A program made the position numbers and the translations under genes. Below are positions 1 through 64,000 of a stretch of DNA of 64,000 nucleotides, piece by piece (positions within the stretch are counted from its first letter, which is position 1; every line of letters begins with the position of its first letter). The stretch comes from Caldicellulosiruptor danielii (lineage in GTDB: Bacteria; Bacillota; Thermoanaerobacteria; Caldicellulosiruptorales; Caldicellulosiruptoraceae): NCBI RefSeq assembly GCF_034343125.1, contig NZ_CP139957.1, positions 1,387,001 to 1,451,000 on the forward strand, given 5' to 3'. Below the pieces are notes generated by a model that saw nothing but the letters and a program-made list of their open reading frames with translations, did not search any database and was not told where the DNA came from.

Positions 1-654
1 GTAAATATACTTGTTGAGAAAGATTCAATATATCCGCTTTTAAGACGTCCTTTTAGCATTTCATTTGTAAAAGAAAATAAAGTGTTTATTGGATACAAAG
101 TAGTTGGTATTGGAACACAAATTCTTTCTCGGAAGAAAAAGGGTGATACTATAAATATCTTGGGACCTCTTGGAAATTCCTTTTTGATTGAAAGGTTTGA
201 TGGCAAAGTAGCAGTGGTGGGGGGAGGAGTGGGAATTTTCCCTCTTCTTTCCCTGTGCCACGAGTTAAAAAAGGCCGGAAATGAAGTGGATGTTTTTCTT
301 GGATTTAGAAGTAAAAGTGATTTGTTTTTTGTTGATGAGTTTGAAAAAGTTTCAGATAATCTTTTTATATCAACAGATGATGGTAGTATAGGTTTCAAAG
401 GGAATACGGTTGAGTTTTTTAAAACAAAGATTGCAGAAGGAAATTACAAAGTAGCATTTTCATGTGGTCCTAAACCAATGCTATCTGCCATTAAATCTCT
501 AAACTTGCCTTTTAAATGTTATGTATCGCTTGAAGAGAAAATGGCTTGTGGAATTGGCGCATGTCTTTGTTGTAGTATTAAAGGAAAAGAGGACAACATG
601 CTGCATGTGTGTTCAGATGGTCCTGTTTTTGATATAATGGAGGTAGAGATATAA
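1..654 (+). CDS. pyrK: Dihydroorotate dehydrogenase B, electron transfer subunit (partial, 5' end outside window)
   Basis: Frame 1 is open from the first base, so the start lies upstream. PyrK passes electrons from dihydroorotate oxidation by PyrD to NAD+ through FAD and a 2Fe-2S cluster. Visible signs: the FAD-binding RRPFSIS motif at about residues 15-21, a glycine-rich GGGVGIFPL nucleotide-binding segment, and a C-terminal cysteine cluster (CGIGACLCC, then HVCSDGPVF) that matches the 2Fe-2S ligands of the family. One base separates it from pyrD, as expected for the heterotetrameric class 1B enzyme. Only about the first 20-30 residues appear to be missing. Confidence 0.95.
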   Translation, partial: VNILVEKDSIYPLLRRPFSISFVKENKVFIGYKVVGIGTQILSRKKKGDTINILGPLGNSFLIERFDGKVAVVGGGVGIFPLLSLCHELKKAGNEVDVFLGFRSKSDLFFVDEFEKVSDNLFISTDDGSIGFKGNTVEFFKTKIAEGNYKVAFSCGPKPMLSAIKSLNLPFKCYVSLEEKMACGIGACLCCSIKGKEDNMLHVCSDGPVFDIMEVEI

Positions 655-655
655 G

Positions 656-1558
656 ATGAATTTAGAAGTTGAGATAAGCGGTGTAAAATTCAAAAACCCT
701 ATAATCGCTGCCTCAGGGACATTTGGGTTCGGTCGTGAATTTTCAAAACTGATTAACCTGGATTTGTTTGGAGGAATCTCAACAAAAGGGATAACTCTCA
801 AAAAGCGTACCGGAAATCCTCAGCCAAGAATCTGTGAGGTCTACGGTGGGATAATAAATTCAGTTGGACTTGAAAACCCTGGAGTTGAGGCATTTGTAAA
901 TGATGAGCTTCCTTTTTTAAGAAGATTTGATACAAAGATAATTGCTAATATTAACGGCTTTAGCAAAGAAGAATTTGTAGAACTTGCAAAGATAGTAAGT
1001 CCACTTGTAGATATGTTAGAAGTGAATTTGTCCTGTCCTAATGTAAAGGAAGGCGGTATGGCATTTGGAAAGGATCCTGATAAAGTTTATGAAATAACAA
1101 AAGAAGTAAAGAAGATATCTTCATGCCCTGTAATTGTGAAACTGACACCAAATGTCACAGATATCACAGAGCTTGCTAAAGCAGCAGAAAAAGCAGGAGC
1201 AGATGCAATTTCACTTATAAACACTGTATCTGCTATGGCAATTGACATTGAGACAAGAAGGCCTCTTATTAAGATGGTGACAGGTGGGCTTTCTGGTCCT
1301 GCAATAAAACCAATTGCTATAAGAATGGTGTATGAGTGTTTTCAAAAAGTCAAAATACCTATCATTGGAATGGGCGGAATCATGAATTATAAGGATGCAA
1401 TAGAGTTCTTTTTAGCTGGTGCTACTGCCATTCAGATTGGCACAGTGAATTTTGTAAATCCCAATGCTGTCTTAGAAATAAGGGAAGGAATTGAAAACTA
1501 TTTAAAAGCTCACGGGTTTAAATCAGTTAAAGACTTAGTTGGCAATATTATTATTTGA
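656..1558 (+). CDS. pyrD: Dihydroorotate dehydrogenase, class 1B catalytic subunit
   Basis: 300-residue FMN-dependent TIM-barrel enzyme converting dihydroorotate to orotate in pyrimidine synthesis. It shows the N-terminal [13 protein letters not shown] segment, the catalytic-loop [11 protein letters not shown] in which the cysteine is the class 1B general base, KLTPNVTDI for FMN and substrate binding, and the phosphate-binding [11 protein letters not shown] segment. It starts one base after pyrK, and the two subunits form the NAD-linked complex. Length is normal for the family. Confidence 0.96.
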
Positions 1559-1570
1559 GGTGACCTGAAA

Positions 1571-2293
1571 ATGTCAAAGACTACTATTTACCTTATCCGT
1601 CATGCAGAGGCTGAAGGGAATTTCATTAGAAGGTTTCATGGCATAACAGATTCAGATGTGACTGAAAAAGGAAAGCTCCAAGCTCAAAAGCTTGCTGAGC
1701 GTCTGAAAAATGTCCATTTTGATGTTATATATTCAAGCCCTCTCAAAAGGGCATTTTATACTGCCCAGCAGATAGCAAAGGGAAGAGGTATTGAGATAAT
1801 AATAAGAGCAGACTTGGTTGAGATAAACGGAGGAGATTGGGAAGACAGGTGCTGGGATGAACTTCCTATTTTGTACCCAAAAGAATATGAACTGTGGGAA
1901 AAAAGACCGCATGAGCACTGCATGCCAAATGGAGAGAGCATGTATGAGCTTTATCTTCGTGCTGTTTCTGCTTTTGAGGATATTGTAAAGACAAATAGTG
2001 GAAAATGTGTATGTATAGTAACACATGGAACATTGATTCGTGCACTTTTGACATACATAAAAGGATATGAGTTTGAAAGGCTAAATGAAATCTTATGGCA
2101 GGATAATACCGCAATAAATATAATTGAATACAAAGACAGCAGATGCAACCTGCTTGTAGAAGGTGATTGGTCACACTTAGGTGAAGAGCTTTCTACAATT
2201 GCCTATCAGGATTGGTGGCAACAGTTTCTGAAGGAAAGAGGAATTAGAGAGCAAAATATTAATATAATCGAAAGGAGAGAAAATTATGAATAA
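1571..2293 (+). CDS. Histidine phosphatase (phosphoglycerate-mutase-like) superfamily protein
   Basis: 240 residues with the catalytic RHAEAEGN motif near the N terminus (phosphorylated histidine), a second-half ISSPLKRAFYT-like arginine site (YSSPLKRAFYTAQQ) and the late VTHGTLIRAL histidine. These are the four catalytic positions of the family. It lies between pyrD and pyrE, 12 bases after the first and overlapping the second by 8, so it is part of the pyrimidine operon and probably translationally coupled to pyrE. The substrate cannot be read from sequence; related proteins act on phosphosugars, nucleotides or cobalamin intermediates. A role in nucleotide metabolism is only suggested by position. 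Confidence 0.85.
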   Translation: MSKTTIYLIRHAEAEGNFIRRFHGITDSDVTEKGKLQAQKLAERLKNVHFDVIYSSPLKRAFYTAQQIAKGRGIEIIIRADLVEINGGDWEDRCWDELPILYPKEYELWEKRPHEHCMPNGESMYELYLRAVSAFEDIVKTNSGKCVCIVTHGTLIRALLTYIKGYEFERLNEILWQDNTAINIIEYKDSRCNLLVEGDWSHLGEELSTIAYQDWWQQFLKERGIREQNINIIERRENYE

Positions 2294-2861
2294 AGAAGCT
2301 TATATTCAAATGCTCAAAGATACAGATGCACTTTTGGAAGGACATTTTCTTTTGTCCTCTGGGAAACACAGTCCAAAGTACCTTCAATGTGCGAAAGTAC
2401 TGCAGTATCCAAACTTGGCAGAAATGATCTGCAGGGATCTTGCACAGTACTTTAAAGATCAGCAAATTGACGTTGTTATAGGACCTGCGTTGGGAGCAGT
2501 AACACTTTCGTACGAGCTTGCAAGACAGCTCAAATGCCGATCCATCTTTGCAGAAAGAGAAGACGGTATAATGAAGCTTCGCCGCGGTTTTAAGATTGAA
2601 GAAGGTGAAAAGGTATTAGTTGTAGAAGATGTCATTACAACAGGTGGCTCTGTGAAAGAGATAATAGAAATCGTCAAAGCAAGCGGAGGAGAAATTGTTG
2701 GAGTTGCAGGAATTGTTGACAGAAGTGGCGGTAAGGTAGATTTGGGATATCCTTTAAAGACACTTTTGACTCTTAACATTGAAACTTACGAACCAGATGA
2801 ATGCCCACTTTGCAGGGAAGGAATTCCTATTGTAAAGCCGGGAAGTAGAAAGATAAAATGA
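2286..2861 (+). CDS. pyrE: Orotate phosphoribosyltransferase
   Basis: 191 residues. Transfers phosphoribose from PRPP to orotate to give OMP. The PRPP-binding signature VLVVEDVITTGGS is clear at about residues 112-124, with the upstream FAEREDG loop and the N-terminal GHFLLSSGKHSPKY substrate segment. It belongs to the Thermus/archaeal-like PyrE length class and has a C-terminal CPLC pair. The start is ATG inside the end of the phosphatase gene, behind an AAAGGAGAG ribosome-binding site. It is the last gene of the visible pyr operon, followed by a terminator. Confidence 0.95.
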   Translation: MNKEAYIQMLKDTDALLEGHFLLSSGKHSPKYLQCAKVLQYPNLAEMICRDLAQYFKDQQIDVVIGPALGAVTLSYELARQLKCRSIFAEREDGIMKLRRGFKIEEGEKVLVVEDVITTGGSVKEIIEIVKASGGEIVGVAGIVDRSGGKVDLGYPLKTLLTLNIETYEPDECPLCREGIPIVKPGSRKIK

Positions 2862-2893
2862 AAATTAATGTTTTTAAATTAAAAAAACAAAGC

Positions 2894-2935
2894 AAGGTCG
2901 ACCACGGAAAGAGCGATAGGTTGGCCTTATTTTTT
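2894..2935 (+). terminator. Rho-independent terminator after pyrE
   Basis: Stem AAGGTCGACC (2894-2903) pairs with GGTTGGCCTT (2919-2928) using two G-U pairs, and is followed by ATTTTTTG. Confidence 0.75.
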
Positions 2936-3034
2936 GTAAATTTAAGAAAATAGAAGGTTCAAGAGATATTTGAGAAGTAAAACCCTAATTTTGGAACATC
3001 ATCTAAAATAAATATATAAAATCTGAAAATAAGA

Positions 3035-3063
3035 TTGACAATTTGTAAATAAAATGATAGAAT
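3035..3063 (+). promoter_or_regulatory. Sigma-A-type promoter for zinc-ribbon membrane protein
   Basis: TTGACA at 3035-3040, 17-base spacer, TAGAAT at 3058-3063; the gene starts 37 bases further on. Confidence 0.65.
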
Positions 3064-3100
3064 TTTCATAATTAATATAGAAAAGAAGGAGAAAATAAAA

Positions 3101-3520
3101 TTGAAAATATGTCCTAAATGCAATGAGTTGAACGGTGAAAATAGAACAGAGTGTTGGAAATGTGGAGCAATTTTAGGCCCAGTAGATAAGTATAAAAAAG
3201 TATGTCTAAGATGTGGCCTGATATATCCCCAGAAGGCTGAGATATGTGATAAATGTGGTGGAAGATTATCAGTATATGATGGAAGCACTAATTACAAATT
3301 CTCACGAAACGATAGTAGTGGTTGTTGGCTATATATTATTGCAATATTATTTCCATTAATTGGTATAATTTTGGGTTGTGTATATTTAGCAAGAAGGGAA
3401 GATGAGTTAGGAAAATCTCTTATTATAACAAGTGTAGTTGTTATAGTAATTTTTGCTTTATTAAGTCTTTTATTTGTAAGTTGTGCATCTGCTTCATTAT
3501 TGAATACGAAAATTTATTAG
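3101..3520 (+). CDS. Double zinc-ribbon membrane protein of unknown function
   Basis: 139 residues starting at TTG behind AGAAGGAG. The N-terminal part has two rubredoxin-like zinc ribbons (CPKCNELN...CWKCG and CLRCGLIY...CDKCGG, about residues 3-60). The C-terminal part carries two hydrophobic segments (about 80-97 and 108-130) and probably crosses the membrane twice. The topology places the zinc ribbons in the cytoplasm. It is transcribed alone, with its own promoter and terminator. The family is widespread and uncharacterised, so no function is assigned. Confidence 0.75.
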   Translation: MKICPKCNELNGENRTECWKCGAILGPVDKYKKVCLRCGLIYPQKAEICDKCGGRLSVYDGSTNYKFSRNDSSGCWLYIIAILFPLIGIILGCVYLARREDELGKSLIITSVVVIVIFALLSLLFVSCASASLLNTKIY

Positions 3521-3553
3521 AGCGAGTAAATTGTTATATACATAAAAATATTT

Positions 3554-3622
3554 AAGAAAGAAACAGGGCTGTCTTAGATTTTTTTATTATTATAAAAACC
3601 CTGTTTCTTTCTTTATATTTTT
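3554..3622. terminator. Bidirectional terminator between zinc-ribbon gene and livF
   Basis: A perfect 15-base inverted repeat, AAGAAAGAAACAGGG at 3554-3568 and its complement at 3599-3613, with T-rich sequence on the plus side. It would end both the zinc-ribbon transcript and the convergent liv operon. Confidence 0.85.
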
Positions 3623-3639
3623 TGTTTTTTATTAGACAA

Positions 3640-4344
3640 TTACCCTCCCAGATACGCTTTTTTAACCTCAGGATTTGCCGCAATCTCTTTAGCTTCTCCA
3701 GATAAGACAATTTTGCCTGTTTCAATTACATACGCCCTGTCCGCGATTGAAAGTGCCATGTGGGCATTTTGTTCAATCAAAAGTATTGTTGTGCCTTGTG
3801 AGTTTATTTCTTTTATTATCTTAAAAATCTCAGTCACAAGTATAGGCGCCAACCCCATTGAAGGCTCATCAAGTAGAAGTAATTTTGGCCTTGACATTAG
3901 CGCTCTTCCAATTGCAAGCATCTGCTGCTCTCCACCAGAGAGAGTCCCAGCAAGCTGATTCTTTCTTTCATATAACCTTGGAAATCTTTCAAATACCTTT
4001 TTCAAATCCTCTCTTATTCCTTTCTTATCCTTTCTTAAGTACGCACCAAGCTCTAAATTTTCAAGAACAGTCATCTCTGGAAAGACACGTCTTCCTTCTG
4101 GCACATGTGAGATTCCAAGCTTTACAATTTCCATGGATGACTTTTTTGTTATATCAATATCTTCAAAATAGATTGAGCCTGTGCGTGGTCTTATAAGGCC
4201 AGAGATTGTTTTGAGCAGGGTAGACTTTCCTGCACCGTTTGCACCAATTAACGTAACAATCTCACCTTTTTGAACGTCTAAGGATACCGAAAACAACGCC
4301 TGTATGGCTCCATAATAAACATCTATTCCATTTACCTTAAGCAA
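3640..4344 (-). CDS. livF: Branched-chain amino acid ABC transporter, ATP-binding protein LivF
   Basis: 234-residue ATPase with Walker A GANGAGKST, signature LSGGEQQ, Walker B LLLLDEP and the H-loop region ending ENAHMAL. The short length without the LivG insert and the C-terminal EVKKAYLGG are typical of LivF. The TTG start overlaps the livG stop, which suggests coupled translation. Last gene of the livKHMGF operon. LivF and LivG form the ATPase pair driving LivH-LivM in the cytoplasmic membrane. Confidence 0.93.
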   Translation of the reverse strand: MLKVNGIDVYYGAIQALFSVSLDVQKGEIVTLIGANGAGKSTLLKTISGLIRPRTGSIYFEDIDITKKSSMEIVKLGISHVPEGRRVFPEMTVLENLELGAYLRKDKKGIREDLKKVFERFPRLYERKNQLAGTLSGGEQQMLAIGRALMSRPKLLLLDEPSMGLAPILVTEIFKIIKEINSQGTTILLIEQNAHMALSIADRAYVIETGKIVLSGEAKEIAANPEVKKAYLGG

Positions 4345-5107
4345 ACTCTAAATCCCCCTCTCCAAGGTATGCTTCAATTACGCGAGGGTTGTTTTTGACA
4401 TCTTCAGGTGCGCCAACAGCAATCACTTCGCCATAGTCAAGAACATAAATTTTTTCGCATATGTCCATTACAACCGACATGTCATGCTCGATTAAAAGTA
4501 TTGTCAAATCAAACTTCTCTTTTATAAATTTGATAAGGTTCTTTAACTCTTGTGTTTCTTGAGGGTTCATTCCAGCTGCTGGCTCATCTAACAAGAGAAG
4601 TTTTGGTGATGTTGCAAGTGCACGTACAATTTCGAGTTTTCGTTGTTCACCATAGGGCAAATTTTTAGCAAGTTCAAACCTTTTCTCATAAAGCCCAAAG
4701 ATTTTCAGAAGTTCTTCAGCTTTTCTATGATTCTGTTCTTCTTCTTTCAAAAACTTTGAGGTTCTGAAAATTGCATCAAAAAGATTATAACTGATGTTCT
4801 TGTGAAAAGAAATTTTCACATTATCAATTACACTGAGCTGTTTAAATAGTCGAATATTTTGAAAAGTCCTTGAAATTCCTAAGGCAGAAACCTGGTACGT
4901 CTTTTTATAAGTTATATCATAGTTTGAAAATTCTATTGTACCAGTATTAGGATTATAAATACCTGAAATTACATTAAACACTGTGGTTTTCCCAGCACCA
5001 TTGGGACCAATAAGCCCGATTATTGCACCTTTTTCAATATCAATATTGACATTGTTAAGAGCCACAATTCCTCCAAAATTGACTGTGACATTTTTTATTC
5101 TAAGCAT
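4337..5107 (-). CDS. livG: Branched-chain amino acid ABC transporter, ATP-binding protein LivG
   Basis: 256-residue ATPase: Walker A GPNGAGKTT, the LivG-specific region with SRTFQNIRLF, a signature region with LPYGEQRKLEIVRA and Walker B LLLLDEPAAGMNP. ATG at 5107 is preferred over the in-frame TTG at 5122 because GGTGGTGAG lies directly upstream. It overlaps the end of livM by 8 bases. The signature is LPYGEQ rather than LSGGQ, which is normal for LivG. Confidence 0.93.
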   Translation of the reverse strand: MLRIKNVTVNFGGIVALNNVNIDIEKGAIIGLIGPNGAGKTTVFNVISGIYNPNTGTIEFSNYDITYKKTYQVSALGISRTFQNIRLFKQLSVIDNVKISFHKNISYNLFDAIFRTSKFLKEEEQNHRKAEELLKIFGLYEKRFELAKNLPYGEQRKLEIVRALATSPKLLLLDEPAAGMNPQETQELKNLIKFIKEKFDLTILLIEHDMSVVMDICEKIYVLDYGEVIAVGAPEDVKNNPRVIEAYLGEGDLEFA

Positions 5108-6038
5108 TTTTCTCACCACCAATTGGTATGAGTTTTGAAAGTCTTATTTCTTTTGTACCCATAAGCCCTTGAGGTCTAAATAACATAATTATGATCAAAA
5201 TAAGAGAGTATAAAACCATTCTCACTGCAGGATAATCTTGTAACAAAGCTGAAATTATTGTTAAAACAATAGCAGAAATAATTGAACCTGATACGCTTCC
5301 AAGCCCACCTAAAACAACTATTACTAATATGTCAATTGATTTAAAAAAGTTGAACATATCAGGCTGAATAAATCCAAAAGAACCAGAATAAATTGAGCCT
5401 GCAACGCCTGCAAAAAAAGCACCTATCATAAATGCTAAAACTTTATATAAAGTTGTATTAATTCCCATAGCTTCCGCAGCTATTTCATCTTCTCTTATAG
5501 CAATCATGGCTCTACCAAACGATGAATTAATAATATTTAATATAACCACTACACTTAAGACTGTAGTGACAAAATATCCGGTCCAGTCAATTCCTTGTGG
5601 TATGTCACTTATTCCACTTGCGCCACCTAAGTAATCTATATTTTGTATAATTACTCTTATAATCTCTCCAAAACCAAGTGTAGCAATTGCAAGATAGTCA
5701 CCTCTCAGCCTCAGTACAGGAAGACCAATAATAAAACCGCATATCATTGCAAACAACCCACCAATTAAAACTGTAAGATAAAAGGGTACTGGTTTTTCAA
5801 GGGTGGTTAAAACTGCAGTGGTATACGCTCCAATTGCCATAAATCCTGCATGTCCAAGAGAAAACTGGCCCGTGATACCATTTATTAAATTCAAACTAAC
5901 TGCTAAAATAATATTCAACATTATCAAAAAGAGGTTTAGTTTGATGTAATCATCTATAATGCCAATTTTTATTAAAAACGTTATTACTAAATACAGAACA
6001 ACAACAAATGCAGAATATACCAAAAGTCTCTTTTTCAT
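5100..6038 (-). CDS. livM: Branched-chain amino acid ABC transporter permease LivM
   Basis: 312 residues with about eight to ten hydrophobic segments. The family core NLINGITGQFSLGHAGFMAIGAY and the GEIIRVIIQN region are present, as is the LRGDYLAIATLGFGEI coupling segment, which contacts the ATPases. It starts six bases after livH and pairs with LivH to form the translocation pore. Confidence 0.93.
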   Translation of the reverse strand: MKKRLLVYSAFVVVLYLVITFLIKIGIIDDYIKLNLFLIMLNIILAVSLNLINGITGQFSLGHAGFMAIGAYTTAVLTTLEKPVPFYLTVLIGGLFAMICGFIIGLPVLRLRGDYLAIATLGFGEIIRVIIQNIDYLGGASGISDIPQGIDWTGYFVTTVLSVVVILNIINSSFGRAMIAIREDEIAAEAMGINTTLYKVLAFMIGAFFAGVAGSIYSGSFGFIQPDMFNFFKSIDILVIVVLGGLGSVSGSIISAIVLTIISALLQDYPAVRMVLYSLILIIIMLFRPQGLMGTKEIRLSKLIPIGGEKNA

Positions 6039-6044
6039 CTTTCA

Positions 6045-6929
6045 CTACACCTTCTCTTTTATATTTTTTCCGAGAAGACCAGAAGGTTTTATTATCAATA
6101 TCAATATCAAAAGGGCAAATGCAACTGCATCTTTGTACATAGAACTGCCGTATCCACTTACAAGTGTTTCAACGATACCAAGGGAAAATCCACCGAGCAT
6201 CGCACCAGGAATAATACCAATTCCACCAAACACAGCGGCTATAAAAGCTTTGAGTCCAGGTAAAACACCCATAAGAGGATTTATAGTATTATAGTAAAGT
6301 CCAACTAACACACCAGCAGCTGCAGCAAGAGCAGAACCTATTGCGAATGTATATGAAATTGTTGTGTCAACATTTATACCCATCAATCTTGCTGCATCCA
6401 TATCCTGAGATACTGCTCTCATTGCCTTTCCTATTTTTGTCTTTTTTACAACGAAGTTTAGAATTATCATCAAAAATACTGTAATAATTAAAAGATATAT
6501 CTGTTTGTTGTTTACCACTATTTTACCTTGGAACAGATAATAATTTTTTTCAGTAACAAGTCTTGGAAAAACCCTTGAATCAGCCCCCATTATAATTTGC
6601 ATCAGATTTTCCAAAAGTAGTGAAACGCCAATTGCCGTTATTAATGCTGAAATTCGTGGTGAGTTTCTCAAAGGCTTGTAGGCAAACTTCTCAATAAGCA
6701 TCCCTAAAACACTGCAAAATGCCATAGCAACAATCAAAGAAGGTATTAAACCCAGTTTCAGATATGTAACACTCAGGTAAGCAATATATGCACCAACCAT
6801 AAAAATGTCACCATGGGCAAAATTTATAAGCTTAATTATTCCATATACCATTGTATAACCAAGGCTTATAAGAGCGTAGACACTTCCCAATGTTATACCA
6901 TTTATTAACTGCTGGATAAAAGTGGACAA
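6045..6929 (-). CDS. livH: Branched-chain amino acid ABC transporter permease LivH
   Basis: Integral membrane permease with the LivH hallmark GSVYALISLGYTMVYGI followed by INFAHGDIFMVGAY. A TTG start at 6929 is chosen because GAGGTG sits nine bases upstream; the open frame itself extends 12 codons further without a ribosome-binding site. The predicted protein is 294 residues, normal for LivH. It is first in the permease-ATPase block and lies 118 bases downstream of the binding-protein gene. Confidence 0.92.
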   Translation of the reverse strand: MSTFIQQLINGITLGSVYALISLGYTMVYGIIKLINFAHGDIFMVGAYIAYLSVTYLKLGLIPSLIVAMAFCSVLGMLIEKFAYKPLRNSPRISALITAIGVSLLLENLMQIIMGADSRVFPRLVTEKNYYLFQGKIVVNNKQIYLLIITVFLMIILNFVVKKTKIGKAMRAVSQDMDAARLMGINVDTTISYTFAIGSALAAAAGVLVGLYYNTINPLMGVLPGLKAFIAAVFGGIGIIPGAMLGGFSLGIVETLVSGYGSSMYKDAVAFALLILILIIKPSGLLGKNIKEKV

Positions 6930-6995
6930 TTTGCATTTCACCTCTTTCGAAATCTTCAAAATCATTTACAACAAAAAGGGGAATAATAACATAAC

Positions 6996-7028
6996 GGAAG
7001 GGGCTTGTTACCTACAAATGCCCCTTCC
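6996..7028 (-). other. Hairpin between livK and livH
   Basis: Perfect 9-base inverted repeat GGAAGGGGC/GCCCCTTCC with a 15-base loop. No U run follows on the transcribed (minus) strand, so it more likely protects or partly terminates the livK message than ends it. This position is common for binding-protein genes that are expressed more than their permeases. Confidence 0.55.
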
Positions 7029-7047
7029 AGTTTTTGCTTGCAGTTAT

Positions 7048-8223
7048 TTATGGGTTGAGTTTTTGTTTAAACTTTTGAACGCCATCTTTAAGCTCAATTA
7101 TAACAGCCGATTTTTCTGCATTGTGAAGTTTGTTAATGTTAATGACACCTGTGACACCAACAAAGTTCTTCGTATTTTCAAGAGCAGTTTTTAATCTTTC
7201 TCTATCTTTTGCAACACTGTCAAATTTAAGATTAGCTCTTTTAAGTGCATCAGCTATAAAGTATCCAAGGTCATAACCCAGAGCTGCAAATGCATTTGGT
7301 TCTTGCTTGTATTTTGTCTTAAACTTCTTTATAAACTCTTGAACCTTTTTATCTGTATCCTGTGAAGAATAATGAGCTGAGAAAAACACATTGTTAGCAT
7401 TCTTTTTGCCAGCTTTTTCAACAACTTTAGGGTCGTCAAAACCATCCGCACCAAGAATAGGAAGTTTCATTCCAAGTTCTCTCGCTTGTTTAATTATAAG
7501 TCCTGCTTCATCATAATAAACTGGGGCAAAGATAACATCTGGCTTTTTATCTCTTATCTTTGTAAGGATACTGCTAAAATCTTGCTCACCTTTACCAAAC
7601 GCTTCTTGAGCTATAACTTTACCGCCACCTTTTTCAAATGTAGCCTTAAAGTTCTTTAAAAGTCCCTTGCTATAGTCAGATGTTGCATCGTAGATAATTG
7701 CAGCAGTCTTTGCTTTCAATGTTTTTAGTGCAAAGTTTGCCATAACATTTCCTTGAAAGGAGTCGTTGAAACATGTTCTAAATACATATGATTTTACTTT
7801 ACCTGTTCTTTCGTCAACTGTGACAGTGTCGTCAGTTGCAGATGGTGAAACAATTGGGACTTTATATTTTGTTGCAGCCATTGATGCTGATTTTGTTGCC
7901 CCTGAAGTTGCAGGACCTAAAATTGCAAGGACATTTTCTCTAACTGCAAGCTTATATGCTACAGTCTGTGCTTCAGTTTTGTCTGACTTATTGTCCAAAA
8001 CTACAAGTTCAATTCTTTTGCCCGCAACTCCACCTTTTTGATTAATCTCTTCAATTGCAAGCTTAATACCATCTAACTCTTTTTGCCCATACTGTGCAAC
8101 TGCCCCAGATAGTTCTAAATCTACACCTATTTTAATAACGTTTTTGTTAGAAGCAAATGAAAATGCAAGCATAGAAAGTAGAAACACAATTAAAATGATA
8201 CCTGATATAACTTTTTTAAACAT
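7048..8223 (-). CDS. livK: Branched-chain amino acid ABC transporter substrate-binding protein
   Basis: 391 residues in the Leu/Ile/Val-binding (type 1 periplasmic binding protein) family. It has an N-terminal Sec signal (basic MFKK, hydrophobic core to about residue 25, FASNKN cleavage region) without a lipobox cysteine, which is unusual for a Gram-positive binding protein. The mature part starts IKIGVDLELSGAVAQYGQ and has the LGPATSGAT ligand loop. ATG 8223 follows GGGGAG; the open frame continues 14 codons upstream without a better site. Substrate specificity within the family (branched-chain amino acids, amides, urea) is uncertain. Confidence 0.9.
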   Translation of the reverse strand: MFKKVISGIILIVFLLSMLAFSFASNKNVIKIGVDLELSGAVAQYGQKELDGIKLAIEEINQKGGVAGKRIELVVLDNKSDKTEAQTVAYKLAVRENVLAILGPATSGATKSASMAATKYKVPIVSPSATDDTVTVDERTGKVKSYVFRTCFNDSFQGNVMANFALKTLKAKTAAIIYDATSDYSKGLLKNFKATFEKGGGKVIAQEAFGKGEQDFSSILTKIRDKKPDVIFAPVYYDEAGLIIKQARELGMKLPILGADGFDDPKVVEKAGKKNANNVFFSAHYSSQDTDKKVQEFIKKFKTKYKQEPNAFAALGYDLGYFIADALKRANLKFDSVAKDRERLKTALENTKNFVGVTGVININKLHNAEKSAVIIELKDGVQKFKQKLNP

Positions 8224-8277
8224 AACATACACTCCCCTTTTGTAAATTTTGTATGTAATTTTCACTTTATAGTTTAT

Positions 8278-8306
8278 AGTATAAAATATCTTTGGATTGA
8301 ATACAA
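8278..8306 (-). promoter_or_regulatory. Promoter of the liv operon
   Basis: On the minus strand TTGTAT (8301-8306), 17-base spacer, TATACT (8278-8283), 55 bases upstream of livK. Confidence 0.55.
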
Positions 8307-8484
8307 GTATTCGAATTGTATTTGTAACCTGAATGAAGGTATCTTGAATTCTTTTATTTTAATAGGGTTTTCCTGTATAATATATATATGAGTTAAGAAC
8401 TACCCTTAAAAAAGCATTTTTTTAACCTGTGTTTACTATTTTACATTGAATTGTTGTCCGTTAACTTTAATAGAGGAGTGTGAA

Positions 8485-9039
8485 TTGACAATGGTCTGTT
8501 TTCAGTCTGCAGGACCTCAAAATACTAAAAAAACCATTGAACTTGCTATAAAAGTGGCTCATGAGAAAAATATTAACAACATTGTTGTTGCATCATGCAG
8601 TGGTGCCACGGCAAAGTTGTTAAAAAACTGTGGAAAAAATGTTGTGGTTGTAACTCATGTAAATGGTTTTTCTGAACCTGGAAAGATGGAAATAAGTCAG
8701 GAAACTATTGAAGAACTTAAAGCAATGGGGTTCAAGGTCTATACGGGAACACACGTTTTATCAGGTGCAGAGAGAGGAATATCAAGAAAGTTTGGCGGAG
8801 TATATCCAGTTGAAATTATGGCACATACACTTAGGATGCTGGGGCAAGGCGTAAAGGTTGCGGTGGAAATTTCTGTTATGGCTTTGGATGCAGGGCTAAT
8901 ACCATATGGTGAAGATGTCATAGCAATTGGTGGAACATCTGAAGGTGCAGACACTGCAGTTATTATAAGACCTTCTCACGCGGCTTCTATATTCGAGACA
9001 AAGATTAAAGAAATAATTTGCAAACCCTATGAATTTTAA
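8485..9039 (+). CDS. Stand-alone pyruvate kinase C-terminal (alpha/beta) domain protein
   Basis: 184 residues similar to the allosteric C-terminal domain of pyruvate kinase (Rossmann-like fold with NIVVASCSGATAKLL and the late VIAIGGTSEGADTAVIIRP). It has no kinase barrel. TTG at 8485 is six bases behind GAGGAG; ATG at 8491 is an alternative. It has been seen as a small free-standing family in Firmicutes and archaea; the role is unknown, and ligand binding or a regulatory role is inference. A TATAAT at 8376-8381 may be its -10 element, without a convincing -35. Confidence 0.75.
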   Translation: MTMVCFQSAGPQNTKKTIELAIKVAHEKNINNIVVASCSGATAKLLKNCGKNVVVVTHVNGFSEPGKMEISQETIEELKAMGFKVYTGTHVLSGAERGISRKFGGVYPVEIMAHTLRMLGQGVKVAVEISVMALDAGLIPYGEDVIAIGGTSEGADTAVIIRPSHAASIFETKIKEIICKPYEF

Positions 9040-9055
9040 GAAGTTGCATAGGGTT
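9023..9055 (+). terminator. Weak terminator-like hairpin at the end of the PK-domain gene
   Basis: AACCCTATG (9023-9031) pairs with CATAGGGTT (9047-9055) across the stop codon; only a short T run follows. Confidence 0.45.
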
Positions 9056-9079
9056 GTTTACCTGCAAAAGAGAAAAAAG

Positions 9080-9109
9080 TTGACAAGATGAAAAGAAGAA
9101 GGGTATAAT
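9080..9109 (+). promoter_or_regulatory. Promoter of the tyrosine recombinase gene
   Basis: Full consensus TTGACA (9080-9085) and TATAAT (9104-9109) with an 18-base spacer. Confidence 0.8.
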
Positions 9110-9128
9110 AATTTTCAAGAAAATATAA

Positions 9129-9154
9129 TTGCACAAAATAAAAATTTTGTGCAA
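9129..9154 (+). promoter_or_regulatory. Perfect inverted repeat in the recombinase leader
   Basis: TTGCACAAAAT at 9129-9139 and its exact complement at 9144-9154, separated by AAAA. It lies between the -10 element and the ribosome-binding site, so it can act as a DNA operator or as an RNA hairpin beside the ribosome-binding site. Confidence 0.6.
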
Positions 9155-9170
9155 TGAAGGGAATGAGAAA

Positions 9171-10157
9171 ATGGATTTTTCGGATGTTCCACCTTTTGTG
9201 GTCGACTTTTTAAACTATATGATTACAATCAAGAATAAATCGTCAAATACAATTAAAGAATATTACTATGACTTGAGAACTTTTTTAAGATATTTAAAAG
9301 CAAAGGATTTGAATATTTTAAGCCAAATCGAAAAGATTGAGGATCTTGAAAATATCGATGTGAGCAGCTTTGAAATTGAAAAACTCAAAACATTAACTCT
9401 TAGCAATCTTTATGAATATTTTTCTTTCCTTGCAACACACTTTAACAACGGCCCCTATGCAAGAGCCCGAAAAGTTGCATCAATCAGAAGCTTTTTTAAA
9501 TACCTTTACAGCAAAGCCAAACTTATTCCTGATAACCCTGCAAAAGATTTAGAATCGCCAAAACTTGGTAAAAGGAATCCAAGGTATCTTACACTTGAGG
9601 AAAGCAAAAAGCTACTTTCTGCAATTGATGGTGAAAATAAAGAAAGGGACTTTGCAATAATCACTCTTTTTCTAAACTGCGGGCTCAGACTCTCAGAGCT
9701 TGTAAATATAAATCTTTCAGATATAAAAGATGATATGCTGAGGATTGTTGGTAAAGGAAATAAAGAAAGAATAATCTATTTAAATAAAGCATGTAGAGAA
9801 GCTATTGAAAATTATTTAAAAGTTCGCCCCACAGAAGGTGTAAAAGACAGAGATGCCCTTTTCTTAAGTGAAAGAAAAAAAAGAATCAGCAGAAGAACTG
9901 TTCAATACATTGTTGAAAAGTATGTGAAGATGGCAGGTATAAATCAAAAAAAGATCTCTGCCCACAAACTTCGTCACACAGCAGCAACACTTATGTACAG
10001 GCACGGTAAAGTTGATATAAGGTCTCTTCAAACTATTTTGGGTCATCAAAGTATCTCCACAACAGAGATTTATACTCATGTAAATGACGATGACATCAAA
10101 AAAGCCTTTGAAAAAAACCCCCTCTCAGGAGAAAACCAGGATACTTTAAACTCCTGA
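9171..10157 (+). CDS. Tyrosine recombinase of the XerC/XerD/XerA type
   Basis: 328 residues. An N-terminal SAM-like core-binding domain (about 1-130, with SSNTIKEYYYDLRTF) precedes the catalytic domain. The catalytic set is visible: R in CGLRLSEL, K in GKGNKERII, HKLRHTAATLM, GHQSISTTEIYTHV with the nucleophilic tyrosine near residue 303. ATG 9171 follows GAAGGGAATGAG. This fits chromosome-dimer resolution at dif. It is not beside other mobile genes that would suggest a phage integrase, but the island begins just downstream. It overlaps the terminator. Confidence 0.88.
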   Translation: MDFSDVPPFVVDFLNYMITIKNKSSNTIKEYYYDLRTFLRYLKAKDLNILSQIEKIEDLENIDVSSFEIEKLKTLTLSNLYEYFSFLATHFNNGPYARARKVASIRSFFKYLYSKAKLIPDNPAKDLESPKLGKRNPRYLTLEESKKLLSAIDGENKERDFAIITLFLNCGLRLSELVNINLSDIKDDMLRIVGKGNKERIIYLNKACREAIENYLKVRPTEGVKDRDALFLSERKKRISRRTVQYIVEKYVKMAGINQKKISAHKLRHTAATLMYRHGKVDIRSLQTILGHQSISTTEIYTHVNDDDIKKAFEKNPLSGENQDTLNS

Positions 10158-10176
10158 CAAGGGGGTTTTTTATTTA
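10111..10176. terminator. Bidirectional terminator between recombinase and LysM genes
   Basis: CCCCC-TC-TCAGGAG (10118-10131) pairs with CTCCTGA-CAA-GGGGG (10151-10165), with A and T runs on the two sides. The stem lies partly in the last codons of the recombinase gene. Confidence 0.8.
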
Positions 10177-10499
10177 CTACACAAAAGTTTGTATGTCTTC
10201 ACATCCACAAATTTCAATACCTGCCCAGGATATAATACTGCATTTTCCAATCTATTTACTTTGCGTATAAAAGAGATGTAATCGCGTATGTCTACACTCT
10301 CATTAACAAAGTTCTTCGAAATTGTCCACAGCGAATCTCCTTGTTTTACTTCCACAAAAATCCAGTTTATATCCGTTTCTTTATCAATGCCCTTCCCTTC
10401 TCCAATCGAAATCATCAGAATTGTGGTAACAAAAAGCATCATAATAAATAACGCAACACCAAATCGAAATTTATTTCTTATAACAACTTTTGTTCTCAT
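10170..10499 (-). CDS. Membrane-anchored LysM protein, YneA-like
   Basis: 109 residues: a short basic cytoplasmic head, one membrane segment (about 12-32) and a C-terminal LysM domain (VKQGDSLWTISKNF ... YPGQVLKF) that binds peptidoglycan outside the cell. The same architecture is found in YneA, the SOS-induced division inhibitor of Bacillus, normally beside lexA; no lexA is present here. ATG 10499 is chosen over the upstream open frame because CGGAGAG precedes it. Assignment as a division inhibitor is inference. Confidence 0.7.
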   Translation of the reverse strand: MRTKVVIRNKFRFGVALFIMMLFVTTILMISIGEGKGIDKETDINWIFVEVKQGDSLWTISKNFVNESVDIRDYISFIRKVNRLENAVLYPGQVLKFVDVKTYKLLCSK

Positions 10500-10536
10500 A
10501 AAATATTCATTCTCTCCGATAAAATGTTCTATATAT

Positions 10537-10566
10537 AAGATATCAAACAAATGTTTATTGTGTCAA
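10537..10566 (-). promoter_or_regulatory. Promoter of the LysM gene with a palindrome in the spacer
   Basis: Minus strand TTGACA (10561-10566), 18-base spacer, TATCTT (10537-10542). The spacer contains the palindrome AAACATTTGTTT, which resembles a degenerate Gram-positive LexA box (GAAC-N4-GTTC/T). Confidence 0.5.
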
Positions 10567-10575
10567 GTGGTAAAA

Positions 10576-10647
10576 CACAATCTGTTTAGCAACTCTATGT
10601 TTTTCCCTGCAGGTTTATCATGAGCATACGCAAAAACATTTGTATCC
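10576..10647 (-). pseudogene. Fragment of a PIN-domain (VapC-type) toxin gene
   Basis: About 72 bases closely matching the 5' part of the intact PIN gene near 26167-26238. The minus strand encodes DTNVFAYAHDKPAGK, matching DTNILVYAYDKSAGEK of the intact protein, and then loses frame through one missing base. No start, antitoxin or C-terminal part is present. A relic of a duplicated or decayed toxin-antitoxin locus. Confidence 0.7.
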
Positions 10648-10739
10648 AATCTCCTTCCTACTCCCAAAATTTTACAATTTGATTAAAAAATTTTGATTTT
10701 TGTTGCCTACAACATAGAAAGGTTAGAAAGATAATTATA

Positions 10740-10778
10740 GAGGGTTGGAGCAAAACTGCCAGCCAACCCCCTCATTTT
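10740..10778 (+). terminator. Orphan terminator-like hairpin
   Basis: GGGTTGG (10742-10748) pairs with CCAACCC (10763-10769), followed by CCTCATTTTTC. No gene is visible upstream on the plus strand; it may be left from a deleted gene. The rest of 10650-10940 shows nothing convincing. Confidence 0.4.
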
Positions 10779-10942
10779 TCTACTGCATAGTTTGATATTA
10801 ACATTTAATACCATTGAATACTTGACTCTGGTTATTAAAAATTAATGTTTTTGGACAGCATATAGGGCTCTTCTAATAAAACCTGTTATATTTTCCCCCT
10901 ATTTCTTCCTTATTGCAACTCTCTTAACAATAATCCTTTACA

Positions 10943-11492
10943 TCAGTCTAAAATCTTAACCTTCATCTCAATAATCTTCTCATATTTCTTGCCGCCTTCT
11001 TCTCATATTATCTTTGCTTTATTATATTTTGAAATTATCTCTTTTACTTTTTGCGGATTCCCTTCAGTTATATAATAATATCTCACAGGTACATCAAATA
11101 TTTTACCTTTTTTAGGTGGACTTAAATTAATTATAAAATTTCTGCCGCCATTTAAAACATACTTGTTTTCAAATTCCTTAGGGACTATTGGAATTAATAA
11201 AACACAATTTTTATCTCGTGGTCCTGTATTTGCTGCATCAACATAATATTCAATTATCCTGTGTTTTTTGTAATCAGGTTTTTTACCCTTGTAGTCATTA
11301 TCTCCATATAAGTCATTAACTCCAAGTAATGGTTTTGTTTCGTCAGGTGAAAAATAAATCTTTATTGTAGGGTCGATTATTTTTAAAGTTTTCACGGGAT
11401 CATATAAAACATATTTTGTTACATAGTAGCAAGCCCCAACTCCTGCAAAAATGACTAATGTTATAATCAAAATTAAAAGTATTTTTTTTCAT
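10943..11492 (-). pseudogene. Exported protein gene of unknown function, frameshifted and with a premature stop
   Basis: The main open part (11003-11470) lacks a start. Upstream, ATG 11492 behind AGGAATGGTG is followed by eight A's; with seven A's the frame would read MKKILLILIITLVIFAG, a perfect membrane anchor or signal, joined to the open part. Downstream, the frame stops at TGA (11003-11005) but continues with a plausible 19-residue tail (EEGGKKYEKIIEMKVKILD) to a second TGA at 10943. The middle contains a charged extracytoplasmic domain that I do not recognise. Two lesions suggest decay; the A tract alone could be a sequencing error or slippage site. Confidence 0.65.
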
Positions 11493-11794
11493 TGTATTCA
11501 CCATTCCTAATCCTTAATCCTTATTAAAGTTAATATATTATGTGGATATATCTAAACTGGGCTTTCGAATATTTAGCTTTTAGGTCTGAAAATAGAAAAA
11601 GCAAACATCAAACAGTAAGAAATTACAACCGTTCAAAAATGCGCAGTAATTAGCTTTTCAAAGACAAAAGGCAGAATTTGGGGCAATAACATGCCTTTTG
11701 GTGCAACAATTACAACTCTACTCCTTTTACTTTTATTTTATCAATTTCTACTTGCAATAAAAAGGCGAAAACAAAATATAGTTATAATTTTTGA
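11493..11794. other. Intergenic stretch without a supported gene
   Basis: AT-rich. A 38-codon open frame on the plus strand from ATG 11691 encodes a hydrophobic peptide but has no proper ribosome-binding site and runs into the convergent ABC gene, so it is not called. Confidence 0.5.
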
Positions 11795-12742
11795 TTATTG
11801 TAAATAAAGTTGTTTGTAAAAATCTACTAAACTCATCTTTTGTTCTTCTATGTCTCGAACTTTTATACCCTCATTCTGTAATAAATTTAAAATATCTTCA
11901 TGAGAACTGATATTATGAATTTTTATTGAGTTATTAAACTGAGTTTCTACAGATACATGCGGTAATTTTTCCTTTATTAACCTACACGTTATATCAACAT
12001 GCTCCTTTTCAGTAAAATGAAAAATCACTACTGTATTTCTTTTTAACAATTCTTCCTTATTTTTGTCTAATATTATTGAACCATTTTTTATAAAAATAAT
12101 TCTTGAACATAATTCCTCTATATCACTCAATATATGTGATGAGATTAAAACGGTTATGTTATTTTCTCTCCACCGTGTTTTTAAGAGCTCTTTAACTTTA
12201 ATTGTGGTGGTTGGGTCCAATCCATTAAAAGGTTCATCCAATATCAACACTTCAGGGTTGCCAATAAACATTTGAAGCAAACCAACCTTTTGCTTTGTTC
12301 CCAATGAATATGTTTTCGCCTTTCTTTTTAATATCTTATTTTCTAATTCAAAAAATGGTGCTAACCTATTAACCTCATCTTTAACGTTAAAGGTACTCCC
12401 ATATTTTAGTTTAGAATACAATTCTATATTATCATAACCACTAAGTTTAAGATACAGTGCTGGTGTTTCAATAAAAAATGACGCTCTTCTTAAAACCTCT
12501 ATTCTTTCTTGTTCCTTAGTTACATCACATCCCAAAATATAACATTTCCCTTTTGGTTTTGGTAACCATAAACCTGCCAGTATTTTCATTAATGTGCTTT
12601 TGCCAGCACCATTTGGTCCTACAAGACCAACAATTTCTCCTTTCCCTATCGAAAAATTTATATTCTTTAAAATTTGAAATTTCCTAATCTTCTTATCTAC
12701 ATCAATCAATTCTATTACTTTTTCTGCTTGATTTTTATTCAA
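11795..12742 (-). CDS. ABC-2 type transporter, ATP-binding protein
   Basis: 315 residues: Walker A GPNGAGKST, the Q-loop region, a signature degenerate as YSLGTKQKVGL, Walker B VLILDEPFNGLDP and the H-loop ISSHIL. The C-terminal extension of about 90 residues is typical of drug- or peptide-exporting DRA-type ATPases (BcrA/CcmA-like). TTG start behind AAGGAGG. The gene lies 51 bases after its permease. Together they would form an exporter or an antimicrobial-peptide resistance pump. The substrate is unknown. Confidence 0.88.
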   Translation of the reverse strand: MNKNQAEKVIELIDVDKKIRKFQILKNINFSIGKGEIVGLVGPNGAGKSTLMKILAGLWLPKPKGKCYILGCDVTKEQERIEVLRRASFFIETPALYLKLSGYDNIELYSKLKYGSTFNVKDEVNRLAPFFELENKILKRKAKTYSLGTKQKVGLLQMFIGNPEVLILDEPFNGLDPTTTIKVKELLKTRWRENNITVLISSHILSDIEELCSRIIFIKNGSIILDKNKEELLKRNTVVIFHFTEKEHVDITCRLIKEKLPHVSVETQFNNSIKIHNISSHEDILNLLQNEGIKVRDIEEQKMSLVDFYKQLYLQ

Positions 12743-12793
12743 ACCAATTTACCTCCTTCAGTCAACTCCCAGGCTTTATTTTTTATTTATTTT

Positions 12794-13966
12794 TTATGAT
12801 AACTTTTCTCTATTTTCGAATATCTTTATTGCAGCCAGTACAAAAATAGCTGTCAACAATAAATTTAAAACTACTACAACATAAAATGAAGCATAAATCC
12901 ACTGTATGTGCTGTTGTAGTGAATTAGTATATACTTCCTCTAACTCCCAAGGAAATATTAAAGATAACAACTTCAATAAAGGTTTCTTAACAACAAGTAA
13001 CCTCTGACGGAAAATACTAATAGCTACTATTATGGCAAAAAAGCTAATACTTGCAAATGTTCCGTTTTCAAATATGGTTGAGAAAAATATAACAGCTCCC
13101 ACTATAGCCACTATAAGAATAATTTCGGTTATTAACTGTAGTAAACAACTTTCAAGCAAATTTAATAATTTTACATTATCCAATACAGGATATATTTCAA
13201 AACCTATCATCTTGTATTTGGAAATCCAATCATAATAGACGTCAAAGTATTTAAAAGTGCCTGCTTTAAGATTTAAAACTATGAAAAATATTAATTGCAT
13301 ACCAATAATCAATGCAAATACAGTCAATACAGTAGCAATATATTTGCTTAAAATAATATTGCTTCTTTTAACAGGCAAAGTTCTTAAAATCTTGACTGTC
13401 CCTTCTTTATATTCATCTGAAACAATATTACTTCCAATAAGTAAAGCTAAAATAATTATCATTAAAAATGCAATCGCATATGATTGACTAAGTAAATAAT
13501 ACCATCCGTCAAACTTTCGACCGTAAATGTAATATTTGCCTTTACTTATATTTTTACTTAAAATTTGATAATTTATCTTGTTAATTTCAAGTTCTCTAAA
13601 GTCACCTGTTTTCTTAGAATTTTCATACATTATTCTGTAATATTGAGCTCTTTCTTCTACTTCCTTTTTCGGATTGGAAATATACTGTATTTTTATTTTT
13701 TCTTCTTGAACAATCCTATTCAGAGAATTGATTTGTTCCTGATATATTTTCTTAACTTTCTCGTCTTTTTCTTTTTCTAATTTCTTCTGTAATTCCTTTA
13801 TACTTTTTTCTGTATCTGCTATATATTTCTTTGTAAACTCAACACTTTGATTACTCATATTATATAACAACAAGCAATATAGAAGATTTAGAACAATTGT
13901 AACTATTAATGCAATTAAAAATTTCTTGCTTTTAAAAATTTTTTGAATTTCAGCATACAGTAACAA
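12794..13966 (-). CDS. ABC-2 type transporter permease
   Basis: 390 residues. One membrane helix near the N terminus (17-35) is followed by a long coiled-coil loop rich in K and E (about 40-105), which should lie outside the membrane, then five further helices (about 160-385). This is the NatB/ABC-2 permease layout. The TTG start is behind AAAGGAGG. It is transcribed ahead of the ATPase gene as one unit. Confidence 0.85.
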   Translation of the reverse strand: MLLYAEIQKIFKSKKFLIALIVTIVLNLLYCLLLYNMSNQSVEFTKKYIADTEKSIKELQKKLEKEKDEKVKKIYQEQINSLNRIVQEEKIKIQYISNPKKEVEERAQYYRIMYENSKKTGDFRELEINKINYQILSKNISKGKYYIYGRKFDGWYYLLSQSYAIAFLMIIILALLIGSNIVSDEYKEGTVKILRTLPVKRSNIILSKYIATVLTVFALIIGMQLIFFIVLNLKAGTFKYFDVYYDWISKYKMIGFEIYPVLDNVKLLNLLESCLLQLITEIILIVAIVGAVIFFSTIFENGTFASISFFAIIVAISIFRQRLLVVKKPLLKLLSLIFPWELEEVYTNSLQQHIQWIYASFYVVVVLNLLLTAIFVLAAIKIFENREKLS

Positions 13967-14151
13967 TTCCGTAGCCTCCTTTTATACAGGGTTTACTGTT
14001 TCTTACAAATAAAAATAAGAGCTTCTATCAATTAGCAACTGTATTCCCACAACTTTTATTATATTACAGGAATAAACTTTAATCAATCTCCTTTTCACCT
14101 AATTATCTAAATTTAAACCAGAATAAACGTTATATATCTCTTTTAAATACT

Positions 14152-14730
14152 CTAACAATTTGTTATTTTCCAATATGTTTTTTCTTCACTGTTAACTAAA
14201 ATTCCCTCTTTAGGCACTTGTAGTAATATTAAAATAGAAAAAAATATATCCACACATGAACCTAAAGCATTTAAAAGCGCAATCAGTAATATCAAATCAT
14301 TTCTACTAAAGTTTAAAAATAACATAATTATAGTGGGAATAACTGAAAGAACGAAAAATGGAGCAACATAAACTAATAAATATCTATTTCTTTTTAATGC
14401 TTCATTACTATATGCATAACAAGCACCTACTTCAGGCCAATAACCAATTATTGTATTCTCTGAAAATATTGAACCCGGATAACACATAGCGTGTATCAAT
14501 TCATGAAGAAGCATCACTAAAAAAATTGCAAAAATATATATTAAGCCAAATTTAGGTAATTTTATACCTTTAAAATAATACAAGATAAAAAATATCAGTC
14601 CCGCACTAATTAATCCTATTGGCATAGAAAGAATTTGTGTAACCAATGGATTTTTTGGCTCTTTTATAAGTGTCCACTCTGCTATGTTAACACTTTCATT
14701 TATCGGCGGTTTACCTATTCTAAGTTTCAT
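14152..14730 (-). CDS. DUF3267 family putative membrane zinc metalloprotease
   Basis: 192 residues with four to five membrane segments and the zinc-binding motif HELIHA at about residues 75-80, in a helix (LLHELIHAMCYPG) as in DUF3267/zincin-like proteins. ATG 14730 follows CAGGAGG. It is separated from the ABC permease by 186 bases but on the same strand, and could be part of one locus. Target unknown; a link to processing or resistance to peptides is inference. Confidence 0.75.
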   Translation of the reverse strand: MKLRIGKPPINESVNIAEWTLIKEPKNPLVTQILSMPIGLISAGLIFFILYYFKGIKLPKFGLIYIFAIFLVMLLHELIHAMCYPGSIFSENTIIGYWPEVGACYAYSNEALKRNRYLLVYVAPFFVLSVIPTIIMLFLNFSRNDLILLIALLNALGSCVDIFFSILILLQVPKEGILVNSEEKTYWKITNC

Positions 14731-14850
14731 TCAATATAACCTCCTGACTAATTATTTAAGTACAAATAACTTTACTTAGATTACTATTTATGCCTAAATA
14801 TTGTATACTTTAAAAAATTATAAAACTAATGCTAAAAAATGCTTCATGAA

Positions 14851-14889
14851 TATTTAGTTTACTGTGGTTTTGCAATAATAAACTAAATA
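14851..14889. repeat. 11-base perfect inverted repeat upstream of the DUF3267 gene
   Basis: TATTTAGTTTA (14851-14861) and its complement (14879-14889), 17-base spacer. AT-rich, no T run beyond the arms; it could be an operator or a hairpin. Nothing else is visible in 14731-14997. Confidence 0.4.
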
Positions 14890-14997
14890 GGCATTATATC
14901 TCTAATGCAGTTGTGGTAATAGATAATGATTTACAAAGTAGAAAATATAGTCATTAAATTATCAACTACTTATAAAAAACCTCTTAAAAGTTTTTTG

Positions 14998-15138
14998 TTA
15001 CCTAAAAAGATCATACATCAATCTACCCAGTATCTTCCCTAAATAGTAAATACCAGTTGTAATTAAAATAAACATGAAGACTTTTAAGCCAATAAGTAAT
15101 AATCTCATTTTAAAAAACTTAGTTAATTGTGTGTTCAT
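14998..15138 (-). CDS. Small membrane protein, 46 residues
   Basis: A short frame from ATG 15138 to TAA 14998, with AAGGAGG 14 bases upstream. It encodes a basic head (MNTQLTKFFKMR) and a single hydrophobic helix (LLLIGLKVFMFILITTGIYY) followed by a positively charged tail. No family is recognised. Its context (ABC exporter, metalloprotease) would suit a small accessory or immunity protein, but the wide ribosome-binding-site spacing lowers certainty. Confidence 0.5.
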   Translation of the reverse strand: MNTQLTKFFKMRLLLIGLKVFMFILITTGIYYLGKILGRLMYDLFR

Positions 15139-15247
15139 CTTTGTTACATTTTCCTCCTTATATTCATCAATTTGTGTAATTTAGCCTTTTGCATAAACGC
15201 TCAAGATGAGCGTTATCAAGCTCTTCAAAACTTTTAAAAAAGTCTTC

Positions 15248-15309
15248 CTTCCTCCTCATAGATAGTGTAAAATTTATCTATATAAAACATACTTTCTATG
15301 AGGAGGAAG
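15248..15309 (+). repeat. Inverted repeat that can hide the transposase ribosome-binding site
   Basis: CTTCCTCCTCATAGA (15248-15262) is exactly complementary to TCTATGAGGAGGAAG (15295-15309), which contains the Shine-Dalgarno sequence of the transposase start at 15315. RNA that begins upstream of the left arm would fold and block translation, while RNA started inside the loop would not. Confidence 0.7.
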
Positions 15310-15314
15310 ATAAA

Positions 15315-16758
15315 ATGTTCAAAAACCAAAACAAACAACTATCCTTCTTAGAACTCTATGAGCACGTTAAAAACGTTGCTCTCAATAACCCACACACTTT
15401 GCTCGGCTTTTTCAGCAATTTCATTGATTTAAACCAGTTCATACCTACATCCTTCTTCAAAACTTACTACAAATACTTCGGAAGACAAAGAGATTTTTCT
15501 TTGCAATCTATGCTCTGCGCTTTCTGCGTCCAAAAAATTCTCAAACTCTCTACCTTAGTCCAACTACGCGCTGTCTTGCTCAACTCCTACGAGCTCAGAT
15601 CCTTCTGCAACTTTAATAAAATACCTTCCATCTCTACCTTCTCAAGATTCAGAAAAATCTTCTGCCTTGATATTGAAAATCTTTTCTACAATATCGCAAA
15701 CTATGCTCAAAAAATCGCCCTTAGAATAAACCCTGACCTTGCTTCTACTATCATCTTCGACACTACCGCTTTAGAACCCAAGGTCAAAGAAAATAACCCT
15801 AAATTCATTCAAGCACAACTTAAAAAAACTAAGTCACAAAACCCTGACCTACAATCTCATCTTGTCTATTCTCTCAACAATATTCTAACCTCCCTCAAAC
15901 TGCTTCTGCTTCCCCATATATCGTCCGCATGTTCTTAAGCGGCCATTTCTGCTATGGCCATAAATTCTCTATTCTCACCAATGGCTTTGGCATCCCTCTC
16001 GTAATCTCACCTACTTTTACTTTTTCGTCAGATGACACATCTGACCCAACCTGCTCAAAAGCTATCTCCGATTCAAAAGCTCTTATCCCTGCTTTGATTA
16101 CTTTGAATAAAAACTTTCAAAACTCTTTCTCAACCTTCATCGCTGATAGCGCTTCTTTACTCATATGCAATCTACTCTACTTTAATCAATAACTTTAAAT
16201 TCTTCTTATGCTATTATCCCTATAAACTATAGATGCTCAAAATCAAATTCAACCTCGCCTACTTCCGACCCAAATATCTCTATATCGCCAGAAGGTGTGC
16301 CTTTTTGTAATAAGCTTAACAAACCTTTTATCCGTGAAGGCTTTTGTAATGGCAAAAACGCTTGCTACGTATCAAGTGGCGTTGTCCCTGTTCTCAAATT
16401 AAAGATGGTAAACGCTTTTGCAACTGCCCGCATCCCTGTACTTCTTCTAAGTCAGGTAGGATGTTTTATACCTACCCAGACTCTGACCTGCGCAACTTCC
16501 CTGGCATAGACAGAAATTCTAAAGAATTTGAGCAGCTCTACAAATCAAGAGTTACTACAGAAGCAAACTATCTTCCAGCTAAAATCTTTCCTCGGCTATG
16601 ATACATTATTCTCCTATGACACAACTTCACTTTTTTCTGACCTCTTGCTCTCTGCTATCTGTATGCTTTTGATTTTTATTCTCTCTTACTTTATCTTAAC
16701 ATCTCACAAAAACATTACTTACAAAAAACTTCAAAAACTTAAAAAACTTATAGCGTAA
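15315..16758 (+). pseudogene. DDE transposase with DUF772-like N terminus, broken
   Basis: The first 207 codons (15315-15938) give a transposase N terminus (FGRQRDFSLQSMLCAF, then SISTFSRFRK and IIFDTTALEPKVK with the first catalytic aspartate). The frame then shifts (15929-16192: LSGHFCYGHKFSILTNGFGI, with the region before the second aspartate) and again downstream (16362-16601: GRMFYTYPDSDLRNFPGI and KSRVTTEANY with the catalytic glutamate). At least two frameshifts and a small loss around 16200-16300 mean no full enzyme is made. Superfamily IS4/IS5-IS1182-like; exact family not certain. Terminal repeats were not identified, so element ends are unknown. Confidence 0.8.
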
Positions 16759-16823
16759 GCCTAACTTCAGCTTCTAACAAATTCCTTTTTGCTTATTCTG
16801 CGTAAACTTTCTTCTTCATCTAA

Positions 16824-16855
16824 AAGCCCTTTAGCAATCAAATTCAGAAGGGCTT
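16824..16855 (+). terminator. Hairpin downstream of the DDE transposase relic
   Basis: AAGCCCTT (16824-16831) pairs with AAGGGCTT (16848-16855), followed by AAGATAATTTTG. Weak U tract. Confidence 0.45.
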
Positions 16856-17050
16856 AAGATAATTTTGCCTTTTTTGAATTTGGTATCACTTACCATTTGT
16901 CTGGTATATGCTTTTATTGTTTGCAATGCTATACAATGGCATCTGTAAATACTCTTACCTATCATCTGCCTTGTTCTTTATTACTTCATTTCCATTTTAT
17001 TGCTCACATTTTCATCTATTTTGCAAACGCCTAATTTTTATTATATAGTA
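16856..17050. other. Residual IS sequence without a usable gene
   Basis: Lies inside the end of the IS256-like repeat at 17051-17073. The minus strand shows a 44-codon frame without a ribosome-binding site that I could not identify. Probably transposon debris. Confidence 0.4.
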
Positions 17051-17073
17051 GGCACAATTTTATTTTAACTCCC
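17051..17073 (-). repeat. IS256-like terminal inverted repeat, copy 1
   Basis: On the minus strand GGGAGTTAAAATAAAATTGTG, matching the copy at 18546-18566 and facing it. The next bases (GCCTACTATATAAT...TTAGGC) form a small hairpin. The repeat supplies the last codons and stop of the truncated IS110 gene. Confidence 0.65.
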
Positions 17074-18043
17074 CTAATTTCTGAATTTGTTTCGCATCCT
17101 CATACTTTTTTATATCCCCAACTTCAGAAATAAAACCTACTGCTGTTTTCACCCCCACTCCCTTGATATTAAGTAATTCCTCACCATTTGGCACTTCCTT
17201 CAATAATTCTGCCATCTCAGCTTCTATCTCCTCTATTTGTTTCCTCAAAAGCTCATATTCCTCAATTAAATATCTCATCTCTTGTCTTGCCAGCTTTCTA
17301 CCTTCTCTTTTACCTATACTCCTCTTCGCTACTTCTACTAATTCGGTTGCTTTTCTTCTACTCATAGCTCTTTTATCTACTTTTCCTTCCCATGTGGCTA
17401 AAATCCCTTCCAATCCTTTTTCTACCACCTCACAAGGCAATGGCATCTCTTTTAGTGTCAACAGTGCAACTTTGCCTTCCCAATCACAAAATACTTCTAA
17501 AAACTCTGGAAAATAAATATCCAGCCAGTTGATTATTTGATTCTTTAAAACGTTTATTCGTTTTTGAAGCCTTTCATATATATTCATTGCTACTCTCATC
17601 TCAGCATATATGCCCTCAGGTATATTTGGCTCTGTGTATCTACCATCTTTCACAAGCATCGCTATCGTTTTTGGGTCCTTTATGTCACTCTTACTTTGGG
17701 TATTATCATCAAGCTCTTTACTCCTCTTCACGTGAAAAGGATTCACTAAAACTACTTTTATGCCTCTTTCTCTCAAATACTGTTCAAAACACAACCAGTA
17801 ATGCCCTGTAGGTTCTATTCCTACTATTACATCATTCTTGCCATTGGCTTTCATTATCTTATCTGCTCAATCCAAAAATTTCTCTATACCTTCGTTATTG
17901 TTTTCAAACTCTATTCTCTTGCCAAGCTCCACTCCTCTAAAGTCAAATGCTCTACCAACATGTCTTTCCTTTGCTATATCTACTCCTACAACCAAAGTCC
18001 TTTCTGTGACTTGTAATATCTTCTCATTTTGTGTATACTTCAA
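17060..18043 (-). pseudogene. IS110-family transposase, nonsense-mutated and 3'-truncated
   Basis: The N-terminal RuvC-like (DEDD) domain begins TLVVGVDIAKERHVG (first aspartate), and continues VGIEPTGHYW (glutamate) and VKRSKELDDNTQSKSDIKD. A single in-frame TGA at about 17864 splits the protein. The C-terminal Transposase_20 domain starts LLNIKGVGVKTAVGFISEVG but ends abruptly at IQKL, where the sequence becomes the IS256-like terminal repeat and stops at GELK. About 60-70 C-terminal residues, including the catalytic serine, are missing. TTG 18043 behind AAGGAGG is the natural start. Confidence 0.85.
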
Positions 18044-18046
18044 GGT

Positions 18047-18116
18047 AGGTACCTCCTTTATTGTGTTTTGTCGTAAGTTGTACAACTTACTTTATTAATT
18101 TTATCAGGAGGTACCT
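18047..18116 (-). repeat. Inverted repeat around the IS110 start region
   Basis: AGGTACCTCCT at 18047-18057 pairs with AGGAGGTACCT at 18106-18116. On the minus strand the inner arm contains the AAGGAGG of the transposase. A perfect 18-base palindrome, GTAAGTTGTACAACTTAC (18073-18090), lies between the arms. Confidence 0.65.
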
Positions 18117-18370
18117 TATCTTTTCAAATCTCATTTCAGCTCATTTTTCCTCATTTTCGTTCATTACAGGAATGCTTTTATACAGCGTTTATTTTTTATG
18201 ATCTGATAAAAAAGTGTTTTTCGCCAATTCATTGGTGATTTATAAAAAACTGCCCTAAAAACTACTATTTTTCATCATTCGCGTCTTGGAATTTGAAGTT
18301 AAAAAGTTACATATCTAATTTTTGAACAGTGTATATAATCACTAATTTTATAATTTTAATTTACATTATA

Positions 18371-18545
18371 TTACTTAATAGTTAAAAACAACAATGTACC
18401 AATCTGACCAATAATGTTAGCACTTATATGCATGATTATAGGCACAAATATTGAATTCAAACGTAGATAAAAAATTGATAAGATAATTCCAAACAAAAAC
18501 GCACATAAAGCGGTATATAAATTTATATGCCACAAACCGAAAATT
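18371..18545 (-). pseudogene. C-terminal fragment of a CPBP (CAAX/Abi) membrane protease gene
   Basis: The minus-strand frame reads IFGLWHINLYTALCAF (motif 2 with its histidine) through VPIIMHISANIIGQ (motif 3 HxxxN) to TAA at 18371. These are the second and third conserved motifs of CPBP-family intramembrane proteases. The 5' part is cut exactly where the IS256-like repeat begins at 18546 and was not found on the other side. CPBP proteins often serve as bacteriocin maturation or self-immunity proteins. Confidence 0.75.
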
Positions 18546-18568
18546 GGGAGTTAAAATAAAATTGTGTC
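18546..18568 (+). repeat. IS256-like terminal inverted repeat, copy 2
   Basis: GGGAGTTAAAATAAAATTGTG followed by GTCCACTGTATAAT and, 20 bases later, AGTGGAC. It marks the left end of the IS256-like relic. The matching right end was not found next to the stop at 19850. Confidence 0.65.
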
Positions 18569-18615
18569 CACTGTATAATTAGAATTGAAATAATCATCAA
18601 AGTGGACTATTTAAA

Positions 18616-19850
18616 ATGAATAAAAACGAAATTATTGAGACTGCTAAAAACATGGCCCAAGAAGCAAGTATTAAATATGTATTGCTTCCTGTGATGGCTT
18701 TATCCGCCCAGCTCTAAAGCAACTACAAGTAAAACTTGCTCGATTGTTTTATGTTATCTGAAAGAAAAGTCTTCCTTGCTAAAAATGACAATGACAAAGG
18801 CCATGGTTTTTATTGAAGTAAAACTTGCAACACCTGCCTTGTGTCTTGAAATCTCTGTCCCTCGTACACGCCCTTAGAATTTCCGACCTTCTATCCTCTT
18901 CTTTCCGCTACAAAAGAGTTGATAGTTCAACTACTTCCCTTCTGATGTCACAAGTATATCAATGGTTATTCTTGAGCGTTCCCTTGTCCAGCCTTTGAAA
19001 GCTTTGAATCTTCCATATTCCGAAAATGAAATACTAAAAATCAAAGAAGATCTCAAAAATGAGCTTAAGTTTCTTAAAACAAAGAGAACTACCAACAAGT
19101 GCGTTTGCTTCTTTTCATCGACGGTTATTCAGAAGTGAAGTTAAGGATAATTCTTAAGATAAAACTTGCTACTTGGAATGCCAGCCTCGGTATCCACTTA
19201 GAAGGCAAAAAAGACGTTTTCGGTGTTCTGCACTTTCTTCGGCAAAGAAAATAAGGCTGATTGGATGAAAGTTTTTGAAGACTTAATTACAAGAAGTCTT
19301 AAAGAAATTTTAATTGTTATAAGTGACGACTTCCCTGGTATTATAGATGCTGTCAAACTTGCTTACCCTCTTGCTGACCTTGAGCTTGCTTTTGTCCACC
19401 TCCAACGTAATGTTAGAAAACATATGACAAAAGAGGATGCTTCAGCTTTTAACAAGAGTTTAGACAGGCTTAGAATTTCTTCCTCTGATTTTGACAAAGC
19501 TGCAGCAAAATTTAAAGAACTTTGCGATGGATACCTCTCAAAATATCCTCGATTTTATTGCTGCAATATCAGAAAAAGCAGAATTTTATCTTGCCCATAT
19601 GAAATACCCTGAAGAATTAAGAAAGCATATATATACCACAAACGCCGTTGAAAGTGTAAATAGTATGATTGAAAAGATTAGAGTAAATTCAGGTGGATAC
19701 TTTCAGTCCGTTGAAGTCTTAGAAATTAATATTTACTTATAGCGAGAGAACTTACGCCGTACAAAATGGAAAAATGGAGTTCCAACTATTAGAAAATACA
19801 TAAATAATACAACCCAACTTTACAACTTGCGTTATAAATTGGAAACATAA
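18616..19850 (+). pseudogene. IS256-family (Mutator-type) transposase relic
   Basis: ATG 18616 opens MNKNEIIETAKNMAQEAS, then the frame breaks several times. Recognisable blocks: FIDGYSEVKLRI with the first aspartate region (about 19115), LEGKKDVFGV, WMKVFEDLITRSLKEILIVISDDFPGI with the second aspartate (19260-19345), and IYTTNAVESVNSMIEKIR near the catalytic glutamate (19625-19680). It ends TTQLYNLRYKLET at TAA 19850. No translated product can be full length. Confidence 0.82.
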
Positions 19851-19925
19851 AATTATTCACAGGAATTCTCTTTTTTAACAATTCAAATCTCTATATCCTT
19901 CTCTCTTAATATCTTCATAATCTCT

Positions 19926-20038
19926 TTAAATATTTTCTATCCTCCCTCCTGCTATTTTCGTTATCTCCCTTGCCAAATGAAACTTATCCAAACTATAAAT
20001 TCCACTCCATCTATCCACTCTAATCCCTTCTTTATCCA
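19926..20038 (-). pseudogene. ISLre2-like (UPF0236) transposase fragment
   Basis: The minus strand encodes WIKKGLEWIDGVEFI and, after one frameshift, SLDKFHLAREITKIAGG. The pattern WxKxGLEW...LDxFHLxxxI is typical of UPF0236/ISLre2 transposases. About 37 codons remain; both ends are lost. Confidence 0.55.
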
Positions 20039-20148
20039 ATTAGCTTTTAGAGGGAATTTTTCAAAATGTAAATAATTCTTTCTTTTCTGGTATTAGAAAA
20101 GTATCTACATAAAGTCAAAAGTTTAAAATCCCAATTATAACAAAATTT

Positions 20149-20206
20149 CAAGGCTGCCAGTTCACTCCAAAACATATAAAATGACCTTTTTCAAGTGGCA
20201 GCCTTG
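20149..20206. terminator. Strong terminator after the bacteriocin region
   Basis: CAAGGCTGCCA (20149-20159) pairs perfectly with TGGCAGCCTTG (20196-20206). Loop of 36 bases, T-rich on both sides. It would end minus-strand transcripts from the small membrane gene at 20239. Confidence 0.7.
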
Positions 20207-20238
20207 ATTTATTTTGTTTGACGTATAATTATAATATC

Positions 20239-20459
20239 TTAAATTATCTTGAGTGTTTTTAATAGAAATACAATAAATATTACTAAACCTCCTAAGCCAT
20301 ATAAGCCAACATTTTGTTTATAAACCGCAAGTAAAGATACACACTCCAAATAAATTGGTTTTACAATTGCAATTTTACTCCATTTTTTTTACTCTTAACG
20401 ATTCCTAATACAAACAAAAAAGCTAAAATAGAATATAACATAAAAAAAGCTATTAGCAT
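20239..20459 (-). pseudogene. Small two-helix membrane protein gene, frameshifted at an A8 tract
   Basis: ATG 20459 behind AGGTGGGTGG encodes MLIAFFMLYSILAFLFVLG, then a run of eight A's (20383-20390 on the plus strand as T8) shifts the frame to an early stop. With nine A's the reading continues to TAA at 20239, giving 73 residues with two hydrophobic helices and a second half containing IAIVKPIYLECVSLLAVY and LGGLVIFIVFLLKTLK. Size, topology and position right after the bacteriocin genes suit an immunity protein; that function is inference. It may be a decayed gene, a sequencing error or a slippage-expressed gene. Confidence 0.5.
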
Positions 20460-20673
20460 AAAAATACCACCCACCTCTCTCTACTTCACTCAAGCGTTTA
20501 AATTTTCTTCTCTTTGTGCTATGGTTATCATAAGCTAAAGTTTCAAACCTTCTGTGAATGGTTTTGTCTTTTCAACAAATATCAATACACAGTTTGAAGC
20601 TATGGCTTCAATATCTACCTGTTGCATTTAATTTTACAACAAACATTTTTGTGTTTTAATAAAATTAGTAATT
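20460..20673. other. Unassigned stretch with interrupted reading frames
   Basis: On the minus strand, a 30-codon frame (20627-20535, MQQVDIEAIASNCVLIFVEK) and a second frame (about 20577-20395, containing RRFETLAYDNHSTKRRK and ERGGWYFYANSF) would join if one A were added near 20568. The composition looks more protein-like than random AT-rich translation, but there is no good ribosome-binding site and I do not recognise a family. Confidence 0.3.
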
Positions 20674-20743
20674 GCCATCCTCCCTGGTTAGGTATTTTTA
20701 GGCTTCTCTTTCTATAATTTTACCTCAAGGAGGATGGCTTTTT
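20674..20743. terminator. Hairpin downstream of the 146-residue membrane protein
   Basis: GCCATCCTCC (20674-20683) pairs with GGAGGATGGC (20729-20738), followed by TTTTTTC on the plus strand. Loop of 45 bases. It may work in both directions. Confidence 0.55.
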
Positions 20744-20796
20744 TCATATATCTATTTATTGTCTTTTATGTTAATATATTTTATTCAACAAGCTAA

Positions 20797-21237
20797 TTAG
20801 CTTATCTTTACTGGCCTAAAATACTTGTATAAAAAGCCTCTACTTGCATCAATTCTTATTTCTTCCCCATTAATTTCAATAATTATTTTACCACACAGCC
20901 AATTTGTAAGTTTATTCGGTGTTGTCGCAATAATTTTGTTAGCATCTTTTTCAATTTTAGTGTAATACCCTGTTCTTTTTATTCGTTCTTCTAATTCATC
21001 CTCTGATATAGTACCTTTTTTGTAAACATACACCTCATGATCACATAAGTAACCAAAAATAATTGACATTGTCAAAGCCCACAAAAATATCATCAAAGCA
21101 AATACTAATATAATTTCTGACTTTACATACAAATCATTTAATTTTGCAATTATCAATATAACCAAACCAGCTCCTGCTGAAGCACCAAAACAGTATACAA
21201 AACATTTTAAAATTGACTTAAACAAAATTTTAATCAC
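20797..21237 (-). CDS. Two-helix membrane protein in the bacteriocin locus, candidate immunity protein
   Basis: 146 residues. Two membrane helices (about 18-35 and 42-66) are followed by a cytoplasmic domain of about 75 residues rich in beta-like segments (VYVYKKG, KIIATTPNKLT, GKIIIEINGEEIRID). It starts 19 bases after the second precursor gene and is on the same strand, so it is almost certainly co-transcribed. Bacteriocin operons usually place the immunity gene here; the sequence itself matches no family I know. Confidence 0.6.
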   Translation of the reverse strand: MIKILFKSILKCFVYCFGASAGAGLVILIIAKLNDLYVKSEIILVFALMIFLWALTMSIIFGYLCDHEVYVYKKGTISEDELEERIKRTGYYTKIEKDANKIIATTPNKLTNWLCGKIIIEINGEEIRIDASRGFLYKYFRPVKIS

Positions 21238-21255
21238 CTACCTGTTTTTCAATAA

Positions 21256-21489
21256 TTAAAATGGGAGAAAACTACCTACCGCTCCACCAAACATTGCTGA
21301 TGCCCACGCTGTTTTAAACATTTCTTTAATTTCTCCTGTATTATATGCAATTACAGCACCTGCAGCTATTCCATAAGTAAAACCCAAAATTGCTCCTGCC
21401 GCAGCACCAAACATTCCATCACCATTTATTTCTACTAATTCATCGTCATTTAAAACTATATACTCTTCTAGAACTGATCTAATAACCAA
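21256..21489 (-). CDS. Bacteriocin-like precursor peptide B
   Basis: 77 residues. The leader-like part (VLNDDELVEINGDG) has the acidic and hydrophobic pattern of double-glycine leaders, but the expected GG is DG. The following 52 residues are small and hydrophobic with GxxxG-type runs (FGAAAGAILGFTYGIAAG and FGGAVGSF), like class II bacteriocin cores. TTG start at 21489, with GGTGGAG close upstream, lies inside the end of gene A, so translation is probably coupled. A partner for peptide A in a two-peptide bacteriocin is the most likely role. Confidence 0.65.
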   Translation of the reverse strand: MVIRSVLEEYIVLNDDELVEINGDGMFGAAAGAILGFTYGIAAGAVIAYNTGEIKEMFKTAWASAMFGGAVGSFLPF

Positions 21490-21707
21490 TATACTCCACC
21501 CCCAATAAGTGCACCAACAAATGAACCAATGGGACCTGCTGCTGAGCCAAACGCAGCACCTGCAATTGCCGCACCTAATACACCCCCTCCAACTCCACTA
21601 ATATAAAAACCCAAATCGTTCCATCCTAATTTACCACCTTGAATATCTAATAATTCTATTTCACCTAATTCTACAGCCAATTTACTTTCCATCATATAAT
21701 CATTCAT
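21468..21707 (-). CDS. Double-glycine leader bacteriocin precursor peptide A
   Basis: 79 residues. A 25-residue leader (KLAVELGEIELLDIQGG) ends in the classic GG cleavage site of C39 peptidases. The 54-residue core begins KLGWNDLGFYISG and is very rich in G and A with repeated GxxxG helix-packing motifs (GAAIAGAAFGSAAG, GALIGGG), as in class IIb/Blp-type peptides. No cysteine is present, so no disulfide or lanthionine bridges. ATG 21707 follows AGAGGAGG. Directly downstream of the exporter genes. Confidence 0.82.
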   Translation of the reverse strand: MNDYMMESKLAVELGEIELLDIQGGKLGWNDLGFYISGVGGGVLGAAIAGAAFGSAAGPIGSFVGALIGGGVYWLLDQF

Positions 21708-21746
21708 AGATTATCAAACCTCCTCTTTATGTATTTTTTATTTATC

Positions 21747-21777
21747 CAACCCCCTCAGCCGGCTGATAGAAGGGTTG
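21747..21777 (-). other. Hairpin between hlyD-like gene and bacteriocin genes
   Basis: Outer arms CAACCC/GGGTTG (21747-21752, 21772-21777) enclose a perfect palindrome TCAGCCGGCTGA (21755-21766). It is followed on the minus strand by an A-rich, not T-rich, sequence, so processing or message stabilisation is more likely than termination. Confidence 0.5.
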
Positions 21778-21787
21778 TCGCCTCACC

Positions 21788-23188
21788 TCATAACCTCAAT
21801 CCCAACTTCTCTAATACCCACTCAATTAACCGCTCTTGCTTCACCACTATGCTCATCACACACGCCTGCCCTGCACTTAGCTTAATGCCTTTGGGAACTT
21901 TCTTTACCTCTACCTCAACCTCATAAAATCCTTGCCCGCTTTGAGTTGCTATCTTTATATCCCTCGATACCCTTGCAACCTTTCCTTCCAATACTTTTAA
22001 CCCATCTGCTCCTGCTATCTTTACTTTTGCCTTCTTGCCTATTTCTACACTACTACCTTTTGTATTTGGTATGTACCCAATAACCTTAAATCCTCTTGCT
22101 TGACTGCCAACTATTTTGCCAATCTCTTCTCCGCTGTTTACCACCGATCCTCTGACCAATTCGTTACTAAATTCCACATAACCATCTTTTTCTGCTCTTA
22201 CTATACAGTTTTCTATCAACTTTTCAGTTTCATCCAAGTTGATTTTCAGGTTCTTTATTTCATTACTTAAATTACTAATTTCATTATCAATTTGCATCAA
22301 CATGTCAAGCTTATATTTCTCAATATCTCCTTTTATATCATAACCTGAAATATTTAGCACATCAAGCTGCCCTTCTATTTTCTGTTTTTGCAAAATCAAC
22401 TCACTTTTTGTCTGCCTCAGCTCATCAAGCTTTGAATCTATTTTCGATATTAAAATCTTACTCTGTATATTACTACCATCCGATTTTGTCTTCACCTGCT
22501 GATTGTAAGCCTCTATCTCACTCAATATAAATCCTAAATACTCTATGTTGTATTTTTCTATCTCAACTTGCTGACCATTGCTGATAACTCCCTTTATCTT
22601 TTTCAACGCACTTTCGAAATTATTAATACTTTTAATTTTTTCATCTAAACTTTCTATTTGGCTTTTAAACTCTTTTAAACTGTATTCTCTTTGAACTTTT
22701 GCTTCTTCTGCTGCTTTTCTTAATTTGTTTACCTCATAAATATAGCTCAGATATCTCAAATAGTATGCATTATCTTTGTTTCTGAGACTTTCTCCTTTTT
22801 CTATACAATTTCTCAATTCTTTTAAATCATTAATCTTTTTCTCATATTCGCTAAGTTGCTGTTTCAAAAAATTCTTCTTTTTTACATACTCCCAATCATC
22901 AATCTTAAATAAAATCTCACCTTTCTTTACATATTCACTTTCTTTTACGAAAACCTCTTTTACCTTCCCTCCAACATAACTTATCACCTTTGCTTCATCT
23001 TCCCAGGGTCTTATTATCCCTTGAACCTTCACATTTATATCAATCTTTCCTACCACACTCCACAAAACAAGTCCTATTACTAAGGCAAGCAAAATATATG
23101 TAATAAAAAGTCCATACCTTGGAATCTCTGATTCATACAAAAGCTTGCTTTCTCTAAGCTCACCAAAATCATATATTACCTCTCTCAT
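21788..23188 (-). CDS. HlyD-family bacteriocin secretion accessory protein
   Basis: 466 residues. One membrane helix at about residues 27-50 is followed by a biotinyl-lipoyl-like half (VQGIIRPWEDEAKVISYVGG, with VFVKESEYVKKGEILFKID), a long coiled coil (about 110-330) and the second lipoyl half ending KAKVKIAGADGLKVLEGKV with a beta-barrel. This is the membrane-fusion partner of a peptidase-containing ABC exporter. ATG 23188 overlaps the exporter stop as ATGA; the open frame further upstream is inside the exporter gene. Confidence 0.9.
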   Translation of the reverse strand: MREVIYDFGELRESKLLYESEIPRYGLFITYILLALVIGLVLWSVVGKIDINVKVQGIIRPWEDEAKVISYVGGKVKEVFVKESEYVKKGEILFKIDDWEYVKKKNFLKQQLSEYEKKINDLKELRNCIEKGESLRNKDNAYYLRYLSYIYEVNKLRKAAEEAKVQREYSLKEFKSQIESLDEKIKSINNFESALKKIKGVISNGQQVEIEKYNIEYLGFILSEIEAYNQQVKTKSDGSNIQSKILISKIDSKLDELRQTKSELILQKQKIEGQLDVLNISGYDIKGDIEKYKLDMLMQIDNEISNLSNEIKNLKINLDETEKLIENCIVRAEKDGYVEFSNELVRGSVVNSGEEIGKIVGSQARGFKVIGYIPNTKGSSVEIGKKAKVKIAGADGLKVLEGKVARVSRDIKIATQSGQGFYEVEVEVKKVPKGIKLSAGQACVMSIVVKQERLIEWVLEKLGLRL

Positions 23189-25389
23189 GCCCTCAGTACA
23201 CTCCCAACAGAATCCAAAAGTCCCTTCTGCTCCAATCCTATCAGCTGCTCTCTCCACAGGTTATAATAATATCCTTTCTTTCTCATCAGCTCCTCATGCG
23301 TTCCTACCTCTACTATCCTGCCTTCATGCATTACCACAACTCTGTCGCATTTCAAAATAGTGGATAGCCTGTGCGCTATTATTATAGTGGTTATCCCCTC
23401 ACATACCTTCTCTATAACCTTTCCTATCGCCTGCTCGGTTACAGAGTCAAGGTTACTGGTCGCTTCGTCCATTATTATTATTTCAGGCTTCTTTAAAAGC
23501 GCCCTCGTTATTGCTATCAGTTGTTTCTGCCCACCTGACAAATTTGCTCCATTCTCTTCTATCATAGTATTGTATCTCAAAGGAAGTTTTGCTACAAATT
23601 CGTCCAGTGTTGTTAATTTGCTCACTTCAATTACTTCTTCCATTTTTAAATCTCTGTTTCCAAGCACCAGATTCTCAAATATCGTGCTACTAAACAAAAA
23701 GATGTCTTGGGATATATATGCTATCTTCTCCCTCAAATGTTTCTTGTTTATATCTTTTAAGTTATAGCCATTTATTCTTATCTCTCCGCTTTCATAATCA
23801 TAAAATCCTAAAAGCAATTTTGCTAACGTGGTCTTACCTGAACCACTCTCACCTACTATCGCTATCTTCTCTCCTCTTCTTATCTTAAGATTTATATCCC
23901 TGAGCACAAGCTGTCTTGTACCGTATCTGAAGTTCAAACCCTCTATCTCTATATCACCCTTCAAACTGGGTGATAATTTCCTATCTTCATTCTCTTGAAA
24001 TTCACCCTCAAGTTCAAAAATCTCACTAAGCCTTTCGGCTGCAACTATTGCTGTTTGCAACATCGGCTGCAATCCTATCAGGTTTTTTATCGGGTCTACA
24101 AAGTATGCAAGCAGTGCATTGAACGTAAACAACTCTCCTATGCTCATCTGCCCATTTATTACCTTGTCTGCTCCTACCCATAGTATTACCATAACTCCTA
24201 CCGCTGCTATCGCGCTGCTTATATTACTCTGCAAATTGTTTAAATTCGCCACCTTGAAAACATCTTTTAATAGCTTCACAAACTTACTCTCTGTCTTAAA
24301 ATTCACATCTTCTTCTATATTAAATGCCTTTACTACCTCTATTCCATTTAGTGACTCTACCAAATATGACGTCAAAATTGCATTGTCTTCCATCTCCTGC
24401 CTGTTCGCTTCCTTCAATACCCTGTTAAATCCAAACACTACTGCTGCATACAGCAAAACCATCATAAGGGCTATAAAAAACAGCGTGGAATTTTGCAGGT
24501 ATAATATAATTGCACCTACCACTGCCATTATGCTGTCTATCATTAGCGTCAGCGTCGCACCTGATACTGCATCCCTTATCTTTGACGCGTCCATAAACCT
24601 CGAAATTATCTCTCCTATCTTCCTACTACCAAAAAAACTCATCGGAAGCTCTATCACGTGTTCATAATATCCCAGCATCAGTTTAATATCCAATCTCTGA
24701 CTTAAATGTATCAAAAGCCTTACCCTGAATGCTCCTAATATCACCTTGAATATTGTAATCAGTATCGCACCTGCTGCTATAACGTGAAGTGTATTCCTCA
24801 AAAGATTCGGTATTACATCATCCATCAAAAACTTGTAATAAAATGCTGCCGCTATCCCAAGCAAGGTATATACAACTGACACTGCAAAAATATTCAATAT
24901 CAAGCCCTTCTGTGGACTTAATAACTTAAAAAACTTTTTCAAAACTCCCTCTTGTTTCCCTTTCTTGAACCTCTCATTTGGTACAAGAAATATCAAAATG
25001 CCTGTCCATATTTTAAAAAACTCCTCCGGCTTTAGCTTAACTATTCCTTTTGCCGGGTCAGCTATTACTATCCTTTCTTTCCTTATCTCGTGTATTACAA
25101 CATAATGAAATAGCTTGCCATCTATCAGTACATGTGCTATACACGGAAGAGGTATTTTTTCAAATATTGCTTCTTTTGCTTCTGCCCTGACTGCTTTTGC
25201 TTCAAATCCAAGCTTTTCAGCCGCTTTTACAACTCCATATGCTGTTGTGCCAAACCTATCTGTCCCTGCTATCTGCCTTATTCTGGCTATCGATACTTCT
25301 TTTCCATATTGCAAGCAAATTGTTGCTAAACACGCTGCTGCACAATCGGTTATATCATGCTGCTTTACACAATAGTATCTTTTCCTCAT
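23185..25389 (-). CDS. Peptidase-containing ABC exporter (C39 bacteriocin-processing transporter)
   Basis: 734 residues in three parts. Residues 1-140 are a C39 cysteine protease: Q10, catalytic C16 in TDCAAAC, histidine in LFHYVVIHEI and aspartate in IADPAKG. Residues 160-460 hold six membrane helices. The C-terminal ATPase has Walker A GESGSGKTT, signature LSGGQKQ, Walker B IIIMDEAT and the H-loop IIAHRLST. It would cleave the leader of precursor A after GG and export the core. First gene of the operon, with two candidate promoters upstream. Its third codon positions are richer in C than those of most genes around it, which suggests acquisition. Confidence 0.93.
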   Translation of the reverse strand: MRKRYYCVKQHDITDCAAACLATICLQYGKEVSIARIRQIAGTDRFGTTAYGVVKAAEKLGFEAKAVRAEAKEAIFEKIPLPCIAHVLIDGKLFHYVVIHEIRKERIVIADPAKGIVKLKPEEFFKIWTGILIFLVPNERFKKGKQEGVLKKFFKLLSPQKGLILNIFAVSVVYTLLGIAAAFYYKFLMDDVIPNLLRNTLHVIAAGAILITIFKVILGAFRVRLLIHLSQRLDIKLMLGYYEHVIELPMSFFGSRKIGEIISRFMDASKIRDAVSGATLTLMIDSIMAVVGAIILYLQNSTLFFIALMMVLLYAAVVFGFNRVLKEANRQEMEDNAILTSYLVESLNGIEVVKAFNIEEDVNFKTESKFVKLLKDVFKVANLNNLQSNISSAIAAVGVMVILWVGADKVINGQMSIGELFTFNALLAYFVDPIKNLIGLQPMLQTAIVAAERLSEIFELEGEFQENEDRKLSPSLKGDIEIEGLNFRYGTRQLVLRDINLKIRRGEKIAIVGESGSGKTTLAKLLLGFYDYESGEIRINGYNLKDINKKHLREKIAYISQDIFLFSSTIFENLVLGNRDLKMEEVIEVSKLTTLDEFVAKLPLRYNTMIEENGANLSGGQKQLIAITRALLKKPEIIIMDEATSNLDSVTEQAIGKVIEKVCEGITTIIIAHRLSTILKCDRVVVMHEGRIVEVGTHEELMRKKGYYYNLWREQLIGLEQKGLLDSVGSVLRA

Positions 25390-25447
25390 CTCTTCATCCC
25401 ACTTGATTTTTAGTATATTGCCTTCTTTATTCTCTTATTTAGACTAT

Positions 25448-25475
25448 TTTATACTTGAACTATTTTTTCTGTAAA
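25448..25475 (-). promoter_or_regulatory. Proximal promoter candidate of the bacteriocin operon
   Basis: Minus strand TTTACA (25470-25475), 16-base spacer, TATAAA (25448-25453). Confidence 0.5.
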
Positions 25476-25499
25476 CTTCTTCTTGGAATTTCTATGCAA

Positions 25500-25529
25500 A
25501 TTTTATCTTATACATTTTCACTCTGTCAA
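25500..25529 (-). promoter_or_regulatory. Distal promoter candidate of the bacteriocin operon
   Basis: Minus strand TTGACA (25524-25529), 18-base spacer, TAAAAT (25500-25505). Confidence 0.5.
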
Positions 25530-25824
25530 TCCCGTTTTTTTTTTAGCCAATTTTCAACTAAATTTTGAGCTCAGAATACACTTTTCTTTAAATAGCTTAA
25601 AATTTCTTCGATTTTCTTGAGTTTATATCAAGGTCAAATTTGCAAATAGTTAAAATATATAGTTTGTTGAATAAAAAAATAACCATATAGAGTAAATGTA
25701 GTAACAAAAGAAAAAAGCCTCTTTATTGCAGTTTTAATTTAGAGAGAACTCTCCACAAAAAGTAAAGGAAGATAAAGAGAATAAATTATGAAATGACCAA
25801 GGAAATGTAATCTGTCTCAAATTT
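25530..25824. other. AT-rich intergenic stretch, no gene seen
   Basis: No open frame with a ribosome-binding site, no repeat pattern. It separates the bacteriocin operon from the toxin-antitoxin pair. Confidence 0.5.
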
Positions 25825-26265
25825 TCACAATGCGTTTAAAGATAAAAATGGATTTATTACTTTTATTTTCTCAAAGTACTGACCAGAACTTAAGTCTTCA
25901 CTCCATATTATCGAACATTCTAAATTTATAGCGCTGCAGAGTATCAAAGCATCCCAAAAAGATATTTTGTATCTTTGTGAAAGCTTGATAGCATCTAAAA
26001 TATCTTTTAATTCAATTGTGGCTACTTTCCATAAACCTAAGTCTGATATGATTTGAAAAGCGCTGTCAAAACTTAAAGGATTTTTTACCTTTTTTGTAAC
26101 AACAACAAAAAATTCTTGAAGAACTTGAGTGCTCAAGGCCCCATTTCTTTCTTTCCAAAGTTTCTCCACAATCTGTTTAGCAACTTTGTGTTTTTCCCCT
26201 GCAGATTTATCATAAGCATAGACCAAAATATTTGTGTCAACAAATTGATAGTTACTTTCTTTCAT
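25825..26265 (-). CDS. PIN-domain toxin, VapC-like
   Basis: 146 residues. PIN-domain acidic residues are in place: VDTNILVYAYD near the N terminus, a central glutamate in QVLQEFFVV, and SFWDALIL followed by WSEDLSSG at the C-terminal end. VapC toxins are Mg2+-dependent RNases. The start ATG 26265 overlaps the antitoxin gene by 14 bases; the open frame upstream is not needed. The small fragment at 10576-10647 is a relic of a close relative. Confidence 0.88.
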   Translation of the reverse strand: MKESNYQFVDTNILVYAYDKSAGEKHKVAKQIVEKLWKERNGALSTQVLQEFFVVVTKKVKNPLSFDSAFQIISDLGLWKVATIELKDILDAIKLSQRYKISFWDALILCSAINLECSIIWSEDLSSGQYFEKIKVINPFLSLNAL

Positions 26266-26500
26266 ATAAATCTTCTCTCCTCCAAGTGATTGCTCCACCT
26301 GTTCCAAGGTCAAATCCTTCTTCTAAAAGCTTAAGATGCTGTAGATAAACCTTTTGATATGACTCTTCCCTATTTACAAGCTCTTCTAACAAGCTTGTAA
26401 GCAGCGCAGAAATGGATGTATTCCTTTCAACAGCAATATGCTTTACCTTTTGAATAAGTTCCTTGGGAAGAGATAAAGTAATGTTCTGATATTCACGCAT
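26252..26500 (-). CDS. Ribbon-helix-helix antitoxin, VapB-like
   Basis: 82 residues. The N-terminal ribbon YQNITLSLPKELIQKVKHIA and the following VERNTSISALLTSLLEELV form a CopG/MetJ-type DNA-binding fold. The C-terminal tail (GFDLGTGGAITWRREDLYERK without its middle) should wrap the toxin. ATG 26500 is preferred over the upstream frame. A palindromic operator covers its promoter, as expected for self-repression. Confidence 0.83.
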   Translation of the reverse strand: MREYQNITLSLPKELIQKVKHIAVERNTSISALLTSLLEELVNREESYQKVYLQHLKLLEEGFDLGTGGAITWRREDLYERK

Positions 26501-26514
26501 ATTATTCACCCTCC

Positions 26515-26552
26515 ACGTGAAATAGTGTATCACATATTTACGTGAGATTCAA
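26515..26552 (-). promoter_or_regulatory. vapBC promoter and palindromic operator
   Basis: Minus strand TTGAAT (26547-26552), 17-base spacer, TACACT (26524-26529). An inverted repeat, ACGTGAAATA (26515-26524) and TATTTACGT (26535-26543), overlaps the -10 element and most of the spacer. Confidence 0.6.
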
Positions 26553-26611
26553 CATTAAGTTTGATGTATTAATTCATCACCAACCAATTATGTTAATAGG
26601 AAATGGAAGTA

Positions 26612-26643
26612 TAAAAATAGGGCGGAATATACAATTCCACCCC
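26612..26643 (-). terminator. Terminator after uxaC
   Basis: On the minus strand GGGTGGAAT pairs with ATTCCGCCC (one G-U) and is followed by TATTTTTA. Confidence 0.75.
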
Positions 26644-26664
26644 ATTGTCTTTCTCCTCTATCTT

Positions 26665-28059
26665 TTAAAACCCAAAATACTCTTTTGCATTATAATAACA
26701 AATGCCTTGAACTATTTTACCAAGTGTTTCTAAATCATAAGGATATTCGCCGTTTTCTACCCACTCGCCAATTAAATTGCATAGAAGTCTTCTAAAGTAT
26801 TCATGTCTTGCGTAAGACAGAAAGCTTCGAGAATCTGTTACCATTCCAACAAATCGACTCAAAAGCCCAAGATTTGCAAAGTCTTTCATCTGCTGAAGGT
26901 TTCCATCTTTGCTATCATTGAACCACCAAGCTGCACCAAGCTGCATCTTGCCAGGAATGCTACCATCCTGGAAAGATCCCATAATTGTTGCAAGAACATA
27001 GTTGTCTTTTGGATTTAAAGAATACAGAATTGTCTTGGGCAAGGAATTTTCTTTCTCTAATGAATCAAGAAATTTAACAAGTGCTACAGCTACATGATTG
27101 TCGTTTATTGAATCATATCCTGTGTCAGGCCCCAAAATATTGAACATTCTTGTATTGTTATTTCTCAGGGCATTTATATGAAGCTGCATTGCCCAGCCAA
27201 GACTTGAATAAACCTTTCCTAAGAATCTCAATGTATACGTTTTATATTTTGCAACTTCAATTTCTGTAACTTTCTCACCTGCTAAAGCTTTTTTGAAAAT
27301 ATTAGCTACTTCATCAAAAGACGCATCAGCAAAAACCATATCATCAATAGCATGATCAGAAGCACGACACCCCACAGAGTGGAAAAACTCTGCTCTTGAT
27401 TTTAAGGCATTTAAAAACTCATCATAGGTTTCTATCTTCTTTCCATAAACTTTTCCAAGCTTTTCTACCCACGGGATAAAGGTTTCTCTTTCGATGTTCA
27501 CGCCTTTGTCAGGTCTGAAAGTAGGATAAACTTTTACATTAAAATCTTTATCTTCTTTTAGTTTTAAATGATACTCAAGTGTATCAACAGGGTCATCTGT
27601 TGTGCAGATTATTTCTACATTGGACCTCAAAATTATATCCCTTGCACCAAGCTCTTTTAGAACTTTGTTTGTCTTTTCCCAAATGATAGGTGCAGATTTT
27701 TCATTCAATATCTCATTTATTCCAAAATATCTTTTAAGTTCTAAATGTGTCCAATGATAAATTGGGTTTCCTATTGCCATTGGGATAGTCTTTGCCCACG
27801 CCAAGAATTTTTCATAATCATCTGCGTTACCTGTTATATACTTTTCTTCGATGCCATTTGCCCTCATAAGCCTCCATTTGTAATGGTCTCCTCCAAGCCA
27901 AACCTCAGTTATGTTTTTAAATCTCTTGTTCTCATAAATTTCCTTGGGACTTAAATGACAGTGAAAGTCAACAATTGGCATATCCTTTGCATACTTTTCG
28001 TAAAGCAATTTAGCAGTTTGGTTATTCAAGAGAAAATCCTCATCCATAAATCTTTTCAT
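26665..28059 (-). CDS. uxaC: Glucuronate isomerase
   Basis: 464 residues. Interconverts D-glucuronate/D-fructuronate and D-galacturonate/D-tagaturonate, the entry step of pectin and glucuronoxylan sugars. The amidohydrolase-type metal site is visible in PIVDFHCHLSPKEI, with RADAN-like later motifs replaced by CRASDHAIDDM, and the C-terminal GMVTDSRSFLSYARHEYFRR. ATG 28059 is nine bases behind AAGGAGG; the open frame continues upstream without one. It is transcribed alone from a promoter embedded in the eno terminator. Confidence 0.93.
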   Translation of the reverse strand: MKRFMDEDFLLNNQTAKLLYEKYAKDMPIVDFHCHLSPKEIYENKRFKNITEVWLGGDHYKWRLMRANGIEEKYITGNADDYEKFLAWAKTIPMAIGNPIYHWTHLELKRYFGINEILNEKSAPIIWEKTNKVLKELGARDIILRSNVEIICTTDDPVDTLEYHLKLKEDKDFNVKVYPTFRPDKGVNIERETFIPWVEKLGKVYGKKIETYDEFLNALKSRAEFFHSVGCRASDHAIDDMVFADASFDEVANIFKKALAGEKVTEIEVAKYKTYTLRFLGKVYSSLGWAMQLHINALRNNNTRMFNILGPDTGYDSINDNHVAVALVKFLDSLEKENSLPKTILYSLNPKDNYVLATIMGSFQDGSIPGKMQLGAAWWFNDSKDGNLQQMKDFANLGLLSRFVGMVTDSRSFLSYARHEYFRRLLCNLIGEWVENGEYPYDLETLGKIVQGICYYNAKEYFGF

Positions 28060-28105
28060 CTTTCCAAACCTCCTTGTAACTTGTTTCAACACAATTTCTA
28101 AAAGA

Positions 28106-28138
28106 TTCAAACAAAATTCACAACAAAATCTGTTTGAA
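28106..28138 (-). promoter_or_regulatory. Candidate operator of uxaC
   Basis: Perfect 8-base inverted repeat TTCAAACA (28106-28113) and TGTTTGAA (28131-28138), 17 bases apart. It starts a few bases after the -10 element, so it covers the transcription start. The regulator is unknown. Confidence 0.5.
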
Positions 28139-28141
28139 TAT

Positions 28142-28170
28142 ATTATAAAATGAAAAGAGGGAAAGTTCAA
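28142..28170 (-). promoter_or_regulatory. Promoter of uxaC
   Basis: Minus strand TTGAAC (28165-28170), 17-base spacer, TATAAT (28142-28147). The -35 element lies in the loop of the eno terminator. Confidence 0.75.
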
Positions 28171-28184
28171 CACTTTCCCTCTTT
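28148..28184 (-). terminator. Terminator of the glycolytic operon after eno
   Basis: Perfect 12-base stem AAAGAGGGAAAG (28154-28165) and its complement (28173-28184), 7-base loop, then TTCATTTTA on the minus strand. Confidence 0.8.
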
Positions 28185-28232
28185 CTTTATTCCATTGCAA
28201 ATCCAAAAACTTTTCTTTGGACTTTTGTGGAG

Positions 28233-29573
<1,341 letters not shown>

Positions 29574-29583
29574 CTATATGATT

Positions 29584-31122
29584 TTATTTAATAATAAGCG
29601 AATTTCCTTTCATCTCTGAAGGCTTTTCTAATCCTAAGATGTCTAAGATAGTCGGAGCAATGTCTGCTAAAATTCCATCATCTCTTAATTTAACATTGCC
29701 ATATCCAACAAGATACAAAGGCACCTTATTTGTTGTATGAGCTGTATGAGGTTCACCTGTTTCATAATCAATCATCTGTTCGCAGTTGCCATGGTCAGCA
29801 GTAATAATAACCACTCCGCCTTTTTCTAAAACTTTGTTAACAACTTTTCCGATACACTCATCAACAGCCTCAACTGCTTTTATTGCAGCCTCAAGTACTC
29901 CTGTGTGCCCAACCATGTCGCCATTTGCATAGTTACAAATTATAACATCATATTCATCTCTTTCAATTCTCTCAAGAAGAGCTTCAGTTACCTCATAAGC
30001 ACTCATCTCTGGTTTTAGGTCATATGTTGCAACCTTTGGGGATGGCACCAAAACCCTGTCTTCTCCGACATTTGGAACTTCAACACCACCATTGAAGAAG
30101 AAGGTGACATGAGCATACTTTTCTGTCTCAGCAATTCTGAGTTGTTTTAATCCTAACTTGCTAAGGTATTCTCCCAAAGTGTTTGTCAAGTTTTCAGGTT
30201 TGAATGCAACATGACAATTTTTTATTGTCACATCATACTGGGTCATGCATACAAAGAATACCTCAAAATATCCTTTTTTCCTTTCAAAACCGTCAAATTC
30301 TACATCGCAAAATGCTCTTGTGATTTGTCTTGCTCTATCGGGTCTAAAGTTAAAAAATATTATGCTGTCGTGTTCATTTATGGTTGCAGTGGGCTTACCA
30401 TTCTCAAGCACTACAGTTGGAATTACAAACTCATCGGTATTACCTTTTTCATACGACTTTTCAACCGCCTCTAATGCTGAGCTTGCATACTCGCCTTCAC
30501 CAAACACCATTGCATTGTAAGCCTTTTCTACTCTTTCCCACCTTTTATCCCTGTCCATTGCATAGTATCTGCCCATCACTGTTGCAATCTTGCCACAACC
30601 TATTTCTTTCATCTTCTGTTCAAGCTCTTCAATGTAAATCTTTGCGCTTGAAGGTGGGACATCTCGCCCATCTAAAAAACAATGAACGTACACTTTTTCG
30701 AGGTTGTGCTTCTTTGCAAGTTCTAAAAGTGCATAAAGGTGAGTGTTGTGACTGTGAACACCGCCATCTGATAAAAGCCCCATTAAATGCAGGGATGAAT
30801 TGTATTTTTTGCAATTCTCAACGGCCATTAAAAACTCTTCTTTTTCAAAGAAGTCACCATCTTTGATTGACTTTGTTATCCTTGTAAATTCTTGATACAC
30901 AATTCTCCCAGCACCCAAATTAAGATGACCTACCTCAGAATTTCCCATCTGACCTTCAGGAAGGCCAACGTCCATTCCGCTGCTACCAATCAACGTATAT
31001 GGATAATTCTTTTCGTAATAGTCAAGGTTGGGGGTCTTACCCAAAGCAACAGCATTTCCCTCTTGCTTTGGGTTGTAACCCCAACCATCCATGACGATAA
31101 GAACAACAGGTTTTTTCATCAT
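29584..31122 (-). CDS. gpmI: 2,3-bisphosphoglycerate-independent phosphoglycerate mutase
   Basis: 512 residues, alkaline-phosphatase superfamily with two Mn2+ ions. First metal site in [12 protein letters not shown]; nucleophilic serine in [26 protein letters not shown] and [11 protein letters not shown] supply further ligands; [13 protein letters not shown] closes the domain. It isomerises 3- to 2-phosphoglycerate. Start behind AAGGGGAAT, 24 bases after the fused pgk/tpi gene; a second ATG follows at 31119. Confidence 0.96.
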
Positions 31123-31146
31123 CTTATTCCCCTTTACTTGCCATAA

Positions 31147-33099
31147 TTAGTAGTGTAATATTTTCGCAAACTCTTGAGCATTCAGGCTTGCGCCACCAAC
31201 CAAGCCTCCATCAATTTCTGGCATATTGAAAATATCTGCTGAATTTGCAGAGTTTACGCTACCACCATATTGAATCCTTACTTTCTGAGCTGTATCTTCA
31301 TCATACATTTCAGCAATTACATTTCTAATAATTCCAATTACTCTATTTGCTTCTTCAGGTGTTGCATTCTTACCTGTACCTATTGCCCAGATGGGTTCAT
31401 ATGCAATTACAACCTTCTCAACATCTTCTTTGGAAACACCATTTAGTGCAATCTTTACTTGAAGCCTTACAAGTTCATCTGTAATGCCATATTCTCTTTG
31501 TTTGAGTGTCTCACCAACACATACAATAGGCTTTAGACCAAACTTGAGAGCTGCTAACACTTTCTTGTTCACAATCTCATCAGTTTCGCCAAAGTACTGT
31601 CTTCTTTCAGAGTGACCTATTACCACATACTCAACCCCAACTGCTTTAAGCATTGGACCAGATATCTCACCTGTGTATGCACCTTTTTCTTCATAGAACA
31701 TGTTTTGTGTTCCAAGTTTAATATTGGTACCCTCTATTGCCTCTTTGACATATGGTACCAAGATTGAAGGTGCACAGATCACAACTTCTGCTTGCACATC
31801 ATCTAAGTGTTTTTTAAGCTCTTCAACAAACTCTTTTGCTTCTTGTGGAGTCTTATTCATCTTCCAGTTAGCAGCTATTATTTTTTTTCTTGGGTTTTTG
31901 TCAAGTAAGCATGCAATACCAGGTAAGATTTTTCCTTCTAAGAACTCTAAGGATGCTCCACCGCCTGTTGAGATATGTGTCATCTTATCTGCAAAGCCAA
32001 GTTTTTCAACAGCAGCAGCTGAGTCTCCTCCGCCAATAATAGCAATTGCACCATTTTCTTCAACAGCCTCAGCAACAGCTCTTGCGATAGCTTCTGTTCC
32101 CTTTGCAAAGTTTGGAAATTCAAAAACACCCATTGGTCCATTCCAAACAATAGTCTTTGCCTTCTTTATCTCTTTTGAAAAAAGTTCAATTGTGGTATTT
32201 CCTATGTCCATGCCCATCATATCGTCTGGCATTGCATCAGATGGAACATACATATACTCTGTGTCGTTCTTGAACTCTTTTGCAACAATGCTTCCAACTG
32301 GTAAAAGAAGGTTTACTCCTTTTTCCTCTGCTTTTTTCATTATTTCTCTTGCAACATCAAGCTTGTCATCTTCGCACTTTGATTTTCCAATCTTATATCC
32401 CTTTGCCTTCAAGAAGGTATATGCCATTGCACCGCCAATTAAGAGGCTGTCAACCTTCTCGAGAAGGTTTGTTATAACCCCAATCTTATCAGAAACCTTT
32501 GCACCACCCAAGATTGCAACAAAAGGTCTTTGTGGATTTGCAAGAGCGTTACCAAGCATCTCTATCTCTTTTTCCATCAAAAATCCAGCAACTGCTGGTA
32601 AGAACTCTGCAACACCTGCTGTTGATGCATGTGCTCTGTGAGCTGTACCAAACGCGTCATTTACATAAATGTCTGCAAGCGATGCTAAAGCCTTTGCAAA
32701 TTCTCTGTCATTTTCTTCTTCCTCTTTGTGGAATCTCACATTTTCAAGAAGAACTACATCTCCTTCTTTCATCTGCTCAACACACTTTTTTGCATCATCG
32801 CCTATAACGTCTTTCGCAAGGACAACTTCTTTGCCAAGAAGTTCAGAAAGCCTCTTTGCAACAGGTGCCATAGAATATTTCGGGTCAAATTTGCCCTTTG
32901 GCCTTCCTAAATGTGAAACAAGAATTACCTTTGCATTGTGATCAATCAAATATTTAATGGTTGGAAGCGCTTCTCTGATCCTTCTATCATCTGTGATATT
33001 TCCATTTTCATCTTGTGGAACATTAAAATCAACTCTGACTAAAACTCTTTTACCACTTACATCTATATCACGGATTGTTTTCTTGTTTAATCTTGGCAT
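31147..33099 (-). CDS. Fused phosphoglycerate kinase / triosephosphate isomerase
   Basis: 650 residues in one uninterrupted frame. Residues 1 to about 395 are [34 protein letters not shown], the ATP site [11 protein letters not shown] and [12 protein letters not shown]. Directly after LDKNPRKK the TIM part begins at [11 protein letters not shown] (catalytic lysine), with [13 protein letters not shown] (catalytic histidine), [14 protein letters not shown] (catalytic glutamate) and GGLVGGASL (phosphate loop). No linker is visible. Such a fusion is known from Thermotoga. ATG 33099 follows GAGGTGAGAGG. Both activities should be intact. Confidence 0.95.
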
Positions 33100-33148
33100 G
33101 AAACCTCTCACCTCGAAAATCTAAAATATAATTTTACTTTTTCAAATC

Positions 33149-33204
33149 AAGACTGGTCCGGGCAAAAGTGTACTCCCATCATTTCTTGCCGCCGGACCAG
33201 TCTT
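33149..33204 (-). other. Strong hairpin between gap and pgk/tpi
   Basis: Perfect 13-base stem AAGACTGGTCCGG (33149-33161) and its complement (33192-33204); inner bases GGCAA/TTGCC extend it. On the transcribed minus strand no U run follows (GATTTG), so it is more likely a processing, stabilising or partial-termination element that raises gap levels. On the plus strand TTTTT follows. Confidence 0.6.
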
Positions 33205-33215
33205 TTTAAAAATCA

Positions 33216-34310
<1,095 letters not shown>

Positions 34311-35369
34311 TTACTTTTCTAAACTCATTATCTTTTTAGCTATCCCTTCGTCAATAACAAATATGGTATTGTTTTTTATCTCTCCAAGCGATAAAATCGC
34401 CTCTGCTTTGTGTGAACCTCCTGCAACTCCTATCATATATTTAATGTTTTTAATTTTCTCAAGTTTTATACCTATTGTAGTGGTTGAATACACAATCCTG
34501 CCAGCTTTGTCAAAATAATACCCAAATATTTCACCAATTGCTCCAACCTCTTTAAGCTTTTCTATCATATCCTGGCTTAATTTCCTTCTCCTTGCCATTT
34601 CAATTGCATTTCCTATTCCAAATACAAGCATATCTGCACTGTTAATATCGTTTAGAATTTCTTGAATCTCTTCTTTTTTAATCAGAAGATTGTAAACCTC
34701 TTCATCCATTGTGTCAGGCAAATGAAGAAGCTTATAACAACCATTTATTTTTTTTGCTAAATTTGCTGCAAGTGTATTTGCCTGTTTTTCAACTTCCTGA
34801 CCTATCCCGCCTCTTGCTGGAACAACCAATATATTTTTAAAAGAGCATACTGGAAAATTGTCAACAACCTCTTTTACCGTTTGCCCACCTGTCACTGCAA
34901 TTATCTTTACATCTTCTATCAATGAAAGGATAACTTTGCTTGCCAAAATCCCAATCTCTTTTAGCACATAAGGATTTAAATCAGCATCACCCGGGACAAC
35001 ATATACATCCTTTGCTTTTAAAGTCTCTTTTACCTTTGCCTTTATATCTTCTAATCCCTTTATATCATATACTATGTTAGAAAGTTTTTCAAGAATATCT
35101 TTGCCTTCATTTGTTAAAATAGTTCCATTTTCAGTTACATTTATGAGCCCTAAATTTCTCAATATGTCTATTTCATTTCTCACAATTCTTTCAGTGAGAT
35201 TAAGCTTTTCTGCAAGGACTCTTCGGCCAATTGGTTGATAATAGCTAATATTTTTGAGAATTTCGTATCTTTTTTCAACAATTTCAACTATCTCAGGCGC
35301 AATTTTCTTTATATATTCAAAATAACTTTCCATAACTCTCTCATTCTCCAGCGGGACAATTTTATCCAT
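34311..35369 (-). CDS. cggR: Central glycolytic genes regulator, SorC family
   Basis: 352 residues. An N-terminal winged-helix domain (IGRRVLAEKLNLTERIVRNEIDILRNLGLI, shown here only as part: LNLTERIVRNEID) precedes a sugar-phosphate-binding SorC domain (about 90-350, with GGQTVKEVVDNF, VPARGGIG and GVAGGSHKAEAI). In Bacillus CggR represses the gapA operon until fructose-1,6-bisphosphate binds. It is first in the same gene order here, so autoregulation of cggR-gap-pgk/tpi-gpmI-eno is expected. ATG start; upstream ribosome-binding site is weak. Confidence 0.9.
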   Translation of the reverse strand: MDKIVPLENERVMESYFEYIKKIAPEIVEIVEKRYEILKNISYYQPIGRRVLAEKLNLTERIVRNEIDILRNLGLINVTENGTILTNEGKDILEKLSNIVYDIKGLEDIKAKVKETLKAKDVYVVPGDADLNPYVLKEIGILASKVILSLIEDVKIIAVTGGQTVKEVVDNFPVCSFKNILVVPARGGIGQEVEKQANTLAANLAKKINGCYKLLHLPDTMDEEVYNLLIKKEEIQEILNDINSADMLVFGIGNAIEMARRRKLSQDMIEKLKEVGAIGEIFGYYFDKAGRIVYSTTTIGIKLEKIKNIKYMIGVAGGSHKAEAILSLGEIKNNTIFVIDEGIAKKIMSLEK

Positions 35370-35395
35370 ATCTCTTGCTTTTTAGTCCCAATAAT

Positions 35396-35432
35396 ATTAT
35401 ACCATTTTTTTATTTCCATTCAAGTGTATACA
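35396..35432 (-). promoter_or_regulatory. Promoter of the cggR glycolytic operon
   Basis: Minus strand TTGAAT (35418-35423), 16-base spacer, TATAAT (35396-35401). The palindrome TGTATACA (35425-35432) lies just upstream of the -35 and may be part of an operator. Confidence 0.6.
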
Positions 35433-35434
35433 TA

Positions 35435-35472
35435 CAAAAAAAGCAGAGGAAGGCATTTTTTGCCCTCCCCTG
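35435..35472 (-). terminator. Terminator after ppdK
   Basis: Minus strand CAGGGGAGGGC pairs with GCCTTCCTCTG (two G-U pairs), then CTTTTTTTG. Confidence 0.8.
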
Positions 35473-35490
35473 TCCTTCTTTTCAGTAGTA

Positions 35491-38142
35491 TTATTTATCA
35501 ATAAATGCTTTCATCTTGGATTTCACTTGAGCTTGTGCTGCAGCAAGTCTTGCTATTGGCACTCTGAACGGTGAACATGATACATAGTCAAGCCCTACGT
35601 TGTGGCAGAACTCTATGCTCGATGGATCACCACCATGCTCACCACAGATACCAAGTTTGATGTCTGGTCTTGTTGATCTTCCAAGCTCTGCAGCCATTTT
35701 GACGAGCTTTCCAACACCTTTTTCGTCAAGTCTTGCAAATGGGTCTGTTTCGAATATCTTCTTTTCAAAGTAGTCATTTAAGAACTTGCCTATGTCGTCT
35801 CTTGAGAATCCAAATGTCATCTGTGTGAGGTCGTTTGTACCAAATGAGAAGAACTCTGCTTCTTTTGCAATCTCATCAGCAGTTAAAGCTGCTCTTGGTA
35901 CTTCTATCATTGTTCCGACTTTGTATTCAATCTTAACACCTTTTTCTTCCATAACATTTTCAGCTGTCTTTACAATAATGTCTTTGATATATTTGAGCTC
36001 TCTTAACTCACCAACAAGAGGAACCATTATCTCAGGAACAACATCAATACCTTCATTCTTTACATTGATTGCTGCCTCGATAATAGCTCTTGTCTGCATC
36101 TCAGCAATCTCAGGATATGTTACAGCCAAACGGCAACCTCTGTGTCCAAGCATCGGGTTGAGCTCATGCAAGCTCTGAACAATTCCCTTGAGTTCTTCAA
36201 AGGTAATGCCCATTTCTTTTGCAAGCTCTCTTATAGCATCATCTTCTTTTGGCAAGAACTCATGTAATGGTGGGTCTAAAAGTCTTATTGTAACAGGGTA
36301 ACCTTTCATTTCTCTGAAGAGTGCTTCAAAGTCTCCTCTTTGCATTGGTAAGAGCTTCTCAAGAGCTTTTCTTCTCTGCTCTTCTGTTCTTGCAACAATC
36401 ATCTCTCTCATTGCAGGGATTCTATCTTCTTCAAAGAACATATGCTCAGTTCTGCAAAGACCAATACCTTCTGCCCCAAACTTTCTTGCCTGTGCAGCAT
36501 CTCTTGGAGTATCTGCATTTGCTCTAACTTTAAGTCTTCTTATCTCATCAGCCCATTGCATGAATGTTGCAAAGTAGCCTGTCAGTTCTGGTTCTTTTGT
36601 TGGAAGCTCACCAGCATATACGTATCCTGTTGAACCGTCAAGTGAAATCCAGTCTCCTTCACGATAAACTTTTCCATCAGGTGTTGTGAAATATTTCTCT
36701 TCTTCATTTATAGTAATATCTCCACATCCTGCAACACAGCATTTACCCATACCTCTTGCTACAACTGCAGCATGTGATGTCATACCGCCTCTTGATGTCA
36801 AAATACCCTGAGCTGCAACCATACCTTCAATGTCTTCTGGTGATGTCTCTGTTCTAACAAGAATAACCTTCTTTTCTCCTCTTTCAACAGCAGCTTTTGC
36901 CTCTTCAGCTGTAAAGTAAATCTTACCTGTTGCAGCACCAGGTGATGCAGGAAGACCCTTTGCAATTGGTTTAGCAGATTTTAGCGCACTTTGTTCAAAT
37001 GTTGGGTGAAGTAATGTGTCAAGCTGTTTTGGATCAACTTTCAACATTGCTTCTTCTTTTGTTATTAGACCTTCTTCAACCATGTCAACTGCAATCTTAA
37101 GCGCTGCCTGTGCTGTTCTCTTACCATTTCTTGTCTGGAGCATATAGAGTTTTCCTCTTTCGATTGTAAACTCCATATCCTGCATGTCTTTGTAATATGT
37201 TTCAAGCTTCTTTGCAATGTCAGCAAGCTGCTGGTATACTTCTGGCATTGTCTCTTTCAAAGCTGAGATTGGTTGTGGTGTTCTGATACCTGCAACAACG
37301 TCCTCACCCTGAGCGTTCATCAAGAATTCGCCATACAGCTCTTTTTCACCAGTTGCTGGGTTTCTTGTGAATGCAACACCTGTACCAGAGTCATTGCCCA
37401 TGTTACCATATGCCATCATCTGAACGTTTACAGCTGTTCCCCAATCGTGTGGAATCTCGTTAAGTCGTCTATATACAATAGCTCTTGGGTTGTTCCAGGA
37501 CCTGAAAACTGCTTTAACAGCTTCTAAGAGTTGAACTTTTGGGTCTTGTGGAAAATCTTCACCTTTTTCAGCTTTGTAAAGCTCTTTATACCTTACAACA
37601 ACTTCTTTTAAATGCTCAGCTGTCAAGTCTGTGTCGTATTTTGCACCATACTTTTCTTTGACTTCATCAAGTATCTTTTCAAACTTGTTCTTTTCAATAC
37701 CCATAACAACGTCAGAGAACATCTGAATGAATCTTCTGTATGAGTCGTATGCAAACCTCTCATTGTTTGTAAGTTCTGCTAAGCCTTTGACAACTTCATC
37801 ATTGATACCAAGGTTGAGGATTGTATCCATCATACCTGGCATTGAAACTCTTGCACCGCTTCGCACAGAAACAAGAAGTGGATTGCTTGGATCACCAAAT
37901 TTTTTACCTGTGATTTTCTCAAGTTCAGCAAGTTTTTCAAAGATCTCGTCTACAATCTCATCTGCTATCTTTTCGCCTTCTTCATAGTATCTTGTGCATG
38001 CTTCTGTTGTGACAGTAAATCCAGGAGGAACAGGAAGTCCAAGATTTGTCATCTCAGCAAGATTCGCACCTTTTCCACCGAGAAGTTCTCTCATGTCTTT
38101 GTTGCCTTCATAGAACATGTAGACATATTTCTTTTTGCTCAA
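35491..38142 (-). CDS. ppdK: Pyruvate, phosphate dikinase
   Basis: 883 residues. Interconverts pyruvate, ATP and phosphate with phosphoenolpyruvate, AMP and pyrophosphate. N-terminal ATP-grasp domain ([23 protein letters not shown]), central swivelling domain with the phosphohistidine in [18 protein letters not shown]-terminal PEP barrel with [16 protein letters not shown] and [12 protein letters not shown] start eight or nine bases behind GGAGGG. In anaerobic thermophiles it often replaces or supplements pyruvate kinase; it lies just upstream of the glycolytic operon but has its own terminator. Confidence 0.97.
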
Positions 38143-38200
38143 TTAAAATCCCTCCTATGTGAAATTTATTTAGGAAAATATATAAAGGGGAAACTTGGCA

Positions 38201-38222
38201 TGTTGCAACATAAAATATTATA
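38201..38222 (-). promoter_or_regulatory. Possible ppdK promoter -10 and palindrome
   Basis: TATAAT on the minus strand at 38217-38222 with no clear -35 element, followed by a perfect 10-base palindrome TGTTGCAACA (38201-38210) near the expected transcription start. Confidence 0.4.
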
Positions 38223-38254
38223 GCATATTTTTGCAGTTTGAGAATATATTTTGT

Positions 38255-39559
38255 TTAAAACTTTACCTCAATTCTTTCTTCAAGGTACGGAATTATCTCT
38301 TTTATATGCACCCTCACTTGCTGCATGGTATCTCTATCTCTTATTGTAACAGTTTCATCTTCTAAAGTCTGATAATCCACTGTGATCCCGAACGGGGTTC
38401 CAATCTCATCTTGTCGTCTGTATCTTTTTCCAATGCTACCACTGTCATCGTATTGAACAATCCATTTGTATTTAAGCTCATTATAAATTTCCCTTGCCTT
38501 TTTAACAAGCTCTTCTTTTTTCAAAAGCGGAAACACAGCAGCTTTCACAGGTGCAACCGCCGGATGAAGGTGAAGCACTACTCTGTAGTCATCTTTCTCA
38601 ATCTGCTGATATTCATATGCATCAATTAAAAATGCAAGTAATGACCTGTCCACACCTGCAGATGGCTCAATTACATATGGAATATACCTCTGTTTTGTCT
38701 CATCGTCAAAATATGTTAAGTTTTCGCCACTGTATTTCTGATGCTGTGTGAGGTCAAAATCTGTTCTATTTGCAATACCTTCAAGCTCTGACCATCCCAT
38801 CGGGAATAAATATTCAATGTCCACACATGCTTTTGCATAGTGTGCAAGCTCGTCCTTACCATGTTCACGAATTCTTAAATTTTCTTTCCTTATCCCCAGC
38901 TTATAATACCAGTTTACTCTCTGCTCAATCCAGTGTTTGTGCCATTGTTCATCAGTCCCTGGCTTTACAAAATACTCTATTTCCATCTGTTCAAACTCTC
39001 TTGTCCTGAAAATAAAGTTGCCAGGTGTAACCTCGTTTCTGAATGACTTGCCAATCTGAGCAATTCCAAAAGGTAATTTTTTTCTCATTGTTTGCTGAAC
39101 ATTAATAAAGTTTACAAAAATGCCTTGTGCTGTTTCAGGTCTCAAATACACAACTGCCGACTCATCTTCAACAGGACCCATAAATGTTTTGAACATGAGG
39201 TTGAACATTCTTGCCTCGGTAAGTTCACCGCCACACTCAGGGCATTTGTACTCTTGCAACTGGTCTACTCTCCATCTTTTTTTGCACACCTTACAGTCAG
39301 CCATTGGGTCAGCAAAATTGCTCAGGTGTCCGCTTGCTTCCCATACCTTTGGGTTCATCAAAATGCTCGAGTCAAGCCCCACAACATCGTCTCTGAGCTG
39401 AACATTTACTTTCCACCACAGTCTTTTTATGTTATTTTTCATCTCAACACCAAGAGGACCATAGTCCCAACAGCTATTGAGTCCACCGTATATCTCACTT
39501 GACTGGAATATAAATCCACGACGTTTGCAAAGTGCAACTATTTCATCCATTGTCACCAT
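38255..39559 (-). CDS. glyS: Glycyl-tRNA synthetase (single-chain alpha2 type)
   Basis: 434 residues of class II synthetase. Motifs: [23 protein letters not shown] at the N terminus (cited in part: [13 protein letters not shown]), the CKVCKKRW...CPECGG zinc site, [10 protein letters not shown], motif 2 [19 protein letters not shown]-like region and motif 3 VDRSLLAFL; anticodon domain [12 protein letters not shown] to the end. ATG 39559 behind GAAGGTGG. Downstream of era-recO on the same strand. This single-chain form differs from the glyQ/glyS pair of many bacteria. Confidence 0.95.
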
Positions 39560-39611
39560 ATTGCTCTTACCACCTTCAAATTTATTATTTTTATCACAAG
39601 TCGAATTTATT

Positions 39612-40346
39612 TTATTGTATAAACCTAAAAAAATCAAGAATTTTGATATCTTTTTGTAGCACCATTTTAATATACGGTAACGTTATGGTCTTTATCTTGC
39701 TATTTAAAGACCTGTCAAACGAAATCTTGTTGAGCTTTTTCAAGCTGGTTGCGGCAACAATTAAAATACGCTTTACGACTTCAATCTCGATCTCTATATC
39801 ATTATCTTCTTTGCAAACTTCGCAAGTAAGACCACTATTTTTGAAAGAAAAGAATGCTCTTGTAATATCTTTTTTCTGACACTTTACACACTGGGTAAAC
39901 TGAGGGAAAAAGCCTGTATATACTAAGATTTTTATTTCAAATATTCTGCAGACAACTTCAGGATCTTTTCCTTTTTTCAGAAGATAAAGGGAGTTTAAAA
40001 GAAGCCTTAAAACATCCTCATTTTTTTGTTCAAACTCCAAGAAACTGTCAACAAGTTCAATAAGATATCCCGCATAAATTGCAAGATTTACATCTTGAGA
40101 CAGTTCAAAAAACGATTCAATCACAGATGCTGAAGAAATTGAGTATATATCTTTTGTTTTTCTTATAACAAATTCACAGAACATGAGTGGCTGGGAACAA
40201 GCAGACAAAATACTTAAAAGCCTTCTACAGTTTTTTGATAAAACTTGAATTTTTCCAAAGTCGCTTGTGAGCACAGTCAAAATCTTACTCGACTCTTCAA
40301 AGTTTGTCTCTTTAAGCACAATTCCTTTAGTTTTTATTAATTTCAT
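39612..40346 (-). CDS. recO: DNA repair protein RecO
   Basis: 244 residues. N-terminal OB-fold ([22 protein letters not shown]), central helical region and a four-cysteine zinc site (CVKCQKKD...CEVCKED). RecO loads RecA onto SSB-coated single strands together with RecR. The gene begins seven bases after era; the era-recO-glyS order is common in Clostridia. Confidence 0.92.
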
Positions 40347-40353
40347 CTATTCC

Positions 40354-41256
40354 TCAGACCTCTTTAAGGTTATAACCAAGCATTTTCATGGCAGAGATGT
40401 CGTCTCTCCAGTTTTTCTTAACTTTTACCCAAAGCTGGAGATTTATTTTTATTCCAAATATCATCTCAAGCTCTTGACGCGCTTGCATTCCAATTTTTTT
40501 GAGCATCTGCCCACCTTTACCAATAATTATTGCTTTGTGTGAATCTTTTTCACAATAGATGGTGGCTTCAATATCCAGTATATCCTTGTTTTCTCTCTCA
40601 GCAAACCTTTCAATCGCAATTCCAACCCCGTGCGGCACTTCTTCAGAAAGATTGAGCAAAATCTTTTCTCTTATAATCTCTGCTGCTATAAAACTTTCTC
40701 TCACATCACTTGCCATATCGTCAAGATAATACTTTGGTCCTTCTGGAAGCAGCTCCTTTATTTTGCTAAGAAGCAGGTCGCAATTGTACCCGTTAATTGC
40801 GGCTATGTCAACTATAGATTCAAAATTTAGGTTTGTGGAGAAAATGCTTTTCAGTATCTCTATATTCTCTTTTGAAGCAAGGTCAGATTTGTTCAAAACC
40901 AAAATCTTTGGTGTCTTCACTTCTTTTAACTTTTCTAATATTGCCTCATCCCATGGTCCAATACCATTATCAATTGCCTCTACAATATACAAAATCAGAT
41001 CTACTTCTTTTAAAGTCTTCTCAGACACCTTTACCATATACTCGCCCAGTTTGTTTTTCGGAGGATGAACACCTGGTGTGTCGATGAATATAATCTGAGC
41101 ATCTTCTAAAGTGAGGATGCCTTTTATACTGTTTCTGGTTGTCTGTGGTTTGGGCGAAATAATTGAGATTTTTTTACCAACAAGGTGGTTCATAAGAGTA
41201 GATTTACCAACATTAGGACGACCAATTAATGCAACAAATCCAGATTTGAATGCCAT
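40354..41256 (-). CDS. era: GTPase Era
   Basis: 300 residues. G1 [10 protein letters not shown]2 [11 protein letters not shown]3 DTPGVH, G4 NKSD, and a C-terminal KH domain ([22 protein letters not shown], cited around [11 protein letters not shown]). Era binds 16S rRNA and assists assembly of the small ribosomal subunit. ATG 41256 is nine bases behind GAGGTG. Divergent from the pseudouridine synthase gene. Confidence 0.96.
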
Positions 41257-41378
41257 AGAGCATATCACCTCTATTGTATTGTGATATAATTGTTTTAAAA
41301 GTGGTAGCTAGTGATACCCTCAATAAATTATCATAACACATGTTAAAAAATTTTAACAGAAAGGATGAAAGAAATACT

Positions 41379-42260
41379 ATGAAACTAATATACGTGGTCA
41401 AAGAAGAAGATTTGAAGATGACATATAAACAGATATTGCAAAAAAGACTCTACTTGTCTTCGACACTGATGAGCAGGTTAAAGATGCTCTATCAAATAAG
41501 ATTTATTCCCCCAATCTATTCTGTGCATCAATATCCACAAGAAAATGCTATAATTGAAGTTGATTTGATATCTTCCAAATCAAACATAGCTCCTATTGAG
41601 GGTAACATTGATATATTGTATGAGGACAACTTCTTTTTATTTGTAAACAAACCTTTCGGTCTTCCTTCACATCCCTCTAAAGGGCATTATTTTGATACCA
41701 TCGCAAATTATGTTGAGTATTATTTAAATTCTAAAAACCTTACTTCACACATAATAAACAGGTTAGATAAAGATACCTCAGGAATAGTTATATTTGCAAA
41801 AAACTCTTACTTTCACAGTATCGTCTCACGCGAGTTTGAAAAAAGACAAGTAGAAAAGACATACATTGCAATTGTTCACGGAAGACTTACAAAAAAAAGT
41901 GGGCTTATTGAAAAACCCATTAAACGCTCAGATGATGGCATCAAAAGAGAAATTCATCAAGATGGCAGTTTTGCTTCCACATACTATGAAGTTATTGATT
42001 CTTTTGAAAACTTCTCACTACTAAAATTAAAGCCAATAACAGGTAGAACACATCAGATAAGAGTTCACTTATCGTCAATTGGTCATCCGATTGTGGGAGA
42101 CTGTATCTACGGTAAGGAAAAAACACAAAATACTCCTTTGCTTCTTCACGCTTATTCAATAAGATTTAATTTCAAGCTAATTGACAATAAAGTCTATGAC
42201 ATTACTTCTCCACTGCCACATTATTTTCATGAGTTTGCTGGAAGACACCTTGAGTTTTGA
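41379..42260 (+). CDS. RluA-family pseudouridine synthase
   Basis: 293 residues. The catalytic aspartate lies in INRLDKDTSGIVIFAK; also present are the FVNKPFGLPSHPS segment before it and TGRTHQIRVHLSSIGHPIVGD after it. The N-terminal S4-like region (about 1-75) is short. It modifies uridines in rRNA or tRNA; the exact target cannot be read. ATG 41379 follows AAAGGATGAAAG. Its 3' end overlaps the convergent aminotransferase gene by 59 bases. Confidence 0.9.
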   Translation: MKLIYVVKEEDLKMTYKQILQKRLYLSSTLMSRLKMLYQIRFIPPIYSVHQYPQENAIIEVDLISSKSNIAPIEGNIDILYEDNFFLFVNKPFGLPSHPSKGHYFDTIANYVEYYLNSKNLTSHIINRLDKDTSGIVIFAKNSYFHSIVSREFEKRQVEKTYIAIVHGRLTKKSGLIEKPIKRSDDGIKREIHQDGSFASTYYEVIDSFENFSLLKLKPITGRTHQIRVHLSSIGHPIVGDCIYGKEKTQNTPLLLHAYSIRFNFKLIDNKVYDITSPLPHYFHEFAGRHLEF

Positions 42261-43425
42261 GATTTAAAACAAACTTTTCTATTCTGTCCAAAGCTTGTTT
42301 TATGGTTTCAATCGAATAGGCATACGAACATCTTATAAATCCTTCTCCTGACCTCCCAAATGCAGTACCTGGCACAACTGCTACTTTCTGTTCGTACAAA
42401 AGCCTTTCTGCAAACTCCTCAGAAAGAAGACCGGTGGCCTTTATGGATGGAAAAACATAAAACGCTCCTTTTGGCTCAAAACATTCAAGTCCCATCTTGT
42501 TAAATCTGCTCACCATATAGCGTCTTCTTCTGTTATACTCCTCTCTCATTTTTTCAACTTCTGAAAGCCCATTCTTAAGCGCTTCAATAGCAGCATACTG
42601 GGAAAAGGTAGGAGCACTCATTATAACGTATTGATGCACTTTGGCCATCGCTTTGATAAAAACCTCATCTGCAGCAACAAATCCGAGTCTCCAACCTGTC
42701 ATAGCAAATGCTTTTGAAAAACCGTTTATAACAATGGTCTTTTCTTTCATTTCAGGAAAATTAGCAATTGAAACATGACTTCCTTCATATGTAAGCTCAG
42801 CATATATTTCGTCAGATATTACTATTATGTCCCTATCTTTCAATATTTCAGCAATCTCTTTTAAGTCCTCTCTTGTCATAATAGCACCTGTTGGATTGTT
42901 AGGATAAGATAAAATAATAGCCTTAGTTCTGGAAGATATTTTGTGCAAAATATCTTCTGCTCTAAGTTTAAAGTCGTTTTCTGGTCTTGTTTCAATCTCA
43001 ACCGGTATACCACCTGCAAAAATTACACATGGCTTATATGAAACAAAACAAGGTTCAGGAATCAAAACCTCATCGCCAGGATTTACTATGCTTCTTAAAG
43101 CAATATCGATTGCTTCGCTCGCCCCAACAGTTACCAAAATCTGCTCCCTGTAATTTGGATAATTAAGGTCGAATCTTTCTTTCAAATACCTGCTAATCTC
43201 TTTTCTCAGCTCCAAAAGTCCGAAGTTTGATGTATAGTGGGTGTGTCCTTCTTCAATAGAATATATTCCCATTTCGCGAATGTTCCATGGAGTAACAAAA
43301 TCAGGTTCACCAACTCCAAGTGATAGAGCATCTTTCATCTCAGATACAATATCAAAAAATTTCCTAATACCTGAGGGTGGAACGCTTTGAACGCTCTTTG
43401 AAATGTACTTTTCTAAATTACTCAC
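42202..43425 (-). CDS. Pyridoxal-phosphate aminotransferase, class I/II
   Basis: 407 residues. PLP lysine in INGFSKAFAMTGWRLGF; substrate and cofactor residues in SYPNNPTGAIM, SDEIYAELTYEG and the arginine in FIRCSYAYS. Resembles the AspC/PatA group acting on aspartate, alanine or aromatic acids; substrate uncertain. It overlaps the Lrp-type regulator by four bases, so the regulator probably controls its own operon and senses an amino acid of this pathway. The last 25 residues are encoded antisense to the pseudouridine synthase gene. Confidence 0.92.
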   Translation of the reverse strand: MSNLEKYISKSVQSVPPSGIRKFFDIVSEMKDALSLGVGEPDFVTPWNIREMGIYSIEEGHTHYTSNFGLLELRKEISRYLKERFDLNYPNYREQILVTVGASEAIDIALRSIVNPGDEVLIPEPCFVSYKPCVIFAGGIPVEIETRPENDFKLRAEDILHKISSRTKAIILSYPNNPTGAIMTREDLKEIAEILKDRDIIVISDEIYAELTYEGSHVSIANFPEMKEKTIVINGFSKAFAMTGWRLGFVAADEVFIKAMAKVHQYVIMSAPTFSQYAAIEALKNGLSEVEKMREEYNRRRRYMVSRFNKMGLECFEPKGAFYVFPSIKATGLLSEEFAERLLYEQKVAVVPGTAFGRSGEGFIRCSYAYSIETIKQALDRIEKFVLNLKTQGVFQQTHENNVAVEK

Positions 43426-43910
43426 GGTGTTATAACCTCCCTGTCGTCCTTTTCACCATCTTCAAGTATTACTCCCGCATCTTTGTACTTTTTCATTATA
43501 AAGTGGGTTGCTGTTGAAAGAACATATTCAAGCGGTGCAAGTTTAGAGCCTACAAACTGAGCAATATCTTTCATGCTCTTGCCCTCTACAACAACGTGGA
43601 GGTCATAATCTCCTGAAAGTAAATACACAGCTTTTACTTCAGGAAACTTGTAAATTCTTTTAGCAATAGCATCATAACCAAACCCTCGCTGGGGAGTTAC
43701 TTTCACCTCAACAATTGCTTCAACCACTTCTTTTTCTGTTTTTTCCCAGTTTACAATAGTATGATACTTTACAATAACCTTATCTTCCTCAAGCTTTTTT
43801 ATAACCTCTTCAATGTTTTCTTTATTTTCGCCAAGCATTACTGCAATCTCTTGAACAGAAAGCTTTGGATTTTGTTCTAAAATCTCTAAAACCTTCACTT
43901 CTATGTTCAT
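43422..43910 (-). CDS. Lrp/AsnC-family transcriptional regulator
   Basis: 162 residues. N-terminal helix-turn-helix (PKLSVQEIAVMLGENKENIEEVIKKLEEDKVI) and a C-terminal RAM ligand-binding domain (VEAIVEVKVTP ... VYLLSGDYDLHVVVEG). Predicted amino-acid-responsive DNA-binding protein. The stop overlaps the aminotransferase start as ATGA, and its own start overlaps the upstream gene by four bases. Confidence 0.9.
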   Translation of the reverse strand: MNIEVKVLEILEQNPKLSVQEIAVMLGENKENIEEVIKKLEEDKVIVKYHTIVNWEKTEKEVVEAIVEVKVTPQRGFGYDAIAKRIYKFPEVKAVYLLSGDYDLHVVVEGKSMKDIAQFVGSKLAPLEYVLSTATHFIMKKYKDAGVILEDGEKDDREVITP

Positions 43911-44494
43911 TCTTCTTCCTCCTTTGCAAGATGTTTCAAAAATTCTATCAAAAAACCTTTCTCCCTCATACTTTCAATTACTTCATGGTTTATAACAATT
44001 CCCGCAGGTAACACCAACACATCGTCTACATAAAAATCTCTTTGGAGTTTTTTAGCAGGCAAATCTCCATCATCGCTCAAAAACTTTTGTATCTCATCAA
44101 CTAAAGTGCAAAGTCTTTTTAAGATTTCTTCTTTGTATTTTTCAAGATATTGAATATGCCGAATTATACTTTCTTTGATCTTTTCAAGCTCATCTAAGGT
44201 TTTTGAATATTCTATCTGAACTTCTTGTGCTTTTTTTGAATAGTATTCTTCCCATTCGCTAACAAAAAAATCCTCAATGAAAGCTTTATAATATTCGATA
44301 TCCTTGATATGTAAATTAGTAAGATTCTTTTTAAGCTTCTCTATCTCCTTTGTAAGTTTTTCATTTTCTATAGTCAAAAGTTCTCTTTCTCTATCAAGCT
44401 TAGAAATCAAATTTTCATAACTCTGGGTGAGATTTTCAATATAACTTCTCACCTGAGGCTTCGAAAAACCGAAGAAAGAGGTTGGAAGAATCAT
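43907..44494 (-). CDS. Coiled-coil protein of unknown function
   Basis: 195 residues. The N-terminal ILPTSFFGFSKPQVRSYIENL resembles the membrane-targeting start of DivIVA-type proteins. It is followed by a long coiled coil (about 25-150, rich in E, K and L) and a basic-hydrophobic tail. No cysteine pattern or enzyme motif. Overlaps neighbours by four bases on both sides. A role in cell division or envelope organisation is only hinted at by the start motif. Confidence 0.65.
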   Translation of the reverse strand: MILPTSFFGFSKPQVRSYIENLTQSYENLISKLDRERELLTIENEKLTKEIEKLKKNLTNLHIKDIEYYKAFIEDFFVSEWEEYYSKKAQEVQIEYSKTLDELEKIKESIIRHIQYLEKYKEEILKRLCTLVDEIQKFLSDDGDLPAKKLQRDFYVDDVLVLPAGIVINHEVIESMREKGFLIEFLKHLAKEEEE

Positions 44495-44727
44495 TCATGT
44501 TCACCCTCTTTTATATTTGCAATTATTACATCCTCGCCTATCACAATAATATCATTCCATGGAATTACTTCGGTCTCCCACCTAAATCCCCGTTTCTTTT
44601 TAAGTTCAATGCTCAGTATATTTCCCTCATCGTCAATTACCAACTCCAACCATTCAGAACTTCCTACAATTCTGCCTGACTGCTGAGATACAACAGGTTT
44701 TGAATTTTTTATTTCGGTCAAAAGCAT
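44491..44727 (-). CDS. PRC-barrel-like domain protein
   Basis: 78 residues beginning MLLTEIKNSKPVVSQQSGRIVG, then a small beta barrel (LELVIDDEGNILSIELK and WNDIIVIGEDVIIA), as in PRC-barrel proteins such as YlmC/YmxH. ATG 44727 is seven bases behind GGGGG; a longer frame starting inside dut is less likely. PRC proteins bind RNA, photosynthetic or division partners; the function here is unknown. Confidence 0.7.
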   Translation of the reverse strand: MLLTEIKNSKPVVSQQSGRIVGSSEWLELVIDDEGNILSIELKKKRGFRWETEVIPWNDIIVIGEDVIIANIKEGEHE

Positions 44728-44746
44728 TCTTTTACCCCCTACTTTT

Positions 44747-45190
44747 CTACACACCACTTGAACCAAATCCTCTGTCTGCTCTGGACGTTGTTGATAGCTC
44801 TTCTGTCTCTTCAATCTTTTCTATCCTTACAAACCTTGATATTACTATCTGGGCTATCCTATCTCCTCTCTTTACTACAAAAGGCTCCTTGCCAAGGTTA
44901 ATCAATATTATTCCTATCTCCCCCCTGTAATCACTATCAATTGTTCCAGGTGAATTTAAAACAGTAATGCCATGTTTTAAAGCAAGACCACTCCGAGGTC
45001 GTACCTGTGCTTCATATCCTTCCGGAAGTTCAATATAAAGACCTGTTCGGATGAGCTTTATCTCACCAGGATTTATAATCTCTTCTTTTTCAACACACGC
45101 GAACAGGTCCATTCCCGCCGCCCCGCTTGAAATATATGTTGGAAGCGGCAGATCTTTTGCATCCTCTGCTCTTTTTACCCTCAGGACCAT
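44747..45190 (-). CDS. dut: Deoxyuridine 5'-triphosphate nucleotidohydrolase
   Basis: 147 residues. All five trimeric-dUTPase motifs are visible: [39 protein letters not shown] and the C-terminal [10 protein letters not shown]. It hydrolyses dUTP to dUMP, avoiding uracil in DNA. It lies between an M16 peptidase gene and the PRC gene. Confidence 0.95.
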
Positions 45191-45206
45191 AAATGCTTTC
45201 TCCTTT

Positions 45207-46481
45207 CTATTGTGTCAGTACTCTTTGTTCAAAGATTTTCAAATCTATCTCTTTTTTATTCCCAACAACAGCAACTGAAAATTCCTTTGACAAAACTTCT
45301 CTTGCTGTATCAATTACTTTTGTCCGGTCAATTGAATCTATAATTCTTGTAATGTGCTCAAGTTCTATAATCTTGTTTAAAAGCAGCATATTTTTCCCTA
45401 TGTTGGACATTCGACTACTTGTGTTTTCAAGCCCAAATATAATACTCCCCTTTATCTGCTGTTTGGCAACCTCAACCTCATCAAGCAAGATTTCACCTTT
45501 TAAAAAGAGACGCAGCTGACTTATGATTTCTTTGTATACCGCTGAAATATTTTTTGGATTTGTTCCCGCATAGATAATAAGAACTCCCGCATCTTTGAAT
45601 GTGCTCACAAACGAACTTATGCTATATACAAGTCCTAACTCTTCTCTTATTCGCTGGAAAAGTCGCGAGCTCATTCCCCCACCAAGAATATTGGATAAAA
45701 CCAAAAGCTCATATACTTTTTCATCTTCCTGCCCAAAACCTTCAAATGTGATTGCCAAATGAGCTTGGTCAATCTTCTTGTTTTTAATCACAACACCTCT
45801 ATTAAAAACTGGTTTTGAGATAAAATTAAAGCCGTCTTTCTTGTTGTTTGAACACTCCCAATCCCCAAAGTACATCTCTACAAACTCTACAAGCTTCTCT
45901 TCTTCAAAGTTGCCAGCAACAGATATTACAATATTTTGAGGCATATATCTTTCTCTCATATAATCTACAATTTTAGCTCTATTTATCTTTTTCACAGTAG
46001 ATTCTTTCCCAATTATTGGATACGAAAGAGTTTGATTTTTCCATATCAAATCATTCAGTGACTGATACAACATCTCTTCCGGGTCATCTTTTGTCATATT
46101 TATTTCTTCAATAATTACTGTTTTCTCTTTCTCTATCTCTTCTGCTGCAATAACAGGATTTAAAATTAAATCTGACAAAATATCAAAACCTTTTTGTAAA
46201 AACTCATCTAAAACCCTTACATAAAAACAGGTATACTCCTTTGCAGTAAAAGCATTTATCTGTCCACCAATTGATTCAATTTCATATACAATTTCTTTTG
46301 AACTTCTGTTTTTAGTGCCTTTGAATAGGATATGCTCTATAAAATGGGAAATTCCATTTATCTTTTTTGTCTCATACCTTGAACCGGCCAAGACCCAAAT
46401 ACCTATACTCACAGTTTTTACTGTATCAATTTTTTCATATCCAAGCCTTATACCGTTTGAAAGCGTGTGAAGTTTTATCAC
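45207..46481 (-). CDS. M16-family zinc metallopeptidase
   Basis: 424 residues. The inverted zinc motif HFIEH is in [13 protein letters not shown], with the distal glutamate in the [10 protein letters not shown] region, and the second half starts near [15 protein letters not shown]. Length and single-domain form match the processing-protease-like bacterial M16 members (YmxG/PqqL type). Natural substrate unknown. ATG 46481; the dut gene follows 16 bases later. Confidence 0.9.
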
Positions 46482-46496
46482 AAAAAGGAAACCTCC

Positions 46497-47072
46497 TTAG
46501 CAGCCTATATCGTTATCACAACAACATTCCCAACATGCAATTATCTGACATATTGTACAAATGTCGCAGTCGTCATGTCTTCTATATCCCCTGTTGTATG
46601 CTGACCATTCATAATTTCTTGAAGCCATTTCAAACTGTTCTTTTGCGCGCCTATATTCATAGTTTCCAGGATCACGATTATAGGCTTCAATAAAGTATCG
46701 GTACGCTTGATTTATCCATCCTCTTTTTTGGTATATTATCCCCATCAAATAGAACCATTCTGCATCATTTCGAGGGTTTTGATTCAAGAGATTCTCTGCT
46801 TGAGCTATATGACCCTGCATAATCAAATCTCTTACCTGTTGGTAGAGAGAGGTTTGTTCGTATGTAGAGTATTCATAATTTGAATATTGATCGCTCATAA
46901 GGATATTATATGCTTCATTAATCTCTTTTAACTTTTCTTCTGCAAGTTCTCTTAAAGGATTGTCCTTAAACTTATCTGGATGGTACTTTTTTACAAGTTC
47001 AAGATAAGCTTTTTTTATTTCTTCCTTTGAAGCACCTTTTCTTACACCCAAAACCTCATATGGGTCTCTCAT
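46497..47072 (-). CDS. J-domain protein with cysteine-rich tail
   Basis: 191 residues. N-terminal J domain ([28 protein letters not shown] with the HPD tripeptide, [11 protein letters not shown]), then TPR-like helices (about 85-150), then a cysteine-rich end ([20 protein letters not shown]) that may bind metal. It would stimulate DnaK. ATG overlaps the stop of the restored DUF5685 frame (TAATG), implying that the two proteins are made together. Confidence 0.88.
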
Positions 47073-47921
47073 TACTCCTTCAACTCCTTAAAGAAGTTTG
47101 TTTTAAAATTTTCTATTACCTGCTGTGTTTTTGAGTACATACCTACCTGAACAATGTTGTCCAGTATTGAATTATTATACCCCTTAATATAGTCGCTTAA
47201 TATGGCAAGATAATTTTCCAAACTGACCTTCAAAATGCTGAGTTCAGATTCAAAAAGTTCTTTATCCAGCCTACACTTTTCAAAGTGGTGTTTCAGACAA
47301 TTATATCTCTTTTTTTACATCATCAATATAGTCGTCAATAGCGTCGATGATGTATACCCACACACCTGTATAATACCCAATTTGTTTTAAAAGTTCTTGG
47401 TCATTGTAAGCAAATATCTCGGCCAAAATATTGCCAAAATTGTGTGCAAGTTCATCTATATTTTCACAGTCATTTTTCTCAAGAGATATTTGTTTTTTAA
47501 ATAATTCCTTTATCTTCTCAAACGTTGTTCGGTGTGTTTTTGTTATCTTATTTATATACAATTTCAGAACACTATAAGGGACATAACTAAATACATTCTT
47601 TTCATCAAGAATGTTATCATAAAGTTTAAAAAAACTCAAAAGAACCATTTGGTTGCTTACATATTCTAAGATTTCATTAGGTTTTAAAAAAAACCTTTCC
47701 TTAATTGGATGAACAACACATCTTGTCTTCCCTAACTCATCTTTAATTTTAAAATGCTCTTTTAGCACAAGGTACAAAAAAACAAAATCATAGTTAAGAA
47801 ATACCCGTGGAAGGTTTCCTATCTTTTTTGTCTGAAGACATATACCACAGTAAACTGCCTTGTAATATTCATATTCCCACACTTTTAGCTCTGACTTATA
47901 AGGAACCACATATCCAAACAC
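47072..47921 (-). pseudogene. DUF5685-family protein gene, frameshifted at an A7 tract
   Basis: The intact part (47301-47921, 206 codons) starts MFGYVVPYKSELKVWEYEYY with YCGICLQTKKIG and DAIDDYIDDVKK, as in DUF5685 proteins. An A7 run at 47310-47316 shifts it to an early TAA. With six A's the frame continues RYNCLKHHFEKCRLDKEL to TAA at 47072, giving 282 residues and a TAATG junction with the J-domain gene. Conserved cysteines and histidines (YCGIC, then YNCLKHH) would form a metal site only in the long form. Either a sequencing slip, a slippage-expressed gene or a recent loss. Confidence 0.75.
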
Positions 47922-48070
47922 TAAAGTCTCTTTCTCCTTATTCTTTTTTGCTTCTTATGTCTTTATAGTAGCAAAAATGATTGATAATGTTAAGCAAATT
48001 TTAGTTGATTTTTTCTTGAAGAGTAATTAATATTATTGTGATAACATATCACATTTTAGGGGGAAAGAAA

Positions 48071-48607
48071 ATGGGTTATAAATACTGTCCAAGATGTGAA
48101 CTGAATAGAATCCCGGAAGACCAAGACTTGTGCCCTGTGTGCAAAAAGGACTTAGAGCAGCTAAAAAAAGTTACAGAAGCAAACATGAAACTGTGCCCAT
48201 ACTGCCATGAAGAGTATATTCCAGAAGATCAAGACATGTGTGAGTCTTGCTTTGAAGAAAGATTGCTCACTGGAGTTGTTGACGACTCTGAAATTGAAGA
48301 AGAAACAATCAAGGAAGAAGCCGACTCAGAGTTATTTGAAAATGATTTTGTAGAAATAGAACCAGATATTCTAACTCAGCTGCCTGATGACGAACTTGAC
48401 CTTGTTGACACACCATTAGATTTGGAAGAATTAGAAGTGGAAGAAGAAATACTATTGGATGATGAAGATATAAAGGAAGAATCAGAAGACTATGAAGAAA
48501 AAACTGAGACTGAAGATGAAAATGCCTTGTCTGAAGAAGAACCAAGTGGCAAATCAAAAAAGGAAACAAAATCTGAAAAGAAAAAAGGAAAGAAAAAAAA
48601 CAAATGA
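48071..48607 (+). CDS. Acidic double zinc-ribbon protein of unknown function
   Basis: 178 residues. Two matching zinc ribbons (YCPRCELNRIPEDQDLCPVC and LCPYCHEEYIPEDQDMCESC) share the IPEDQD segment between cysteine pairs. Residues about 75-155 are very acidic (E and D in most positions), and the last 20 are lysine-rich (KKETKSEKKKGKKKNK). ATG 48071 is behind AGGGGG. Looks like a nucleic-acid- or ribosome-associated protein, but no family role is known to me. Confidence 0.7.
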   Translation: MGYKYCPRCELNRIPEDQDLCPVCKKDLEQLKKVTEANMKLCPYCHEEYIPEDQDMCESCFEERLLTGVVDDSEIEEETIKEEADSELFENDFVEIEPDILTQLPDDELDLVDTPLDLEELEVEEEILLDDEDIKEESEDYEEKTETEDENALSEEEPSGKSKKETKSEKKKGKKKNK

Positions 48608-48638
48608 GGCAGTGCAATTTTCTTTGCACTGCCCTTTT
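48608..48638. terminator. Bidirectional terminator between the zinc-ribbon gene and atpC
   Basis: GGCAGTGCAA (48608-48617) pairs with TTGCACTGCC (48624-48633), six-base loop, then CTTTTT; it also ends the atp operon on the other strand. Confidence 0.88.
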
Positions 48639-49051
48639 TATATCTTCTTTTTATTTTCTTCAGCAAGTTTTAACCTGTTTAGCGCTCTATACAGTGCTGC
48701 TTTGTATCTTTCAAACTCATCAGGAGGAAGCTTTTGCTCGAGTCTTTTCTCAGCCCTCTCTTTAGCCAAAAGCGCTCTTTGCCTATCTATCTCCTCTGGC
48801 CATTCTACTGCATCACTCAATATTATCGCCTTATTATTTTTCACTTCAAGCAAACCACCAGCAATGGCTGCTTCTTTCCACTTTCCATCCTTCTTTATTC
48901 TCAACTTTCCAATACCAATGGGTACAACAATAGGTTGATGGTTTGCCATAATACCTATCTCACCATCTATTGTTCGCACAACTATCATTTCAACCTTATC
49001 TTTAAAAAAAACCCTTTCAGGCTGGAGAACCTCCAATTCAAATTCAGCCAT
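48638..49051 (-). CDS. atpC: ATP synthase F1 epsilon subunit
   Basis: 137 residues. The N-terminal beta-sandwich (FELEVLQPERVFF, EIGIMANHQPIVVPI) and the C-terminal helical hairpin (EEIDRQRALLAKERAEKRL) are intact. ATG 49051 is nine bases behind GAGGTG; GTG 49063 is less likely. Last gene of the atp operon. Confidence 0.94.
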   Translation of the reverse strand: MAEFELEVLQPERVFFKDKVEMIVVRTIDGEIGIMANHQPIVVPIGIGKLRIKKDGKWKEAAIAGGLLEVKNNKAIILSDAVEWPEEIDRQRALLAKERAEKRLEQKLPPDEFERYKAALYRALNRLKLAEENKKKI

Positions 49052-49071
49052 CTTTAAATTCACCTCAAGAT

Positions 49072-50481
<1,410 letters not shown>

Positions 50482-50520
50482 CTACACTCCCTCAAATTAA
50501 AATCAAGATTGTTAAAAATA

Positions 50521-51399
50521 TCATTTCAAAGCTGCGGCACCACTTATAATTTCTGAAATTTCCTGAGTTATCACAGCCTGGCGTTCTCTGTTAAGTTTTA
50601 AAATAAGTTTTTGTATCATCTCATCAGCACTTTTTGTGGCATTGTCCATTGCTGTCATCCTTGCAGCAAGTTCACTCACATATGAGTCCATCATAGCACC
50701 AAAGATAATTCCTTTGATGTATTCATAAATAACAATGTCAAGCACAGAAACTGGGTCCGGTTCGTAAATTATCATCTCATCACTTTTGTCTTCTTCTATA
50801 CCAAATTCTGTCTTGTCGAGAGGCAATAGTTTTTTGATAGTAACTTCTTGTTTTATGGTTGAAATAAGTTTTGTGTAAACGATGTAAACTTCATGAATTT
50901 CACCGGTATAATATTTTTTCACTATTTTTTGCGAAATAAGTCTTGCAAGTTTTACAGTAACAGACTGTGTTTGATAATTAAAATCTTCTTCTACTTGATA
51001 TCCATGACGAACCAAAAAGTTTCGACCTACCACACCGATAGGGAAAAACGTCACATCAGCTTCCTTAGACAAATTCTCATAGAAACCAATTGTACTTCTC
51101 AGAACGTTTGCATTGTACCCCCCACATAACCCTTTGTCGCCACTGATAACTATAACTCCTATTTTCTTTTTCCCCTCTTTATATGACCCTTCAAATAGAA
51201 TGTGCGGGGTTTTTATCCCATGCAAAATCAAATCTTTCATAAACTCATTTACCTTTTCAAAATAAGGTCTTGTGCTATCAAGCCTATCTCTGAGCCTTTT
51301 CACCTTTGATGCAGAAATAAGATACATCGCTCTTGTAATCTTTTTTGTCTCATTGACACTTCTAATTCTTGATTTTATCCATCTTGTTTTGTTTGCCAT
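50521..51399 (-). CDS. atpG: ATP synthase F1 gamma subunit
   Basis: 292 residues. Central shaft: long N-terminal helix ([25 protein letters not shown]), a Rossmann-like centre with [16 protein letters not shown], and a long C-terminal helix ([17 protein letters not shown], with REILRQ-like end [21 protein letters not shown]). Normal length; 13 bases after atpA. Confidence 0.96.
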
Positions 51400-51412
51400 C
51401 TTATAATCTCAC

Positions 51413-53493
<2,081 letters not shown>

Positions 53494-53495
53494 CT

Positions 53496-53987
53496 TTAAG
53501 CAACCCCTGCCTCATCAAATATGTTCTCAACCATCTTCTTATTTTCCTCTGTATTTAAATTCTTTTCAATAACTCTCGATGCAGCAAGAAGCGCAATTGA
53601 AACAAACTGATTTTTGAGTTCATTTATTTGTTTCTTCTTTTCAATCTCAAATTGTCTGAAGGCATCTTCCATAATCCTGTTAGCCTCAAGCTTTGCATTT
53701 TCAATGATTTCTGCCGCTTGTCTTTTTGCTTCTAAAGTTGCACTTTCCACAATCTCATTTGCCTTTGCATGTGCTTGGGCAAGTATATTCTCATATTCTT
53801 CCTTTAGCTTTATTGCCTCTTCTTTTGACTTTGCTGCAAAATCAAGCTGCTCTTGAATCATCTGGGATCTTTTTTCCATGAACTGTGTAACTCTTTGAAA
53901 GAAAAATTTTTTGTACACAAGGTAAAGTATTAAAAAGTTTATAACTGCCCAAAAGAATATATTCTCAAATATCTTAAGCTCGAACAT
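53496..53987 (-). CDS. atpF: ATP synthase Fo subunit b
   Basis: 163 residues. One N-terminal membrane helix ([20 protein letters not shown]) followed by a long charged helix (residues 30-150) that forms the peripheral stalk dimer. Normal Gram-positive length. Confidence 0.95.
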
Positions 53988-54069
53988 TTTGTTTTACCAT
54001 CTCCTTCTCAATCCTCGTTAATAGAGAATTATTTCTATCTTAGTAAAATTTAAGCGTTGAAAAGAGATG

Positions 54070-54095
54070 ACGCTCCCCAATGACATGGAGAGCGC
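54070..54095 (-). other. Hairpin between atpE and atpF
   Basis: Arms ACGCTCCCC (54070-54078) and GGAGAGCGC (54087-54095). On the transcribed minus strand they pair with two G-U pairs. It directly follows the atpE stop, where it may help keep the c-subunit message abundant. Confidence 0.45.
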
Positions 54096-54311
54096 TTATT
54101 TAACCTTTAAAACTAACAATATTGCAATAACAAAACTGTAGATAGCAACTGCTTCTGCAAGTGCTGCACCAAGAAAAAAAATTGGCATAATTCTGCCTTG
54201 CGCTTCAGGTTGACGTCCAACCGCCTCGGCTGCTTTTGCAGTTGCAATACCAATACCAATACCTACACCTAAACCTGCCAGCATTGCTATACCAGCTGCT
54301 AATGCTGTCAT
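54096..54311 (-). CDS. atpE: ATP synthase Fo subunit c
   Basis: 71 residues, two membrane helices with the RQPEAQG polar loop. The ion-binding glutamate is in ALAEAVAIYSF. The Na+-type partners are absent: the GQG-type glutamine of helix 1 is isoleucine (GIGIGIA) and the serine after the glutamate is alanine, so H+ coupling is predicted. Several ring copies per enzyme are needed. Confidence 0.96.
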   Translation of the reverse strand: MTALAAGIAMLAGLGVGIGIGIATAKAAEAVGRQPEAQGRIMPIFFLGAALAEAVAIYSFVIAILLVLKVK

Positions 54312-54337
54312 CTGAAAACACCTCCAAAATTAATAGA

Positions 54338-55018
54338 TTATTCTTCTAATGCTTCATAAAGGTAAATTAAGGAAAGAAATGTAAATATTGTTGCCTGAAG
54401 AACACCGTCAAATATATCAAAATATAAACTTGCTGCTGCTGGAATACCAACAGGAGGTATGTGAGATTTTATGAGACCATGGTAAATGAGCTCCATGATG
54501 GTAGTCCCAGCAAGAATATTACCGAATAATCGGGCAGATAAAGAAAGAGTTCTTGTGAAATAGTCCAAAAACTTAAACGGGAAAATAATAAGGATGGGTC
54601 TAAAGTGACTTAAAAACCATCTTATAGGATTTTTTAGTATTATTGTAGAGATTATCAATACTAAAATAGACATCACACCAAAACTTGCAGTAACATTCAA
54701 GTTACTTGTTGGTGGCTGAAAACCAAAAAGTCCCACCAGATTCATGCTCAGAAGAAACAAAAACAGAGTTCCTAAATATGGTGAAAAAATACGCCAATAA
54801 TGACCTAAAAAATTCTTAGTTATCTTATTCATAGAATCAACGATAAATTCAGCAATCATCTGCTTTTTCGTGGGCACAAGTTTCATGTTAGAGGTCAAAT
54901 AAAATGCAAGACCAATCAAAAATAGCATCACAGCCCACATCTCAACAACTGCAACTCTCACAGGTATGCCTTTCCCAATAGGAATGGTAAATAAAACCTT
55001 TACAACACTTTCACCCAT
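54338..55018 (-). CDS. atpB: ATP synthase Fo subunit a
   Basis: 226 residues, five to six membrane helices. The essential arginine lies in LSLSARLFGNILAGTTIMEL and the following conserved region near YLYEALEE closes the protein. Forms the ion half-channels with the c ring. Nine bases after atpI-like gene. Confidence 0.95.
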   Translation of the reverse strand: MGESVVKVLFTIPIGKGIPVRVAVVEMWAVMLFLIGLAFYLTSNMKLVPTKKQMIAEFIVDSMNKITKNFLGHYWRIFSPYLGTLFLFLLSMNLVGLFGFQPPTSNLNVTASFGVMSILVLIISTIILKNPIRWFLSHFRPILIIFPFKFLDYFTRTLSLSARLFGNILAGTTIMELIYHGLIKSHIPPVGIPAAASLYFDIFDGVLQATIFTFLSLIYLYEALEE

Positions 55019-55026
55019 CTTTCACT

Positions 55027-55401
55027 TCACTTCCTTGAGAACTTTTTAGAGTAAGTATAGGCAAAAGCAAATGAAAGTAGCAAGGTTATTGGATAGCTTA
55101 TTAGAAGCACCACAATGTATATGATTTTTGTGACATTATAAATGGATATAAAAGAGACCAAAAAAATCAACAGAACAACAATTAAATAGTGACTTATAAA
55201 GTGGATTATGCTAAACTGCTTTGAAAGAATTCCTTCAACCACATTAGCCAAAGTATAGATTGTACAAATAAACAGAATACTAATTACCACTGAAATTAAC
55301 AAAACATCTACTCTCTTTGAATATATATATAAACTCACACACAAGCACAGGTATATAAGTGAAGCTAACTTTAAACTCAATCTTACTACATAAGGCCTCA
55401 T
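55027..55401 (-). CDS. atpI: ATP synthase subunit I-like membrane protein
   Basis: 124 residues with four hydrophobic helices and a basic end. Sequence of AtpI is poorly conserved, and assignment rests on position (first gene before atpB), length and topology. AtpI proteins assist c-ring assembly. ATG behind a weak GAGAAG. Confidence 0.7.
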   Translation of the reverse strand: MRPYVVRLSLKLASLIYLCLCVSLYIYSKRVDVLLISVVISILFICTIYTLANVVEGILSKQFSIIHFISHYLIVVLLIFLVSFISIYNVTKIIYIVVLLISYPITLLLSFAFAYTYSKKFSRK

Positions 55402-55438
55402 TTTACTTCTCTACTTTCCAAAGAGAAAACTTATAAAT

Positions 55439-55467
55439 ATGTTACACCCTTATGTGAGAAATTTCAA
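55439..55467 (-). promoter_or_regulatory. Promoter of the atp operon
   Basis: Minus strand TTGAAA (55462-55467), 17-base spacer, TAACAT (55439-55444), 38 bases before atpI. Confidence 0.55.
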
Positions 55468-55488
55468 GCCTATCAAAAAAATTTTTTG

Positions 55489-57024
55489 TTATTCCCACTC
55501 AATTGTAGCAGGTGGTTTTGAAGTAATGTCATATACCACTCTATTTACTTTTTTTACCCTGTTTACAATCTCATTTGAAACCCTCTCTAAAACTTCATAA
55601 GGTATTTTAGCCCAGTCGGCTGTCATTCCATCAATGCTTGTAACAGCCCTCAAGGCAACCGTGTAATCATATGTTCTCTCATCACCCATGACACCAACAC
55701 TTTTTATATTAGTTAACACTGCAAAGTACTGCCAAATTTCATTGTCAAGACCGCTCTGTTCAATTTCTTTTCTAAAAATCCAGTCAACCTCGCGCAGTAT
55801 TTCCAATTTCTCTTGCGTAACCTCACCAATTATCCTTATTGCAAGACCTGGTCCGGGAAAAGGCTGTCTTTTGACAATCTTTTCAGGTATTCCTAATTCT
55901 ATTCCTACCCTTCTTACTTCATCTTTGAAAAGTTCTTTGAGAGGTTCAATTATTTTTTCAAATTTTATTTTTTTGGGAAGACCTCCTACGTTGTGATGAC
56001 TTTTTATTGTTGCAGCCTTGCCAACTCCACTTTCAATCACGTCAGGATAAATAGTCCCCTGCACTAAAAACTTTATATCACCAAGCTTTTCAGCTTCTTC
56101 TTCAAAAACCCTTATAAATTCCCTTCCAATAATCTTACGTTTTTCCTCAGGGTCAGTAACGCCTCTTAAAGCTTCCAAAAACCTATCTTTTGCATCAACT
56201 CTGATTACATTCATGTCAAACTGGTCTTTAAAAATGCTCATAACCTCATCAGCTTCGCCTTTTCTCAAAAGACCATGGTCAACAAATATGCAATAAAGAT
56301 TTTTCCCTATCGCTTTGTGAACAAGGACTGCTGCAACAGAGGAGTCAACACCACCTGATAGAGCACATACCACTTTTTGGCTTGCAACAATGCTTTTTAT
56401 CTCACTGACCTTTTCCTCAATAAATGATAAAGTTTTCCAATCACCACTGCACTGGCAAATATTAAATAAAAAGTTTTTTATAATTTCCCGTCCATACTCG
56501 GTATGAACAACCTCAGGATGAAATTGAACACCATAAATTTTTCTGGTATCATCTCCAAATGCTGCAATTGGACAATTCTCGGTAGATGCTAAAACTTTAA
56601 ATCCCTCAGGAAGTTTTTCCACAAAGTCTGTGTGGCTCATCCAACACACAGAATGCTCAGGTATTCTACTGAAAAGAAGAGAAGAAGTATCATATTTTAT
56701 ATGTGTCTTTCCGTACTCTCGAAATAGCGCTTTTGCCACTTTTCCCCCCAAAAGATGAGCAATCAACTGGTTTCCATAACATATCCCAAGTATTGGTATA
56801 CCAGTTTCAAAAAGCATTTTATCAATCATAGGGGCATTTGGTTCATATACACTTGATGGTCCACCTGTAAATATAATTCCTTTTGGATTTGCGCTAATTA
56901 TCTTTTTAATAGGTGTATCATATGGCCAAATTTCACAGTATACTCCACATTCTCTTACCCTTCTTGCAATAAGCTGATTGTACTGTCCGCCAAAGTCCAG
57001 AACTATTACAATCTCATGTTTCAA
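55489..57024 (-). CDS. guaA: GMP synthase (glutamine-hydrolysing)
   Basis: 511 residues. N-terminal class I amidotransferase: [12 protein letters not shown], nucleophilic cysteine in [29 protein letters not shown]. Then the PP-loop ATP pyrophosphatase [14 protein letters not shown] and the C-terminal dimerisation domain ending PATIEWE. Converts XMP to GMP. TTG start behind AAGGATGG. No riboswitch seen. Confidence 0.97.
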
Positions 57025-57042
57025 ACCATACCATCCTTTCTT

Positions 57043-58005
57043 TTAAATATGATAATATAAGAACACCAGTAAAGGAATTGTTATGAGCGAAAAAAGAGTT
57101 GTTACAAAAATGGTTCGGGTTGCATAGTGGCTATCGCCGTCATATCTATAGGAAAGTACAGAGCTTATTATAGCTGTTGGCATCCCTGTCTGAAGCACAA
57201 TTATGAGTCTTGTAAAATTATCTATTGATAGATATTTGGTAAGATACATAATACTAAGCGGTAACAAGACCATCTTGAATAGTGCTATTGCATAGGCAGA
57301 AGAAGTTTTTAATGTCTCTTTAAACGATACTTCTGCCAGCAAACATCCAATAAAAAACATCGAAAGATAAATTGTGGTTTTCCCAAAGGGATTCAAGGCG
57401 TCATAAATTGTCAGAAACACTTTGTTATATGAATTTTTTATATCATGTGGCAATATTCCTTTTATAAGATAAATAACAAATGCTACAAAGACAGCAATAG
57501 AATTTGTATTTACAATTCCAAATTTAGTTTTCTCTCGATTGTGCCGGGTTATTATTGAAAGTCCTAAGGACCAAGCCAGAAAATCATGCATAATATTGTA
57601 ACTTGCTGCAAAGAAAACTCCCTTTTCACCAAAGATTGAATACAATAAGGGGAAAGACAAAAATCCTGTGTTACCGAAGGCTGAACAAAAAATATGAGTA
57701 TAAAAAGTTTTTCCTTTGAGCTTAAATAAAGACCCTGTTATGTAGCCAAGCAAAAGCAAAATCATAATTCCCACAAATGCTGAAAGTATCAAAATAAATA
57801 CATTCTTTACTACCTGTGCAGAGAAAGGTTTGCTACTTATTGTTGTAAAAAGCAAAATGGGCGCTGTCACTTTTACAATAAGTTCACTTACAGTGTCCTT
57901 TACAGTTGTTGAAAATAGATTTAACTTTGTCCCTAAAAATCCTATAAATATAACAGTAAATAGAAATAATAAATTCTTCAGAAAAATTAGAACTTCATCA
58001 TTCAT
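57043..58005 (-). CDS. AEC-family (auxin efflux carrier type) permease
   Basis: 320 residues, about ten hydrophobic helices in two inverted halves. The family patterns around helix 4 (AFGNTGFLSFPLLYSIFG) and helix 9 (LQTGMPTAIISSVLSYRY) are clear. Bacterial members include malate and other dicarboxylate permeases. ATG 58005, 11 bases behind GAAGGG. It is on the same strand as guaA, 18 bases upstream, and may share its transcript; substrate unknown. Confidence 0.87.
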   Translation of the reverse strand: MNDEVLIFLKNLLFLFTVIFIGFLGTKLNLFSTTVKDTVSELIVKVTAPILLFTTISSKPFSAQVVKNVFILILSAFVGIMILLLLGYITGSLFKLKGKTFYTHIFCSAFGNTGFLSFPLLYSIFGEKGVFFAASYNIMHDFLAWSLGLSIITRHNREKTKFGIVNTNSIAVFVAFVIYLIKGILPHDIKNSYNKVFLTIYDALNPFGKTTIYLSMFFIGCLLAEVSFKETLKTSSAYAIALFKMVLLPLSIMYLTKYLSIDNFTRLIIVLQTGMPTAIISSVLSYRYDGDSHYATRTIFVTTLFSLITIPLLVFLYYHI

Positions 58006-58062
58006 TGCTGTCAAGACCCTTCTAATAAAAAGTGCGTTTTAAATGTTCAAGCTCTATTATAT

Positions 58063-58091
58063 AAAAAAAGAGTGCCTTTTTACAAGGCACT
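58063..58091 (-). terminator. Terminator after the membrane-anchored protein
   Basis: AGTGCCTT (58071-58078) pairs with AAGGCACT (58084-58091), five-base loop, followed on the minus strand by CTTTTTTT. Confidence 0.85.
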
Positions 58092-58709
58092 TTATTCTGT
58101 AATCTCTATTTCTTCAACTTCTTGTGATGTGTTTGCAAGGAAGTTTAGCTTTTCTTTCATCTTGTTCATCACTTCTTTGGCAACATCAGCAGAGTACTTT
58201 TCCATTGCAAAAACAGGTGCTGTTGTAGGAGTTGATGCTTTTACTATTCTTATAATTTTGAGCTGAGGTTTATCCTGTGTTGTGGAACGAACTTTAGAAC
58301 CCATTAAAATGTAATCTGCATATCCCTGTTTGAATACACCAATTACCACTTCTTCATATGGTTGTGATAGAATCTTTGAAGACTCTGAAACTTTAATCTG
58401 CATGGGAATAATCTGAGTTTTTCCATCTTTGCCTGTGGTGTATAGCTGGTCCAGATTTGAAAATACTACATTTGCACCTTCAACAGGAAGACCAGTTTTG
58501 CTGTCAACAACCATAACCTGTAAGTAACCTTTTAAACCTTCAGTTTTTGAAACCTGTTCAGATACTGGCACAGAAGAATTTTTTTGAACTTCTGTAGAGG
58601 TCAATTTTGAATTTTCTAAGCTTTTGTTAGAAATAATTCCTACCAAAGCAATAACGAATATAGCTAAAATTGTGATGGCTAAAAACCTGTTTGAAACCTT
58701 GCTGAGCAT
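58092..58709 (-). CDS. Membrane-anchored extracellular protein with a carboxypeptidase-regulatory-like fold
   Basis: 205 residues. One N-terminal membrane helix (FLAITILAIFVIALVGIIS) without a clear cleavage site, then a low-complexity S/T/K linker (about 30-58) and a beta domain (GYLQVMVVDSKTGLPVEGANVVFSN with a GKDGKTQI turn) as in CarboxypepD_reg-like modules. Ends in an acidic tail. Probably an anchored surface protein; function unknown. Confidence 0.65.
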   Translation of the reverse strand: MLSKVSNRFLAITILAIFVIALVGIISNKSLENSKLTSTEVQKNSSVPVSEQVSKTEGLKGYLQVMVVDSKTGLPVEGANVVFSNLDQLYTTGKDGKTQIIPMQIKVSESSKILSQPYEEVVIGVFKQGYADYILMGSKVRSTTQDKPQLKIIRIVKASTPTTAPVFAMEKYSADVAKEVMNKMKEKLNFLANTSQEVEEIEITE

Positions 58710-58781
58710 ATTTTTATTATCTCCCTTGCCAAATAATAATTCTACTAAAATATATTATTCAGTTGTATTTTCTATCACTAC

Positions 58782-58811
58782 TTGTTTACCGAAAAAAGAT
58801 TAGGGTATAAA
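58782..58811 (+). promoter_or_regulatory. Promoter of the flavodiiron protein gene
   Basis: TTGTTT (58782-58787), 18-base spacer, TATAAA (58806-58811), 53 bases before the gene. Confidence 0.5.
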
Positions 58812-58863
58812 TAATTTTGAATACCAAAAAAATCATCTTTAAGAAAAGCGGAGGGAAAGGAAA

Positions 58864-60066
58864 ATGCATGCTAAACTAAGAGATGGATTTTACTCAGTCG
58901 GTGTACAAGATCCAAACTTGAGGATATTTGATATTGTAATGTACACTAAATATGGAACTACCTATAACTCTTATTTGGTTATTGGCAGCGAAAAAATAGC
59001 TTTGATTGAGAATGTTAAATATAAGTTTTTTGACCAATTTTTAGACAACATAAAAGAAATTATCTCACCAGAGAAAATAGACTATCTGATAATAAACCAC
59101 ACAGAACCAGACCATTCAGGTTCAATTGAGAAACTTTTAGAGATTAACCCCAATATAAAAGTGTTTGGAAGCAATACCGCAATTAAATTTTTGAAAAAGA
59201 TTACAAATAAAGATTTTCAAGCTCAAATTGTCAATCATAATGACGTGGTTTCACTTGGAAATAAAACCTTAAAATTTATTTCTGCTCCCTTTTTGCACTG
59301 GCCTGACTCTATCTATACCTACCTTATCGAAGACAAAATCCTTTTTACCTGTGACTCATTTGGCTGCCATTTTAGTACTGAAAACCTTGATATTAACTGG
59401 GTTATGCAAAATCAAAGAGAAGGTTTTATGGATGCTTATAAGTACTATTACGATGTTATTATGTCACCGTTCAAAAGTTATGTTCTGCAAGCAATAGATA
59501 AGATAAAAGATTTAGAAATTGATATAATTGCTCCAGGGCATGGTCCTATATTAACAAATTATAAAGAGGAATTGATTTTGTTATATAAATCATGGTCTGA
59601 AAAACTTTTAGAAAAGCCGTTTAAACCCTATGTTGTGATAGTTTATGTATCGGCGTATGGATACACAGAAATGCTTGCAAAAAAAATTGCAGAAGGTATT
59701 GAGCAAAGTGGTTTAGATGTTCTTGTTTACAACGCAATAGAACACAAGCCAGAAGAGATTGTAGAGAAAATCTATTTTGCAAACGGCGTGTTGTTTGGTT
59801 CCTCAACAATAAATTCTGATGCCCTGCCACCTATTTATGACATACTCACAAGATTAAATCCTGTTGTGCACGGCGGAAAGGTAGCAGCTGCATTTGGTTC
59901 ATATGGATGGAGTGGTGAAGCTGTGCCAAATATTGAAAGCCGTTTAAAGCAGCTAAGATTTAAAGTTGTTCAACCCGGGTTAAAGGTAAATTTTAAGCCA
60001 AACGAAGAAGAGTTAAAAAAATCTTTTGAATTTGGTATACTATTTACTGAAAAGATAAATGAATAA
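58864..60066 (+). CDS. Flavodiiron protein (FprA, A-type)
   Basis: 400 residues. Metallo-beta-lactamase-like N-terminal domain with the diiron ligands HTEPDH (residues about 79-84), H in FLHWPDS, D in FTCDSFG and H in APGHGPI. C-terminal flavodoxin domain from about 255 (VIVYVSAYGYTEMLAK, GSSTINSDALPP, GSYGWSGEA). Reduces O2 to water and possibly NO, protecting anaerobes. ATG behind GGAGGG. Co-directional with the oxidoreductase 18 bases downstream. Confidence 0.94.
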   Translation: MHAKLRDGFYSVGVQDPNLRIFDIVMYTKYGTTYNSYLVIGSEKIALIENVKYKFFDQFLDNIKEIISPEKIDYLIINHTEPDHSGSIEKLLEINPNIKVFGSNTAIKFLKKITNKDFQAQIVNHNDVVSLGNKTLKFISAPFLHWPDSIYTYLIEDKILFTCDSFGCHFSTENLDINWVMQNQREGFMDAYKYYYDVIMSPFKSYVLQAIDKIKDLEIDIIAPGHGPILTNYKEELILLYKSWSEKLLEKPFKPYVVIVYVSAYGYTEMLAKKIAEGIEQSGLDVLVYNAIEHKPEEIVEKIYFANGVLFGSSTINSDALPPIYDILTRLNPVVHGGKVAAAFGSYGWSGEAVPNIESRLKQLRFKVVQPGLKVNFKPNEEELKKSFEFGILFTEKINE

Positions 60067-60084
60067 AAAGCTGGTGCATATACA

Positions 60085-61266
60085 ATGGAAAAGTATGACA
60101 TTGTTATAATTGGCGGGGGACCTGCCGGTGTAACCATTGCAGAACAGATAAGAAAAGAGAACAAGAATATATCAGTTTGCATACTAAGTGAAGAAAAGGT
60201 TTTTCCTTATTATAGGTTAAGACTTGGATATTATCTTCAAAATCCTATAGATGAAAAGTTCTTTTTGAAATCTTCAGAGTGGTACCAAGTGAACAATATA
60301 AAATTGATGTTGAATAGTAAGGTTGAGGAATGTAATTTTGAGGAAAAATCTGTAGTTTCAAGGGGTCAAAAAATAGAGTGGGACTATCTTGTTATTGCTT
60401 CAGGCTCAAAACCCTGCCTTCCTGAGCATCTGTTAAATGAAAAGTTGCAAAACTTTGTCTTCACATTTAGAAACTATGAAGATTTGCTTTTGCTTAAAAA
60501 AAGACTGTCACAGGCTGGCAGAGTTGTAATTGTTGGTGCCGGACTTTTGGGATTAGAACTTGCATCTGCACTTGAGGGTAAGGAAATAACAGTAGTTGAA
60601 CTAAGCAAAATAATATTGCCAAAACAATTGGATGAAGTTGCCTCTTTTCTACTGGAAGAACATATTGTAAAAAAAGGAGTTAAGATAATTTTGAACAATA
60701 AAATCGAAAATGTTGAACCTCATCAAAACGGATTGAAAATAACACTTTCAAGTGGTCAGGCTATTGAATGTGATATACTCATTTTTTCGGCTGGAGTTGT
60801 ACCAAATACTGAGTTTATAAATTCGCAGGAAGATATTCTAAATAGCAAAAGAGGTATAGATGTTAATTACAAAATGCAGACTAAGCTTCCCAATGTGTAT
60901 GCTTGTGGTGATGTTGCCTACATTGACGGTCAAAATCCAGGAAGCTGGATGTTTGCTTTAGAAAGTGCAAAAATAGTCGCAAAAAATATTTTAGGATTTG
61001 AAACCTTCTATCAAAATATGCCATTGCCATATTTCCTAAAAGCGTTTGGATATGAAGTTGTTTCTGCAGGTGATATGCAAAATCTGCAAAATGCAAATAT
61101 ACTTGAATTTTTAGATAAGAGTAGAATGATTTATAAAAAATTTGTTGTAAAAAATAACAAGTTAGCTGCATACCTTCTCTTAAATGACACTAAAACACAT
61201 TTGCAGCTTTCTAAGTTTTTAAATAGTCATGTTGACATAAAATTGTTAGAGAGCTTTTTAAAATAA
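60085..61266 (+). CDS. FAD-dependent NAD(P)H oxidoreductase (rubredoxin reductase-like)
   Basis: 393 residues. FAD-binding IIGGGPAGVTIAEQI, NAD-binding VIVGAGLLGLELAS and the late FAD motif VYACGDVAYI. No redox-active CxxC, so it is of the rubredoxin/NADH oxidase type, not a thioredoxin reductase. Its place after the flavodiiron gene suggests it supplies electrons, probably through a rubredoxin encoded elsewhere. Electron partner not shown by the sequence. Confidence 0.88.
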   Translation: MEKYDIVIIGGGPAGVTIAEQIRKENKNISVCILSEEKVFPYYRLRLGYYLQNPIDEKFFLKSSEWYQVNNIKLMLNSKVEECNFEEKSVVSRGQKIEWDYLVIASGSKPCLPEHLLNEKLQNFVFTFRNYEDLLLLKKRLSQAGRVVIVGAGLLGLELASALEGKEITVVELSKIILPKQLDEVASFLLEEHIVKKGVKIILNNKIENVEPHQNGLKITLSSGQAIECDILIFSAGVVPNTEFINSQEDILNSKRGIDVNYKMQTKLPNVYACGDVAYIDGQNPGSWMFALESAKIVAKNILGFETFYQNMPLPYFLKAFGYEVVSAGDMQNLQNANILEFLDKSRMIYKKFVVKNNKLAAYLLLNDTKTHLQLSKFLNSHVDIKLLESFLK

Positions 61267-61267
61267 A

Positions 61268-61300
61268 AAGCGGAGCTGCAAAAAATGCTCCGCTTACTTT
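61268..61300. terminator. Bidirectional terminator between oxidoreductase and uvrA
   Basis: AAGCGGAGC (61268-61276) pairs with GCTCCGCTT (61287-61295), followed by ACTTTTT; it overlaps the uvrA stop. Confidence 0.85.
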
Positions 61301-64000
61301 TTAGCATAAATTCTATCTTTCAGGATTTCCTTTAAAAACATTCCCGTATATGAGCTTTCGCACATAGCAACCTCTTCAGGACTACCACATACCACTACCT
61401 CACCGCCTTTATCCCCACCCTCTGGTCCTAAATCAATTATATAATCTGCAACTTTTATAACATCAAGATTGTGTTCAATTACAATTACCGTGTTGCCCAT
61501 ATCCACGAGGCGCTGAAGAACAGCAATTAATTTATTGACATCATCCATGTGAAGACCTGTTGTAGGCTCGTCCAAAATGTACAAGGTTCTTCCAGTTGCC
61601 TTTTTAGAAAGTTCTGTTGCAAGTTTTACTCTCTGCGCTTCTCCACCAGACAAAGTGGTGGAAGGCTGCCCCAGTTTTATATAACCAAGTCCTACATCAT
61701 AAAGTGTTTGAAGCTTGTATTTTATCCTTGGAATGTTCTTGAAAAATTCCAACGCCTCTTCCACTGTCATTTCAAGCACATCGGCAATAGTCTTATCTTT
61801 GTACTTTACCTCTAACGTCTCCCTGTTGTACCTTTTGCCTTTGCATACATCACACGGCACGTACACATCAGGTAAAAAATGCATTTCTATTTTTATAATA
61901 CCGTCACCCGAACAAGCTTCACATCTTCCACCTTTTAAATTGAAACTGAATCGCCCTGCCTTGTAACCTCTGAGTTTTGCCTCGGGCGTTTGCGCAAAGA
62001 CTTCTCGTATATAGTCAAAAACACCCGTGTAAGTTGCAGGATTCGACCGTGGAGTTCTCCCAATAGGTGATTGGTCTATATTTATAACCTTATCAAAATG
62101 TTCAAGGCCTATTATATCTTGAAACTTACCTGGTTTTTCTTTGGACTTGTTCAAAATTACACTCGCTGCCTTGTAAAGTATCTCGTTCACAAGAGTGCTT
62201 TTACCTGAGCCCGAAACGCCTGTAACACAAGTAAAAAGCCCCACAGGAAAGCTAACATCAATATTTTTAAGATTATTCTCGGATGCACCTTTTATGGTAA
62301 GCCATCTACCATCAGGTTCTCTTCTTCTCTCAGGTATCTCAATCTTTTTCTTTCCGGAAAGATACTGTCCTGTGATAGATTCTTCGCATGAAATTATATC
62401 ATTTAGCGTCCCTGCTGCAACCACTTTTCCACCGCGCTCGCCTGCCCCTGGTCCAATGTCCACAATAAAGTCAGCCGACCTTATTGTGTCTTCATCATGC
62501 TCTACAACAATCAATGTGTTGCCAAGGTCTCTCAGTTTTTTGAGAGTTTTTATTAATCTATGGTTGTCACGCTGATGCAACCCAATACTCGGTTCATCAA
62601 GAATATACAAAACTCCAACAAGTCCAGACCCTATCTGGGTAGCAAGCCTTATTCTTTGTGCTTCACCACCAGAAAGTGTACCTGCTGACCGTGAAAGAGT
62701 CAAGTAATCAAGACCTACATCTATCAAAAAGTCCAGTCTTGCCAGAATCTCTTTTATTACTGGTTGTGCAATTACTTTATCTTTTCCTTGAAGGTTTAAC
62801 TTCTTAAGAAATTCTTTTGCTTGCAATACTGTCATGTCAGCTACATCTGCTATAGACTTACCCTCTATCAAAACTGCCAAAGCCTCTTTTTTGAGTCTTT
62901 TACCCTGACAATCAGGGCATGTAAATGTACTCATATACCCTTCAATCTCTTGCTTGACATATTCTGACTGGGTCTCTTTATATCTTCTTTCAAGGTTATT
63001 TACAAGCCCCTCATATTTTGCAAAGTATATGCCACGTGGAGTATAAATTTTTATCTTTTCGTCACCTGTTCCATATAAAAAGATATCCAAAATTTTCTTG
63101 TCCAGTTTTTCAACAGGAGTATTAAGACTGAAATTATACTCTTTTGCAAGTGATTCCAAAATCATTCTTGCATATGAATTTGTCTCAGTAAAGTTCCATC
63201 CATTTATTGCAACCTGACCTATGGGAATAGATTTGTCAGGAATCAGTAGGTCAGGGTCTACCTTTTGCAAATAACCAAGTCCCATACACGTTGGACAAGC
63301 GCCATATGGTGTGTTGAAAGAAAAAAGACGTGGAGTTATTTCTTCATACGAAACTCCACAGTCTACACAGGCAAAGTTTTGAGAAAATACAATCTCCTCT
63401 CCATCAACAATAGATACAGTTACAATTCCACTGGCAAGCTGGAGCGCTGTTTCTATAGACCCGGCAAGTCTTGATTCTATCCCCTCTTTTATTATGAGCC
63501 TGTCTACAATGACATCAATACTGTGTTTTTTGTTTTTGTCAAGTTTTATCTCTTCTTCAAGCTCATACACAATACCATCTACTCTAACTCTTGCAAACCC
63601 ACTTCTTCTCAGTTCATCAAATAGTTTCTGGTACTCACCTTTTCTTCCTCTAATAACTGGCGCAAGTATTTGAATCTTCGTACCCTCTTTAAGTTTCAAT
63701 ACCTCGTCTACCATCTGGTCAACTGTTTGCTGTGAGATGGGTTTTCCACATATATAACAGTGAGGTTTCCCAACCCGTGCAAACAAAAGTCTCAAATAGT
63801 CGTAAATCTCAGTAATTGTTCCAACTGTTGAACGCGGATTTTTAGAGGTTGTCTTCTGGTCAATTGAAATAGCCGGAGAAAGCCCTTCAATATATTCTAC
63901 ATCTGGTTTTTCCATCATTCCTAAAAATTGCCTTGCATAAGAAGAAAGAGATTCTATATACCTTCTCTGCCCTTCTGCATAGATAGTATCAAAAGCCAAA
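61294..64000 (-). CDS. uvrA: Excinuclease ABC subunit A (partial, N terminus outside window)
   Basis: About 901 visible residues of roughly 940. It begins at [14 protein letters not shown]; the first Walker A lies outside. Visible: zinc site CYICGKP...[11 protein letters not shown] and [17 protein letters not shown]...CDVCKGKRY, signature [12 protein letters not shown], Walker [16 protein letters not shown], second Walker [18 protein letters not shown], second signature [12 protein letters not shown] and [15 protein letters not shown]. Dimer that finds bulky DNA lesions with UvrB. The gene is convergent with the oxidoreductase. Confidence 0.97.

Follow-up and report, generated by a model that had tools for sequence, protein, structure and literature searches.

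A putative two-peptide, class IIb-like bacteriocin operon with a Gly-Asp leader end in Caldicellulosiruptor danielii

Two-peptide bacteriocin systems of class IIb, such as lactococcin G, thermophilin 13 and lactobin A/cerein 7B, comprise adjacent small precursors with PCAT-type leaders and Gly-rich cores devoid of Cys, a C39 exporter with an accessory protein and a small membrane protein downstream. All of these features are shared by an operon at positions 20797-25389 of the DNA analysed here, a stretch of 64,000 nucleotides from C. danielii (the window), which we consider, with a probability of roughly 80%, to be an operon for an unmodified two-peptide bacteriocin of class IIb-like type. It differs from the described class IIb systems in that its precursors A and B score under the profile cut-offs, the leader of B ends in GD, the cores are non-cationic, no regulatory genes were seen near the operon and its membrane protein C is unlike any Pfam family. 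The Cdz system of Caulobacter (PMC5380434) likewise combines two small glycine-zipper proteins, an ABC exporter with an HlyD-type adaptor and one immunity protein, for which a candidate is present here; however, the proteins of Cdz, a contact-dependent system, have RTX-like leaders, whereas PCAT leaders precede the cores of A and B. In the lah cluster of Lachnospiraceae (PMC6363468) one PCAT serves several diverse cores behind a conserved leader, as is also the case in a genome of another family of the same class (G015) and in related loci, but the lah products are modified lanthipeptides, whereas the surroundings of A and B showed no modification enzyme. As a kind, two-peptide bacteriocins are well known; A and B are new in sequence. 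For the genus, a mining survey of modified peptides lists lanthipeptides, sactipeptides and circular bacteriocins (PMC4289311), and in our search of the open-access literature, in which lanthipeptides, sactipeptides and circular peptides are described for Caldicellulosiruptor, no class IIb pair came to light. The operon would add an unmodified two-peptide bacteriocin to this genus, with which the genes present and a GC content of about 35% agree; G015 would fit the Thermoanaerobacter side.

According to the open reading frame list and direct reading of the sequence, all five genes lie on the minus strand. The gene for the C39-peptidase ABC exporter (PCAT, 734 aa; 23185..25389) is followed by that for the HlyD-type adaptor (21788..23188), the TGA of the former and the ATG of the latter, which starts at 23188, sharing the ATGA at 23185-23188. 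Precursor A (79 aa; 21468..21707) and precursor B (77 aa, TTG start; 21256..21489) follow, their frames overlapping by 22 bases (21468..21489), and protein C (20797..21225) comes last. The earlier note, made from the same letters, had described the exporter and adaptor on one strand with an ATGA overlap, the 22-base overlap of the precursors and a co-directional membrane protein, and the coordinates agree with it, except that the listed GTG start of the membrane protein (20797-21237) has been revised: the start shared with relatives is the TTG at 21225, which is probably the true one, since the GTG position meets stops in these relatives. When the window was scanned in six frames for the leader motif together with a ribosome-binding site, A and B were the only matches. 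A programmed -1 frameshift fusing A to B was considered and rejected, as reading the overlap by eye revealed no slippery heptamer. A possible promoter for the whole operon, TTGACA-18-TAAAAT, is located at 25500..25529 on the minus strand and matches the consensus at 11 of 12 positions; the number of promoter-like sites in the region was not above that in shuffled sequence. Between the adaptor gene and A, at 21740-21780 of the window, the palindrome TCAGCCGGCTGA lies in a CAACCC...GGGTTG stem, and its core is also found upstream of A in G015. The 12-base pattern of this GC-rich palindrome (21756-21765) has one exact copy in the genome, and its folding was not better than that of shuffles.

The exporter matched TIGR01193 over its full length (708.7 bits, cut-off 523.85, positions 1-706 of 708), with the Pfam domains Peptidase_C39, ABC_membrane and ABC_tran in this order. 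The closest solved structure was that of PCAT1 (4ry2, 801 bits), and ComA was matched with 561 bits. With both of these transporters the match is full-length and spans the C39, membrane and ATPase parts, but the known sites are GG, GA and GS, whereas one of the two cargos here, B, has GD. The adaptor exceeded the cut-off of HlyD_3 (47.4 bits, cut-off 22.2) and matched TIGR01843 and TIGR01000 under their cut-offs, which places it in the adaptor superfamily, below the level of a subfamily assignment. The operon contains in this way the C39 ABC exporter and accessory protein that are typical of class IIb.

The leader of precursor A, MNDYMMESKLAVELGEIELLDIQGG, carries L(-12), E(-8), L(-7) and I(-4) and ends in GG, as the earlier note had recognised, and is followed by a core of 54 aa (KLGWNDLGF...YWLLDQF). 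The leader of precursor B, ending in ELVEINGD, has L(-12), E(-8), L(-7) and I(-4) as well and Asp at -1, and precedes a core of 53 aa (GMFGAAAG...GSFLPF). The positions -12, -8, -7 and -4 are those published for recognition by PCATs (PMC6363468, PMC10885120), and both leaders carry the residues concerned. Neither core contains Cys, in line with the earlier description; their masses were calculated as 5216.9 (A) and 5311.1 (B). GxxxG motifs had been noted in both cores and are present in both; they are enriched in B, with five occurrences as compared to 1.6 in shuffled sequences of the same composition (p 0.006), but not in A, in which six occurrences as compared to 3.7 (p 0.11) do not exceed composition and only the looser small-xxx-small pattern does so (p 0.0005). 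In the alignments, all four orthologues share GxxxG at four places in A and at five in B. Both cores are strongly hydrophobic, with GRAVY values of 0.94 and 0.89, almost uncharged and of glycine-zipper spacing, in which they resemble CdzC and CdzD (PMC5380434). This might suggest a contact system of the Cdz kind, in which A and B, once exported, would remain attached to the producer cell as surface aggregates of glycine zippers and act through contact killing. Given that the leaders of CdzC/D resemble those of RTX proteins while A and B carry PCAT-type ones, and that GxxxG is, according to the authors of the Cdz study, common to ordinary class IIb peptides (PMC5380434), we regard such a system as improbable and a class IIb-like pair as the better description.

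Counting against this reading are the scores of A and B below the cut-offs of PF10439 and TIGR03949, the Asp at the cleavage site of B and the neutral to acidic cores. By profile neither precursor is a member of these families: Bacteriocin_IIc (PF10439, cut-off 27.1) gave 9.6 bits for A and 12.3 bits for B, and the lactobin A/cerein 7B model (TIGR03949, cut-off 21.5) gave 7.2 bits for A and did not match B. The net charges of the cores are -1 and 0, whereas class IIb peptides are typically, but not strictly, cationic. Membership of the cores in a family other than bacteriocins, which the earlier note had named as grounds for giving up its reading, was not found either, the best other match being that of B to Gly-zipper YMGG (19.1 bits), under the cut-off of 28.9. 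A and B do not appear to be paralogues, the profile comparison giving a probability of 2.7%. No match was found for A or C in the viral, plasmid and phage collections where these were searched, and the profile of the A core returned a single match among wider genome contigs, in Rheinheimera, which was dismissed as a chance one because its frame contains stops.

The locus is conserved within the genus. A, B and C occur together, intact or as remains, in 5 of 13 genomes of the family (the window genome, G003, G009, G002 and G006), and three species, those of the window genome, G003 and G009, retain the complete block of exporter, HlyD, A, B and C in intact form, so the concern that the pair might not be kept beside C39 exporters in relatives proved unfounded. 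Orthologues of A were identified in G003, G009 and G002, and of B in G003 and G009, with broken copies in G006 and G002. In G002 the exporter is shortened, the end of A altered and B frameshifted, and in G006 the exporter is absent from the locus and both A and B are broken; C is intact in the two genomes. The 22-base overlap is exact in the window, in G003 (7642-7663 of L037) and in G009 (7261-7282 of L038). Comparison of the three intact loci gave dN/dS values from 0.32 to 0.63 in A, from 0.29 to 0.55 in B and from 0.14 to 0.19 in C, i.e., below 1 for all three genes, which are under purifying selection. The joint inheritance of adjacent precursors, a class IIb trait, is seen in the window genome, G003, G009 and G015, and in decayed form in G002 and G006.

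In G015, A, B and C are arranged in the same order as in the window. Its C is 32% identical to that of the window (E 9e-25 when the two sequences are compared), its exporter is encoded on the same strand at a distance of about 20 kb from A-B-C, and its A core is 64% identical to that of the window over the readable part, the frame being broken just past the cut by an error or by decay. This core is preceded by a different leader, MEAVMPMNGFMELTEDNLMLIDGG, of a type used there for several other precursors; leader and core have thus been swapped, each as a unit, at the site of predicted cleavage. B of G015 has its own ATG and does not overlap with A; equal dosage through overlap is therefore not a general feature. 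If the overlap, which is confined to the genus, has such an effect, it would supply A and B in equal amounts.

Near-identical exporters (92-96%) were found in 8 of the 13 family genomes, with up to five copies or fragments each, and adjoin quite different leader peptides. Among these, other peptides reached 24.7, 24.1 and 22.5 bits with TIGR03949 and one reached 38.5 bits with Bacteriocin_IIc, in each case above the cut-off given above, which supports the family reading of this type of locus despite the fact that A and B themselves score below. G007 has a peptide whose relationship to A is weak (E 0.007; hhalign P 1.3e-4, probability 54%) and which scores above the cut-off of Bacteriocin_IIc. 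Behind A-like peptides of this kind, G007 and G029 encode a membrane protein of about 390 residues instead of B and C; a similar pair exists in G025. Taken together, the near-identical exporters with different cassettes and the other leader of A in another family make the genus a natural set for the study of bacteriocin cassette exchange, and cassette and leader swapping behind one exporter is, next to the Asp at P1 of B, what makes the locus of interest. Loci L041, L043, L045, L046, L047, L049 and L051 combine near-identical C39 exporters with other leader peptides, several of them paired, e.g., MVNE...NGG↓...DFGRGF with MNKF...INGG↓...GYGVGY or DYGYSVGY (arrows, predicted cut), and some cassettes of this set reach the lactobin/cerein models or come near those of lactococcin G-beta. 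In a related family, L091, L092, L093, L096 and L098 hold long arrays of double-glycine precursors with varied cores behind a shared leader, MEAV.PMN.FMELTE..L...DGG, and most of these genomes have a single C39 exporter above the threshold used. At the corresponding chromosomal site L050 (G008:1344000-1358000) the exporter is truncated to about 256 residues; next come genes with a SPASM/radical-SAM-like protein and an ABC transporter, then an HlyD and another GG peptide.

The predicted cleavage site of B, ...ELVEINGD↓G, lacks a double glycine, and Gly-Asp↓Gly is conserved in every intact congener. Published exporters of the PCAT type cleave behind GG, GA or GS and recognise hydrophobic side chains at -12, -7 and -4, to which ComA adds Glu at -8 (PMC10885120, PMC6363468). 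Across the surveyed loci Gly occupied P1 in 33 of 39 distinct matches to the leader motif and Asp occurred in B alone; three matches with Tyr fall inside protein C, and the B of G009, also with Asp, was missed by the pattern owing to Phe at -12. At the place of INGD↓G in the window, the leader of the G015 orthologue reads INGG↓G, and this aligned Gly indicates that the leader register of B is right. Comparison of the C39 domains beside B with sister copies revealed no fixed or B-specific residue difference, and a special C39 domain for the GD site was rejected, the first 150 aligned residues being identical in two exporter copies of G009. It is conceivable, though less likely than not, that an ordinary C39 exporter either accepts the GD site or leaves it uncut, in such a way that the two peptides are matured differently; B might, for example, be cut at another place, keep its leader on export or be released slowly. 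The absence of a canonical site from B in every intact congener, together with the A-like peptides that occur without B in G007, G029 and G025, could also mean that A and B are two independent one-peptide bacteriocins, or that A alone is active and B is decaying or accessory, uncut owing to its Asp. This seems rather unlikely, as B is under purifying selection and presumably still used, its GD recurs in three species, and it is co-inherited with A, also in G015. For the two-peptide operon that we favour, the GD site offers an unusual site for testing exporter specificity.

Protein C begins with two membrane helices, continues into a soluble C-terminal part and matched no Pfam family; a single-sequence structure model, of low confidence (pLDDT 57) and too poor for a fold search, placed helices at 2-28 and 35-60. 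Immunity proteins of class IIb are diverse membrane proteins (PMC6957408), and C, being membrane-like and co-inherited with the A/B pair, would fit as their candidate immunity protein. Among the matches listed from 398 phylum genomes (G015 is not one of the genomes listed), full-length C was confined to the five genomes that carry A and B, whole or decayed, the other matches being fragments or weak. A search of wider genome contigs with the profile of C found nothing, and a PADLOC Orf5 match was discarded as weak (15.4 bits, covering a small part of the 566-residue model). The retention of C where A and B have decayed is weak evidence for immunity, since the decay is of recent date: G002 and G003 have identical copies of C, and C of G006 differs from that of G003 by about 14 changes. 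We accordingly do not treat the survival of C as strong evidence. Short broken C-like remnants without A or B occur at G001:1930641-1930801, G008:274663-274731 and G011:735474-735677.

As exporters of the PCAT kind also carry pheromones, e.g., ComA (PMC10885120), A and B might in principle be secreted signalling peptides instead of toxins. A dedicated membrane protein is, however, co-inherited with them, and neither a histidine kinase nor a response regulator was seen among the flanking open reading frames that were read. Moreover, at 53-54 residues these glycine-zipper cores are longer than would be expected of ComC-type pheromones, and we hold a signalling role to be highly improbable. A bacteriocin operon of the class IIb type, as proposed in the earlier note, is supported by the exporter, the PCAT-type leaders and the co-inherited peptides with their candidate immunity protein. 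We propose that the C39 domain of the exporter would bind the helical leaders of pre-A and pre-B and cut after GG (A) or GD (B), and that its ABC part would, together with HlyD, export the cores. Once outside, the two hydrophobic, glycine-rich peptides might act jointly on the membrane of related bacteria, while C would sit in the membrane of the producer and protect it. That the peptides are heat-stable is a guess from the type of organism.

Further observations concern the surroundings of the operon. Downstream, at 17060-19742 of the window, the open reading frame list contains broken transposase frames on both strands. An ABC ATPase and an ABC-2-like permease are encoded at 11795-13966, with no GG precursor nearby in the leader-motif scan of the window, and relatives of this pair adjoin peptide loci in L037, L049 and L051. 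Directly upstream of the exporter, at 25825-26533, lie genes for a PIN-domain protein and a ribbon-helix-helix-like partner, which have the look of a VapBC-type toxin-antitoxin pair and are also present at the corresponding site in G003 and G006.
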